Assembly (NCBI GenBank): GCA_037951105.1
Contig: JBAMJV010000860.1
Coordinates: 62,001-126,000 of the forward strand
Reading direction: 5' to 3'
Length of the DNA stretch: 64,000 bases
Origin: Echinarachnius parma
Taxonomy: Eukaryota; Echinodermata; Echinoidea; Clypeasteroida; Echinarachniidae
Of the stretch, positions 1 through 64,000 are shown piece by piece. Made by a program: the position numbers and the translations under genes. The notes beneath the pieces were generated by a model, which saw only the letters and a list, made by a program, of their open reading frames with translations, was not told the origin of the DNA and did no database searches. Each line of letters begins with the position of its first letter. Position 1 is the first letter of the stretch.

Positions 1-290
1 GAGCATGAATTTTAACATTTTCAGGTGGCCAAATTGATTTTCAGGTGGCCAAAATATTGCATGCAATTTTTTTTTTTTTTTCCGATTTTGGTAACGCAAA
101 TTATGCAATCAAAACATGCACTATATTTCCTTTTTGTTTACTTCTGTATTACGGTATAGCAGCGTGCAATATTGCTGGTGGCCAAGCCGGGCCACCTGTG
201 TGGCTAATTTACGATTTTCAGGTGGCCCAACAGAATTTTTAGTGGCCAATGGCACCCGGGCCACCGCTAATGTCGAGCCCTGCTGATAGG
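1..290. repeat. Degenerate repeat rich in GTGGCC motifs
   Basis: Seen: the motif ttcaggtggcc occurs repeatedly (about 20-30, 40-50 and 218-227), and GTGGCC/GGCCAC occur in both orientations up to about 265. No credible coding frame runs through it. It looks like the end of a dispersed repeat cut by the window edge. The family is not identified. Confidence 0.4.
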
Positions 291-618
291 ATGGGGCAGT
301 AATGGTCTAGCTAGCCTGATACGCTTTTGTGGCTACTTTCTGGCTGCTTGCTGGCTGTTTGCTCCCTGGGGAGTGGAAATGTATAACTTTTGTATATTTC
401 AAAAGCACTATAAAAATGCCACCTATAATTGCGCTGGGACCGCAGAGAGAATTTGTGTGGTCATTGGTGTGGATGAACATTAGCTTATTTTGTTTTGTTT
501 AAATGAAGGTATGAGCTATAATGGTGTCATAACCACCCCTCTCCCCCCCCCCCCCATCCCAATCAAAACAAAATCATGCATATTATGTCCATGAAAGTGA
601 GACACCTCTCTTCCCCAT

Positions 619-876
619 ATATGTGACCGGCTATAGCAAAACCAGGCACTTGTAGGTAAAAATCAAAATGTAGATTTTCATACCATTACAAAGGCCTCAT
701 CACACGTTTTCATTTGTTCCTTTGTTCTAACTAATTGGTCAATAAATAGCGAAGATATGATTGTTTCAATTTTACAATAATAGGTCTTTTACACACATTA
801 TGTGAGCTTAAAATGCCAATTTCTTCAAAACATGAACTACCGACAAGTGCCGGTTTTTGCTATAGCCGGTCACATA
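619..876. mobile_element. MITE with ~22-bp terminal inverted repeats
   Basis: The left end tatgtgaccggctatagc is matched in reverse complement by the right end at about 855-876, and the identity extends inward to the cggcacttgt region. The interior is AT-rich and noncoding. The structure is that of a short non-autonomous DNA transposon; no superfamily is assigned because the target duplication is not clear. Confidence 0.7.
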
Positions 877-2370
877 TAGCATGACATTTTAATATACTTA
901 CCCCAACCCTGAGAGACCACTTGTTTGCGTTAAATAACTTGATATTTGCTATCATGAAATCATCCTGAAAATCCCTTCAGCCCCTTCCCTTTGAGATTCT
1001 GAAATCCCCACCAGGCTACGGAAGTCAAGGGATTCAGATATTTCATCCTGAAATTACTTTTCCACCAGCATTTTTGTGTTGATGCAATAAATGACAGATT
1101 GGTAATCTCATGAAAACTGTTCTTGTGCATAATTGGCTCACCAAGAGGGCAATATAGATCAGCTGTCACCTGTAAATCTTATATTTAGGTCAATTGGATC
1201 TTTTGAAGTACATGTATCTTAAATGTATAATCTTTTTGATTGGCCTATTTTCAGTAAACTAAAGTGGTACATTTTGTATTCAACATAAATATATCTGCTC
1301 AAAGTATATTTACTTATTTTATTTTTTTAACATTTTCACAATGCTATGTATACTCTTGAGCATTGCTTTTTATAACAAAATTTTACTTCTACATTCACTC
1401 ATATAACATGTATATGCTGAATCAGTTCTAATGAATTATGTATCATTATTATCTTTTTTTGTATACGATTGATTTAATAAGACATATTCAGATGCGTTGT
1501 ATAATCCTGCATCATGTCAATACTCTATAATGTTCTGAATATTTAAAATAAATCTGCTTTCACATATAGTAATTAATCTGATGGTTTTCCTTTTACCTAA
1601 GAGTATACTTTTCCGTCATATTTGAAACAAATGCTGTGAACTAATTAGTGAAAATTTGTGCACCACATCAAAATCTCATTAAAAAGACATATGGATTGGA
1701 ATAAATATTTGACAATATGGAGCTAAGCAATTATATGTTTTCGAGCACATGGAAGAGGAAATAACTTTAGACTAAATTATCAAACTCAAAGTTTGCTCCT
1801 TTAACATTTATCTTCTTTGAACAAAAGAAACACAAGATTGGAAGAGGGAAAAGGAAACCAAATAGACTATCTGAAAGCAGACTACTTTCCTAGTTCTAAC
1901 TATGATAATAACCATGCATCCCTCTTGTCCACTGATCTCGGTAAAACAAACTCTGGATAGCTTATTTGCCTATGAAAGTGACTCCCAGAATCGGCAATGT
2001 TACCTCACTGAGAACTGAAATAGTGATATCACATTATTTTGTTATAACAAAAGAATGTCTAGATTGATGGCGCAATATAAATACTTGTCTATTATTATTA
2101 TTATTATTTTAACAATCATACGGTACATGTAGTATCGATTCTAAACAACTTGTCCTTTGTTTTGGGCATTTGGTAGTGGGTTGGAGCTGGACGATTCATT
2201 GGCTGTCTGTCGAGTTGAATAGGAAATAATTTATCTTGATTCTGTTTTGAAAGAGATCAGTGCTTTTTAAAACTTATATGCATCTACTTTTACCATGCAT
2301 CTCATATTAAACCATGTGTGTTTGTGTGTATGTGTCTGTCTATTCTCTCACAACCTTTATTACATCACAG
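877..2370. other. AT-rich noncoding DNA, probably catulin intron
   Basis: I see no coding exon, RNA gene or clear transposon end here, only AT-rich sequence with a short (TTA)n tract near 2090-2110. Because the exon at 2371 has a splice acceptor and opens in phase 0, this stretch is most likely intron of the catulin gene that begins left of the window. Confidence 0.5.
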
Positions 2371-2421
2371 AAACATGGCACGACCGCTAAAGCCGCTAAG
2401 CCAGTCAAGCTTGATGCACAG
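2371..2421 (+). CDS. CTNNAL1: Catulin exon (17 codons)
   Basis: A short exon following acceptor tacatcacag and ending at donor CAG|gtaaca. It encodes KHGTTAKAAKPVKLDAQ in phase 0 and joins directly to EQAKIAK of the next exon. It is basic and low in sequence information, so the call rests mainly on the splice signals and matching phase. It may be a linker between helical bundles. Confidence 0.65.
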
Positions 2422-5400
2422 GTAACACACTAGTATTATTTTTTAAGCCGGTTATTTATTTATTTTGAGCCAAGTTCTATGGACACATAAATGCATGTTT
2501 TACAAAGTTATAACTTAAAGGTGCACCTGTAAAGTGTCAGATATTGCCCAAAATGACATTTGAGACTTCAATCCTGTACCAAGGTTTTTTCCAGGTTTTT
2601 CCTTTGTAGAAAGGTTTGTTATTTTGCCGTAACTTAAGTGTGAACTTTAAACTGAACATAACAATTTTCACCACATTTTATATACTTTGTTAACCTAGCA
2701 TTAATTTCATGAACTTTCATTTCATTTTTCAATCGCAAACACTTTATCATACAATTATATCATATTCAATTACATTATACATTTAACATGAATTATTTTA
2801 TTTTATTTAAAAAAATTAAACTTGTATTGATTTATTATGACATTCATCCTTCAGAGTTTCTTCAGGTTTTCTTTATTCAGTACAAATTTAATCTTTGGGA
2901 AAATGGGAATAATAAGAGGCATAAATATATGTTTGGAGCGCTGATGATAGCATGCTACCACCGGACACCTGTGGTCATGTGACCATGGGGATGTTGGTCA
3001 TGTGATGTGTGCCATTAATATCAGGTGACCCTTGCGTGAAGGCATGAGTTCATCCTCTGAGCCTTTAATAATATTTGAAACCTCTTCCCTGAATCATCCC
3101 AAAAGCTGGCCTACTAGGGGGAGAAAAAAAAGGGTAAAGCAAGTGCAACAGATATGAATAATTACAGATAAAATGAAAGGATGCAGTAAGCAGGCATAGA
3201 AATCAAATGTTTAGGAAAGAGCTAGAAAAGATCGAAAGAAACTTGAATGTTTATAAAGGAAAATTTAAAATAGAAATGAAGAATTAAAAAGTATACTATT
3301 CAAAGTCTGATGTATACATTAGTTTGACCTTTGTTTTGGTATTTCGGAAACATCTTATGAAGATAATGCATCACTTGAAAGCTTTTGAGTTTTTTTTTTT
3401 TTACTGTATCTTTGATCTGTGTGTCATGTGACATGAGCAAGTCAAGCTAATTTCATGCAAAGTAGCCCCTAAAAAAATAATGCATTTTGATTTTTTCCCC
3501 CTGCTTTGTTGAGAGAATTTAACTGTTATAACCATCTCTGATTTCTGTGACAACGTGACAGGAGCAAGCCAAGATTGCCAAGGTGGGACTGGAGGTCAAA
3601 CTCCTGACGTCGGAGGTGGACGGAGAGACGGAGAAGTGGGAGGACCAGAACAACGAGATTGTCAAACGAGCCAAGAACATGTCCAGTATGGCCTACGCTA
3701 TGTACATGTTCACCAGGGGGGAGGGGTCACTCAAGACTACGCTCGATCTCTTCAAACAAGCAGAGGTAATTGTCATAGTAATTCATAATGATAATAATAA
3801 TATCAGGGCTGGCCTTTAGAGGTACAATCTATATGATGTGCCATTTTGGGAGGATCAGAACAACAAGAACATGTCCAGTATGGCCTACGCTATGTACATG
3901 TTCACCAGGGGGGAGGAGTCACTCAAGACTACACTCGATCTCTTCAAACAAGCAGAGGTAATTGTAATAGTAATTCATAATGATAATAATAATATCAGGG
4001 CTTGCCTTTAGAGGTACAATCTATATGATGTGCCATTTTGGGAGGATCAGAACAACAAGAACATGTCCAGTATGGCCTATGCTATGTACATGTTCACCAG
4101 GGGGGAGGAGTCACTCAAGACTACGCTCGATCTCTTCAAACAAGCAGAGGTAATTGTAATAGTAATTCATAATGATAATAATAATATCAGGGCTTGCCTT
4201 TAGAGGTACAATCTATATGATGTGCCATTTTGGGAGGATCAGAACAACAAGAACATGTCCAGTATGGCCTACGCTATGTACATGTTCACCAGGGGGGAGG
4301 GGTCACTCAAGACTACACTCGATCTCTTCAAACAAGCAGAGGTAATTGTAATCATAAATCATCTTCATCATCTGAAAGAAAGGGCAATAAGTCACTTTTT
4401 GTACAGAGAAGTTGTGGAGCCTGAGTAGAAACAATTTTAATTAGCTCTCTTAAACCTTTTTGAACTAATAAAATCTCAACAATTTTCAGTAAGTATTATC
4501 TAAACATGTGGCATCTCATGATTTAAAAAATGGTATGCATAACTTATTTCACACACTTACAAAAAAAAACATGATTAATGATGATTAGATAATTGTGATG
4601 ATCATTATGTCATGCTTTCCCAATTCCTTTTTTATTTAGTACTTTGCTGAGGAGGGTCACAAGCTTTTCCGGTCGGTCCGAGAGTTCGTCAGTCAGGTGC
4701 CAGACTGCCCCATGAGAAACGAGCTCTTGAATCATTTAGAACAGATACCGTCAGCCTGCCAGCAGCTCAACTTCACCACAAAGTCACAATCAACCGGCAA
4801 ATCAGCTACATTTAACAAGGTAATGATTTATGAAACTACTCCTTTTCCCCTCCCTTTATAATCACAAATCATCAATCTGAATAATCACAAGAGGACTGTA
4901 TTGAAATAATTAAAACTTAATGATTTCTGAAACTTTTCCTATTCCCTATCCCATCCCCCTTTCTCACATCGCCCCTTTCACTTTACCCGTTCACTATACC
5001 CCAACTTCACTTTACCCTCAAGCCAAATCAAACAATAAATCAGGTGCCTTCACTGTATGAAGAATTTAAAAGCAAATATGAAAATAATAATAATAACAAT
5101 CATTATTATTATATACCTCATTTTGAGAATCCTGCAATCTGATTGGCTGAACGAGCGGGCATATTTTTCAATATGCCTGCTCAGCTAACAAACAAAATAA
5201 ATAAAAACAAAACAAACAAAGCTCCGGCTCCGGGTGATCATATTGATTTTTTCACAAAATGTCCATAGAGCTTGTTTGTTCGGGTTTGACGTAGCATTTC
5301 AGCGCGAACAATTCAAAATCCGAGTTTTAAAAAATATAATGGCAGCCTCCGCGCTGTACGCGATGATTGGGATTAGCCCGTACAACGAATGAATTTAAAT

Positions 5401-6287
5401 GATGCTCCTCCTTTGTTCAGAGGGCAAACATTGGACATATTTGCATGAAATTATGTTTGAATGTGTAGAGAACTTAATCAAAGGTAAATAGATGATGGGG
5501 AACTTACCCTTTAAACAAAACATGCAATTAAACATCTCCTCCCTCTTTTGTTTGTGTTCTACTACAGGTTGACTACACGATACAGGAGACAAAGTGTCTT
5601 TTACTGTCAATAGTACGGGTGGTTCCTATATGCTACTCATTAGCAAATAAGGTGAGTACAATAATATTTAAACTTTCTTTTGTTTACAAATCACACTTCA
5701 TTTCATGACCATTGTAACGAGGAGTAGAGTAGTATGTTTTAGTTTATAATGTTATTTGAAGTTTTAAGCATTGGTTACAAACAAGTGACGTGTGTGATGC
5801 TAAATATCTCATCTTTATTACTTCTTATCAATAATGTTTAATAGATCATAGAATGTTATTTTTACACAATCAACTAAATAGTTTTTACTTGTCAACTTGA
5901 CATTTTGGACATCTTTGATGTTCATCCTTGTTCTTCTTCCTAATACATTGTACATTCCTTGACATTCACAATCAAATGAATCTAATGAAATATTCCAGAA
6001 TGTTCTAAGACTTATTGCCAGTTGTACAAAAGACTTGCCACCTTGTCTACTAAAAGCCTTTTCTCATATTTTTTGTTTTCCCTCAGTACAATGTGACCAC
6101 GCCAAACTCCCCCATCGGTCGATGGAGGCGGCCGCCCCCCATGATGGATCTCCATAGCAACAGCTCGGACCTGGACTCCCCCCTCAGCCAGAGCAGCGGT
6201 TTTATGAGTGACGGGGGCTCCATCATGCGTAGCAACAACATGGGTCATAAGACGATACATAGGATGAACTCTTTCGACAGACTCTAA
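2371..6287 (+). CDS. CTNNAL1: Alpha-catulin, C-terminal part (five exons, 5' end outside window)
   Basis: Alpha-catulin is a vinculin/alpha-catenin superfamily protein, a cytoplasmic scaffold linked to Rho signalling and the cytoskeleton. The exons are 2371-2421, 3562-3765, 4640-4819, 5568-5651 and 6087-6287. All junctions are GT-AG and phase 0. The recognisable block includes MSSMAYAMYMFTRGEGSLKT and DLFKQAE, then EEGHKLFRSVREF and the motif KSATFNKVDYTIQETK. These match the C-terminal helical-bundle region of alpha-catulin better than alpha-catenin, which has a different tail. The protein ends in a Ser/Asn-rich tail, MNSFDRL then TAA at 6285-6287. The N-terminal vinculin-like region must lie upstream of this window. 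The intron after the second exon here carries three partial copies of that exon. Family assignment is strong; one-to-one orthology is inferred. Confidence 0.88.
3562..3765 (+). CDS. CTNNAL1: Catulin exon with MSSMAYAMYMFTRGEG motif
   Basis: 68 codons, acceptor gtgacag, donor GAG|gtaatt, phase 0 at both ends. It encodes the helix containing KWEDQNNEIVKRAKNMSS and FTRGEGSLKTTLDLF, the most diagnostic part of the gene for the alpha-catulin/alpha-catenin C-terminal domain. The 3' half of this exon and its donor were tandemly copied three times downstream. Confidence 0.9.
3820..3957 (+). other. Candidate duplicated cassette exon 1 of catulin
   Basis: After a possible acceptor gcctttag the frame is open for 46 codons, beginning RYNLYDVPFWEDQNNKN and ending FKQAE at donor gag|gtaatt. 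Both ends are phase 0, so inclusion would not shift the frame. The polypyrimidine tract is short and the first 12 residues are intron-derived. Either an alternative exon or a non-used copy; transcript data are needed to tell. Confidence 0.35.
4012..4149 (+). other. Candidate duplicated cassette exon 2 of catulin
   Basis: Same structure as the copy at 3820-3957: acceptor gcctttag, open for 46 codons, phase 0-0, donor gtaatt retained. One silent change is visible (tat for tac in the AYAMY codons). Intactness of the frame could reflect recent origin rather than use. Confidence 0.35.
4204..4341 (+). other. Candidate duplicated cassette exon 3 of catulin
   Basis: Last copy of the array, again 46 codons, phase 0-0, with acceptor ctttag and donor gag|gtaatt. 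It reads GEGS like the original exon. The array ends here: the downstream intron diverges after gtaattgtaat. Confidence 0.35.
4640..4819 (+). CDS. CTNNAL1: Catulin exon (60 codons)
   Basis: Acceptor tttatttag, donor AAG|gtaatg, phase 0. It encodes YFAEEGHKLFRSVREFVSQ, then PDCPMRNELLNHLEQIP and ends KSATFNK. The spacing of EEGHKL and LLNHLEQIP fits the C-terminal four-helix bundle of the vinculin/alpha-catenin fold. Confidence 0.9.
5568..5651 (+). CDS. CTNNAL1: Catulin exon (28 codons)
   Basis: Acceptor actacag, donor AAG|gtgagt, phase 0. It encodes VDYTIQETKCLLLSIVRVV and ends YSLANK, matching the alpha-catulin helix that follows ATFNKVD. Confidence 0.88.
6087..6287 (+). CDS. CTNNAL1: Catulin terminal exon
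   Basis: Acceptor ttccctcag, opens YNVTTPNSPIGRWRRPPPMM, then a Ser/Asp-rich tail and MNSFDRL before TAA at 6285-6287. The low-complexity, serine-rich tail is probably flexible. The 3' UTR follows, with a MITE at 6452. Confidence 0.85.
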   Translation, partial: YNVTTPNSPIGRWRRPPPMMDLHSNSSDLDSPLSQSSGFMSDGGSIMRSNNMGHKTIHRMNSFDRL

Positions 6288-6451
6288 CATAGGCCCCCTC
6301 TTGAACCCATTCAACAGACTAATATTGGCCCCCAATCAGCTCTCATCTACTACATGTTTTATCGTCTTGAGCCTCGCTTGCGCACAAAGCTAACAATTAG
6401 TTGTAATTTGCTAGCAAGCCATCAGTGCAGCAGTTTTCCTTAATAGCTAAA

Positions 6452-6703
6452 GGCCTGGTCACATATCATCGGATAGCGTAAACAGATGCCCAAACGAATA
6501 ACAAAATTGCGATTTCAAATTATCCGGTGGTGAAAGTCGTCTCCATTGCTTCATGCACAAAACGTTCCGCCGGATAGAACAACTTACATCGCCTAACATA
6601 ACAGAACGGACAAGAAATGCATATGAACGGAGTCAAAGGGATTGAAAATGTTACTCTCCGTCGGGCATACGTTTGGGCTACCTGGTGATATGTGACTGGG
6701 CCG
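6452..6703. mobile_element. MITE in the catulin 3' flank
   Basis: The left end aggcctggtcacatatcatc is matched in reverse by the right end ggtgatatgtgactgggccg. Imperfect complementarity (cccaaacg / cgtttggg) continues inside. The interior is noncoding. If the catulin 3' UTR extends this far, the hairpin would be transcribed. Confidence 0.7.
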
Positions 6704-8138
6704 GGAGCTCGGTCATGATTTGCAACATCAAGAGATGGTACAGTGACAGAGTCCGATCAAATTTCTTGCTGCTTCCTGGCTCAGATTGACGTCATATTTG
6801 TAATGAAAATGAACAGCTCTCATGGCGCAAAGCTTACGATTGGTTGTATTAACTTGAAAGGTCGCCACATGATTTAATAGGGGTTTGTCTTAATATACAG
6901 ACTGATCAATCATGCACATCACAATCGGTCTTCATGTCCATCATCTACTCATCAAATGTTTGAACAGGATTTGGCGCAGCTGGCAGTCTTCCCATTTGCT
7001 GCCATAAGGTCTTGGATGCAGCACTGCTCCTCAAGGGCGGGGAATCGGAGAAGGTGTGGCATCGTTGGTGGAGAAGTGCCACATCAAAGTTGGTGTTGTT
7101 ATTTATCTCATTTCATTTCATTTATTCAACCATTATAAAAACAACAAAAATAAACAAGTCAGTGGAAAGTAATCGATATACAAAATATCAAAACAAAATA
7201 ATGGTTAGGACCCCTGAGAAGCAGTAGATGCTTATAATCGGGGCCCTACACAACAAAATAAAAAAATACTAACAAAGTCATTAGCCCCCTTTCTGGTTAG
7301 ATTTTCACCTTAGATTTACTTCTAGGGCCTCTGTGAGACAATCCATACAATTTACACAGATGTATGTGGACAAAATCCTCCAGAGCGGTATTTTTCTTAA
7401 GTTTGGCTAGATTATGCTTACCACCGTTGCTCAGAGGAAGATATATCCCATGAATTTGTTTGATTTTGATTTTGATCCTGATTTTTCCTCTCTAGTAATT
7501 ATAGAGTATTTATTCCCTTCTTTTTCATTCCCATCATCAACAAATATTCAAGTTGTTTAACGGAATCTGACTCTAGCTCACAATTGTGACTATTTTTAAA
7601 TTGAGTAACGAGCCGCCATCTATGGTTCCATTGTTACTTACTGTACTACAATTAATTTAAACATACAGTACATGTACTCAAGATTTCCTATCCTCATTGC
7701 TTGACTACATTTTTAAACTCCTATTGTTCATTCCCAGAGTGTTCAAGTTGATAAAGAATAATCTCATGTGATTGTGCAAATCTTGAATGTAGAGAATATT
7801 ATCAAGGAACTCAATTTATTCCACAATTCTTGGAGTAGAACTGACTGGAACAATTGCATACACATTTAAATTAATTTTACCTGTAATTCTGAAGTCAACG
7901 TTTCCATGATTTGTTTTCCGTAATCATTTCCAAGTAGAATTATAATTCCTGATGTAACCAATAGTATAATTCCATAAACTTTGAATAAAGTAAGAGTGTC
8001 CCTCTGTAACATGCATTTCCACGCAAACAAATATATATCACACAGTCGACCAAAGATATGTAGTTTACTTTTATAGTTGTTTTTCACTTCATGTCTTTTT
8101 CAACATAATTATTAGTAATGTATACAGTGTACTTGAGC
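6704..8138. other. Noncoding flank with a possible decayed coding scrap
   Basis: Mostly AT-rich sequence. Around 6960-7100 the base composition is richer and short frames read like protein (for example LVEKCHIKVGVV near 7060-7100), but only with a frameshift. It may be a dead retrocopy or transposon fragment. From 7080 on, the TTTCATTTCATTTATTCAAC tract resembles the tail of a retroelement. No gene is called. Confidence 0.3.
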
Positions 8139-8267
8139 TGGGCCCTGTTCCATCAAAGTTTTCCAATTGTTGTAAATTTCTATATATTATAACTACCGTG
8201 TCAACAGCCAATCAGGATGAAGCATTGGACATTTGCAACAATTGGAAAAGTTTTAAAACAGGGCCCA
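8139..8267. mobile_element. Short foldback MITE, ~129 bp
   Basis: The left arm tgggccctgttcc and ttttccaattgttg are matched in reverse by caacaattggaaaa and acagggccca on the right. There is about 30 bp of complementarity on each side, with a noncoding interior. Confidence 0.75.
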
Positions 8268-9039
8268 AGACTTATCTTTGTGGGCCAATTTGAACTTGTA
8301 CGGAAATAGTGACAATATTATATGCCATCCGTATAATTCTTCAAGCTACATGTATTTAATGTATTTTTGCCAAACTGCCTACATTCAAATACAGTAACAT
8401 GGACTATGATCTTTACTAAACCTGCCAGTAGTTTGGAACTATGACTGTGGACAAAAACTGTAATGAGAAATTCTAATAGGATCAAAATATATCTGGTTAA
8501 CAATTTGAATTGTATGTATTCCCAAGCAATCAAACCTAATCTACCAAAAACTTTTCCAGTGAAGTATTCCATCATAACTTGGACAATTAAGCTTCAGTAG
8601 TTGCTTGTACCTTTAATATGTATGTTTAGTTTGGACAAAATGCAGTGTAGATTTTGAACAGTATCAAATCATCGAGGTTTGAGATGAGATTTAACCAAAT
8701 TTATGTTGTTTCATGGCACTGTTTTAAATAGATGGTTTTGATTGTTTGTACCTGTTGCTAACGGGAACGCGATGTGCCATGTATTCAATCTGTGGGAATT
8801 GCATAATCTTGTAGAAAACGGGTTTACTTAAATGCCAGTTATTTCTTGCCATATTTGGTTAGTGTATTTGTGACAATTTTAAACCAAATATTAAACAGCT
8901 GGCTCTACATGCAGATGTCATTCAAACTGTACAGCGTCTCAATCAAGTCAAGAAATTTTAATAATTAGGCAACTCAGTTGATTAAGTAGATTGCACCTGT
9001 ATGCACAACGTTTTAGTACTGAAGTCATACTGGCCCGGA

Positions 9040-9508
9040 TTCACAAAGGAGGTTTGGGTAAACCATGGTTTAAACCATGGTCTACATCTATGGATTTGTA
9101 TTTGTACATCTATGGATTACTGAGCATGGTGGCTTAGCGGTTAGAGGGTCCGCCTCATGCACGGGAGGTCCCGGGTTCGAACCCTGACCAGGTCATACCA
9201 AGGACTTTAAAAATGGTACTTTCTGCCTTCTAGCCAGGCGTTCGGCATTTATAGAATGGAGAAGGGAAAGTTAATCACACGAGTTACCAGAGGACTGGCC
9301 CCCTTCTGTACCTATCGCTACATTTAGTAGACGTGTGGCCTAGGGCTAATGAATCGGAGATAGGCGCCGCCTTATGTGCCAACATTGGCACGGGAAGGAC
9401 TTTAACTACATCTATGGTGTGCTGCTTGTAGACAAGTAAAATAATTCATAATTCTAATGATATGAACCACGGTTTAAACTATGGTTTACACAAACCTCCT
9501 TTGTGAAT
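9040..9508. mobile_element. MITE (TTCACAAAGGAGGTTT ends) with a nested SINE
   Basis: The left end ttcacaaaggaggtttgg and the motif taaaccatggtttaaacc are mirrored by ggtttacacaaacctcct and ttgtgaa on the right. The interior is interrupted by the SINE at 9116-9406. A second, uninterrupted family member is at 22511-22840. Confidence 0.8.
9116..9406 (+). mobile_element. tRNA-derived SINE with 11-bp target duplication
   Basis: The 5' part holds an RNA polymerase III promoter of tRNA type: an A box-like tggcttagcgg and a B box ggttcgaaccc. A tRNA-unrelated body of about 200 bp follows. It is flanked by tacatctatgg at 9105-9115 and 9407-9417, which marks a retrotransposed insertion into a MITE. 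The element at 21697-21991 is the same family in opposite orientation. Confidence 0.88.
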
Positions 9509-11735
9509 TCCACCAACTATCTTGTTGTAGATTATATACATAGAGTATATATAAATATGTTTTATTTGTAAATCATAGTGTAGATATTTACATATGTTGC
9601 ATGCATTACAACTCAAACTATTTGTTCATAGACAAATTTGATATGCCAATCCATTGTGATATGATGGTATTTGTTAATGTGTTGATTTTGTGATTTATTT
9701 TGTGTTTGTTTTAGTTTTGTTGGTCATGTACAAAGTAGAGTGTGTATATTATTATTTACCAAAGACAATGGTGTCATTTATGTAAATACATATTTTATGT
9801 TTGTTAGATTTATAGTTATTCATATAAAGAAATTATGCAACTGATTTTAAGGAAAAACATCATAAAATTGAATTTATTGGCAAATCAACAATGCTATTTA
9901 TCAATTACAATTATATAGCAAAGTGTTGTCCTTTGCATTTATAGTACACACAATTTGAGGTTTTATTTCAGTTTGAATTGAGAAAGAAATTTACAAACGA
10001 CTTTAAAATTCCCTTTCCCCTTTATAAAGTGACTATTTTAAATGCCTCCCGGCAAATTACACTATTAATTTTCAGAACATCAAAGTGCATTTCAAAATTA
10101 TACTTTTTTTTTCAATAAACATGCAGGGTAATAATATATTAAGCAAATACATTTTTAGAACATTTAATTAAATTTTTTTTCAGATTAAGGTCTGTTTTTA
10201 ATAAACTTTTAGATTGTAAAAAAAATGTAATTATACTGACATTTATACCTCAATTTTACACATGAATGTGTATTTTATTCTTTTCTATTTTACTTGCATA
10301 CACCAATTTTATGAATATAGACATGATTGTATTTAGCAAATCCACATTGAAGTAAGTTTTCCTCAGAACATTTTCATCATTATTACCAATTTTGTTATGT
10401 TGGTTCATGTAAAGCTGGTCAGTCAAAGCGGATATAATACAATAGCCAGTGTCACACACAATTATTTAGATAAAAGTTATCTAGATAATTCACCTACATG
10501 TACACCATGTAGGTATGGGACAGACCAGTGATAGATGTGCTACAATTTATCTACTAGATAATTGAATTATCTAGATGATTGGCCCATGTGTGATACCGCC
10601 TGATGTAAACTTTCCGCTCTTTTATCTTGATATTTTAAATTTGATTTTTAAATTTGTTCTTGTTTTTTAGTTGTTGAAATAGCATGTATGCAGAATGTAA
10701 CTATATGTTTAATGTAATAGAATGCAAATGTGGCTGCTATTTATGGTAAATTTTAGGTGATTATTGTAAGGAAATAACAATATTTCTTGTCACTACTAGG
10801 TATTGAGATTTTGAACCCCTCTGCTTTCCCAATAGACCTGCTCGCTATCATATTCAAATTTCCTCTCCAAGATATAATATACAAAGAAAGTAGGATGTCA
10901 TCAAATAATATACATATTGTTTGAAAGTTTTGAAGTGCCTTTATGAATTCTGGTTCAGGTCCAAATCTGTAGCATACAGATAGATTTGATTATTTGACTG
11001 TAACTAAACTAAGTTAATGATTTTGTTTGTGTGTAACATGCGATCATGGGAACATCAAAGATAAATGCATAGTATTCGAGTATCAAAGTGTATATTTTTG
11101 CTTTTAAACATCATTATTAATGTCTGATACAATTCAGAGAACTCAACAAGGATATAACAAACACAATTGTACTGGCTATTTTAGTCTCTGTTTGTGAAAA
11201 TTTAGTTTGAAAATGTATTATATATTTGTGTTTTTCTTTTTTTGTTCAGTGTGAAAGAAATGCAATATTTGTTTTATGTTGTGTTTCAGCATATTTAGTT
11301 AATACACATATTGTATGTTTATGCATAAAACAAATTCATTTATAGTATAATATAAGTTTGCTTTATAATTTGTGTTCATTCAGAGGAAATTTGCATATAT
11401 GCAATTATTTTAATTCTTATATTTGAAAGTAATCTTTATCATTGCCTGGTACAAGTTATTTAACAAATTATTTATGCTATCTTCAAACAAAATCCTTTTG
11501 GGGGAGTGAAAACTGTTATTGCAAAATTTTATAGAGACAAACATTTATACAAATCATGACAGAGAGATTGAAACACGTGGTTTAATAGTTCTATATGAAT
11601 GTTCAATATAAAAGTACAGATTTTGTAATTAATGTACATGTATCATCATAAAGTAACTATATATATTTAGTTTTCTATTTGATATCGAGTGATATGGACA
11701 GAGTGATCATAGTATTTTAATTTCTGCAATTATAG
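9509..11735. other. AT-rich intergenic DNA
   Basis: Very AT-rich with no credible exon or RNA gene on either strand. The only structured item I see is the short MITE at 10447-10598. Confidence 0.5.
10447..10598. mobile_element. MITE with GTGTCACAC ends
   Basis: The left end agtgtcacacacaattat is matched in reverse by the right end, which includes ggcccatgtgtgatacc. The interior contains several copies of tatctagataatt. The element at 39284-39386 shares the ends and the gaattatct core. Confidence 0.65.
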
Positions 11736-11831
11736 TTAAAGGGATTTAGTAACATTGTCCAAATCCACAAATCTTACTTTGCATATAACTTTGCATATTC
11801 GCACATTACTTGGCCGTATAAAATCTATTAA

Positions 11832-12160
11832 CCCATCAAGGACGAGAGCTACATGTATTTTAAGGCAAAATTGATCATTATATTTCTCTACAAATTAGCA
11901 ACTCCTAATTTGTTTTCTTCTATCTTTTAATGACATAAAAATATGACTTTGCCGCAAAGTTGCCAATTGGAATGCCGAAATCTGTAATCAATAATAAAAA
12001 TCATTAACAAATAACTAAAGCAGGTAGAGTAACAAAATAGGGCTCTAAAAATAGAGAAATCTATGCTCTTTCTCCTTGTATACTTCATATAACTTTGTAA
12101 CTTCTTGCTGAAGTGTAGGACTACCAACCCACAAATATGTGGGACTCCGTCCTTGATGGG
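11832..12160. mobile_element. TTAA-flanked MITE (piggyBac-like)
   Basis: It begins cccatcaaggacg and ends cgtccttgatggg. It is flanked on both sides by TTAA (11828-11831 and 12161-12164). TTAA target duplication and CCC/GGG ends are typical of piggyBac-type elements. The interior is noncoding. Confidence 0.75.
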
Positions 12161-12164
12161 TTAA

Positions 12165-12243
12165 ACCCAGTGACTACCAGAACCGGATGTCCTGTGTACA
12201 AAGTTTATGGGGATTTCAGAAGGGCTGTCTTGAAGGGAACGGG
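12165..12243. mobile_element. ~80-bp TTAA-flanked mini-element
   Basis: It starts acccagtgactacc just after TTAA and ends gaagggaacggg just before TTAA at 12244-12247. Relatives with the same gggaacc / tctatgg.gatttcagaa plan occur at about 14695-14768, 33318-33393 and in the array at 51481. Confidence 0.6.
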
Positions 12244-12449
12244 TTAACCCAAAATGTTCACACATTACTAAGTGGACATGTCAGATCACAACAATACACA
12301 TTTTATCAACCATTCATCACAAAATGTCTGCAAAGTTACTAGATCCCTTTAATATACCACTGTGTGCTGATGAATATTGTCTTTCTCGTGAAGTTCTATC
12401 ATGTTATCCAACTTGTCTGTAATAAACAGAATCATCGACTAATACCCTG

Positions 12450-12898
12450 GACTCAATGAAACCCACAATGATTCTGTCGTACGAAATATACATTTTTCTG
12501 TCGTGGTTTGTACGACATTTCGTACGACATGAGAAGTTGTCGTGGAAGAGGTCACAATGAAATTTAGATGCTTTCACGATAGGAACAGAGAAGGCAGAAC
12601 ATTTTCTGGTTATATCGCAGGTCTATCGTATGACACCAAGCTTTTGGCATTCACAACATGTCATTGGTCGTACGAATGTTGTACGATTGTCATATGATGT
12701 TATCACGACTAAAAACAACAATTTTGTGGACCTGTCGGGGCATAAAATAGGGTAGTCCGAATTTCAAAACGCAACAGATTTTATGCTGTACGACACCCAT
12801 TTATTTGTACGACTGTCGTGCAACTATTGTACAGCATTGCAAAACAAGCAACGAAATCCCCCAAATTGTTGTCATTCCCCCGTCGTGAACCATGGGTC
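12450..12898. repeat. Repeat rich in TCGTACGA-type motifs
   Basis: Motifs gtcgtacga, tacgacat and their complements recur more than ten times, including gtcgtacgaaat near 12477 and ttcgtacgacatg near 12519. It looks like one dispersed element with subterminal repeats (possible transposase-binding sites). Clear ends could not be fixed. Confidence 0.45.
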
Positions 12899-13132
12899 CA
12901 TAGAGTGGTGAAGTGTGACGTCATAGAAAATCTTATTTTTTTGAATTTTCAAATTTGAACTTCATTTTCGGATGGGCATATCTCAGCCTGAGCCAATACT
13001 GTACATATTCAATTGATTTTTTACATTTGGACATGTATATTTGATGCTCTTTCGTAAAATGAAGTTCAAATTGAGAAATTCTAAAAAAATAGATTTTTAT
13101 GACGTCATACATGTAGCTTCTGTACTCTATTG
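12899..13132. mobile_element. MITE with GTGACGTCAT subterminal inverted repeat
   Basis: The left end atagagtg and gacgtcatagaaaatct are mirrored by agatttttatgacgtcat and ctctat on the right. The interior also folds (ttgaacttcatttt against aaaatgaagttcaa). Confidence 0.7.
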
Positions 13133-14519
13133 TGACCAGGGCTTAAATTTGTATAATCATGAATCTATGGGACATAATACATAACAGGTGGAATAAAGGT
13201 TTAATCAGTGCAAAAGTTTGACCAATTGGACAATTTCTAATATACATGTAGTATGAATAGAATTTACTTTGTCGCTCGTAAAAAGTTTGACCAATTGGAC
13301 AATTTCGAAAATATTGAGTTCACCAACTGCCCAGCAAACATCATATGAATCTTGAACTTTGATAACAAAATGAATATCCAGTACGAGTGTGTGTTTGTGT
13401 GTGACTTTGTACAGTTTGTACATTTAATAGTTAATATGTGGTCCTACTTGTTGGCTATGGTGTATTGTTTTGTTCTTTTATACTTACTGCTGATAGTTAT
13501 TATGCATTGTTTCTCGGTCAAGTATAGAATAAATGTATCATTACAGGTCAAAAATTGCAAGACTGAAATGCTTTAAAACCATTTAGTGACAAATGGTTTT
13601 ACAAATCCCAAGAACAGTTGGTGATAAATTATTAGGAGTACAACTGTACTTGCATGACAAACTGTGTTATAATCCATAGAATTTATGTTCTCTTTATTAT
13701 TTTAAGCTTAAAACATTTTTTCAAATCCTAACCCTTTGTCCTTACCCAAGAAAATTTGTAACAAGACCATTGTAACTTGCAGACAAAATTACTCAATGTG
13801 ATATTTATAGAAATCATGTTTTTCTCGTGAACCCATGATGAATTTTAATGGTTGGACATACTATGTGGACAATATTGTGTACTTATTATGTAATAATATG
13901 AAATGTATTAAAACTGTGATGCCTAAATACAATAATGAACTCAAATGAATGTGATATGTAAAAATTAATGTACCATTTATAATAAAAATGCAACTAAAAT
14001 ATGTTTCGTCTTTCTTGCTTATTTCTTTCAATCTTTTGCAGACTAGAAATGTTCACTTTGCATTCAACTTTACTGCAATAAAAGACAATGAGGATAGCAA
14101 TAACAATTTATGTCAATAGAATATCAAATATTTTATTTCTCTTTATAAAAATTAACAATATATTCCTATTTCATCATCCAGAATGGTAAAGATTATTCAA
14201 ATAATGTAGAAATACATGTATTATACAAATCATTTAATAACAACCATTAGAAATAGACCAGCATAAATGTAGTTATCAAAATATATCTTTCTCATATTAG
14301 AAGTAGTTGTGATGTATAAAGCATTCAAGAAAACGGATTAGTCCAGCTAAAAACCAAATCAACATATTGTGAGATGATACTAAAAGACTTCATGACAAAA
14401 TACAGGAAATCGGAAATGAACAAAAGTATTTAAAAACTAAAAACAAAAGATACAATGTATTGAAATTGAAATTAAACATGTTATACAAGAATAATTAAAT
14501 GGTTCTATAATTATGCAAA
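13133..14519. other. AT-rich intergenic DNA
   Basis: Noncoding. The phrase agtttgaccaattggacaattt occurs twice (about 13215 and 13285), a small local duplication. Nothing else is recognised. Confidence 0.5.
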
Positions 14520-14936
14520 TGACTCTGGCAAAAGCCGGCTATTGGCCGAAATCTAAATTTGAGATTTTTAATTCCAGTTCAAAGACTCAAAATTAGCTTT
14601 ATTTGATATGAAATTATGAAAAGTGACAATATTTGGTATAATTATGATTATTCAAATTTTGCTGACTTGTTGCTGAAATTTTAAATTCTTGTAAACCCAT
14701 TGCTTTTGGGAACCGGGTGGGCTATGTACAAAGTCTATGGGAATTTCAGAATCTTGTAGTGAACGGGTATCACAAACAATTCACAATAATTAATAATTGC
14801 TATAGTTGTGATCTCTTAAATTTTTGCCGACTTGTGAAAAATGAATACTATTCACTTTTCACTTTGAAAGCCAATTTCTACCACCAAACATGAGTTGCGA
14901 AAATGAGCCTGCTTTTGCCAGGGTCAGTCACATATT
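14520..14936. mobile_element. MITE with TGACTCTGGCAAAAGC ends
   Basis: The right end gcttttgccagggtca is the inverted partner with one mismatch. An 80-bp mini-element related to 12165-12243 lies inside at about 14695-14768. Confidence 0.65.
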
Positions 14937-15285
14937 AATTCCTATAAACGGTAACATACATTTGTTTAGGTAAAAAGAAAGTTATACAATAAAATGTAGA
15001 CCACAAGGGATACAAAAATACCACAAACAGAGTATGTAGTATTCAGCTTTACACATGTACATCATTTAGTGTTCACTTTACTGAATTCATCATCACCATT
15101 AAACAAGTTGAACCTCGTTACAAAGAGCTCTGATATTTACAAAAACTCTCTTATAACAATTTGAAGGTGACTGAATTTGCTGGTCCGAGCTCTTTATATT
15201 CATTTGTTTATTTCCACTGATATAGCAAGTAATTTTCACCAAACATGGTCTTAAGCTCTACATTGTAACCAGGTTTTATCTGTGC

Positions 15286-15691
15286 TTAAAGGGATCTAGT
15301 AACCTTGTTGACATGTGCAAAAAGTGATTGAAAAGTGGTTGATACAATGTATATTGTTGTTATCTGATGTACACTGTATGTCCACTGGGTGTTGTGTGAA
15401 AATTTGAAGTTAAATGGACATACATTGTAATGTGGCCGTGTAATGAGCAAACATGCATAGTGGTATTCACTTACTCATTGCACTGACTTTGTACACAGTT
15501 ACGACTATCCAGTAGATACTTTAACATCTGAACACTTCAATCGTAAATATCTTTTGAACGAAAGGGAAATTTCAAAAACCGAAACCCGTCCCATGCTTCT
15601 ATTGTTAAAATTAATACAACAAGGTATGAGGGAACCGTTAGAATTCCAATTGGATTTTGAGGATTTGGACAATGTTACTAGATCCCTTTAA
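15286..15691. mobile_element. MITE with TTAAAGGGATC ends
   Basis: The left end ttaaagggatctagtaac and right end gttactagatccctttaa are near-perfect inverted repeats. It has the same ends and internal ttgttgacatgtgcaaaa as the copy at 39529-39860. Confidence 0.8.
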
Positions 15692-16819
15692 GTTACAACA
15701 TGCCGCAGGTTACGACCCATTGCTGAATTTCCAACACCTTCCATATTGGCTCCTAACGATCCTCTTGTTTTTATTTACTGTTCTTTTAATGAAATACTAT
15801 ATTCCTATTAAAATATGACATCACTATAAAACACATAATTAGTGAAAAAATGTAGTTAATTTCTGTCACAATCAATTAAAATTTGCATAGAATCTTTTAT
15901 ATCAAAAGCACAATTAGAAATATAAAGTGTTTGCATAATCAAAGATTCATTAATAAATAGTTGGCGAGTATGATATTTTCACAAGTCACAATCTAGTATG
16001 TATGTACATACAGTGTCACAATAATGAAACAAATTCTGAATGTTTATCATGCCTTGATCCGTAAGATTTGAACAGAAATTTTTGTAAATTTCACAATCAT
16101 ACTTCAATCCAAGTGGTGTAGTATTTTGATAAATGGGTATCCCACTATACCATTTACACTGGAATATTGTTTCTTGATATGGAACTGTTATTTCCTTTAT
16201 TAGTGAGAAAAAAAATTACTGGAAAAAAATAAATTGATTAAACTACAACTCGATCATGTGTTTCTGCAAATAATTCAAACAAACTTGCAACATACATGAT
16301 AAGAATATAAGGTTTAATGGCTGAAACCTGAAAAGAGAAACACTGGTTTTAACAAACTGTTAACCTACAATGTAGTAGCGCAAGACCAGCAAAAAAATAA
16401 GCTTTCTTTGGGTCACCAAATTGCATGTACTGCCAAATTTTACTCTACAAACTGGGCACACAACTGTACAAATTTTACTGTTTTCTTTGTTTGAAGCCAC
16501 AACAAAAATAGAAAAGGCAATTTTGAGCTGTTAGTAAAACAATTTTCCATCAAATATCTTTCACCACAATTTAGTACCAAACCGAAGAATATACATGTAC
16601 ATGTATATCCCACGCACATATTTCACCGCACCTTTCTTTATAAAAATGCACAAATAATGTATCCATAAAAATGCACACAGAATGCAAAAAAACATACAAA
16701 CAGACATTTGACAACAATACACAGATCAAAGCAGTACCTGCCTGTTTGATCAAAAAGTTAACGTGGTAAAAGTAAAAGTATAACTTTGAAAAACTGAGTC
16801 AAAAATATACAAATTCAAA
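15692..16819. other. AT-rich noncoding DNA
   Basis: No exon, RNA gene or repeat with defined ends is visible on either strand in this stretch. Confidence 0.45.
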
Positions 16820-17322
16820 GCACTATTAGTCGTAGTTTAGTTTGACAATCTGAAAACATGAAAAACTGCAACAGATATTAAATGTAATCAAAAGCACTAT
16901 ATGGTGTAGTTTAGTTTGATAATCTGAAAACCTTAACTGCAAAAGTTAAATGTAATCAAAAGCACTACATGTATTTGGTGTAGTTTGGTATGACAATCCG
17001 GAAATGTGTAAAAACTGCAACAGATAAATGTAATCAAAAGCACTGTGTATGAAAATCTGAACACAAAAACTGCAAAAGTTAAATGTAATCAAAAGCGATA
17101 TTTGGTGTAGTTTTTTTTGACAATATGAAATCATTAAAAAAAGCAAAAGTTAAACGTAATCAAAAGCACTAATTGGTGTAGTTTAGTCGTGACAATCTGA
17201 AAACGTGAAAAACTGCAACACATAAATGTAATCTAAAGCACTATTTGGTGTAGTTTGGTATGACAATATAAAAACCTAAACTGCAAAAGTTAGAAGTAAT
17301 CAAAAGCACTATTTGGCATTCA
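16820..17322. repeat. Degenerate tandem repeat, ~85-95 bp unit, about six copies
   Basis: The phrase aatcaaaagcacta followed by tggtgtagttt and tgacaatctgaaaac recurs about every 85-95 bp, with small deletions in some units. It is noncoding. Confidence 0.75.
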
Positions 17323-17653
17323 TCATTTGGTCTTTACTTCCAATGCACTTTTGAATAAATTGCTTCCATTGAAGACATGTAGATTAAGCTGATCACTACT
17401 AACATGTGTATTATACTACAATATAATTTAATTATCCTCAATGGATAAAAGTCAAGTACATCCCCCCCCCAAAAAAAAAATAAATAAATAAATAAAAAAT
17501 AAAACAAATACATGCAGAGTTGATGATATTGAGATACATATACATACCTGTACTTCAAACGAAATAGCAGCATTGTGAAAGTTATGAAAATCATACATGT
17601 AATAGCAGGCCTAAATAAAGTAAGGGTTTTGATAGCAAAATATGAACCTTTCA

Positions 17654-17762
17654 ATTGTTAAATGCGGGAAAACAAACTGACAGTTCCATGTGCACCACTG
17701 AGATTGGACAACAATTCCACAGCCTCTACCCCCGCCCTGAAGGCCATGGGTCTAGTATGTAC
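17654..17762 (-). CDS. Possible terminal exon, minus strand, unknown gene
   Basis: On the minus strand, acceptor gtagccacag is followed by an open frame VHTRPMAFRAGVEAVELL, then SNLSGAHGTVSLFSRI and a stop. Base composition is much less AT-rich than the surroundings. A truncated copy of the acceptor and first codons lies about 190 bp upstream on the same strand (near 17935-17955) and ends in a stop after seven codons. It could be an alternative last exon of the ITPRID gene, the end of another gene, or a relic. I do not recognise the protein. Confidence 0.35.
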
Positions 17763-18130
17763 CTGTGGCTACATGCTTGATCATTTTGTGCTGCTGCTTT
17801 CCATGTGCTGCTGCTTTCCATATGCTGTCCTTGTGCAGATGAATTTGATTACAAGTATCACTATGTAATTCCAAAATTTCAAAAAATGCAAAACATTTTG
17901 TGCATCAGTCATTTATACAATCAATTAGGCCATGGTCCCAGTGTGTACCTGTGGCTACATGCTTGATCAATTTGTGCAGCTGCTTTCCATATGCTGTCCT
18001 TGTGCAGATGAATTTTATCACTATGTAATTTCAAAATTACAAACTGCAAAACATTTTGTGCATCAGTCATTTTATACAGTTTCATGCAGCCATTTACCAC
18101 CAATTCGACAGCAACCACTCTATTGCACAT
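17760..18130. repeat. Tandem partial duplication around the candidate exon
   Basis: The sequence gtacctgtggctacatgcttgatca and following tgctgtccttgtgcagatgaatt occurs twice, about 190 bp apart, together with caaaacattttgtgcatcag. A weaker trace of the exon (gctgtcgaattggtggt, minus strand) is near 18095-18125. Confidence 0.7.
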
Positions 18131-19299
18131 ACCATTAATAGTAAAGATATTATAAAGTTCTGTTGATATATTGATGTTAATATGAACTATATTTTCATCA
18201 GGGCCAGTATTCAATTCAATACTTACAGTACATGTACATGTACAGTAAGAAATGTAGGAAAGTTTACTTTGTTAGCAATTGCTATGCTAGGATATTTACT
18301 TACTATTCACATCATAATAATGTTAAAATGTTCGGTTAATCAATTGAATTTCAATTTTTGCCCAATAATTTGAGTAAAGAGAGTAATGTAGTAAAATTCT
18401 TAATTATTTTGGCTGAAGTATTGAACTGAATACTGACCCTGAGCTTATATTCAAAAGTAAGTTATAAAACATACAGTACCAGAGATTCAATATACTCTTT
18501 CTTTGCCCACTTTGCAACAGCTATTTATATCACTAACACTTCAAGCAGTACATTACAATATGGGCGACAGAATCATTTGTATATCACAATCATATATGCA
18601 TATAAAATCTTAGCAGCATTTGTCTGTGTTACTCAATAATAATTATTTATTTTCAGCAGTCCATTAAAGCAATATCTTAGTTATATCCCTCAACTTTTTT
18701 CTAACAAGGCAATGTTATTAACAAACAGTACCTACACATCAAACCATATTCCTGTTGGCAATGTGCTAAACTGGAAGCCCTTAATATCGCTTTTTACTGT
18801 GCTAGATAAATTCTCGAACACTAGGCACTAATATAAATACATGTAGGACACACTTTAAAATCTGCCTCTGGATACAACAGTAAGGCACTTGAGACTGATA
18901 TTATGTATAGATGTATTTACCCCCCCCCCCCCCCCCAAGTTCCTAATAGTGCCAAGTACATGTACTTTGTTTATTTCAAATTAAAAGCATGGTTAGCATG
19001 TAATTGACATAAGTTGATTATTGGTGTACAGTATATAATATAATGTTTTTTTTCTTCTGTAATTCTGAACTTTTTCGTATTAAAAGAACAAATGCTATTG
19101 CCAGCCAATATGCTTTTATGAACGCGTGGAAGTAATATCATTCATAGTGTTAGTTATTATACAGATAAAAACAATTACATGTAATATGCACATTTTCAAC
19201 TCACTAATGGAGCGTTCCTGTCAAGCTCCATGTAACAGGCACACACATGTCCCACAAATAGTCTACACCATGATGTTTGAGCCTGGAACCTCAAAAATA
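18131..19299. other. AT-rich intergenic DNA, poly-C tract
   Basis: Noncoding as far as I can see. A C homopolymer of about 17 bases lies near 18921-18937. It is likely 3' flank of the minus-strand genes. Confidence 0.45.
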
Positions 19300-19309
19300 G
19301 TCATGTTAG

Positions 19310-19740
19310 TAATTGTGGATGACACCAAGATGTTCTTACCACATTTGCGTAGGTTATAGGCTTCTTTCGGTGGTTCATCACACAAATGTGAATCCAGACT
19401 CGATTCTTGTGTATTCAAAACCTAATATAATACAGCCGTTCAAAATTAGGAACATGACACCCTTGATTCTTGTGCATTCAACACTTTCTAATACACCCAA
19501 AATAGGGAATACGACTCCTAAACTTTTCTCATCATGTAGGGCTTAGGCTGATATTCTCCGCTCGTTCAAGAGTGAAATTAAAAAATTGCCAAGTAAAGCC
19601 ATCTACAATGTGCCATGATGATCCAAGATTTTTTTCTCGACTCTTGGGCTAGGTGATTTTTCCTTTCTCTTTGTGGTTCGTCACACAAACGAGCCAGACC
19701 TGATTCTAGTGGCATTAAACACTTTACAACAGGAATATGA
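19310..19740 (-). pseudogene. Two decayed tandem copies of the ITPRID terminal exon
   Basis: Segments near 19330-19410 and 19625-19725 resemble the terminal exon at 19898-20023. For example, ctcttgggctaggtgattttt is at about 19641 and again 250 bp on at the true exon, followed by cacaaa(c/t)g-gagtccaga-type sequence. Frames are broken. They lie on the 3' side of the exon, as expected if a segment spanning the exon 3' end was tandemly duplicated. Confidence 0.65.
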
Positions 19741-19897
19741 CTCCTTTCAAAACATTCTTGTCATTTATGGCTTAATTACATTTAGGCTGATAATTTGCCC
19801 TCGTACAAAAGCGATGCAAGAATTGCCAAGTAAAGCCATCCACCATGATGCCTTCGATGCTTCAGATGAATCCAAGGTTTTTCTGCCGTCTCTTGGG

Positions 19898-20023
19898 CTA
19901 GGTGATTTTCCCTTCTCTCTGCGGTTCTTCAGACAAAGAGTCATCCAGACTGGATTCCGATGTGCTCAATCCTTTCAACCTGTTCACCAGAGTTCTCAGC
20001 TGCTCTATTTCCAGATCCTTTGC
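19898..20023 (-). CDS. ITPRID2: ITPRID terminal exon
   Basis: Acceptor ttattatctag; 41 codons AKDLEIEQLRTLVNRLKGL, then an acidic Ser-rich tail ending QREGKIT and TAG. It continues the coiled coil of the preceding exon and is phase 0. Confidence 0.8.
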   Translation of the reverse strand, partial: AKDLEIEQLRTLVNRLKGLSTSESSLDDSLSEEPQREGKIT

Positions 20024-23000
20024 CTAGATAATAAAACAAAGGTAGAACATTTACTTTAGTGAGGAAATACAGTTCTGCTATTAAATAATTATAATTACTC
20101 AAAATAAGCCCAACCCTAATCCTACCTAATTTTAAATGAATCAATACTGTAACAATAAAACTTCACAACATTTGTTGCTGAAACTTGATAGGTTGAGCCA
20201 CACAAAATTAATCCCCCCTTTTTAAATAATGAATGGGGAGGGGGGGGGGGGGTAGCCCCATAAATGCCTCTAGGGGCACTTACAAATATATTTATGAATT
20301 GCCACAAACTTTAAATACAGAACAATTTGCAGAATTCTTGTTCAAGATATGCAATTACGAGTAAAAGGATCCACATCAATACAGATTTGTTAAGTTTGAG
20401 CAAATTAAATGACACATGAAATAAAGCAAGTGTTTTACATAAAGCAATTTATAGCAATAATGATTAAAAAAACACATTGTGTACATCTGTGAATTCAAAT
20501 TATAGCATTACACAATTTGGCATGAATTCTGACCAAGACATAACAATTTCTAGATACTTTCTACGCTATTACCGGTAGTTCTCATAAGCAATACATGTAT
20601 GTTATTAAATACAAATCTAATTAAATACAAATCTTGTACAAGGCATGCTCGACAGTGTCCACCATTTTTGACGCCGAGGCCACCATCAGCAAACCTCAAC
20701 TCCCCACTTGTTTTTCTTTTGAGTGGTATTACTTTCGAGTGGCCCAGGGCCAGCGGGCCTGTTCTCAATTCGAGCATTGACCAACTCCAGCATTGTACAC
20801 TGCCTAGGCAAGCAAGAAATTTACAAAGCTCAAAAGGAACTAAATGAGTAGCAATGAAGTGCGAAATGCATACGTACTATAGGAGTAAGAGAACATACAT
20901 ACATGCATGTCATGCATGAATGAATGATTAAATGAGTAAATGAATGAATTGATGATATTTATGTATGGTGATACAAAATTATTATGCACTATTCGCCAAT
21001 CAGGATGATTTTGTATGCATACATAACACCTCTACAATGTTCTTTGAATGACATCCATACATGATGACAAAATGTGAAGGAATTTCCACCAAATCAAAAT
21101 AAATTAGAATACCTGCATCTGAACCTGCAATAATTGTGCCTCCAAATGAAATTCCCTCCTCACACCAGACATGACGGACTCTCTCACCTGAAGGGATAAT
21201 GGAATAACCCAATGTCCCACTATTACAAAATGTGATTTGAACAGCAATTTAAATCATGCACCCCCAATTTAGTACTACATTAACTGCATTAAAGAACAAA
21301 TGAATAACCCAATGTCCCACTATAACAAATGCTTTATTAGAATAGATTTGAACTTTATAATTATTTTATATTCAGGGGGGGGGGGATTAAATTGTTTAGC
21401 TTTGGACAGAAATTTAAATCAATATTTCCCGTTTTCAATAATATGGGGAAATTTGTGCCGCTGAAAATAAAGTATATCGGGCTTTGATCTTATATGAAAT
21501 AATTTCTAAGTACGACAACCAAGAAGATAAAATCAGAGCCAAGATGAGGAATAATCAAGAGGGAGATTAAATACGTAGACAAATTCTACTTTCAAATTGA
21601 AGAAACCACCCTGTTTCTTGAAGATTGCCCTAGAAAACCAACCACCCAACCACCAATGTCATATTACTGTGATCTAACTCTTATATTATGCCAAGAGTTA
21701 AAGTTAAAGTCTTTCCCGTACCAATGTTGGCACATAAGGCGGCGCCTATCTCCGTTTCATTAGCCCTAGGCCACACGTCTACTAAATGTAGCGAAAGTTA
21801 CAGAAGGGGGCCAGTCCTCTGGTAACTCGTGTGATTAACTTTCCCTTCTCCATTCTATAAATGCAGAGTGTCTGGCTAGAAGGCAGAAGGTACCATTTCT
21901 AAAGTCTTTGGTATGACCCGGTCTGGGTTCGAACCCGGGACCTCCCGTGCATGAGGCGGAAACTCTAACCGCTAAGACACCATGCTCGGTCATTATGCCA
22001 AGAAATGAGTGATAAAGATTGCTCTATTTTACGGATTCATTTCCACAGGATTGTCCAGTTGAGGGTATCCAGGGGATAATTGCAAATTCAATCGTATTTC
22101 AATAACAAAATCGATATCAAATAAAAACAAACATATAAACAGTTTCACATATTTACTAGTAAGAGGAAAAGAGCAAGGCAGAAGTTACAGGCATAGTAAG
22201 ATTATTTTTGTATATATTTTTTTTTATTAATTTGGACAAAGTTGACTAAATTCCCTTTAAAAGTTAGCCTGCTAGATCATAGAAAGGAAAATTCAAGAAA
22301 GTTATAACCATGCCATTATTAATATTGTGGTGTTAAAATGGAAATTACAGAAAATAGTACTAAAATGAGTTAAGTAGGAAAGAAATATCTATCTTGCATA
22401 TATTCCAATGGCAAACTAAAATGTTTTTAGTATTTAAACTAGAAATTTAGTATGAGTCTATTTTTTTTTATTGAAGTCAGGTTTGACTGTACTAGGCACA
22501 GGGGCTGAAATTCACAAAGGAGGTTAATGTCAACCATGGTTTAAACCATGTTCTACATCTATGGAGTGTCATTTGTAAAGTGATTGGGAAAGATTGTGCA
22601 CTTCTTACTACCTGTAGTTAACAATGATGAAGCTTCACATTTGCTACAAGACATCAAATCAATTTGTATGTTCTCTCAGATTGTGAATTGTATTTGGTGC
22701 TGCTGCTGGTTGGCAAGAACTAAATGGCTGTATCATTTGAAATAAGCAAATGTGATTTTCATTTTTTACTTGCTAACAAGCGGCCCTTCATAGTTTTACA
22801 CCATGGTTTAACCAAGGCTTACATAAACCTCCTTTGTGAAACCTGGGCCCACATTCATAAAAGCCTGTAGCGTAGTTCCTTGCAAAGTCTATTTTGCATG
22901 AGGTGGCTAAGAATTCAACACAAGATCATTTAGTTGCTAACTAGGGTTGACTTAGTGGGTACCTAAAGGCTTACCAAGCTAACCCTAGTTGGGGACTAGG

Positions 23001-26000
23001 AAAACTGTTTCTTGCTCAATATATAAACTGCACATTTAAAATACACTAAGCAAGGAACTAAGCTAGCAGGGTTTTTTATGAATATGGGGCCAGCCCATTA
23101 CAATGCAGTTCCCCCCTCACCTGTTTGACTGCCTGGACCACATCATGCTTCGCCTTGACCCTCATCCTGGCCAGGTCCTGCTGAGCCTGCTCCAGCTCCT
23201 CCACCAACTCCTCCTGGCTCATCACCTGGGGGAACGTCAGGTCAACAAGGTCACTGACCTCCTCCAAGGGGTCAACAAACTCTAAGGTAGCTCTACTGGG
23301 ATCGATGAACTCTGATGTGTCTCTGTTAGCAGACTCTGATTCGTCCCTGTTGGAGTCAACAGTCTTTGATTTAATCATGTGGGGGTCAACGGTCTGTGAT
23401 TTATCCATGTTGGGGTCAACAGACTTTGATTTATCCATGTTGGGGTCAACAAACTTTGATTTCTCCATGTTGGGGTCAACAGACTTTGATTTGTCCCGGT
23501 TGGGGTCAACAGACTTTGATTTGTCCCTGCTGGGGTCAATGGACTTTGATTTGTTCCTGTTGGGGTCAACAGACTTTGATATACATTTAGGGTCACTGTT
23601 TTTCTTTTTATCATCCTTTCCCGTACATGGAGGAAAGCTCTTGTCTTCTTTCCTTGGTCGAGGTGATGATGATGATGACGGTGGCGATGTCAATCTAGGT
23701 GACGATGGAGATCCTAATGGCGATGATGCAGCAAGTTGTTCCAAGGCATCGAGGTCGTCCAGGAAACTACGAAGCGACGTCTGCTCCCTGATGAGATGAA
23801 CCATCTCGCACATGACCTGGCTTAGACTCACACTCCAGATGTTGCCTCCAGCCTCACTCGAGTCCTTTGCAATAAAATTTTTAAAATGTATTGTTAGAAT
23901 TTTAACAAAATTTCTGCTCACTTTTAATAGTTTACTTTATCAAATTATTAGTGTTCTACTTTATAATCCACACATTACTTATTATCAAATTACTGTAAAT
24001 ATTTATGTAGGCAGAGCAGAGATTTCAAAATATTCAATATTCTGCCGTATAAAATCAGCCCAGTTGACAAATATGGTTTTTGCTATGGGTAGGGGAGTGG
24101 TCTCGTGTCTGATGTATCATGTGGTTACTCCGTGACTTTACAGGGTGTTAACAGCGCCGTAAAATGATTCTTTCTAAATTAACTTTACATGACCCTCACT
24201 AGGAAATGTGACTGAAGTTTTTAAGAAAGTAGTAATACTACTAATAATAGTTAGGCATTTATATTGCACCATCAATCAATAAATTCTATTCCGAGGTGCA
24301 TAATACTATGCGGTATACTTAATTATTACCCTGGTTTTAGCCGAGCTGCCTGCAAGCAGGTGCATCAAGCATTTCAAGGAATAAAATCCTTCCAGGTACC
24401 CAATTACTACACCTGGGTTGAGAGCAGCAAATGTAGATGGTGTCTTGTGAAGGAAACACCTTCTATGGTTGGGATCGAATTGAACCCACAGCCCTCATAT
24501 TGAAAGAAGAAGGCCTAAACCAATAGAGATAATATAATAAAGCAAACTTACTGCAGCTGATGTGAGGGCAGACTGGCGATTCTCCATGAGAGTCTTCTCC
24601 AGCGAAAAGATTTCTCATAAAACGTGTTTACGTAATCAATAGATAAATAAATAAATAACAGAAAATATCTCAAGCAAACTTACCGCAGCTGATGTTAGGG
24701 CAGACTGGTACCTCTCCATGAGAGTTTTCTCCAGCGAAAAGATTTCTCCCTTGATCTGATATCGCACCTTCGAGAGACCGCCAAGGTTTTCTCTGAATAA
24801 AACAAACAGATATGATAAAATGAGATCATCTATCACTATTTACATCGTAAATGCAAAAAGAGAGAGACAACCGACTAGACATTGATAATATACATGAAAA
24901 ATGAGCAAAGGAAATTGGGCTTCGCCAGGAATTGCACCCAAGACCTCCTGATTGCTAGACCGGTGCTCTAACTGTTGAGCCACAAGGCTCTGATGGTCCT
25001 TCCCAGAAACCCTTTTCAATGCATGTGCCAGTCAAGGGTTATATAAACCTGACAAGAATGTATCATCTTTATCACCATTTACATCATCATCACCATCACC
25101 ATCATCATTATTATTTACCTTTCCTCCCTTGTGAAGTTAAGGCCCAGGTCCGCGTACATCCTGTAGGACCAGGTCTCGAGTAAGTCTAGGTCCTGGTGGT
25201 ACCGGCAAAGGGCTCGCTGGAGAAGTTTCAGATCCTCAATTGCTTCCTACATGTGCATATTGAGATATAAAACAGAAGTGAAATTCAAACTAAGAACCAA
25301 TGTGGGTCTCAAATAAGTTGAGATCCTAGTGGTACTGGCAAAGGGCTCGCTGAAGAAGCTTTAGGTCCTCAATTGCTTCATACATACCAGATATAAACAG
25401 GAGTTAGATTAACAAGATCCAATGGAAGGCAGTCAGTGAAAAAATATATAGCGATTTATCCCCTATAATGCCCTATCATAGCACATTAAAATTCTAAGTG
25501 GAATATACTATATTTTACCCATGTAAGAGACTATAAAGTCATGAAAAACACTTAAACTTACCTCTTGGTTATTTGTTGGAAGTGCTGGGAATAGATGGAC
25601 ACTGTCATCCTGCAATTTGAAATAATAATGATAAGGTTAGAAAAAATAATGCATTTCCACTATAGACATTCACTTATATATGGGGCAGTCATATACTGCA
25701 AAACGTAACATTTTTCATACACAACCTCATCATTTATGTGTTTATTCTGTTCTGCCAGACTTAGGGTACATTTGATAAATATAGCGCCTGGGCCTGTTAT
25801 TATCATTAAAATTGTTTGCATCCAATGGCCAAAATGTAAATTGTGCACACACTGTGTCTTTCAAAAAAATTACTACTGAGAAAGTTTTTAAATGAAAGTA
25901 AGTCCATCACATTAATGAATTATACATGTACATGTATGTAATGTGTGAGGATCTCCCTACCTGAGATGACAGCAGCACTTTCAACTCCTCTCTGGCCTTG

Positions 26001-29000
26001 ACATGTTCCTCCCGGCTGACTGCTTCGATTCTCGTCTCACTCCTCTCCAGTGGATGGACATTTGCTGATGTAGCTTCTGCCTGGCTTTCCCTCTCCTCCT
26101 CATTGGCTCCGGAACCTTTCAGGAGGGTCTTCCTATCAGATGCCTGGACATCAGATGTGGTCCTCTCACTTCTTTGCGATGACTCTTCTGAAGAATGTTG
26201 CACTGTAGAACCTTCCTGAAGGCTCGTCCTGTCCGATGCCTGGACTTGTGTGGTCATTTCACTTCTTTGCAAGGACTCTTTTGAAGAATGTTCAACTGCT
26301 GGTGAAAGAGACACGCTCTCTGCCTTCAATGGCTTGACGACTTCCTCACACACCAATAGACGATTTACGACTTCAGGCTGGCTACCAAGGGTGGAATCTT
26401 CTTGAAGGCTCTTCCTATCCGATGCCTGGACATCAGATGTGATCCCTTCTCTTCTCTGCAAGGACTCTTCTGGAGAACGTTCAACTGCAGGAGAAAGGGA
26501 CTCGCTCTCGATGTTCAACGGCTTGATGACTTCTTCACACACCTTGTTAAAATCCACGACTTCTGGCTGGCTACAGAGGGCAGAATCATCTTGAAGGCTC
26601 TTCCTATCTGATGCCTGGACATTGGATGTGGTCCTCTCACTTATTTGTGAAGACTCTTCTGGTGAGCGTCCGACTGCAGGTGAAAGAGACTCGCTCTCAA
26701 TGTTCAATGGCTTGATGAATTCTTCACACACCAAGTGACAATCCACAACTTCTGGCTGGCTACGAAGGTCATCATCAGCAAGACTGTCAAAATTTTCATC
26801 TTGAGATTTCTCTTCATCCCCTTGCATAAGCCCTGAGTTACAGCCTTTGTCTCGGGTGGAGTGAATATCTGGGGTAGCTTTAGAGGTTATGAGGTTTGGA
26901 GACCTTGATTCTTCAGCGTTTGTGGAGGAAGGAATTACTGCTGACACTGCAGTAGACGATGAACAAGCTATCCCAATATGGGGTTCCTCCGATGTGATGT
27001 GATCTGTATCTTGGACCCCATTGGTCTGATCTTCCTTATGTTCCTTCTCCGTGGAGTCATTTGTCTCTTGTATGTTATTAGCTTCTAACATAATTTGATC
27101 TTCTGCTCGCTGCTTCGCGTTCTGGACGTTATTTCCATCCAGCACCGTTTCCTGTTCAGTCTGTAATACAAAATTTGGACTTAGCTGCTTACCACTTGGA
27201 AACGTATCATTCGCTTCCTCAGCAGTTTCTACGGTTCTCTCCAGACCATGCTCTAAACTCTTGCTTCGTAGGTCAGCCATTTCTAGGATTCCACGCGAGT
27301 CGTTGGCACTTAAAGCGCAGACGTGCAACGCACTATCCTTTGCTCCTGGACATCTACAACCTGGTGTCGTCTCCTCGTAGCGCTTATAGCTGTAGAAATC
27401 CGGATCAACACTTCTCATTTTCCTGAGTTTAGGTCTCCTCCTCCCTGGTGGGGCAGTATTTTTGAAACTATCATTATTGATTTCCGAAGTATTCTTGCTC
27501 TTTATTGTATCAAGTTCTGAAGATGTTGCATTCAGCGATTGGTGAATTTCAAGGGGATCGTTACAAAAAGAGTCGGTCTTTTCAGGGCTCGCTAAATCAG
27601 GGAAGGTGTGCGCTCTTTTACATTTGTGCGCTTTATTAGTTTTAAGGACCTTGGCAGATTCATTTACATTATCATCAAATGCGGAATCCTGAAGGGAAGA
27701 CACGGATGGAAGGCGCTGATGCGGTTCTGGATTGGTTACAAACACTTTTACTGGATGAGCACCCTTTTCTGCATCGCCTGAAGATATTGCATGCCCAAAG
27801 TTGTCATCGTTGTGCGATTGGGATTCAAAGAGTTCGATCTCTTCTTCGTTAACGTCAAAACTGGTCTGGGTGAGTTGTGCGGCCTGTGAGGTGATTTTGG
27901 AACAGTTGTCGGCAGGATTTGGTGCCTGGTGAGGGGAAGCCAATTCCGAAGATCCGATTCCCTCGTCCGAGAACCCGCTACTGTCCGACTGAGTGCTCCC
28001 TCTACGACCTACAGGTAAAGAAACGTTTTAGGAAAATGTTTTACGGGTTGATGACAAATTTCACCCAGTTCATATGGAACGCTTAATGTTTCAAATTCAA
28101 CACGCAGAACATACATTAGATGCATCAAAATACTAGTAGCTGCTTTAATAAACTCTATCAGAAATTATTTCTAACTACAGTCAAACCTGTCTTAATGGCC
28201 ACATGTCTATAGCAGCCAACCCGTCTACAGTGGCCACCAAAAGTGCTCTCGTAAAGAAAAAAACAATGTTATGGACCTGAACCTGTATAAGAGGCCACCT
28301 GTCTACAGTGGCCAATTCCCTTATGTGGTCACTACACACAGGTTTATACTCATACTCACCTCTGTGATGGTTCCTACCAGTAGAATGTGGTCACTACAGG
28401 TTTATACTCATACTCACCTCTGTGATGGTTTCTACCAGTAGAATGTGGTCACTACACACAGGTTTATACTCATACTCACCTCTGTGATGGTTTCTATCAG
28501 TAGAATGTGGTCACTACACACAGGTTTATACTCATACTCACCTCTGTGATGGTTTCTACCAGTAGATTGTGGTCACTACACACAGGTTTATACTCATACT
28601 CACCTCTGTGATGGTTTCTATCAGTAGAATGTGGTCACTACACACAGGTTTATACTCATACTCACCTCTGTGATGGTTTCTATCAGTAGAATGTGGTCAC
28701 TACACACAGGTTTATACTCATACTCACCTCTGTGATGGTTTCTACCAGTAGAATGTGGTCACTACACACAGGTTTATACTCATACTCACCTCTGTGATGG
28801 TTTCTACCAGTAGAATGTGGTCACTACACACAGGTTTATACTCATACTCACCTCTGTGATGGTTTCTACCAGTAGAATGTGGTCACTACACACAGGTTTA
28901 TACTCATACTCACCTCTGTGATGGTTTCTACCAGTAGAATGTGTTCACTACACACAGGTTTATACTCATACTCACCTCTGTGATGGTTTCTATCAGTAGA

Positions 29001-32000
29001 ATGTGGTCACTACACACAGGTTTATACTCATACTCACCTCTGTGATGGTTTCTACCAGTAGATTGTGGTCACTACACACAGGTTTATACTCATACCTACC
29101 TATGTGATGGTTTCTACCAGTAGAATGTGGTCACTACACACAGGTTTATACTCATACTCACCTCTGTGATGGTTCCTACCAGTAGATTGTGGTCACTACA
29201 CACAGGTTTATACTCATACTCACCTCTGTGATGGTTTCTACCAGTAGAATGTGGTCACTACAGGTTTATACTCATACTCACCTCTGTGATGGTTTCTACC
29301 AGTAGAATGTGGTCACTACACACAGGTTTATACTCATACTCACCTCTGTGATGGTTTCTACCAGTATAATGTGGTCACTACACACAGGTTTATACTCATA
29401 CTCACCTCTGTGATGGTTTCAACCAGTAGAACGTGGTCACTACACACAGGTTTATACTCATACTCACCTCTGTGATGGTTTGTACCAGTAGAATGTGGTC
29501 ACTACAGGTTTATACTCATACTCACCTCTGTGATGGTTTCTACCGGTAGAATGTGGTCACTACACACAGGTTTATACTCATACTCACCTCTGTGATGGTT
29601 TCAACCAGTAGAATGTGGTCACTACACACAGGTTTATACTCATACTCACCTCTGTGATGGTTTCTACCAGTAGATTGTGGTCACTACAGGTTTATACTCA
29701 TACTCACCTCTGTGATGGTTCCTACCAGTAGAATGTGGTCACTACAGGTTTATACTCATACTCACCTCTGTGATGGTTCCTACCAGTAGAATGTGGTCAC
29801 TACAGGTTTATACTCATACTCACCTCTGTGATGGTTCCTACCAGTAGAATGTGGTCACTACACACAGGTTTATACTCATACTCACCTCTGTGATGGTTTC
29901 AACCAGTAGAATGTGGTCACTACACACAGGTTTATACTCATACTCACCTCTGTGATGGTTTCAACCAGTAGAATGTGGTCACTACACACAGGTTTATACT
30001 CATACTCACCTCTGTGATGGTTTCAACCAGTAGAATGTGGTCACTACACACAGGTTTATACTCATACTCACCTCTGTGATGGTTTCTACCAGTAGAATGT
30101 GGTACCTACACACAGGTTTATACTCATACTCACCTCTGTGATGGTTTCTACCAGTAGAGTGTGGTCACTACAGGTTTATACTCATACTCACCTCTGTGAT
30201 GGTTTCTACCAGTAGAATGTGGTGCAGCATTAGCATCTTCCAATCGCTCCTCGCTCGATAGCTTCAAAATAAAAATACAAAAGAAATTTCATTATCAATC
30301 TTGAAATGCAAGAGAAAGGGAACAGGATAGAAATACAGATGTACAAACAAACTGAAAATATAATGCATATTTATTTTTAGTTTGTATTATTTCTTAGATA
30401 GTAAACTCGCTTGTCTATTCATATGAGTATGTATTGATTATTACAATTGTAAATTTTTAATCTTGACTTGGACCTCTTTGAAACAAGGGCAATCCATCCC
30501 ATGAGGGGAGAATGAATAAATAAATAAAATTAATATTTGCTTAGTTCAACCTCGATAAATTCCAAATAGATTTCAAATTTGTACACAATGGAAACATTAC
30601 TGAGTGCATATTAAAATTCCATCCATCCAGTTCATCAGACAACGATCAGCTTGCTATGAAGTGTGAATTATATTTTCAATTCATTCCACTATCTACTGCC
30701 AGAGCATTTAGGAAGACGACAACAATGGATTAATTATGTGATTATTTAGATTATGTATGAGCATACCTCATCAAATAATAATAGCAAAATCCCCTATTGA
30801 TCAACACTAAATATAGAGGAAGATGAGCTTTGTAGGATTATGAATGTCTCTACAAATCGTTCCCCCATCTACTGTGTGCATTTAGGAAGAATAATTTAAG
30901 ATTATATATTGAGCATACCTCTTCAAATTCAAAGGAGTCTTCCTTTGCATCCAGCAGTCTGATCCCTCCGGAGCACAAGACGTCCACATGAAGCGGTCTG
31001 GGGCGGCTTGGAGATCCCTTCTCTTTGGCGGTACCACCATCTTGGAGTCTCTCATGACCTACTTCATCATTCCAGAGTTTTTCGTGAGCTAGTCCATTCT
31101 TTGAAGACCTACTCGAGGTTAAGTCCGCACTATCAAGAATCCCTTCATGTTTCGGCTCGCTTATGCTTGCGTCTTCGAAGTCGCAAATCCTCGATTGTCT
31201 TTCCACCGATAATTTCCTTCTTCTGCTCTTCTCGTTTCCTGGAGCCGTTTCTGACGGAGCACCTTTGTTCGTGGGTGAAGACGAGGATCTTTGTTCTTGT
31301 TCTGATGGCAAGCATAGAGGTTTTACAGAAGCACAATCATCCCTCGCGGCTGCGTCTCTGTTGTCATCTTCTGCTGCAAGAAGAGGTTGACCAAGAGGAA
31401 GTGTGAAGGGTCTGAATGTAGTCCTAGGAGCACTATCGAATGACTGCTCACCATCACTTCCTGTCAGCTGCGACGACTCAAACTCAGAACTGGTAGAAGC
31501 ATCCCACCTCCTATTCAACTCGGTCTGTCCCTGCCTACTTTGACCTTTGACCTGACCTGTGACCCTACTGGCCTGATCCTCCGAGCTCTTGCTGCTATGA
31601 TTCGTGACCACAGCTTCGGGGAAGACTACTGTTCGGGAAGCGGACGTCTTGTTATTGTTCTTCTCTGTGACCGCTCTCTTACCAGGTCCCTCCAGATCTT
31701 TCACACCCGTCTCTGTTCCAAAGTTTGCAGGTCGGTCACCCTTGACCTGTATCTCAGCACTATCCAGTTGACCTTTGACCTCGGTTGGCTGGGGTGATGA
31801 TGGGGTCACTGACCTGCTACTGAGGGGGGACAGCCCCATCTGAGACGACCTGCGCATGGCGGGACCGAGACTTCGCAGTCCCCCAATCAAACTGAACCCT
31901 GTTGAAGAAATGAGAAAGACAACTCATAGATTAAAATGAGACAGTGAAGTTAAGAAAAAAACTAAGACTTTTTTAAAAAACCTGCTTAATACAATGAGAG

Positions 32001-35000
32001 TGATTTATAAGGACATATTATATGAGCCTAACACAACCCTTGCATATTCTTCAGGAAGGGTCAAACTACCAATGAGCATGTTAAAAAATTCAATTCAATT
32101 TTTAAAGAGGTTTATTTTTAAAATCTAATCCATTGAAAGGAGAATTTGAAGTAATTTTACAGATTTTAATCAGGAGGGGTTGACATTACAGTTTACATTA
32201 ATATGTAATTCTCTGCTCTGGCCTCTGCTATTTTCAGCCGCTGTCTGGAAATGACCATGTAACTGGACAGAATGTGTTTTTCAGAAGAGGTCAAGGAGAG
32301 AATAATTTTTGTATGAGAGGAAAAAGAGATCGATCTGGTAGCTGAGAGAAAGAGAGGGAAAAGGGAGACAAAAGAGAGATGGGGAAAAGAGGGGATAGTA
32401 ATGAAAAGGAAGAAGAGGATCAGAAAGATAAGAAGAATTAAGGCAAGAAAATCAGCATTGGAAGATAGAAATGAAGACTGACCACATCCTCTCTCCAGCT
32501 CATCAATCTGGTTGAGGAAGGCATAAACCGAGATGCCCCGAGCTTCAGATGGTTGCTGTAGAAACCGGCTTGGGATGCGGTCCATGGTGTCCTCCTGAAT
32601 AGATCTTCCGAACCCAAGGTTGAGCAAGATCTCTTCCGGGTCACGGCGAGCAGTGAGGAGGTCATCAATGCTGTAGGGGGAAAAAAGAAAAGAATATATT
32701 TCTTTAAATGTTGCTTGTAAGTATTTCTTTAGTCCAGTTAGAAGCCTGAAAACTCTTTCACTTTGAGATTCTTCCTGAAGAGAACCTCCAAACTCATGCA
32801 AGGTTGAGCAAGATTTCTTCCGGATCTCTGCGGGCAATGAGTAGGTCATCAATGCTGTAGGGAAAAAAAGAAAAGAATATATTTCTTTAAATGTTGCTTG
32901 TACATTGTAAGTACATGTATTTCTTTAGTCCAGTTAGAAGCCTGAAAACTCTTTCACTTTGAGATTCTTCCTGAAGAGAACCTCCAAACTCATGCAAGGT
33001 TGAGCAAGATTTCTTCCGGATCTCTGCGGGCAATGAGTAGGTCATCAATGCTGTAGGGAAAAAAAGAAAAGAATATATTTCTTTAAATGTTGCTTGTACA
33101 TTGTAAGTACATGTATTTCTTTAGTCCAGTTAGAAGCCTGAAAACTCTTTCACTCTGAGATTCTTCCTGAAGAGAACCCCCAGACCCAAGGTTGAGCTAG
33201 ATTTCTTCTGGATCTCGGCAGGCAGTGAGTAGGTCATCAATGCTGTAGCAAAATAACAACAGAGAACAAAATAAATTCTTAGTCCAACAAGAAGCATATT
33301 TTAACCTGTTCTCTTTAACCCCTTGACTACGGGAACCGAGCGGTATGTGTACAAAGTCTATGGAGATTTCAGAATCTCAAAGGGAACGGGTTAAGATTCT
33401 TGAATCTCCCGCCAGGTTCCCATAGGCAAGGGGGTTACAAATTCTGCTTTTCCCCAGCCATTAGGGTATGATGTTCTCTGGAGAAGAGCCTCCGAAGCTG
33501 TAGTTGATCAAGATGAGCTGCAATGATCAGGTCATCAATGCTGTAGGAAAATCAACATCAAAATGTACAAAATGTAATTCTTTAGTTCGGCTAAAAGTCT
33601 GTTAAAATGCTGCCTTCTGATTTTGATGTTCTCTTTTATAAGAGAAGATCCCTCCGAAGCTCATGTTAATCAAGATAAGTTTGGGGTCTTGAATAGCAAT
33701 GATCTGGGCCATGTTTCATCAATATTTTCCATCACTTTTAAATGTCCAATCACTGTAACTACCATGAAAAACAACAGTTATTCTCCAAGCAACTGCTTTT
33801 TGGCATATTGGCAGAGTAATAAATAATTTGATATACAGTATATATACAACATTTGGAAAAGTTTCAATGCTGCATTGGAAAGGGAAAATTAAATAATAAT
33901 AACATAATAGTAACAAATTACTCTTGAAAAAACTTTGGTGTATTAGAATTAACCTATTCAAAACTATTTGATTTCGGTAAAACATGCATTCTCCATAGAC
34001 CCGACCAGCACAGATATTTTCAAGACTTATTCCGAAGAGGGTAAAAACAATTGTTCACAAAAGGTAATAGAAGGAAGAGAATTATAATACAAATACTGAA
34101 GTTAATTTTTGAAAATGATCTCACTTTGACTGTTTTGAATCTGCATAATCAATGTATAAGTGTCTAACTACATGTATATGAAACAATAACTCTTGTTGCT
34201 ACATGCTTTCTCCGCTATCTGATGAAGTGTCAGGGGGGTGTTTCACAAAGTTGAACTTAACTCTAAGTTGGACTTACAAATTATGGAAAGCCGTTAGTTT
34301 CTTTGAAAACGAATTCTAAAAGTCTTTTTAAAACTAAAAGGTATTAAATGTGGTTTCAATTCATTAATATTTTCTATTATCAAGGAGATTTCATGTTCTT
34401 GATGTAATATTTATGAAAAGTCTAAAATACTTGCATTTTGCTTTTGAATATATTTTATTTCAAGGTTACAAATGGCTTTCCATAATAGTTGAGTCCAACT
34501 TAGAGTTAAGTTCAACTTAATAGGATCTTTGTGAAACACCCCCCTGGAGTTCTTAATCCCGCTATCACTTGACAGTTGGTAAACAGGAAACGTGCTACGA
34601 GGATGCAGAATACAAATCAAGGCCTACCATTGAGTCACATACATGCTAGCCTTCCATCAAGCCTCTCAGGCAGAAAAACAAGGAAGACAAAAGCTGAGCA
34701 ATAAAAAAAGTCCTACCACAATTCTTCCCTCCTCATATTTTTACTAAACAAAACAGCTTAAATCATATTATAATTCAGTTTCCACACTTGGCAGACCGCT
34801 TTCGAAAAAAAAATGTTATCGGTGACTACGTGTAGGCTACAATAGGTAATTACTTTCACGTAAACCTAAATTTGTAAAACATGATTTAAATGTATGTTTC
34901 AAACCCAAAATATGATTAAAATGTGATCATGAGAAACACACCAACCCTGGCAAATCCAGCCTTTTCTTACCTAGACAGTCTGCGCAGGGCACCATCAACA

Positions 35001-35227
35001 AGACAAACTCGTGACCCCACGCCAAGCCGATTGAGAAGCTCCACTTTGCCGGGATCAAAATCAAAAACTCTACTATCACTACCCCCTCGTTGGCAGCTCG
35101 AGACCCAGTGTCTCCGGCCCGAGTTGTTGAGTGCCGAAACAGGAGCCGCTGAGAACACATCGTCCGGACCAGTCATGGTCATTCCTGGATCAAACCTTCT
35201 AGGAACTCCCTCTTTGGTGCGCTCCAT
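19898..35227 (-). CDS. ITPRID2: ITPRID family protein (KRAP/SSFA2/TESPA1-like), 11 coding exons
   Basis: Members of this family bind IP3 receptors and actin-associated structures and tune calcium release. Coding exons, in gene order on the minus strand: 34971-35227, 32483-32670, 30919-31898, 30192-30261, 25961-28008, 25562-25609, 25119-25246, 24684-24792, 23121-23864, 21113-21187, 19898-20023. They total 4773 bp, 1590 residues plus TAG; every junction phase matches. The start ATG follows an in-frame TGA 12 bases upstream. Diagnostic segments are DPEEILLNLGFGR, DRIPSRFLQQPSEARGI, KEDSFEFEE and QSDSSGFSDEGIG. The C-terminal third is predicted helical/coiled coil (EAIEDLKLLQRALCRYHQDL; RREFHLEAQLLQVQMQ). 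At 1590 residues it is longer than vertebrate relatives (about 1000-1300), through two repeat blocks. The family call is strong; which vertebrate paralogue it matches is not resolved. Confidence 0.88.
20072..21112. other. ITPRID intron
   Basis: It holds a poly-G tract at about 20236-20251 and a less AT-rich patch at 20640-20770 (gccgaggccaccatcag; agtggcccagggccag) that resembles a dispersed repeat rather than an exon, because it lacks a consistent pair of splice sites. Confidence 0.4.
21113..21187 (-). CDS. ITPRID2: ITPRID coiled-coil exon (25 codons)
   Basis: Acceptor atcccttcag, donor CAG|gtattc, phase 0-0. It encodes VRESVMSGVRREFHLEAQLL then QVQMQ, a heptad-like helical segment that joins directly to AKDLEIEQL of the last exon. 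Confidence 0.8.
21697..21991 (-). mobile_element. tRNA-derived SINE, minus orientation, 12-bp target duplication
   Basis: Same family as 9116-9406. On the minus strand it reads tggtgtcttagcggttag, then the B box ggttcgaaccc. It is flanked by attatgccaaga at 21685-21696 and 21992-22003, a perfect 12-bp duplication. It sits in an ITPRID intron. Confidence 0.88.
22511..22840. mobile_element. MITE with TTCACAAAGGAGGTT ends
   Basis: The left end ttcacaaaggaggttaatg with accatggtttaaacc is matched in reverse by accatggtttaacc and aacctcctttgtgaa on the right. It is the uninterrupted relative of the element at 9040-9508 and lies in an ITPRID intron. Confidence 0.8.
22845..23092. mobile_element. MITE abutting an ITPRID splice donor
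   Basis: The left end gggcccacattcataaaagcc and right end ttttttatgaatatggggcc are inverted. Subterminal gtagttccttgc / gcaaggaactaagc also pair. It ends about 27 bp from the donor at 23119-23120 of the 744-bp exon. Confidence 0.75.
23121..23864 (-). CDS. ITPRID2: ITPRID exon with 10-residue KSKSVDPNRD repeats
   Basis: 248 codons, acceptor tattgcaaag, donor CAG|gtgagg, phase 0-0. It opens DSSEAGGNIWSVSLSQVMCE and a helical stretch LIREQTSLRSFLDDLDALEQ. A Ser/Pro-rich linker follows, then about eight copies of a 10-residue unit (KSKSVDPNRD and variants such as KSKFVDPNMD), then an acidic helical end, SQEELVEELEQAQQDLARM to AVKQ. The helices flanking the repeats fit the family's C-terminal coiled-coil region. 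Confidence 0.85.
23335..23600 (-). repeat. 30-bp coding minisatellite within the ITPRID exon
   Basis: The unit tggggtcaacagactttgat plus ttgtccctgt (plus-strand reading) is repeated about eight to nine times. Length is a multiple of three, so copy-number change keeps the frame. Each unit places Ser/Thr-Val-Asp-Pro and lysines at regular spacing. Confidence 0.88.
24240..24520 (-). mobile_element. SINE-like repeat (tRNA-like head on minus strand)
   Basis: It shares with the elements at 52397-53045 and 62075-62310 the phrases cacctgggttgagagcagcaaatgtag and an ending like gttgggatcgaattgaaccc, a decayed B box in reverse. It lies in an ITPRID intron. Confidence 0.55.
24551..24620 (-). pseudogene. 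Partial copy of ITPRID exon 24684-24792 (3' part plus donor)
   Basis: It repeats the exon's 3' part: aaatcttttcgctggagaa, then ctcatggagaatcgccagtctgccctcacatcagctgca followed by gtaagt. It has a donor but no acceptor, so it cannot be a normal internal exon; it could act as an alternative donor if the intervening intron were retained. It lies about 133 bp on the 3' side of the intact exon. Confidence 0.75.
24684..24792 (-). CDS. ITPRID2: ITPRID coiled-coil exon
   Basis: Acceptor tttattcag, donor GCG|gtaagt. One base completes an Arg codon from the previous exon, then ENLGGLSKVRYQIKGEIFSL and EKTLMERYQSALTSAA. Helical, with a heptad-like pattern. Confidence 0.85.
24897..25020 (-). mobile_element. 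tRNA-like SINE fragment
   Basis: On the minus strand it reads gtggctcaacagttagagca, resembling an A-box region, then gggtgcaattcctgg, resembling a B box. A coding tRNA is unlikely because the acceptor stem and anticodon arm do not fold cleanly as read. Confidence 0.55.
25119..25246 (-). CDS. ITPRID2: ITPRID helical exon
   Basis: Acceptor acatgtag, donor AAAG|gtaaat, 128 bp, phase 0 in and 2 out. It encodes EAIEDLKLLQRALCRYHQDL, then DLLETWSYRMYADLGLNF and TREER. A strongly helical segment. Confidence 0.87.
25300..25380 (-). pseudogene. Partial copy of ITPRID exon 25119-25246 (5' part)
   Basis: It repeats aagcaattgaggacctaaag and the following codons down to cagtaccactaggat, where TAG breaks the frame. 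The acceptor AG is also lost. It lies about 133 bp on the 5' side of the intact exon. Confidence 0.78.
25562..25609 (-). CDS. ITPRID2: ITPRID micro-exon (16 codons)
   Basis: Acceptor aaattgcag, donor GAG|gtaagt, phase 0-0. It encodes DDSVHLFPALPTNNQE and joins LLSSQ to EAIEDL. Because it is 48 bp and phase-neutral it could be skipped without a frameshift. Confidence 0.8.
25961..28008 (-). CDS. ITPRID2: ITPRID large central exon
   Basis: 2048 bp, acceptor tacctgtag, donor CAG|gtaggg. Two bases complete a Gly codon; it then reads RRGSTQSDSSGFSDEGIGSS, resembling the SDSSGFAEDS element of vertebrate KRAP. Most of it is acidic and Ser-rich, probably disordered. Near the C-terminal end of the exon are three tandem repeats of about 63 residues, each opening SQPEVV, passing PLNIESESLSPAVERSPEES and ending VQASDRKSLQ, plus a partial fourth. 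Confidence 0.88.
26110..26770 (-). repeat. 189-bp in-frame tandem repeat in ITPRID exon
   Basis: The landmark ggctggctac recurs at about 26377, 26566 and 26755, giving a 189-bp (63-codon) period; a shorter fourth unit reads EHSS(K/E)ES and VQASDRK. Divergence between units is moderate, so the array is older than the exon-edge copies elsewhere. Confidence 0.88.
28177..28345. mobile_element. MITE next to a minisatellite (ACAGTCAAACCTG ends)
   Basis: The left end acagtcaaacctgtcttaatgg and internal ctgtctacagtggcca are typical of the family also at 54096-54244, 54250-54422 and 46666-46836. The right end, tggtcactacacacaggttt, now forms part of every minisatellite unit that follows. Confidence 0.65.
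28325..30222 (-). repeat. Minisatellite of 31 units, each with an exon end and splice donor
   Basis: The unit is about 62 bp, with shorter variants of about 58 bp lacking a CACA. I count 31 occurrences of the core ctctgtgatgg. Read on the minus strand, each unit is the last ~28 bases of the exon at 30192-30261 (cattctactggtagaaacca then tcacagag), the donor gtgagtatgag, and about 25 bases of intron that equal a MITE end. Unit 31 is the genuine exon end. Variants include acc to atc in tactggtag and one unit with cctacctatgtg that alters the donor region. Confidence 0.95.
30192..30261 (-). CDS. ITPRID2: ITPRID exon whose donor is amplified
   Basis: 70 bp, acceptor attttgaag, donor AGAG|gtgagt, phase 0 in and 1 out. 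It encodes LSSEERLEDANAAPHSTGRN then HHR. It is the outermost unit of the minisatellite, and it alone retains the upstream half (agcgaggagcgattggaaga) and the acceptor. Confidence 0.82.
30919..31898 (-). CDS. ITPRID2: ITPRID exon with SFEFEE motif
   Basis: 980 bp, acceptor cttcaacag, donor GAG|gtatgc, 2-base entry and phase 0 exit. It reads FSLIGGLRSLGPAMRRSSQM, then a Ser/Thr-rich, Gln-containing disordered region and an end KEDSFEFEE. The final motif corresponds to DSFEMEEVQS / DTFDLEEVQS in KRAP and TESPA1. Plus-strand motifs tgacctttgacct in the exon are coincidental with Glu/Val/Lys codons. Confidence 0.88.
32483..32670 (-). CDS. ITPRID2: ITPRID exon with IP3R-binding domain
   Basis: 188 bp, acceptor ccctacag, donor GTG|gtcagt. 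It encodes IDDLLTARRDPEEILLNLGF, then GRSIQEDTMDRIPSRFLQQ and SEARGISVYAFLNQIDELER. This is the most conserved domain of the family. The vertebrate proteins have RIPSRFF at the site reported as needed for IP3-receptor binding; here it reads RIPSRFL, so the second Phe is replaced by Leu. The 5' half of this exon was tandemly copied upstream. Confidence 0.92.
32763..33725 (-). pseudogene. About five tandem copies of the ITPRID exon 5' half with acceptors
   Basis: Copies of acceptor ctgtag/ctacag plus cattgatgacctactc occur with exon-start equivalents near 32854, 33050, 33242, 33540 and (decayed) 33724. Spacing is 184, 196, 192 and 298 bp, then ~184. The 298-bp gap holds a ~76-bp TTAA-type mini-element. 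Copies end in stops, for example AAC CTT GCA TGA in the first two and GAA ATC TAG in the third. All lie on the 5' side of the intact exon. Confidence 0.85.
33318..33395. mobile_element. ~76-bp TTAA-flanked mini-element inside the copy array
   Basis: It runs from TTAA ccccttgactacgggaacc to gaacgggTTAA and resembles 12165-12243. Sequence just downstream (gccaggttcccataggcaag then ggggtta) suggests a second, partial copy. Confidence 0.6.
34231..34546. mobile_element. MITE with long (~60 bp) inverted ends
   Basis: The left end caggggggtgtttcacaaag with ttgaacttaactctaagttg is matched in reverse by caacttagagttaagttcaa and ctttgtgaaacacccccctg. It sits in the first ITPRID intron. The same GGGGGTGTTTCAC end occurs in the element at 46208-46676. 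Confidence 0.82.
34971..35227 (-). CDS. ITPRID2: ITPRID first coding exon
   Basis: ATG at 35225-35227; an in-frame TGA lies 12 bases upstream, so this is the first possible Met in frame. It encodes MERTKEGVPRRFDPGMTMTG, a 60-residue poorly conserved region, and ends DGALRRLS plus AG|gtaaga. Two bases join one base of the next exon to make Ser. Confidence 0.82.
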
Positions 35228-38200
35228 TATCGGAGATCAATCACAAGTACAGTTTATAAAACTTGTTTTCTCCAGAAGGCATTTACACTGTTCCGAGGGA
35301 AACAGACCAATCAAATGATCCATTATGTAAAATTCTAATGAAATCACTCTCTGCGATGCTTCACGTTTCCAATTTTAATTTAAGAGTGGTCCTAGAAAAC
35401 ATTTCTATCTCAGCCAACCAGCAATGAAGATCACATTCAAATGGAGAGTCCACAGCCAGACTAGTCAATGTGATCATGTCAGGACACGCAGTATTACCAC
35501 ACTTATTTAGTACTACATGTATATTGCCCAGTGAAGAATTGGTTCAGAAAACAAAACTTCAGGATGTTGTTCAAATATTGAATATATATTCCAATAGTTC
35601 CTGAACAGGATTAAAGTCATCCAGATCCTGTTTCGAAGGTCAGTTATTCAAATGAACTACAGAAAACCAGAAGATGTGTAGCAAGACGTGAATCCAATAT
35701 GCACTACACATGCAGGTAGGTTGAAAACAGCACAAATATCCACTGGTAGAACTGCACATCAATGTCCATAATCCGAGAACAACTACATGTATGTTCTGCA
35801 AATAATCTTCTTGGGATTATGCCCTGCTGCTCATATTGCCGACCGATTTGTTACCAAAGGCAATTCAAATACATGTAGTGTCCCAATATAATCCTCTGAG
35901 TATTGGTATCATTATTATGTGCACAATACCCCATTGGCCTTTAAACCTCATGGCACTAAGAGAGTTAATGTATAAACAATGTGCTTCTGACAGGTCAATA
36001 AACACTTTCTCCAAATTAGAGCAATTGCACATCAATGTTGATAAACCAGAGAACAAGTACAAGTTATGATCCGCAAAGAATTAGCATGTCCTATGCTTTG
36101 CTGCTCACATTTTGGACTGATTTTGGTCGTTATCAAAGGCTCTCCAAACAGCTTCCCTGTGCAACCCTCTAAGTATCTAATGTGCACGATACCCCAGTGG
36201 CCTTTATGAAACTCATGGCACCAAGAGAGTTAATGTATGAACAATCTGTATCTGACTGCTCAAAATAAACATAGTCTCTGCTTTTTTCAGGTTTCTTCTA
36301 AAAAAGTTTCCCAACATGAGGCAAAGAAAATATAATGCCAATCAGCAGACAGCCAGACACTATATCTTATTGGGTCTCTCCAGAAAAAATCCCAATTAAG
36401 TATATATAAAGCTTTGGTGAGGTGAGTTTTTATGTCATACGTATGTTTTGCTGATCAATGACTACTACTACTACTTTATGCAGTCCTTGAATGCCTCTGA
36501 TCCATCAATACCAGGTATTGATTGATATAAATATTTATGTTAAGTCCCTAATGCAAGATTTCCTGAAATGAACAAGGTACTGTACAACAAACATGCTGCT
36601 GATCAGTAAATACTGTTTTTGTTAGGTTTCACTAAATATGAAGACTTCTAATTTAAAATAAACGATGTGCAGTTTGTTTAGGCTTTTTGTTGATTTCTAT
36701 TTTCTTTACCAAAGAATCCCTAGAAAAGTAGGCATTGAAATACTTGTTTTGCATTATATCACTCCAGATATATGTTTAGTTCCCTTAAACACAGAGTTTC
36801 CAACATAGGTAAGCAAGAAAATAATACAGGCCTACAGACTTTTACAAACTGTACAAAACCCTTCTACAGTAGTAAAGAAAACTTTCCTTAACTCCAAAGA
36901 TCTGGTCCATCACTCGTAAAATAAAAACAAGGATCTGCCACTCCCACTCATAGCATAGGGCTTTAATACGGATCAAGACCACTATTTAATAGAGGATATA
37001 CATTGTACTTCAGTGGTTTACCTTGCAATACCAATCTTCCTATTGACCACTACATATATTAACAATAGCCTCCACATTGCAATTTTAACCAAATGAAAGT
37101 ATTGGTACAACCTCTGAATAAATACACAATATTTAAGAGAGTCCCTCAATTATGTCAAAGTAACAACCAGTGTAGACTTCTTTTAACGAAGGGTCTACAA
37201 CTTTTTAAAAAGTCAGCTATGTAGACAGACTAAAAACCATTGAAATATATTCTCATTACATATCAAATCCGCAACAAATGAGCAGTCGGAAGCCACAAAA
37301 GTCCAACAACGTTACTCCCAAAGTTGTCCCAACAAATGTTTGTTGTATTTTCCAAAAGTATAAATGCAAGCCTGATCACATTGCTTTGTGAATCCTTACA
37401 GGTGCAGTAGGTAATCCTAAATACTAAATGACCAATCCCGTATTAACCGGCACAGTAGCCACATACCGCTATTTAACATCTTTATTAGGCGCGTCTCTCA
37501 AAATCCTAATTTATAACAAAAAAGAATGGCCAATCCTGAAATTGTCCCTATATCTATGATACCACTATTAAACTCATTGAAAAGAGGAAATGCAAGAGTT
37601 AATGTAACTTCTATTTCCCAAGATATCCAGAGATAACTAGCCCTATAGGTCTAGCAGGGTCATGTTATTCCACCAGGTTAAAGGGATCCAACACCCTCTA
37701 AATAATTTCTAACAAATGAAAGATAATAGTTTTATACTTAGTACATTCCACCTACAAGTTCTGAAAAATAGGTTTCCAGAATATAATTTTAAAAACTCAT
37801 CATCATACTAAGTTATGCATTCGTGGATCTGCAGTTCCTAAGAAGACTAGTCTATTGTCTAGGATGTACGCTTTCTAATGCCTCCTTACGTACGCGTTTA
37901 TAGAATTGATGCACTTGAAAACGTTTGGCGCTTACGGAACCTAACCCTAGGCCCTGTTAGGTTTTGTACATTGTGATTATTAAACTGCAATGTTTATGGA
38001 TTACACAAACGTTTGCAAAGTGTTGGACATACATATTTGATATCAAATTACGGCACTAAACATATTTATAAGCCAGTGTTGTTCTTTGTGTGGTTGTTCC
38101 CTTTAACTTCTTGATTAAATGCACTTTCACAATGACACACAAGTGAGGAAGCTTAATCCGTGTGAGGGCAATTGTCTATTTAGACTATAAACCAGGGCAT

Positions 38201-38610
38201 GAATCCCTTTAAAGTGATCCATTAACTTTGACAAACTAAACCAAAATCACTTTCACATCTCTCTTATACCTTGCTATTTGGCTTAAATGAAGAACAATAT
38301 GATTGCTTTTTATGGAGATATTTATGATTAAATGAAAAGTGTTCCAAGAATGATGAAGTCTCAAATATCCCTTTTGGATTTTGAATACAAAAATTAAATT
38401 TACCAAAAAAGAACTAGAAAAAAACAATCAAGGCACAGTAGAAGCATTCCCAATGAAATTTGTTTGATTTGGATGAAGTTACTAATTATTCCTGTTTTAT
38501 ATCAGACACTCATATCATGACTTTTTTCAGCTAAAACTTGTTATCAGCTACTGTACTTTCTTTTACACCACACAACAAGAATGTAAACAAGTAAAGGATA
38601 TCCACTTAGA
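35228..38610. other. ITPRID upstream flank, AT-rich
   Basis: Promoter/5' UTR of the minus-strand ITPRID gene is expected just above 35228 but no TATA or clear initiator could be assigned. A tandem duplication of about 260 bp is visible: tgctgctca-tat/ttt, accaaaggc and ggcac(t/c)aagagagttaatg occur near 35828-35965 and again near 36100-36235. No exon is recognised. Confidence 0.5.
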
Positions 38611-38913
38611 TTAGTGCCGAGTCAAACCGGATATATTGATATCCGGATATGAGCCGAGTAAAAACGGACGGATATCGGATTTATCCGAAATGTAAATAAA
38701 AAACAAAAAAAATAAACATGGAGCTTTGATTTTTGATACTTCAACCATGGTTGAACCATTTTAAAATAATTTTTTTTACATTTCGGATAAATCTGAATTT
38801 TTTTCCTTTTTTTTCTTTTCGTATACCGTATTTGTCGGTGTATTACCCGCACTTTTTTTCAAAAAAAAAAAAAAAAAAAGGGGGGTGCGGTTAATACACG
38901 ACCGTATTAACCA

Positions 38914-38959
<46 letters not shown>

Positions 38960-39087
38960 GGGTGCGGTTAATACACCGGAGCGGTTAATACACCGACAAA
39001 TACGGTACCCGTATCCGAGAATTTGAATTCGGTATCCGACCTTCATGGTCGGATACCGAACGGCTATCCGTTTGGACTCAGCACTAA
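38611..39087. mobile_element. MITE with TTAGTGC(C/T)GAGTC ends, containing another MITE
   Basis: The left end ttagtgccgagtcaaac and right end gtttggactcagcactaa are inverted. Subterminal gatatccggatat and ggtatccgacc/ggtcggatacc motifs surround it. The element at 38824-39007 lies inside. Confidence 0.72.
38824..39007. mobile_element. Nested MITE with TACCGTATTTGTCGGTGTATTA ends
   Basis: The left end taccgtatttgtcggtgta is matched in reverse by tacaccgacaaatacggta. Between them are a poly-A of about 19 and a poly-T of about 40 flanking tgcggttaatacac motifs. TA at each edge suggests a TA target. Confidence 0.78.
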
Positions 39088-39283
39088 CTTAGATTGAAGC
39101 AATCACTAAATGTTACAATTCATCTTTTAAATATCCTACAGCCTTGGTCGATCATTTGAACTGGGCAGAATACAATTGAATCATGACTTGTGTGATGTAA
39201 CCCCTTCTTATCATTGATTTCCTTTCAAGTTGCAAGTCACATTACAATGATAACAAGTCAAACAATATCTAGACATTCACTAT

Positions 39284-39386
39284 AGTCGGTGTCACACTGG
39301 GGCCAATTATCAGGATAATTGAATTATCTCGATAATTTGTAGCGTGTCTGTCACATACGTAGATGAATTGTGTGTGACACCGGCTA
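39284..39386. mobile_element. Short MITE with GGTGTCACAC ends
   Basis: The left end tagtcggtgtcacac and right end gtgtgacaccggcta are inverted. The interior ggccaattatc and gataattgaattatct matches the element at 10447-10598. Confidence 0.75.
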
Positions 39387-39528
39387 CAGTTTGCCAAACT
39401 TTGCTGTGTGAAAAAATAAACGTCCTCTCACCTGTGATCATGAATCCCCCTCAAAATAATCCATGCAAATCTCAAGCCCTATTTATAGGCCCCAGGTGTA
39501 GCATACTCATTCTTAAATTGCTTTTAAT

Positions 39529-39860
39529 ATAAAGGGATCTAGTAACTTTGTTGACATGTGCAAAATGTGGTTGATAAAATGTGTATGTTTGTGATACGAT
39601 GAGTCCACTGAGTAATGTGTGAAAATTTCATGTTAAATGGATTGCGCTGACTTTGTACGCAGTTATAACTTTCAAGTGGATAATTAAAAATCTGAACACT
39701 TCAATCGTAAATATCTTGTTAACAAAAGGGAAATCTTATATAAAACCAAAAACTGTTCCATGCTTCTATTGGTAATACAAATACAACAAGGTATGTCAAA
39801 ACCATTAGAGTGCTAAGTAAGATATATGTGGATTTGGACAATGTTGCTAGATCCCTTTAA
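39529..39860. mobile_element. MITE with TAAAGGGATC ends
   Basis: Third member of the family at 11736 and 15286. Ends are ataaagggatctagtaac and gctagatccctttaa; it shares tttgttgacatgtgcaaaatg and the internal tctgaacacttcaatcgtaa with 15286-15691. Confidence 0.8.
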
Positions 39861-40124
39861 AATGAAATAAATAATTCATGTTTTACATTTGAAGATTCAT
39901 ATAAAAAACAAGAATGTAAATCGCCACTAATACTGATGAATTAAAATGGATATGCAAAGTCAAAACAATTGGAGTATTTGATGTGTCTTAAGGCAATGCT
40001 GCAACCAGCCATGATTCACACAGTAGCCAGAGAACTAGATCTTATTTTAGATTTCCAATTCATTCAGACTCTTAAAGTAACTCCTAAAGTGCTGCATTCA
40101 TATCCATGTTATTCATGTCTACAT

Positions 40125-41398
40125 CAGCGAAAAAAATACACGGGGGCAGCGGGCGAATTTGCCCCCGAAATGCCCAAAAGAGCCCCCGAAAAAAACTAGA
40201 TGGATCTTCGACTGTGCGCAGTCGAAAATGATGCCTCCGCCATAAGGCAATTTATTCATATCAAGCCCAAATCAACATGTACACAGAATTAATTCTGTCA
40301 ACTCAATTTTGATGGTACTCTGTCTTTTAGATCTTGACGTATCACAATTATGAGCTATAAGTGACCTTGTCCTTTGCCCTCATGACCCCAAAATCTAATG
40401 ACTACAATTGTTCCTTAAGATACATTCAGGTATCAAGTTGGATTGAAATCTGATATTCAGTTCTTGAGATTTCCAATCTCAAGCTACTTTTACATATAAT
40501 GAGCCCTGTGACCTTTGACCTCATGACCCCCAAAATCTAATCAGTTCATTGGCTCTCCAAGGAACATACATGTACCAAGTTTGGTCAGAATCTGTCAATC
40601 CCTTCTTGAGATAATGCGATCACGAGCTATTTTTGCATATATAATGAGCTCTGTGACCTTTGACCTTTGACCTCATGACCCTAAAATCTAATCAGATCAT
40701 CGGCCCCCCAAGATACATACATGTACAAACTTTGGTCAGAAACTGTCAATCCCTTCTTGAGATAACGCGATCACAAGCTATTTTTGCATATATAATGAGC
40801 TCTGTGACCTTTGACCTTTGACCTCATGACCCCAAAATCTAATCAGATCATCGACCCCCCAAGATACATACATGTACCAAGTTTGGTCAGAATCTGTCAA
40901 TCCCTTCTTGAGATAACGCGATCACAAGCTATTTTTGCATATATAATGAGCTCTGTGACCTTTGACCTTTGACCTCATGACCCCAAAATCTAATCAGATC
41001 ATTGGCACCCCAAGATACATACATGACCCAAGTTTGGTGAAAATCCGTCAATCGGTTCTTGAGATAACGCGATCACGAGAACGGGACGTACGGACGTACG
41101 TACGGACGGACGGACGGACAACCCGAAAACATAATGCCTCCGGCTACTTCGTTGCGGAGGCATAAAAAGTACATGTAGCCCAACAAATTTGTTTACATTT
41201 TTTTATTTTGAGGATTTTGTTTTGGATCTTCTGTTTGAATCGTGATCAAATGCTTATCAGATGATCACTTACAGCATTAGAGCTTAATAGTAGCCCCCTG
41301 AAATTCGAAAAAGAGCCCTGAAATTTGTAGCCCCCGAAAGTTGGAAAAGTAGCCCCTGAAAAGGAGCCCCCGAAATAAAAATATTAATTTTTTCGCTG
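40125..41398. mobile_element. hAT-like MITE (copy 1), interrupted by a second element
   Basis: It starts cagcgaaaaaaatacacgg and ends attttttcgctg, flanked by a perfect 8-bp duplication gtctacat (40117-40124 and 41399-41406). CAG...CTG ends and 8-bp duplications are hAT features. The interior agcccccgaaa motifs match the other four copies. About 970 bp of a different element is inserted near 40198. Confidence 0.88.
40198..41170. mobile_element. Repeat element with ~150-bp internal tandem units
   Basis: It begins near gatgcctccgccataaggc and ends cttcgttgcggaggcataaa; the gcctccg/cggaggc ends are inverted. Inside, four units of about 145-152 bp share tgacctttgacct, cctcatgacccc, aaatctaatcag, caagatacatacatg and tttggtcagaatctgtcaat. 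It ends in an acggacggacgg tract. A terminal fragment of the same family is at 56460-56597. Confidence 0.75.
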
Positions 41399-41406
41399 GT
41401 CTACAT

Positions 41407-42142
41407 GTTGGGGAGGGCACCTAACATACATTGTACGTATGTATAAGAACTATACTCGTAATGTATAAATAGTGGGTAAATTTGTTAGCGATGAATTCAT
41501 TTTCGATTACTAATAATTCATCAGAACACATTCATACTTCTGATAATTGATGTAACTGATTATATGATATGATAAGTAGAATACATAATTGGTTTCCTTT
41601 TGTAAAACCGAAAAAAGATATAATCTGCTTTCCATGAAAACATCAGCAATAAGATCGTATCATCCAACAAATACGGTCAAGTGTTGGAAATGCAAATTTC
41701 ATACGTTGGAATAAACCGTTATGAGAAAATGCAATATAGGAGACAATCTCAAATTGTGTGATACACATTGCACATTATGAATCTACATATAATATTTGAC
41801 CTCTTTTCATTACTGAAAAATAATTACATTTATCATATTTTATAAAAGCACATCTTTTTTTATAATGGTCAAACAATTTTACCATTTCAATGTAATATGG
41901 AAAGAAAAAAATTATAGTGTTCCGCTTTTGCATACAAGTAAATGAAGAGAATATTATCCAATGTATTTCCTGTTTCATTTAGTGGACCCTATTTTCAATT
42001 GTCATGGCAACTGCAAATGTAAATTTGACCAATAGAGCACTCAGAATAAAGTGACCATCAAAGAGATGCGATGTCTGTTATTAAACCTGTTGTGGACTGA
42101 GCCAAACATATATTGTGACTGGGATCTATGGAGATATGTGTC

Positions 42143-42200
<58 letters not shown>

Positions 42201-42427
42201 AGGTGCAGTTGCAGGCATTCATCAAAGAAAAAAGGTACAGCTGTTCAGCCAGCGTTCTGTCAATTAATGCACTTTTTCATCTAGTTTTTAGTTGCACTCT
42301 ACTAAAGTACTAAACCAAGGCTGCCAAATACAGCTGCGTTATATTGTATGTTGAAATGTCAACTATAAATTACCCCTAACTACATGGTTTAGTACAGTTT
42401 CCTTTTCTAAGAATTTCAAAGAGTAAA
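41407..42427. other. AT-rich intergenic DNA with (TG)n
   Basis: Noncoding apart from a TG microsatellite at about 42144-42195. It lies between the 3' side of the 44-60 kb gene and the ITPRID 5' end. Confidence 0.5.
42144..42195. repeat. (TG)n microsatellite
   Basis: About 25 uninterrupted TG dinucleotides preceded by tccatgtg. Cys-Val repeats in its reading frames are artefacts. Confidence 0.95.
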
Positions 42428-42649
42428 TGATGACACACGCGGTACCCCGGGGTACCGTTGTACCCCGGGGTACCGCGTTGTGTAGCGCCATCTTGCGTCC
42501 AACTGTACCGCAGCTATTGCAGTGTGCATGCAGTGCAGCGCGCGATTGTATGCACGCTATACCCACAGTACAGCCCTACAAATTAAATAAATAATTAAAC
42601 AAAATGGCGGATTTTCGTCTGGTACCCCGGGGTACCGTTTATGTCATCA
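42428..42649. mobile_element. MITE with GGTACCCCGGGGTACC palindromes (copy 1)
   Basis: It starts tgatgacacacgcggtaccc and ends ggtaccgtttatgtcatca, with inverted tgatgaca tips. The 16-base palindrome occurs once complete near each end and once more, and the interior is cgccatcttgcgtccaac... tggcggattttcgtctgg. It is nearly identical to 57489-57710. Confidence 0.82.
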
Positions 42650-42779
42650 AATTGTAATTCTTATTTCTTATAATACCATACAAACCTTAAAATATGTACT
42701 TCTAATTTCATGATATCTAAAACAAAATAGCTTTCATATATTAATTTAATTTTTTTTGCAAAATCGCTATTTCTATTTA

Positions 42780-43440
42780 CCTATTTACTGAATTACTTGA
42801 AATATTGCTACTCCACATGGAGTAGCAATATTTGTTGCTTCTGCTGGACAAAATGAACCATGGAATATCTTCATTTTTTTAATGTAATATTTCTACTTCT
42901 AATTTCCTAATTTAAAATTATAAAACCTTCAAGTATCTACAAGTATTTAATTTCTAAAAATCACTACTTTTGGATTTACCTATTTACTGACTGAGCACTG
43001 ATTTTGGTATCAGAATTATCTGAAATGTGGCAGTTCCCCATGAAGTAGAGATTCTGTAGCTTCTTCTGGATAAAATTAATTTCTATCTATTTTTTTTATT
43101 TGCAATTCTAATTTCCCAAGTTAAAAAATGAACCTTGATATACATGTATCTATTTGATTTCTAAAAATCACTATATTTCTATTTCCTACTGACTGACCGA
43201 GCGCCGATGTCCGTATCAGAGTTGTCCGAGATGTTGCTGTTCCCCATGAAGTAGAGGTTGTGTCGCTTCTGCTGGTCAATTTTAATTTTAACAAAATCAC
43301 TATTTTGTACTTCTAATTTCCTTAATACAAACTGCGAAATATCTATCTGATTTCTAAAAACCACTAAACTTCTATTTACCTATTTACTGACAGAGCGCTG
43401 ACATCCGTATCAGAGTTGTCTGAGACGTTGCTTCTGCTGG
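42780..43440 (-). pseudogene. Tandem copies of the 3' half of exon 44080-44247, with donors
   Basis: At least three clear copies (about 42985-43080, 43190-43280, 43385-43440) and a weaker one near 42790-42860 repeat the minus-strand sequence cagaagcgac...ttcc, gacaactctgatac and gcgctc(t/g)gtcagta(aat)aggtaaatag. The 3' junction of the exon, with agtaaatag|gtaaat, is kept. They lack acceptors and have substitutions such as DIGARS or KISAQS for DVSALS. All lie on the 3' side of the intact exon. Confidence 0.78.
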
Positions 43441-43456
43441 TCAATTTTAATTTTAA

Positions 43457-43987
43457 CCCTTTTACCACGTCAATAGATATACTGCTTCAATAGCTATATA
43501 CGAGATTATTTTACGGACCGGTCGAGTTACCGCACTGGGCGCGCACAAAAGAACCGATCGATATCTGGTTGACCATGGCATTGTATTCGCTTCTATTCAA
43601 CCTAGCGTGAGTTCGCTGGTCAAGTAGTTCACACAATAGAGGCGATCGATATGCATAGTATAGGGTCAGCGAAGTGAAATTCTATGCGAAAACTATGATT
43701 CTGGCTTGTATGTGTTTGTATACGAATATCCTGAAATTAGACTTGTGTATTACCATGATAAAATTGTAATAAAACAATAATCACACAACTAGATTCGAGG
43801 AAACTTGATATACATGTAGCCAAGGTTTCAATCTTTGTATTCAGCCAAATTATATTGTACTTACAATATGCATACATGTATGTTTATGCAATTAATATAG
43901 TCCTTGCTCGGAACCGAGAAATCTCGGTTCCCGTATATGAGTAGGCGCAACGGGGACCGAGAAATCTCGGTCCCCGTAGTGATCGGG
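43457..43987. mobile_element. TTAA-flanked piggyBac-like MITE inserted in an exon-copy array
   Basis: It is flanked by TTAA at 43453-43456 and 43988-43991 and has CCC...GGG tips. The neighbouring copy at 43283-43330 preserves the uninterrupted sequence (attttaacaaaatcac), so the insertion edges can be read directly. Near its right end are gaaccgagaaatctcggttcc and a similar second hairpin. Confidence 0.82.
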
Positions 43988-44079
43988 TTAACAAAATCAC
44001 TATTTTGTACTTCTAATTTCCTTAATACGAACTGCGAAATATCTATCTGATTTCTAAAAACCACTAAACTTCTATTTAC

Positions 44080-44247
44080 CTATTTACTGACAGAGCGCTG
44101 ACATCCGTATCAGAGTTGTCTGAGACGTTGCTGTTCCCCATGGAGAAGAGATTCTGTCGCTTCTGGTGGACTGAGTGCTGTTGGCGGTGCTGGGACGCCA
44201 TGGCGATTAACTCACTGTTCGTCATTTGACGTTTGAGGGGTCTTTCC
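44080..44247 (-). CDS. Exon 5 of the unrecognised gene (intact copy)
   Basis: Acceptor tttttaaag; one base completes Arg, then ERPLKRQMTNSELIAMASQH, RQQHSVHQKRQNLFSMG and NSNVSDNSDTDVSALS. It is the only member of the local array with both edges. If AG|gtaaat is the donor, the next exon was not found; if not, it ends VNR and TAA at 44076-44078. Confidence 0.68.
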
Positions 44248-47200
44248 CTTTAAAAATAAAATGAATTATAATATTTATCATAAATATAATGACATAAATA
44301 ATGAAATTGAAAAGTAATAACAACACATTTTGTCGCTTCTGTTGGACAGAGTGATGTTGCCGATGCTGGAACGCCATGGCGATTATCTCACTGTTCGTCA
44401 TTTGACGTTTGAGGGGTTTTTTCCTTTAAAAATGAAATCAATAATATTAAAATTTAATACAATGATGTAAACAATGAAAATATCAAGAATACTACAAGAT
44501 TTTGTCGCTTCTGCTGAACAGAGTGCTGTTGGCTATTATCTCACTGTTCGTCATTTGACGTTTGAGGGGTCTTTTCCTTTAAAAATAAAAATAAAATAAA
44601 TAATATTTATCATTAATATAATGATGTAAATAATGAAATTAAAAAGTAATAACAACGCATTTTGTCGCTTCTGCTGGACTGAGTTCTGTTGGCGGTGCTG
44701 TGAAGCCAGGGCGATAATCTCACTGTTCGTAATCTGACGTTTGAGGGGTCTTTTCCTTGAAAAATATAATGAATTATAATATTTATCATTACTATAATGA
44801 CATAAATAATTCAAACTCTGCACAAATACACACAAAAATCTTGTTTTTTTAATATAAAGTAATCTTCCCCTTTGATGGCAATCCATCCACTGTTTTTTTT
44901 GTGTTATGTACAGTACATGAAATAAGCACTTTGAATGTTTATATTGACATCCCATCTTTTACTGATTAATAATCAGAACAATGGAGTATCAATAAAAAGA
45001 TAATTAAACAGGCTCTTATGACACTGCAGAGTGATGATTACATAATAATAAGACAGATATCGTCAATCAAATTGGAGTTTCCAAAAATCAATGTTTTTGT
45101 GAGCAGAGTTTATTACCAGCTAAAGGTATTTCAAGCCAATTGTCTCCATGAAAATCATAAATTTGAACACTTTTCAATACTGGTCTGTGGATTTTTACTA
45201 CAGAACTTTGCACATATATGCATGCATAACCAGCAATGGTATCTAGACGAATAGCTGGTACATAGGGTTTTCTAGACGAAAATATCCATACATTTGGAAT
45301 TTTAAAAAGGGTTACTACCTTGGAGGGAGCCGAGAGCTTTCTTGTTTATCAGCACTGCCCTCTTGAGTTGAGTTTTGGCCATTTGAGGCTGCAGCATCTG
45401 ATTCAGAGGAGCCAAGATGGAACCTTGTCTGCTTGTAGAGATCTGAATGCAAAAAGGCAAACAAGAGAACAAACGTACCAGATTTAACCAAAGTTTATTA
45501 AGACTATATAATATGATTCAGGGGCTCGTTTCATGGAAAGGTCTTATCTCCGTACGTACACAACCTTGGTATAACTTTCACATTTAGGGCACGGCGTGTT
45601 GTATGACGGCGTCTTTGCTATTATACTTCTAACCTTGTCCTTTGTGATCGGAACAAACGCCATCCGTATGTCTGTAGATCAGTCACAGTCACGGGACAGT
45701 TAAGAGGGTCTTTAAGTTGAGACCCTTTCGTGAAACAGGCCCTTGTAGTACACACAATCTCTAAAGACGCGCCAGCCCGAGAATTGTTGGGAACCAGTTC
45801 TGAATGGGTTAAACTTGATTAATCACAAAACAATGCATGTTATCTTCTGTAATAATTGGGCAACTTGACGACATGTACTGATGTACACATCAATAAGAGT
45901 TACACTTGCTCTAGCAAGACCAAGCTCTTTCTTGTACGTATTTCCTATGAAATCTGATCATATTACAAGCTTGTCTCATCTAGACCAGCTATAAAGATCA
46001 CGTTATGCAGGACTATAATTTTTTTCTTTTTTTTTCTTGTGGCCCTGTCGAGGTAGACAAACTAATTTTTTAGTTTGAGGCCATAAGTCAGGTTTTTATA
46101 GCAGGCCAGTGCTAATTTTGAGACCTGTATCATGTCATATCCCTGATGTGGTCTCTATAGACAGGTTTGGCCACACTGTATTAGGAACCTGCTCTGGCAG
46201 CCTTTACCTGGGGGGTGTTTCACTAACACTAAAATCAATTTTAGCATTGATTTTATGTGATAATTGTCCTTTTGAATCAATCCTAAAATCTATGTTAGCA
46301 GGGAAAAAATTAATATTTTTATTTCGGGGACTCCTTTTCGGGGGCTACTTTTCCAACTTTCAGGGGCTACTTTTATCATCTCGGGGGCTACAAATTTCCG
46401 GGGCTCTTTTTCAAATTTCAGGGGCTACTATTAAGCTCTAATGCTGTAAGTGATCATCTGATTGGCATTCGATCACGATCCAATAAAAAAAAAAATCCCC
46501 CAAAATCCCCCCCCCCCCCCCCCCCCCCCAAAAAAAAAGAAGATTAAAAAAAAAAAAAAAAAAACATCCTTTTTTTTTTTTCGGGGGCTCTTTTGGGCAT
46601 TTCGGGGGCAAATTCGCCCGCCGCCCCCATGTATTTTTCCCCCTGTATGTTAGTGTTTAGTGAAACACCCCCCCCCCTGTATAAAATAGACCACCTGTCT
46701 ATAGAGATCACTAATCTTGACTCCCTTAAAAACAGTTTAAATGTTAATGACTCTGTCTATATAGACCACCTGCTGATAAAGATCACTTTCTTGTCTCCCT
46801 TGGGTCGTCTTTATAAACAGGTTTTGCTGGACTGTACTACTTCAAGTGCAATCTTTATGTGACAGGGTAGGAAATATATGGGGGCTGAGGGCGATTTTGC
46901 CCCCTAAATTCAAAATAGCCCCCTGAAATCAGTAGGTAGCCCCTAAAATTACCATAGGGTATTATGTGAACTATTTTACCTTGTCGTCTGAAATGACTGC
47001 TTCGTCTTGCATTATTATGTTGATCATATCTGACATGCTTTGGCACCATGCGGAACACAGATGTGCACCCGTCGGTCAAACAATAGGCACACGCATGGGT
47101 CAGTTTAGGGTGCCGCTCACCGAGGGCTTTAAGTCTATGCCTCTTGAGAGTAAGGGGGCTTGGTTCTTTCCAGCACATTCCGGTTTCTACCGGTTTATTC

Positions 47201-50200
47201 CGGATAGTTCCAGTCTCTGTAGAGTTTGACCTTAATTTTCTTCTCAGTTCCCAGGCTTGTGTTTTCCAGCTATGCCGCGATTCAACGGCCTCGCCTCGGG
47301 TGCACGTACCAACTGATTCCATAATTAACCTCTTTCACTCCGAGATATTGAAACTACCATCGAGTTAAACACGTTGTCCACCATGTTCGCATAGTCATAA
47401 TAATAATATATTGCACTTATTATAAGGCATCAATCTAGTACATTGTATATGTAGAACTATTCTGAGGTGCAGACGGATGAAGAAAAACGATTCACAATTA
47501 AATAAAAGTATATCAAAATATAAATGTCTTCAGGCCAGATTTTATGCAAGTTAGAGGGCAAATTATTCCTCAAGAATGGTGCACAAGCAAAAAAGGCCTT
47601 TCCTCTTGTTACTGAGTAATGCAAAAGTTCAGCGCTACATATTCGCATTTACACATAGTAATCATCCTTGGATTCCTCGACCAGTATGCAGAATGTGTTC
47701 TCTTCAAAACTGATGTCTTCAAAGGTCAACTCATGATCACTCCACACTTGCTTTTATACTACTGAAACCAGTATGCAAAATGTTGTCTCTTCCACTGACG
47801 TTGTGAAAGTTCAAATCATGATCACTCAACACTTTCTTTTATGCTGCTGAATATATCTAACATTACACATAGTAATAATCCTCGACCAGTGTACAGAAAG
47901 TTGTCTCCTCCACCGACGTCTTAAAAGTTCACATCATGATTCCTCTACACATTTATTTACAGGTAGTAAGAATCCCTGACCAATATGCAGAATGTTTTTC
48001 TCTTCCCACCGACGTCTTCAAAGTTCAAATCATGATCACTCCACACATTTTGCTTTTATAGCCCTGGAAAAATCCAACATTTATTTAAAGGTAGTAAGAA
48101 TCCCTGATCAGTGATCAATACGCAAAATGCATTTTCGTCCACTGATGTCTTCAAAGTTCAAATCATGATTACTCAATACTTGCTTTTATACTGCTGAAAA
48201 TATCCAACATTTATTTACAGGTAGTAAGAATCCCTGACCAATATTCAGAATATTTTTTCTTCCACCGACTTCTTCTAAGTTCAAATCATGATCACGCAAC
48301 ACTTGCTTTTATTGCGCTGAGCATATCCCATGAAACCACTCAAGTTGACTTGAAATGTCTGACTGATCACTGAAGCTCAAAGATTTTCTGAGCAGATAGA
48401 ATTATGCATTTTTATGCCAAATGCCAGGTCGTACTGATTTGTCATCGGGTTATACACATGTTTCCATGAAAGAAGACATATCAACCCAATCAACACAACT
48501 GTAAGTCGTGAAACAAGAGAGGGATATATAGTAACTTGATGCAAGAAGAAGAGCATTGAAGCTCAAGATTATCAGAGCAGATGTCGTCCTGACTCATCAT
48601 CAGGCTAAAACACAAACTTTTGTATTTATAAAGCATTAAACATGTTTCCATAAACAAAGAAAATTCAACCCAATCAACAAAACACTTAGAAGCTATTGTT
48701 CAATAGAGGATTCAGAATTTTGACGCAAGTAGACCGAGCATTGAAAGATTTACTAAGCAGATATAATTATATGCATTTTGTATGCGAAGTCGTACTTGTA
48801 AGCATTAAACACTTTTCTATAAAAGAAGAACAATCAACCCAATCAGCACAACAAGAGAGGGATATAGAAACTTGATGCAAGTAGACTGAGCATTGAAACT
48901 CAAAGATTAACTGAGCAGATGTTATTATTCATTTTTAAGCAGAGTCTTACTGATTCATCATCAGACTAAAACTCAAACCTTTGTTAGCATTAAACATGTT
49001 TCCATAAAAGATGAAAATCAACCCAATCAACGAAATCCTATATAGCTGTGAAACAAGAGCGGGATATATGATCTCGATGCAAATAGACTGAGCGTTGAAA
49101 CTAAATCCAAATCAAAACATTGATCTACAATGTACATGTAGTCATACACTCATTAAATCAATGATACTGAAACCAACCAAACAAGTGTTGCACGCTTATC
49201 CAGAAAAGAGAGAAACCTGAACATTGAAACTTGAGCACCGTAAGATATGGAAATAGAAATTAATGTATTCACTAGTTTTCATAATTAAGAATTTCTCATG
49301 TCTCAAAATACGTATGGTTTCAAGTCCTTTGTGAGATGCCCATCTGTGTAAAGACCACATTTATCAAATTTAACCAGTTCGCTAATATTCAAATTGTATA
49401 CTGGTAAGCTATTTCAGCATTTTCTCAAGTAAACCATTTTCAGCAAGAGACGTACATTAAATGAAGAATGGAACTATTTTTGCCTTTCACCAACATATAA
49501 AGCACACTTATTTGCTCAATTACGCATACTTGGGTTGTTGTTGAATATATCACACACTGACTCAGGTGGAGATTTAACCAATGACCTTCTGATTACGAGA
49601 CAGGCGTCATGACCACAAACCACTAAGATCACCCAAATCATTAGGGATCGTCAGAAAATGGTAAACGAATCAAGAATTTTAAAAAGTCTTTATTGATCAT
49701 TGGCTGATGATTTTTAATTTGTAACAGTTGAGCATCCAATGTGTTTCACAAAAGAAACTTATCAGTTCCATTTGATCCCTCACGCAAAGAGGATGTTAAT
49801 ACATGTATCTAGAGGTCCCTTGTGTGAAAAAGTACTTGTAACACCCTCAAATTCACACACGTCAATATCCCGATTCCATTCTGAAGCCATGATCAGTAGG
49901 GTGAAATCGGGTGAAATATGTACACCTGTATATCTGCATCACTCCTGAGCTATGATTACTACCGTGTAGTGGTTGCTCTGTCAATGAATCACCAGAAAGC
50001 TGGGATTACGAACTGAAGCAGTCAACTAGGAACTTCCCAGTTCAAAGCTAATTTACCAAAAAGTGAACCACATCGTGCAATAATCAGATCCTCCAAAAAG
50101 AAAATGATGACCAAATAAATTCAAAATTCTGTGTATAGTGGCCACATAACAAGAAACAAGAAGAGTGGCCCCTATAGACAGGTGACCTCTTTAAAAAAGG

Positions 50201-53200
50201 CTCCCCCAATTTTTTGTTTTCTTTGCAGGGTGAACACTTGGGCAGGTTGGCTGTTATATACAGGTTTTTTTTACCAAGACAGGTTTGACAGTACATCCAT
50301 CCTTGATTCAATACAGTAAAACCACGCACAGATATTACACAAACCTCTTCCATAATTCAAAGCAAACCAACATGAGAAAACAAGAGTAAACGTGTTGCCA
50401 CAGACATGAATATATCCTTTAATGACCATGACTTTAGAGAGAGTGCAGCATTGACCATGACATCAGAAAGAGTGCGCCGTTTCCCGACCAAATCCTTCCC
50501 CTCTGGAGTCCATGTGAATGTTTAGTAATGTACTTGGAGCAGTGAACAACATACACAGGGGCTTGGGGCCAATTCGCCCCCGAAATGCCAAAAAGAGCCC
50601 TGGAAAAGCATAAAAAAAGCCCCGGAAATATGATAGAGTTCAATGCAAATCAAATTTTGGAGTGTTATTTTCATGCAGGCAAGCTTGAAAAGTAGCCCCC
50701 GAATAAATATGAAATAAATATAAATTTTCCCCCTGACTTGGAGTATTGCATACTACATGTACAGTAGTATCCTGGCCAAAGACCTTCATGAATGAACTGC
50801 AGTACTTAGAAACAACACAAGTTTTATTAATAAAATGACTTCCTGATAGTGAAACTAACAGAGTTGGACACGTGGTCCACCAAGTCCACACAGCCAATTT
50901 TACTTCGAGGGTCTTTCAGCTGTGCATTCTATTCTGTCCAAGTTTCTCTTAATCAAATCATCAGAAACAACAGGAACAACAGGAATAAGCACGTTCTCAC
51001 ATTGTAACATGTATAACATCATTATATACATCTATAGAGATAAAGAAGAAGTCCACAAGGATCGCCTAGTCAATTGAATAAGTACTTTGAATAAATGCAT
51101 TATTTTATGTCCCAAGATCATCGTGAATTAAGCAACAGAAACTTCCTACAACTGACGAAGGCACTTCCTGACATTGAAACTACAGTTAAACAAGTGGTCC
51201 ACCTGGTTCACATACGGTCAATTAAATAAGTAATTCCTGTGAGTTGTACATGTACAGCCATACTATTCCATCCCAAAGATTTTCATCAATGAAGCAACAG
51301 AAACAACAAAACTAAAGCACCGCCTGACATAGTAACGAGCAGAGCTTAACAGGTTTTCCACCAGGGTCACAGTGTCAATTAAATAATTATTTTCATTTTT
51401 GCGTACTATTCTGTCCAAAGATTTCCATTGATGGATTAAGCGGCAGAAACTTCCTACAACAGAAGTGGGCACTTCCTGTGTTAACCCACTGCCTACTGCA
51501 ACCTGGTGGACCCTGCATTAACTCTATGGGGATTGCACAATCTAGTAGGGAACAGGTTAACCCACTGCCTATGGGAACCTGGTGGACCCTGTATCAACTC
51601 TATGGGGATTGCACAATCTAGTAGGGAACAGGTTAACCCACTGCCTATGGGAACCTGGTGGACCCTGTATTAACTCTATGGGGATTGACAGATCTAGTAG
51701 GTAATAGATTAAACAAAAATACCCTAAATGCTTAGAACTAGATACTGTCATCTCCATAGAGTATAGTACATGGTGCACGAGCCTTCGATAAACAATGGAT
51801 TAAACATACATGTATGATAAAACAGGTTCACAAACAATGGATTAAACAAATGTATCAACACATTCTGATCCTCTCTCATAATAACAATGTAAATGACTTG
51901 CTGATCACAAGTTTAGTAATATATTCATACACCTGTTCTTCTTCAATTAATCCACTGTCTACTGAATCTGACAGTACAAAGAATAAGTCTAGATGGAGAT
52001 TTCAATACCTCGTAGGCAATGGGTTAATGTTTGAGAAACAGATACCAGCATTAAAACATTTACGATCAATGATTAATGGGTCCTAATATAATTTTATACA
52101 CAGGAGTTTTTGTGCGTCATTTCCAGTATGTGCATGCTGCTGAAAGTGTTACTGTTGAAGAAAATTTGAACACACACTCATTATAACCATTGTTGCCATG
52201 ATACACAGTTTAAAATAGTCATTATCCAATTAATTCCACAGAAGCGACCCATTTTTTAAACATTTAAGCCACACCAAGGCCCCTCATATTTTCACAAGGA
52301 CGTTTGGGCTAGTTTCATGTGATACTGAGCAATAAGCTATCTATTGGCACAAGCCGCACACAGACAGAGCTCGTTGGTAAAAAGAGTTGCAACATAATAA
52401 CATTGCATTTATGTAGCGCTTTATACAGGGTTTCTAAAAAGCAATGTACACAATGAAGTATTATTATTATCCTTGGTCAGCGGTTACAGTTCAAAACCGC
52501 ACACTTATCTTGTACTGATTTGTGTACCATCTCAACTCCATGGGGAGCATACTAGCCCAAGCTGGTCTTGTACATGAGGCCCTACAGGCTAATCAACACC
52601 CAACCAAGTACCCATTAACACTCCTGGGTGGAGAGCAGCAAATGTAGATTAAACATCTTGCTGAAAGACGCAAATGCCAGGGCATCGATTGGTATCAATA
52701 ATAATAATAATATACTCAATTTATATAGCGCCTAATATGATTGATAATCATCTCTAAGCGCTTTACAATGACATTATTACCCCCGAACTTAGGATACAAT
52801 GCAAACCAGCACATATTGTGTGCACCATCTCCACTCCCTGGGGAGCATTCCTTACAAGCGGCTCATGGGCATTGAGAAGATCCTTCACATATAGGCTTTC
52901 ACCTCCTACCGGGTCCCCATTTAATACACCTGGGTAGAGAGCAGCAATTGTGAATAAACTGTCTTGCTGAAGGACAAAGGCAGTGGGCAGGGTTCGAACT
53001 CGGGATCTCATTATCGGAAAGCGCGCGCTCTACCAATCTTGCCACACCACATCAAACTCGGATCCCATGATTTGAAGTCAATGCTGTAAATATCTGATTA
53101 ACAACACCTCCACATAATTGCGGGAAACCAACCATTCCAATTTCTATCTTGATATTCCCCCTAAACTTCCACAGCTCACATTCAGTGAAAAAGTTTAACA

Positions 53201-56200
53201 AGAGCCTGCAAACGATCAGCTTGAACTAATTTATTCCTGTACCATGAAATCACCACGTATTTGCCTCCGTAATTTCACGATGTATATGGCTCCAAGTTCC
53301 CTTTTCACTGCAAAGAAACACTGGAACTCATCCTAATATATCCGTGCAACTTTCATGAAATAAATTCTGCCTCATCTCTGAAAATAGACAGTCTCACTTC
53401 CTTTATGTTTCCAAGTGGGTACTCATGATGCTTTTGTACTCACTATTATTTAAACAAGTTTCACTTCTATTAAATATACAAACAATCTCCTTTAAAAGCA
53501 TTTTAAACAAGTGCTTTTCTTCCTTCAAGTATAATGGTGTTGATGTAACACAGAATTAATATCATTCAAACAAGTTCCACTTCTCTTAAATATACAAACA
53601 ATCTCATTAGCATTTTAGACAAGTGCTTCCTTGCAAATATAATGATGTTGATATATAAACACAGCATTAAAATCAACCTTGTCACACGCATGTTTTCACA
53701 AGTTGTCTGAAGACAAAAAAGCTGCTGTGATATTATATCTCTCCATTTCTGGTGTCTCCCCCTCTCTGTCATTAAAAGCTCTTGAACGAGTATGCGAGCA
53801 AGCAATCTCTTTCACAAGTTCTCTGGAAAAACAAACAAACTTGTCTGCGTGATATTATACCCATCTCTGAATTTCTGTCCTCACCCTCTCCGTCATAAAA
53901 ATCTCTTGAACGAGTAAGCATGCAATCACTTTACCAAGTTGTCTGGAGAAAAAAAACTTGTCTGCCGTGACAAAATACCCGTCTCCTCATTTCTGGTCTC
54001 TCCCCCTCTCCGTCATTAAAAGCTCTTGAACGAGTATGCATGCAATCTCCTTTAACCCGCATGGTGCCAAGTTTTGGAAAATGGCATTGAGATACACAGT
54101 CAAACCTACTCTAGCGACCACCTGTCTATAGAGACCACTGATGTTGACTCCTCAGGAAGCAGACTTGTCTATAGCGACCACCTGGTTATAAAGACCACCT
54201 TTTCTGTCTCCCTTAGTCAGTCTTTATAGACAGGTTTTTACTGTTCTAACAATGTTCAAACCTGCTCTAGTGGCCACCTGTCTATAGAGACCATTGATAT
54301 TGACTTCCCAGGATGCAACTGTGCAAATTGACTTGCCTATAAAGACCACAGGTCTGCTTTATTATAAAGACCACTTTTCCTGTCTCTCTTGGATGGTCTT
54401 TATATAGACAGGTTCTACTGTATTACAAACAATGTGCCAATAGTTAAAAAAGATGGTTGAAAATAAGATAATTTTGTTGTATCCGTCACGACCATCAAAC
54501 AGATGCGCTGGAAAAGGATGATTAAATGCGAGTCTTATTGACACAAGAACTTGATATTGAGATCCGAGTGTAACATTGAAGATACTTCAGTCAGATATCA
54601 AACATATGTCATTCTCATCGTTGCTAAGGCAACGTGAATTATCTTCTTTGAAATGAAGCTGGAAAAGGATCGTGAAATACAGACTTATTGACACAGGTCT
54701 GATTTTGAAGCCAAACTACATGAGCATGATATTGAGATCCCAGATATTTCAAGATGTCAAATAAATGTATGTCATTCTCATCGTTGCTAGGGCAACGTAA
54801 ATTATCATCTTTGAAATGAAGATGGATGTATTACAAGAATCACAAGGACCTTTTGTATTCAGTACTTCCAAGGTTATCTTGGACGTTGACACAAAATTAT
54901 GTCTTGCAGGAGAAAAAAGCCTGACAGAAGTGACACAAATATGTCACTGTGTGATTATTGAGAAGGCCAAGAAATTACATCTTGGTAAAGTTGTAGTTAA
55001 CAGCACAAGAGGGATAAAGAGAGAGGGGAAGAGAAGAAAGGAGAAAGGAGAGAGGAGGGGGAGAGAGTGGAAGTGTATTTGTGTGTGTGTGTGAGTGTGC
55101 GTGCATGATTTTTGTGAGTGTGCTCGCATGTGTGTGTGTGTGTGTGTGCATGCGTGTGTGTTCATGTTTCGTCAATAAGTGCGGACATATCACACACACA
55201 AAAAAGAAATCCATGAACAGTGGCTCTCGGAAGGCTAGTACAAACTAGAGTTTGTACTCTATATTGTTAGTTTATTCTTACTTTTCCTCAAACACCTATC
55301 GTCTGTAGTACAGTCATGTAAAATTGTGTGTGTGCATGTTTGTGTGTGCGTGCAAGTATGTGTGTGTGTATGAGACTATGTGTGTGTGTGTGAGTGACCG
55401 TGTGTAAATGTGTTATGTGTAATGTGTATACTGTGTGCATGTATTTGAGTTTTAAAATAATATAGAAAAGAGAAAGAGAATGAGTCCTAGAGAAAGCTAG
55501 AAACATCTAGAAAAAGAGAGAAAATAGTATGAAGTATATATGTGCTGTTTAACTCATTGCAAAATTACATGTAGTTCTAAAAATAATGATTCAGATATTA
55601 GTTTTGACGTTTCTTTCCCATGGATAGCTAGATAAGAGAATCCCTATGTAATATGCATGCATTGGCACTTTAATACAACATGAGGGCGCTATAACACTCA
55701 GATTTTTTACAACATACAGCAACAAAATACAAAATTGCCCTGAAGCCAAGAAATTTCCCATTGTGGTACACGACTGTCTCACGACTGTCTCATAACTGTC
55801 TCCCTGAGTGCTGTTTGAAGCCTCCCTGAATTAGACGGGTCAAAGTTGGCAGTTCTGGGCCCTCTTGCAGAAAGAGTTGCCACCGGTTGTAAAGATGTAA
55901 TTGCATGTCAAATCATTCTTTTTCTTCATTTATTAGTCCAATCGTTTTGTTCACACAATGGTAAGTACGTATAAATGATAAATAGGATTACTACACAATA
56001 AAACATGTCAACAAAAATTACTCAAACAAGACTACGTAACAATAACATTTCAACTCTCTTTCAACAATAAAATAAAACTATATCAATTAAAACATTTGAT
56101 GATACTAAATGTTCAAATCTGATTGGTTCAAATGTGCAAATTTTCTCAACTGCAATTACTAGCAACCTTACGATCAACTGCAACTTTTAATGCAAAGGGG

Positions 56201-59200
56201 CCCTGGTATTACCCATTTATCTTTAGGTTGGAATAACAAGTACCTTTAGGTCTGGCAGGCACGTCGACTCTAGAGGGTGTCTTACAGCCCTCATCATCCA
56301 GATTCTTGGGATGGTCAGGTGTGGGCGAGATGGGGGCCAGTAACGTGGTGCTCAGATCCTCTGAGACATCAAACCCCTGCTGACTACTCCCTGCACTCCA
56401 CTGACTGGACAGCTGGGATAGGTTAGAACCTGAAAATGAAGAAAACAAGATTTAAACAAGTTTGAAATTGATCCGTCAACTGGTTCTTGAGATATCACGA
56501 GAACGAAAATGGGACGGACGGACGGACGTACGTACGGACGGACGGACAACCCGAAAACATAATGCCTCCGGCCACTTCGTTGGCGGAGGCATAAAAAGAG
56601 TACATTATATAATATAAACAATAAATATATTACACTGGGGCACTGGAGGGCAGGTAGTTGAAATCTAGTGAGGGTAGGAGAGGGGCCAGAGGGGGCGGGT
56701 GATGTGGTGCTCAGTTCCTCTGAGACATCAATCCCCTAGCTGCTGACTATACTACCTACACTCCACTGACTGGATAACTGTGAAAGGTTGGAACCTGAGA
56801 AGGGAGTATTTAATCAAAATAAAAATAATTTATTATCTTTTAAAAACATTTCCAGACAAATATAATGTATGACGATTAGGTCTGCCTTAGAATTAAAACA
56901 TGTCAGTAACAAAGTGAAGACATACAAGTTTAAGACATCCTAAACATTTTCTGGACATATTCTGACAAATTCAGCATGTTCCAAAAAGAAATGTTCAGGT
57001 TTTAGCTTTAAGCGCATAGACTATTCCATTGGGGGCTTTCCCTAGCACTGCAGTATATCACATAAACCACAGTAACAAAGGGTAACCCGATACAAGATGT
57101 GCATGACTAATGCAAACACGTAATAAAATGAAAACAAAAAGTGACCTTGAGCCTTCAGCATGGCTTGAAAAGATTTCATGTGCCTCCGCCCTCTGGAGGA
57201 TTTGTACATATTTAGGTGTAGCTCTACAACATATGAAGTTCTTGAGGGTAAAAAAGATGAAGCACAGCTGAAGTATGATGGCATCAAGTTATTTTGTTAT
57301 TTGAAATATTAATGGTTGGTAGCAACTTTCCCATTGATATGGGCTTTTGATAGAGGGTGGAGCTTGCTGGTCAGGTCAACTTCTACATCACTAGCATCAA
57401 GCTTGCCTGACATTGTTTCAACCATTTCCCATGACAATCATATTAGTCATCAGCTCTGCCATCACATTTCAGTATTCTACTCAGTATATGATGACACACG
57501 CAGTACCCCGGGGTACTGTTGTACCCCGGGGTACCGCGTTGTGTAGCGCCATCTTGCGTCCAACCGTACCGCAGCTATTGCGTTGTGCATGCAGTGCAGC
57601 GAGCGATTGTATGCACGCTATACCCACAGTACAGCCCTAAAAATTAAATAAATAATTAAACAAAATGGCGGATTTTCGTCTGGTATCCCGGGGTACCGTT
57701 TATGTCATCATAAATATATCATGTATCATGTATATCCGTTACTGTGGTGAAGTTGGGGAGCACGGCAGTACCTAATGCCCTTGAGAAAAACAAAGAAGTA
57801 CATTACACTGTACATGAATGTACTTTGAAATGTGGCTATTTAGTTGTACTTACAGGAAGGCATAGCTAAAATTTAAAAAAGTTCAAAATTATTCCACGTA
57901 AGATCAACCCTGTTGACAACGAGGCCCATGTCAGCGCTGTCAAACAATCATTTCTAAAGTGTCTTTACATGGCCCTTACGGCAACGCTTGGCGGGGATGT
58001 GAGCCTGTGGCATTCAGTAACTTATAGCGCTACATGTGACTGAAGGAATCCAGACCAGACAGTGTAGCATGAGGTAAATGACTACCTTCAACAATGTTTC
58101 CTCAACGTTTTCAAGGGGATTCATCAAACAACAGATGCTGCTCTGACCTGGCTAACTAACTTAGACTTGAACATTATTGGTTATTATATACAATCCTGTC
58201 AGCGAAAAAAATACACGGGGCGGCGGGCGAATTTGCCCCTGAAATGCCAAAAAGAGCCCCCGAAAAAAACAAAGTAGCCCCCAAAAAAAGGAGAATTTGT
58301 AAAAAAAAAATTTTTGATTTTGGGGATTTTTTTTTTTGTGTTTCTGTTTGGATTGCGATCAAATGCTTATAAGATGATCACTTACAGCATTAGAGCTTAA
58401 TAGTAGCCCCTGAAATTTTAAAAAGAGCGCAGAAATCTGTAGCCCCTGAGATGATAAAAGTAGCCCCCGAAAGTTGGAAAAGTAGCCCCCGAAATAAAAA
58501 TATTAATTTTTTCGCTGAATCATGTGTATGAAACAAACAATAACTTACTTGTACTGGAGGTCAACCTGCGTGGATGACCATGACCATCTGCAGAGCTCTG
58601 GCTCGAAGCCTCTTCCGACTTCTTCCTCCTCTCGCCAGACCCCTCTGACCAGATCCGCTGTCTCTTGGCCTGGGTCCTCTGACCACGGCCAAACTTCCCC
58701 CCGTTCATCTCACCGTGTCCCCCCGGCTCCGGGATGCTGGGAAGGGCGTTGACGTACTCGGCGACTCGCCTCCAAGTGTGGCTGATGGGGGCGGAGTTGG
58801 TGAAGGTGCTGGGAATCTCCCGCCGCTTCTGCTCCAGTATCTGCCTCTGCTCGGAGAGGCTAGTGACCGGTTGCGTCGTCGGTAGGAACACATCGGTGTC
58901 ACTCTGGTTGGAGTCGCGCCGCGGAAAGTCTCCGTCCATCATGTCCGAGTCGCTGGTCAGATCCGACCCGCTGCGGAAGGTACTCGTAGACGTGTCACTA
59001 GGCCTAGAGATCCTGGTCTCCTCTTGTCTGGTTTGGCATGACCGTAGCTGGTCCATCTGGCCCACCTTTGTGCCTGTGACGCTTCCAGTATTCCCTGCAA
59101 AGTTTGATATTAACACAGAATGAGACAAATGCTGGATGTGCAGATATATATAAACCCGTTCCCTGTGAGTTTCTGACTTCCTCATAGACTTTGTACACAA

Positions 59201-60183
59201 CCCACCCGGTTCCCCTAGTCAAGGGAAGTGATCCATTTACTTTGTCAAACCTAACCAAAATCACTTGGAGCTTTCATATTTCACTTGAACCTTGTTCTCT
59301 GGTTTATGGTAACAGAATAAAATGTGTTTTGATATTTCAAATGTCTCCCTTATCATGGAGATAGTTATGATTGAATAAAAGGCTTTCTAGGAAGGCTCTT
59401 TGATTTTAGTCAAAATCAGAGGGCAGTATGGTAGCTGATCAAATTTTACGTCAATTTTTCACTTGTTCAATAGGTAAACAGTGTCTCTTTTCTACGAAAC
59501 TATCCCACGTCATTGAGAAGTAAGCCCACACTACCTTGGTTCCATTCTAAGTCTAATTTAGTTGACAGGGCTACATATGCAACAAGAGATCATTTAAGTT
59601 GCCAAATATGGATAAGTTAGTACAATAAATGCACCCAGATAACAATAACTACTACGAGAAAACTGTTGTTAAATGTTAATACTCAGCCAGGGCACCAATT
59701 TTTACTTGCCCTGGGCAATACTGCTAAGGTCGACATTAGCAGTATTGCCCAGGGCAAGTAAAAATTGGTGTCAGTCAAGTAAAATATCATAAATGCCCTA
59801 GTTTGGTTGCCTGATAGGGCAACTAAATTATTGGTCAGCTACGAGAGAATAATGTAATTCCTTGGGTTTCCAATCTCCTCTAGAAGTAAGCGGGCAAGTA
59901 AACTTTCTGTTTGGGCAAGTAAAATTTGAAAAGTTATGATAGAGCAAATGGGCAACTCAGAAAAAAATGTTAGAGTGGAGGCTTGACTTAGCCTAAGTAA
60001 GGGAACTACGCTACTGTGGTTTTTATAAATATGGACCCTGGTCAATAGGTGTACCTTGATATGCCTGAAGGCATATATAAAGGACTTTGACTTATCTATA
60101 AATGTACATGTACTCACAATTGGAACTGGAAGGCCATGTTTCCATTTCTTCTATTAACGGGAGTTCATGGGTGAAAATTCAAC
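44080..60183 (-). CDS. Unrecognised Ser-rich protein, five phase-compatible exons
   Basis: In gene order on the minus strand: 60118-60183 (ATG at 60145), 58549-59094, 56244-56429, 45319-45442, 44080-44247. All have GT-AG sites and matching phases. The protein opens METWPSSSN, is rich in Ser, Asp, Arg and Gln, and includes QRQILEQKRREI, WRRVAEYVNALPSIPEP and MTNSELIAMASQHRQQ. No transmembrane segment, signal peptide or catalytic motif is visible. The 3' end is uncertain: the last exon may continue by AG|gtaaat or read through to a TAA four codons after ALS. I do not recognise the family; phosphoprotein/scaffold-like composition is only an impression. Confidence 0.68.
44320..44755 (-). pseudogene. 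Three tandem copies of the 5' half of exon 44080-44247, with acceptors
   Basis: Exon-start equivalents are near 44423, 44576 and 44755 (spacing 176, 153, 179 bp). Each has (t)aaag or caag followed by gaaaagacccctcaaacgtc and the NSEIIA or related codons. The copy at 44755 reads KRPLKRQITNSEIIALASQH. None keeps a donor. All lie on the 5' side of the intact exon. Confidence 0.82.
45319..45442 (-). CDS. Exon 4 of the unrecognised gene
   Basis: 124 bp, acceptor tttgcattcag, donor CAAG|gtagta. It encodes LYKQTRFHLGSSESDAAAS, NGQNSTQEGSADKQESS and RLPP. Acidic and Ser/Gln-rich. Phases match exons on both sides. Confidence 0.7.
45521..45742. mobile_element. MITE with GGGCTCGTTTCATGGAAAGG ends
   Basis: The left end ggggctcgtttcatggaaag is matched in reverse by gaccctttcgtgaaacaggccc. 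The interior has tccgtacg/catccgtatg remnants of further pairing. Intronic. Confidence 0.68.
46208..46676. mobile_element. MITE with GGGGTGTTTCAC ends, host to a hAT-like MITE
   Basis: The left end ggggggtgtttcactaacac is matched in reverse by gtgtttagtgaaacaccccc. The element at 46299-46645 is inserted in its right part, with an 8-bp duplication tatgttag. Confidence 0.75.
46299..46645. mobile_element. hAT-like MITE (copy 2)
   Basis: It starts cagggaaaaaattaatat and ends tatttttccccctg, opposite in orientation to copy 1. It is flanked by tatgttag at 46291-46298 and 46646-46653. It contains a poly-C/poly-A region and cgggggctcttttgggcat. Confidence 0.85.
46666..46836. mobile_element. Fragment of the ACAGTCAAACCTG-type MITE
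   Basis: Contains agaccacctgtctatagag, then gaccacctgctgataaagatcac and ends aaacaggttttgctggactgt. Same family as 54096-54422. Confidence 0.55.
46863..46961. mobile_element. hAT-like MITE (copy 3, short)
   Basis: It starts cagggtaggaaatatatggg and carries the gccccctgaaat motifs. It is flanked by ttatgtga at 46855-46862 and 46962-46969. At about 99 bp it is an internally deleted member. Confidence 0.75.
46980..47322 (-). CDS. Possible orphan exon or domesticated ORF in an intron
   Basis: From an ATG with good context (attATGG) a frame of 114 codons runs to a candidate donor AAG|gtaaaa. Composition is much less AT-rich than its surroundings. It reads MESVGTCTRGEAVESRHSW, later HPKLTHACAYCLTDGCTS and HNNARRSSHFRRQ. 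The CAYC plus C spacing could bind a metal, but this is a guess. It is on the same strand as the host gene, inside the intron between 45442 and 56244. It could be an alternative first exon, a transposon remnant or chance. Confidence 0.3.
47660..48330. repeat. Tandem repeat, ~110-140 bp unit, about six copies
   Basis: The phrases cagtatgcagaatg, gt(c/t)ttctcttc/cac(t/c)ga(c/t)gtcttcaaag, gttcaaatcatgatcactc and acacttgcttttatact recur about six times. Noncoding, intronic. Confidence 0.78.
48350..49110. repeat. Tandem repeat, ~190-bp unit, about four copies
   Basis: The phrases ctcaaagattt/aact(g)agcagat, tcatcatcagactaaaac, aaacatgtttccataaa, tcaacccaatcaac and acaagagagggatata recur about every 170-200 bp. 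Noncoding, intronic. Confidence 0.75.
49111..50539. other. Intronic AT-rich DNA
   Basis: No exon recognised. A fragment of the ACAGTCAAACCTG-type MITE spans about 50130-50294 (gtatagtggccacat... gacaggtttgacagta). Confidence 0.45.
50540..50735. mobile_element. hAT-like MITE (copy 4)
   Basis: It begins cagtgaacaacatacacag and ends ttttccccctg with a perfect duplication acttggag (50532-50539 and 50736-50743). The gcccccgaaat motifs identify the family. Confidence 0.85.
50736..51480. repeat. Diffuse tandem duplication
   Basis: Phrases such as attctgtccaaag, atcaatgaagcaacagaaac and gcacttcctgacat recur three to four times between about 50930 and 51470, at roughly 160-190 bp. Degenerate and noncoding. 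Confidence 0.55.
51481..51715. repeat. Three tandem 76-bp TTAA-type mini-elements
   Basis: Each unit runs TTAAcccactgcctac to gtagggaacagg; unit starts are 51481, 51557 and 51633, joined through a shared TTAA. A decayed fourth relative spans about 51945-52027. Units 2 and 3 are nearly identical. Confidence 0.85.
52397..52690 (-). mobile_element. SINE-like repeat (copy 1 of adjacent pair)
   Basis: Begins aacataataacattgcatttatgtagcgcttta and continues through cctgggtggagagcagcaaatgtag and ttgctgaaagacgcaaatgcc. The tRNA-like head is eroded. Immediately followed by a related copy. Confidence 0.6.
52697..53045 (-). mobile_element. tRNA-derived SINE (copy 2 of adjacent pair)
   Basis: On the minus strand the head reads tggcaagattggtagagcgc and the B box gagttcgaacc. 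Toward the other end come cctgggtagagagcagcaa and tttatatagcgcctaatatg with an (AAT)n tail. Reading from tail to head explains the plus-strand order. Confidence 0.72.
53046..54095. repeat. Intronic tandem duplications
   Basis: Two arrays: caagtttcacttctattaaatatacaaac recurs at about 53456 and 53573; and gtcattaaaagctcttgaacgagtatgc with ctctccccctctc(c/t)gtc recurs three times between about 53690 and 54040, at about 120-130 bp. Noncoding. Confidence 0.65.
54096..54244. mobile_element. MITE with ACAGTCAAACCT ends (copy A)
   Basis: The left end acagtcaaacctactctagc and right end agacaggtttttactgt are inverted. Internal tctatag(a/c)gaccac motifs recur. It is next to copy B. Confidence 0.75.
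54250..54422. mobile_element. MITE with CAAACCTGCTCTAG ends (copy B)
   Basis: Left end gttcaaacctgctctagtgg, right end tagacaggttctactgtat; same internal tctatagagaccat and tataaagaccac motifs. A tandem or serial insertion next to copy A. Confidence 0.72.
54490..54830. repeat. Two-copy tandem duplication
   Basis: The phrases tgtcattctcatcgttgcta, ggcaacgt(g/a)aattatc and tgaaatgaagctgg(a)aaaagg recur about 170 bp apart. Noncoding, intronic. Confidence 0.65.
55075..55425. repeat. (TG)n-rich microsatellite region
   Basis: Interrupted TG/GTGTGC tracts at about 55078-55160 and 55325-55395. Apparent His/Thr-rich frames on the minus strand are artefacts of the repeat. Confidence 0.9.
56244..56429 (-). 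CDS. Exon 3 of the unrecognised gene
   Basis: 186 bp, acceptor tcattttcag, donor AAAG|gtactt. It encodes SNLSQLSSQWSAGSSQQGF, DVSEDLSTTLLAPISPTP and DDEGCKTPSRVDVPARPK. Phases match exons on both sides. Confidence 0.72.
56460..56597. mobile_element. 3' fragment of the gcctccg-type repeat
   Basis: Carries ttgaaattgatccgtcaactg, an acggacgg tract and aacccgaaaacataatgcct then gaggcataaaaag, matching the right end of the element at 40198-41170. Confidence 0.8.
56640..56796 (-). pseudogene. Decayed copy of exon 56244-56429 with acceptor
   Basis: On the minus strand it reads cttctcag then gttccaacctttcacagtta, matching SNLSQLSSQWS, and runs into TAG after about 19 codons. The later part (gaggaactgagcaccaca) also matches. 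It lies about 365 bp on the 5' side of the intact exon. Confidence 0.8.
57489..57710. mobile_element. MITE with GGTACCCCGGGGTACC palindromes (copy 2)
   Basis: Same tips and interior as 42428-42649, with only a few substitutions, so both copies are fairly young. Intronic. Confidence 0.82.
58200..58517. mobile_element. hAT-like MITE (copy 5, full length 318 bp)
   Basis: It starts cagcgaaaaaaatacacgg and ends attttttcgctg; flanks are aatcctgt and aatcatgt, an 8-bp duplication with one mismatch. This uninterrupted copy shows the family's full structure. It ends 31 bp from the splice donor at 58547-58548. Confidence 0.88.
58549..59094 (-). CDS. Exon 2 of the unrecognised gene
   Basis: 546 bp, acceptor actttgcag, donor ACAA|gtaagt. 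It encodes NTGSVTGTKVGQMDQLRS, an Asp/Ser-rich stretch, TSLSEQRQILEQKRREIPST, WRRVAEYVNALPSIPEPGG and a basic end GERRKKSEEASSQSS. Base composition is strikingly GC-rich for this window, supporting a real coding exon. Confidence 0.78.
59640..59985. repeat. Foldback-bearing repeat with GGGCAAGTAA motifs
   Basis: Contains a perfect stem: 35 bp at 59693-59727 pairs with 59736-59770 around an 8-base loop (ggtcgaca). The gggcaagtaaa motif recurs four times and the phrase agagtggaggctt ends it. A related repeat, with a different foldback, is at 63017-63460. Confidence 0.82.
60118..60183 (-). CDS. Exon 1 of the unrecognised gene (possible start)
   Basis: The exon follows acceptor gttctttcag. The frame required by the next exon has a TGA right after the acceptor, so translation would have to begin at the ATG at 60143-60145, in good context (gaagaaATGG). 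It gives METWPSSSN before donor AATT|gtgagt. The 5' UTR would then begin in an upstream exon. Alternatively the exon is skipped and exon 2 joins something outside the window. Confidence 0.5.
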
Positions 60184-63016
60184 CTGAAAGAACAAACAAA
60201 AACAGATATTATGTATAAATCACTGGTATTACCAATTGTACACAAATATTATGATCCGGTTGGAGTTAGACTAGCACCTGGTTTCACAATGGGGAACTGC
60301 TGGCAGTAACTTAATTGAAAAACTGGAGAGAACATCAAAACAAAATACAACCAGATATAAAAATGTACAAGTCTTTTTATAAATTGAACATAACCGTACG
60401 TAGAAAGGATTTTACAAACACAAAATAGGAAATATATATATTCTTTAGAATGCAATTCTTAAATGCAAAATTAGTATGTGCTGAATTATTATTAACAAAA
60501 ACAGAATATGTCCACTTTACACAAGTACATACACTTTTTAAAAAGGCACTGTATTAATATGTATGTGCAATTCACTGATGTTTTCAGCTTCAGGTCAATT
60601 ACACAGGCAAAGCAAAATAAGACTGTAATAAAGAATTAAGCGGCGTAGCCAGGAATTTTCATGGTGTGGGGGGGGGGGGGGGTCCAACCGTTTTGGGCCT
60701 GCCTTAGGGCCTCTGGCAGGGGTCCAAGGGGTGGAAGCATCTGGATTTTAGCTATTCAAAGCACTAAAATCAAACTACCAGCTAACAAGCAAAAACAAAA
60801 ACAGACAAAGCCTAGGGAGGGGCAGGAGGGGCAGGAGGGGGAGGGGGGGGGGGGGGGGGGGCACAAGCCCAGGAGGCCCCCATGCTATGCCAGTGAAAGA
60901 ATTACATGTAGTTGGCCATTATGAACAAGAAAACATAATTGCTTCACACCACAACAATACTATCTAGAGCAGGACATAGAAATCAGAGCCAAAGGTGGGG
61001 GTATATAGTGAATCATTAGATTATAAATAATTTTAACGTATTATGTACTCCACTATTCTGGAACCAATTGACATTGTGGAAATAAAATATTGAAATAAGA
61101 TATTGAACATCACGTGAAGATCAGGGTTTTATGGATGTGTATAAATTAAGAGTCAGTGACGTTATTCATAGAGCCGTAAAGAAAATTATAAAATTGTAGC
61201 GAAGAATGAGGGTAGGTACTGTACACGTATACACAACAACACAAATGAACTCATTGTCCCAACTAGAAACTTGTATTTGATTCGCAATTATTGAAGTTAA
61301 AACATGGTTTAAATAAGGTCTGTGACCAATACCCATTTTGCCATTCAAATAAAAAAAAACTATTCAAATAGATATGATTTTGTTAATAAATTTATGTTTA
61401 CGCTGTACCCTATAGTTACAGTCTGAACACAACAAAAAAGTAATGTGGAGCCCTGATATACTCTAACTAAATATATATTGGCGTGGATTGTTTTAAATAT
61501 GTATACAGTAATAAACCCAATACAAACAAACTCTAAAAAATGCGTTCAATCTGTTGATAATTCTTTAATTAAATCACATTCTTTAAATATTTATACAAAA
61601 TAAATAAACATACATTAAACATATTTACGCATATTAAACAACATTTTTTTTGGTTGTAGTTTTCGAATATATCGGAATAGTAAAATAAGTCACAATCGAA
61701 TACCAACAGCTGTTCAGCTTACTATTTCAGTATTCGAAAAGTTGTCCCAGGCCTATTTCAAATTAATACATACTGAAAAGAAATGAGTTCACATTCAAAA
61801 TGACTGTTTTACAGTAGGTGAGACTATATTTCCAAGTCCAATGCATTTGTATGTGAACATTGTGCTGTGGAAGCTAACCCTTTATACCAACAAATAACAG
61901 ATCTGTTTCCGTTTTATAAGTGAATGCACTCCACATATATACATGTATGTACATGTATGTGTACAATCTAGGGTTACATTACATTTCTGTTTACACAGTG
62001 TTGCGAGATAATTTGTAAATGGTGGAATTGGAAATATGACTAATATTCATTACATATTTGCATAACGCTTTAATAATGCAGACCAACACGAGTCACTTCA
62101 TTATTATAATTATATTTATCCCTGGTCATTACATGTAGGTACACTGAAAACCCACACAGTTACCATGTGCACCTTCTGAACTCCCCATAGAGCATACTAG
62201 CTGCGAGCCATTATTACATGTGGGTACATTTTCACCAGACTAGGTACCCTTTTTATACTACTGGGTTTGAATAAATTAAATATCTTGTTAAAGGGCAATC
62301 AAACCCAAGCAAAATGTTGCTTTCATAGACTTGAAGAGATTAGGAGGAATAATCTCTTAAAGATAGAGCATAATCGGGCAAGAAACAAGAAAACTATGGC
62401 TCTTTGAAGATGTCCATTTATTCCTATGGGGAACTCAAATTGGCGACGCACTCTGATAAGTGTGTGGACTACTCCCCATATGTTTTGTACACAAATGTTC
62501 CCATTTTTATAGTTTTCTTCATAGTCACATTTTCCCATTCCCCCAACTCATGATATGTTATGTATAAATGCATTTTACAAAACATATGTTGAACTCAAAC
62601 TAAGGGTAAACATAAATTTTGAGAAAATTGAACAAAACTTTGCCAGAGTGCATTGCCAATTTGAGTCACTCGTAGAAATAAATGGCTCTTTTCAAAGGGC
62701 CATAGTTTTCTTATTTCTTGACCGATTGTGCTCAAATTTTCAGGGACTATTCATCCTATTTAGTGTCTTATAGTGCATACAACAATTTGTCTGGATTTCA
62801 TTGTCCTTTAATTTGAGAACATTACATTGGGACATGGATGTAACTTGGGAACCCTATAATAAATCTGATTATGCTATACCTCCAGAAGTGCATGATAATT
62901 TCAAGAATCGCAGCACATTACATTTATTGGGATTATGCGTCAAAGACATTTTAATATTGATGACAAAAATAAGCAAGGAAAATGGGGTTTCTCTGGGATG
63001 GTCAGGTTTGGTTGCT
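60184..63016. other. Upstream flank or intron; simple repeats
   Basis: AT-rich. Poly-G tracts occur at about 60668-60681 and 60841-60861. No exon is recognised. A SINE-like repeat is listed separately at 62075. Confidence 0.45.
62075..62310 (-). mobile_element. SINE-like repeat fragment
   Basis: Shares tattatccctggtca, accatgtgcacct, ctccccatagagcatac and actgggtttgaataaattaa with the elements at 52397-53045. The tRNA-like head appears missing. Confidence 0.55.
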
Positions 63017-63217
63017 CAATAGACCGCTTCTGTAATGTATGCAAATAATATGCGTATGACGTCAGACTCCCCGTTGCCAAGCTTAACAATAGTAACTAGG
63101 TCCGGCAAGCTCCGGCAAACTTAGCTTGCCGGACCTAGTTACTATTGTTAAGCTTGCCAACGGGGAGTCTTACGTCATACGCATATTATTTGCATACATT
63201 ACAGAAGCGGTCTATTG
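63017..63217. mobile_element. Near-perfect 93-bp-arm foldback
   Basis: The left arm, 63017-63109, begins caatagaccgcttctgtaat and ends gtccggcaag; the right arm, 63125-63217, is its reverse complement with very few differences. The spacer is ctccggcaaacttag. It continues into a repeat (gggcaagta... gtgtggaggctt) related to 59640-59985. Confidence 0.9.
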
Positions 63218-64000
63218 GGCAAGTACCATTTCAACTATGAGAGATAAAATGTAATTCCATATGTGTACATCTCAATTAGAAACAAGAGAGAACAGATCGA
63301 GCAACCTAACACAATTGAATTTTTTTTTTTCTTTTACAAATTTTTTTTTTCAGGCAAGGAAATTTTCTGTTCCGGCAAGTAAAAAAAAATAATAATAATG
63401 ACATTAATTGCCTGAATATACTGCAAGTAAAAGAAAAAGTTAGTGTGGAGGCTTAATTGTCTAGTACTGCATGTCTTTAGAGTGAAACTTGAATGTGAAG
63501 AAAAGAATCCCCATGGATTTCCAATCAGTTGTTTTCTGAAATGAGTAGTGACACCTAGTGACGTAAAACTTGTTAGTGTGACGCAAGAATTCCCGTTTTT
63601 CCCCGAGAGTGATACTTGTAAAAATGTACGTGAGTAACGGACGGGAAAGATGCAAAACCGTGCATAAAATGATCATTTATATAAATGCTTGGCACTTGTA
63701 CAAACAAAGTTAGTAAGACTCAAATTTTGACTTTTTAACAAAAGAAATGCAACATTTTGAGTTTTAACAAAAGATCAAATGCAACTGTGCAAATTAACAC
63801 AAATGACTTCAATCTAGATTTAGGTACATTAGACATTTTTCAGTTTCAGAATATGGTCATTTGGGACATTACTTCATACAACATTGATTAAATACAATAA
63901 AAATACAATTAAATAGATAATAAATCTAGATGTCGTCCAGACACCATCCAGATGATCCGGGTTCAGGTATTTAATAGAGGGCTATAATTTTATGAGATGG
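63218..64000. other. Repeat tail and AT-rich flank
   Basis: To about 63460 the sequence resembles the repeat at 59640-59985 (ggcaagtaaa, gtgtggaggctt). The rest is AT-rich without a recognisable gene. Confidence 0.45.

What the first reader, a model, noticed from the sequence alone, without database searches (positions are those of the whole stretch)
28325..30222. Minisatellite of 31 units, each carrying an exon end and 5' splice site
Read on the minus strand (the direction of the ITPRID gene), every ~62-bp unit contains the last ~28 bases of exon 30192-30261, then AGAG|gtgagt and the start of the intron. The gene therefore presents about 31 near-identical donors in a row after one acceptor. 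Use of a distal donor would retain whole units and, because 62 and 58 are not multiples of three, would usually shift the frame. Alternatively the copies may act as U1 decoys. I know of few cases where a splice donor itself is the core of a large array.
Basis: partly seen in the sequence, partly recalled or inferred. Interest (0 to 1): 0.85.

Follow-up and report, generated by a model that had tools for sequence, protein, structure and literature searches.

The report
Splice-junction minisatellite with 31 donors
One exon end of an animal gene, together with its splicing signal, is copied 31 times in a row into the next intron; it is a large example of a known and probably harmless kind of repeat (a "mirage"), and other genes of the same genome carry such repeats too.

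Summary
On the minus strand, 28323-30223 holds 31 copies of a 58/62-bp unit, each with the last 32 bases of exon 30192-30261 plus the start of its intron; 30 of 31 donors are identical. The gene is ITPRID/KRAP-like; the genome is probably an echinoderm's (inference).

The kind is known: repeats spanning exon-intron boundaries are described in amphioxus as "mirages" (PMC3087553, PMC3902484, passages).

All 30 distal donors would retain the same in-frame TAG (30150-30148), whatever the spacing. The same gene has an acceptor-side mirage and a neighbouring alpha-catulin-like gene two apparent donor-side ones. Of 22 other loci examined from genome-wide donor lists, 13 start at an apparent exon end; five are confirmed by homology (DYNC2LI1, MSH6, CYB5R, an esterase, an LDL-receptor-repeat gene). 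Over 15 arrays, 0 of 111 distal donors gives an open, in-frame message.

Best reading: a nearly neutral junction duplication, spliced from the exon-nearest donor. No RNA data were available, so the splicing choice is inferred. Donor-triplet match counts show no consistent excess over a reversed motif: slightly above in one of four searches, below in three.

The parts
30192..30261 (-). Exon of 70 nt (phase 0 in, phase 1 out) whose last 32 bases are the exon part of the repeat unit
   Evidence: reading LSSEERLEDANAAPHSTGRNHHRG joins in frame to the next exon
28323..30223 (-). Minisatellite of 31 units of 58 or 62 bp, exon end + donor + intron start
30190..30191 (-). First (exon-nearest) donor GT, inferred to be the one used
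   Evidence: use is inference
28358..30133 (-). Thirty distal donors, the first with its G at 30133 and the last with its G at 28359
30148..30150 (-). In-frame TAG retained by use of any distal donor
30217..30223 (-). ACCACAT in the exon, one of two 7-bp direct repeats at the ends of the array
28323..28329 (-). ACCACAT at the intron end of the array, running into unrelated intron
30919..31923 (-). Open frame holding the upstream exon, which ends at 30919 (...DSFEFEE); its 5' end was not determined
25907..28008 (-). Open frame of the next exon from 28008 (GRRGSTQSDSSGFSDEG...); its 3' end was not determined. The intron between is 2183 bp, 351 bp without the 30 extra units
32670..33248 (-). Acceptor-side mirage of the same gene: four acceptors (exon first bases 33242, 33050, 32854, 32670), unit about 196 bp; only the 3'-most copy is open and matches KRAP_IP3R_bind
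3672..4352 (+). Donor-side mirage of an alpha-catulin-like gene, 192 bp x 3.5, donor GTs starting at 3766, 3958, 4150, 4342

Best explanation
This is a 'mirage': a tandem duplication that began across an exon-intron junction of an ITPRID/KRAP-like gene and expanded into the intron. Shown: the unit, its 31 copies, the 7-bp ACCACAT at both ends, and the stop codon that any distal donor would retain. Inferred: slippage or microhomology-mediated duplication between the two ACCACAT copies made the first tandem copy and later exchange enlarged it, taking the intron from about 0.35 to 2.2 kb. Inferred: splicing joins the first donor (30191) to 28008 because the sites are paired across the short 70-nt exon, so the exon-nearest of several equal sites wins. 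The other 30 donors are then intronic bystanders; rare messages using them carry a stop and are degraded or truncated. Duplications across a junction are tolerated because the spliced message is unchanged; no mechanism that targets junctions is needed.
For: Array and donors. Direct repeats at both ends. Gene: KRAP_IP3R_bind 1.7e-13 on an upstream exon of the same strand. Distal use is destructive: 30 of 30 here; over 15 arrays 104 of 111 distal donors retain a stop, 7 of 111 only shift frame, 0 of 111 are open and in frame. Same architecture in unrelated genes: of 22 loci with fetched flanks, 13 have an open reading frame ending at the first donor, 2 are possible, 7 show none, judged by eye; five of the 13 are supported by Pfam above cut-off or PDB. 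Mirror case: in the acceptor-side array of this gene the three upstream copies have stops and only the exon-nearest is open. Exon against copies, 17 arrays pooled: 9 synonymous and 2 non-synonymous fixed differences, against 23 and 30 among the copies, Fisher p = 0.043, as expected if the first copy is the coding one. Amphioxus mirages are reported not to disturb splicing (PMC3087553, PMC3902484; passages).
Against: No transcript data: use of the first donor is inferred. Donor-triplet match counts show no consistent excess over the reversed motif: 593 against 557, 66 against 73, 116 against 458, 51 against 68. The synonymous-site test is pooled and only just significant. Apart from unit 19, substitutions among units avoid 41 columns around the donor (P 5e-5 leaving out unit 19, 0.008 for 24 columns with it; post hoc), which plain neutrality does not predict. 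SRSF1 can favour the intron-proximal of two donors (PMC5585400, passages), the opposite of the choice inferred here.
Confidence: 0.75

Rival explanations
1. Poison-donor rheostat: distal donors are used often, all give the same premature stop, and array length sets how much productive message is made, differing between alleles.
For: All 30 distal donors give the same stop. Donors are strong and nearly identical. Amphioxus mirages vary in length (PMC3087553, passage).
Against: No conservation or expression could be tested. The destructive outcome is shared by 15 arrays, mostly in unrelated genes, and any partly retained intron tends to give it. Amphioxus mirages are reported to splice normally.
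Confidence: 0.1
2. U1 platform: the distal donors bind U1 without splicing, acting as decoys or protecting the enlarged intron from premature polyadenylation; the near-invariant columns around the donor reflect that use.
For: 41 columns around the donor have no substitution in 30 of 31 units. The predicted duplex of the donor with the U1 5' end (sequence recalled) is -13.4 kcal/mol.
Against: The stretch was noticed post hoc; recent re-amplification could cause it. Unit 19 with changed letters scores nearly the same (-13.1 kcal/mol). Nothing shows U1 binding.
Confidence: 0.05
3. The array is overstated or created by assembly.
For: No reads were available. Contigs C1023 and C5052 are identical over 1201 bases, so the assembly may hold redundant copies.
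Against: Units differ by interspersed variants and two lengths, and similar arrays occur on other contigs.
Confidence: 0.05

Closest known systems
Amphioxus 'mirages' (Adh3, globins BflGb6 and BflGb9, troponin C, PGBD5): PMC3087553 and PMC3902484, passages read; the original Adh paper (10.1093/nar/gkf386) is not held
   Same: Tandem repeat across an exon-intron boundary, donor or acceptor side, with AG/GT signals in many copies; normal mRNA reported
   Different: Probably another phylum; 31 units here against 6 and 3 in the two BflGb6 haplotypes and 2-7 in PGBD5; Adh3 copy numbers were not seen
Human 6-16 (G1P3/IFI6) minisatellite, Nucleic Acids Res 1995 23:1854, seen only as a title in two reference lists; that it is this gene is recalled
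   Different: Details not read; there several donors are used, by the title; here use of distal donors would truncate the protein
Internal tandem repeats at exon-intron boundaries of human duplicated genes (PMC2812944, passages)
   Same: Repeats at exon-intron boundaries that can change splicing; 27 intron modifications reported
   Different: Short arrays (on average 30-bp units, 4 copies) in recent human duplicates

Membership tests
Mirage (boundary-spanning minisatellite) | Tandem repeat whose unit holds exon and intron sequence of one junction | tested here: met
   32 exon bases plus 26 or 30 intron bases per unit
Mirage (boundary-spanning minisatellite) | Copies carry splice signals | tested here: met
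   31 of 31 units have AG|GT; 30 of 31 the identical nine bases GTGAGTATG
Mirage (boundary-spanning minisatellite) | Normal mRNA is still made from the outermost junction | not testable with these tools
   No transcript data; frame and coding results are compatible
Mirage (boundary-spanning minisatellite) | Length varies between alleles | not tested
   The unit search found one locus in the assembly; no other individuals available
Minisatellite giving alternative donors in stable messages (6-16 type) | Use of later units leaves a functional message | tested here: not met
   30 of 30 distal donors retain an in-frame TAG

The most novel reading that the evidence does not exclude
Junction-spanning minisatellites are a genome-wide feature of this (probably echinoderm) lineage, on donor and acceptor sides and in conserved genes, because exon definition lets the exon-nearest of any number of identical splice sites win. 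They form a standing source of spare donors and acceptors for unproductive splicing, new exons and new introns, and the 31-donor ITPRID array is an extreme natural test of that rule.
Probability: 0.4. Interest if true: 0.65.

Novelty: new member of a known kind. Interest (0 to 1): 0.5.

Why it matters
Which of several equal donors the splicing machinery picks is an open question, and constructs usually hold only a few competing sites (my recollection of the field). Here evolution has built tests with 3 to 31 near-identical donors, and an acceptor-side case, in conserved genes such as DYNC2LI1, MSH6 and CYB5R. RNA-seq of the species would settle which site wins. It extends mirages beyond amphioxus as far as my searches show, and gives raw material for the published idea that junction duplications create introns (PMC3087553, passage).

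Tried and rejected
RNA pairing between units: a 297-nt stretch folds better than dinucleotide shuffles (z -3.9, 0 of 200), but 26 of 300 tiled shuffled units fold as well or better than the tiled unit, so such pairing is not unusual for a repeat. Rfam: no family at gathering threshold in 27900-31000.

Cryptic acceptors inside the unit: the best AG has 10 pyrimidines of 17 upstream, against 13 and 11 at the two true acceptors flanking the intron (crude count); use as tiny exons is not excluded.

Selection on the donor itself: 3 of 9 donor columns vary, each only in unit 19, so donor identity alone is not evidence of selection. The other arrays were found by exact donor matches, so testing donor conservation on them would be circular.

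Enrichment: donor-triplet counts are not consistently above the reversed motif (above, below), and counts are inflated by satellites; I do not claim that donor arrays are over-represented. Of six reversed-motif arrays fetched, one (C132) is itself a junction array through a real donor, on an exon matching UNC80 (3.2e-7); in the other five I saw no strong donor in the unit printed and did not translate their flanks.

Relatives: I did not search the prokaryote, virus, phage, plasmid or metagenome collections, which by their descriptions would not be expected to hold this gene, and made no structure prediction. The own-genome search for the KRAP domain did not complete.

Literature: searches that could show an echinoderm case (0 papers; 5 papers, none on echinoderms by title; 1 paper, on lancelet PGBD5) found none. 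The library holds only openly licensed papers.
Full report
WHAT IS THERE. Tandem Repeats Finder gives one array at 28323-30223, period 62, 31.1 copies, 95% matches. On the minus strand, exon 30261-30192 ends ...ACCACATTCTACTGGTAGAAACCATCACAGAG, followed by GTGAGTATGAGTATAAACCTGTAGTG and then ACCACA again. A script found 31 donors with 7 spacings of 58 and 23 of 62 bp; the difference is one GTGT. Thirty of 31 donors read GAG|GTGAGTATG; unit 19 reads TAG|GTAGGTATG. A genome search with 88 bases from the exon side of the array gave 31 matches, all at this locus (only best candidates are scored).

THE GENE. The exon joins in frame to the exon ending at 30919 (...DSFEFEE) and to that starting at 28008 (GRRGSTQSDSSGFSDEG...). 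An exon upstream on the same strand (from 32670) matches Pfam KRAP_IP3R_bind at 1.7e-13, so the name ITPRID is supported; that these exons form one gene is inferred from strand, order and frame. A neighbouring gene on the plus strand matches Vinculin (7e-11) and alpha-catenins in PDB (best 1e-8); the name alpha-catulin is recalled.

THE ORGANISM. G000 has 1,200,326,526 bases in 14,790 contigs. Its COX1 (contig C14600) read with table 9 has TGA at Trp, AGA at three serines and AAA at an asparagine of FPRMNNM. This fits the echinoderm mitochondrial code; that the asparagine is conserved is recalled. Echinoderm is an inference.

HOW IT AROSE. ACCACAT stands at both ends of the array, in the exon (30223-30217) and in the intron (28329-28323). 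Without the 30 extra units (1832 bp) the intron would be 351 bp; it is 2183 bp. Duplication between the two ACCACAT copies is the simplest origin; inference.

WHAT DISTAL DONORS WOULD DO. If the first donor is skipped, the reading meets TAG at 30150-30148 whatever later donor is used: 30 of 30. The frame arithmetic of the finding does not matter.

OTHER JUNCTION ARRAYS CLOSE BY. In the same gene, 32721-33248 repeats an acceptor with the start of its exon. Of four acceptors, the three upstream copies meet stops and only the last continues into the KRAP reading. On the plus strand, 3672-4352 repeats the end of an alpha-catulin-like exon with its donor. At L010:6162-7088 (contig C859:58162-59088) another exon, Vinculin-like below cut-off (6.9e-4, 18.5 bits, cut-off 38.1), is repeated with an apparent donor CGA|GTAAGA, 264 bp x 3.4. 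In 233,359 bases (window, most of its contig, seven other stretches) there were 45 arrays of period 25 or more; four are these, all on the window's contig, so this is no unbiased rate. A fifth (L013:428-803) holds a donor-like motif and was not examined.

OTHER JUNCTION ARRAYS IN THE GENOME. I searched the genome for three exact donors at close spacing (the lists of 29 and 39 are cut short). The list is complete: 66 matches in 13 arrays, 26 of the 66 from the window's array. C1023 and C5052 are identical over 1201 bases, leaving 12 loci: 6 start at an apparent exon end (C859, C218, C1023, C2171, C4833, C8428), 2 are possible (C3535, C9633), 2 show none (C647, C863), 2 simple-looking repeats were not examined (C2533, C6097). 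From I fetched flanks of 22 loci (L027-L048), choosing by eye and leaving out simple repeats, satellites and repeats of a unit already taken: 13 have an open reading frame ending at the first donor, 2 are possible, 7 show none (C647, C863, C2129, C2198, C3031, C5256, C6018) (judged by eye). Five of the 13 have firm homology: an esterase (COesterase 8.9e-13; PDB 2.2e-9), an LDL-receptor-repeat gene (2.9e-11), MSH6 (MutS_V 1.2e-9; PDB 5.7e-11), CYB5R (FAD_binding_6 1.4e-5; PDB 6.3e-9) and DYNC2LI1 (no Pfam match; PDB 2.5e-19 with the preceding exon joined). Eight lack it: hits below cut-off for C378 (CUB 0.02), C2769 (ribosomal L9 0.009), C8428 (0.068), C2171 (0.19) and C4818 (0.0058); no Pfam hit for C4833, C8328, C4894; no PDB match for C8328, C8428, C4833. 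A talin unit on C7237 was recognised in the listing and matched talin-1 (2.1e-8); its flanks were not fetched.

RESULTS AGAINST ENRICHMENT. Match counts against the reversed motif: 593 to 557, 66 to 73, 116 to 458, 51 to 68. They count matches, not arrays, and a few satellites dominate. One of six reversed-motif arrays fetched (C132) is itself a junction array, on an exon matching UNC80. I read this as duplications falling anywhere, those across a junction being tolerated, not as targeting of junctions.

FRAME AND CODING TESTS. Over 15 arrays (the 13 plus two of the window) there are 111 distal donors, a few with changed donor letters: 104 retain a stop inside the array, 7 only shift the frame, 0 are open and in frame. 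C2171 continues beyond the fetched stretch, so its count is partial. Any partly retained intron tends to break the frame, so this shows the cost of distal use, not selection. Over 17 arrays (adding L010 and C132) differences fixed between true exon and copies are 9 synonymous and 2 non-synonymous, against 23 and 30 among copies (Fisher p = 0.043); in C378, C4833 and C4818 only 4-8 exon bases could be compared. The direction fits a constrained first copy; the test is pooled and weak.

AN UNEXPLAINED PATTERN. Substitutions among the units crowd into the first 19 columns; leaving out unit 19, 41 columns around the donor have none (circular scan P 5e-5; with unit 19, 24 columns and P 0.008). This was noticed after the fact, treats columns as independent and leaves the GTGT indel out. 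Recent re-amplification, conversion or constraint on the donor could each do it.

MECHANISM. Best-supported: a nearly neutral mirage with the exon-nearest donor used, by pairing of sites across the 70-nt exon; the acceptor-side array of the same gene fits the same rule. The splicing choice itself is not shown. In a human gene with two competing donors the intron-proximal one is preferred, helped by SRSF1 (PMC5585400, passages), so the choice here is a real question.

WHAT IS KNOWN. PMC3087553 (passages) describes tandem repeats across exon-intron boundaries in amphioxus globin genes, names them mirages after the Adh3 work, reports normal splicing and length instability, and proposes them as a source of introns. 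PMC3902484 (passages) reports the like in PGBD5 and cites Adh and troponin C. PMC2812944 (passages) reports 27 intron modifications by repeats at human exon-intron boundaries. The 1995 paper on a minisatellite with multiple splice donors was seen as a title only. The kind is known; this is a large member in another lineage. Searches found no echinoderm report.

Noticed in passing
32670-33248 (-): Acceptor-side mirage in the same ITPRID-like gene: four acceptors before one exon, only the last copy open.
   Followed up: yes
3672-4352 (+) and L010:6162-7088 (contig C859:58162-59088): Two exons of an alpha-catulin-like gene each repeated with an apparent donor (192 bp x 3.5 and 264 bp x 3.4).
   Followed up: partly
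L038 (contig C2575:92900-93700): A junction array in an MSH6-like mismatch-repair gene, whose product may itself affect repeat stability.
   Followed up: partly
23330-23580 (-): 30-bp x 8.4 repeat inside an open frame (..KSKSVDPNRD..), in frame, downstream of the ITPRID-like exons.
   Followed up: no
26112-26768 (-): Diverged repeat of about 189 bp (a multiple of three) inside the 706-residue open frame, unlike the junction arrays.
   Followed up: no
contigs C186, C879, C1765: A 50-bp satellite AGGTGAGTTGACATGTCCG... with a donor-like core in long arrays; flanks not examined.
   Followed up: no
L034 (contig C3535:247000-248050): Array whose first unit looks by eye like an oxysterol-binding-protein exon (recall) with a one-base frame slip at a GGGG run; error or broken gene not decided.
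   Followed up: no
window 28323-30223, unit columns 20-60: Substitution-free stretch around the donor in 30 of 31 units, while the first 19 columns vary.
   Followed up: partly
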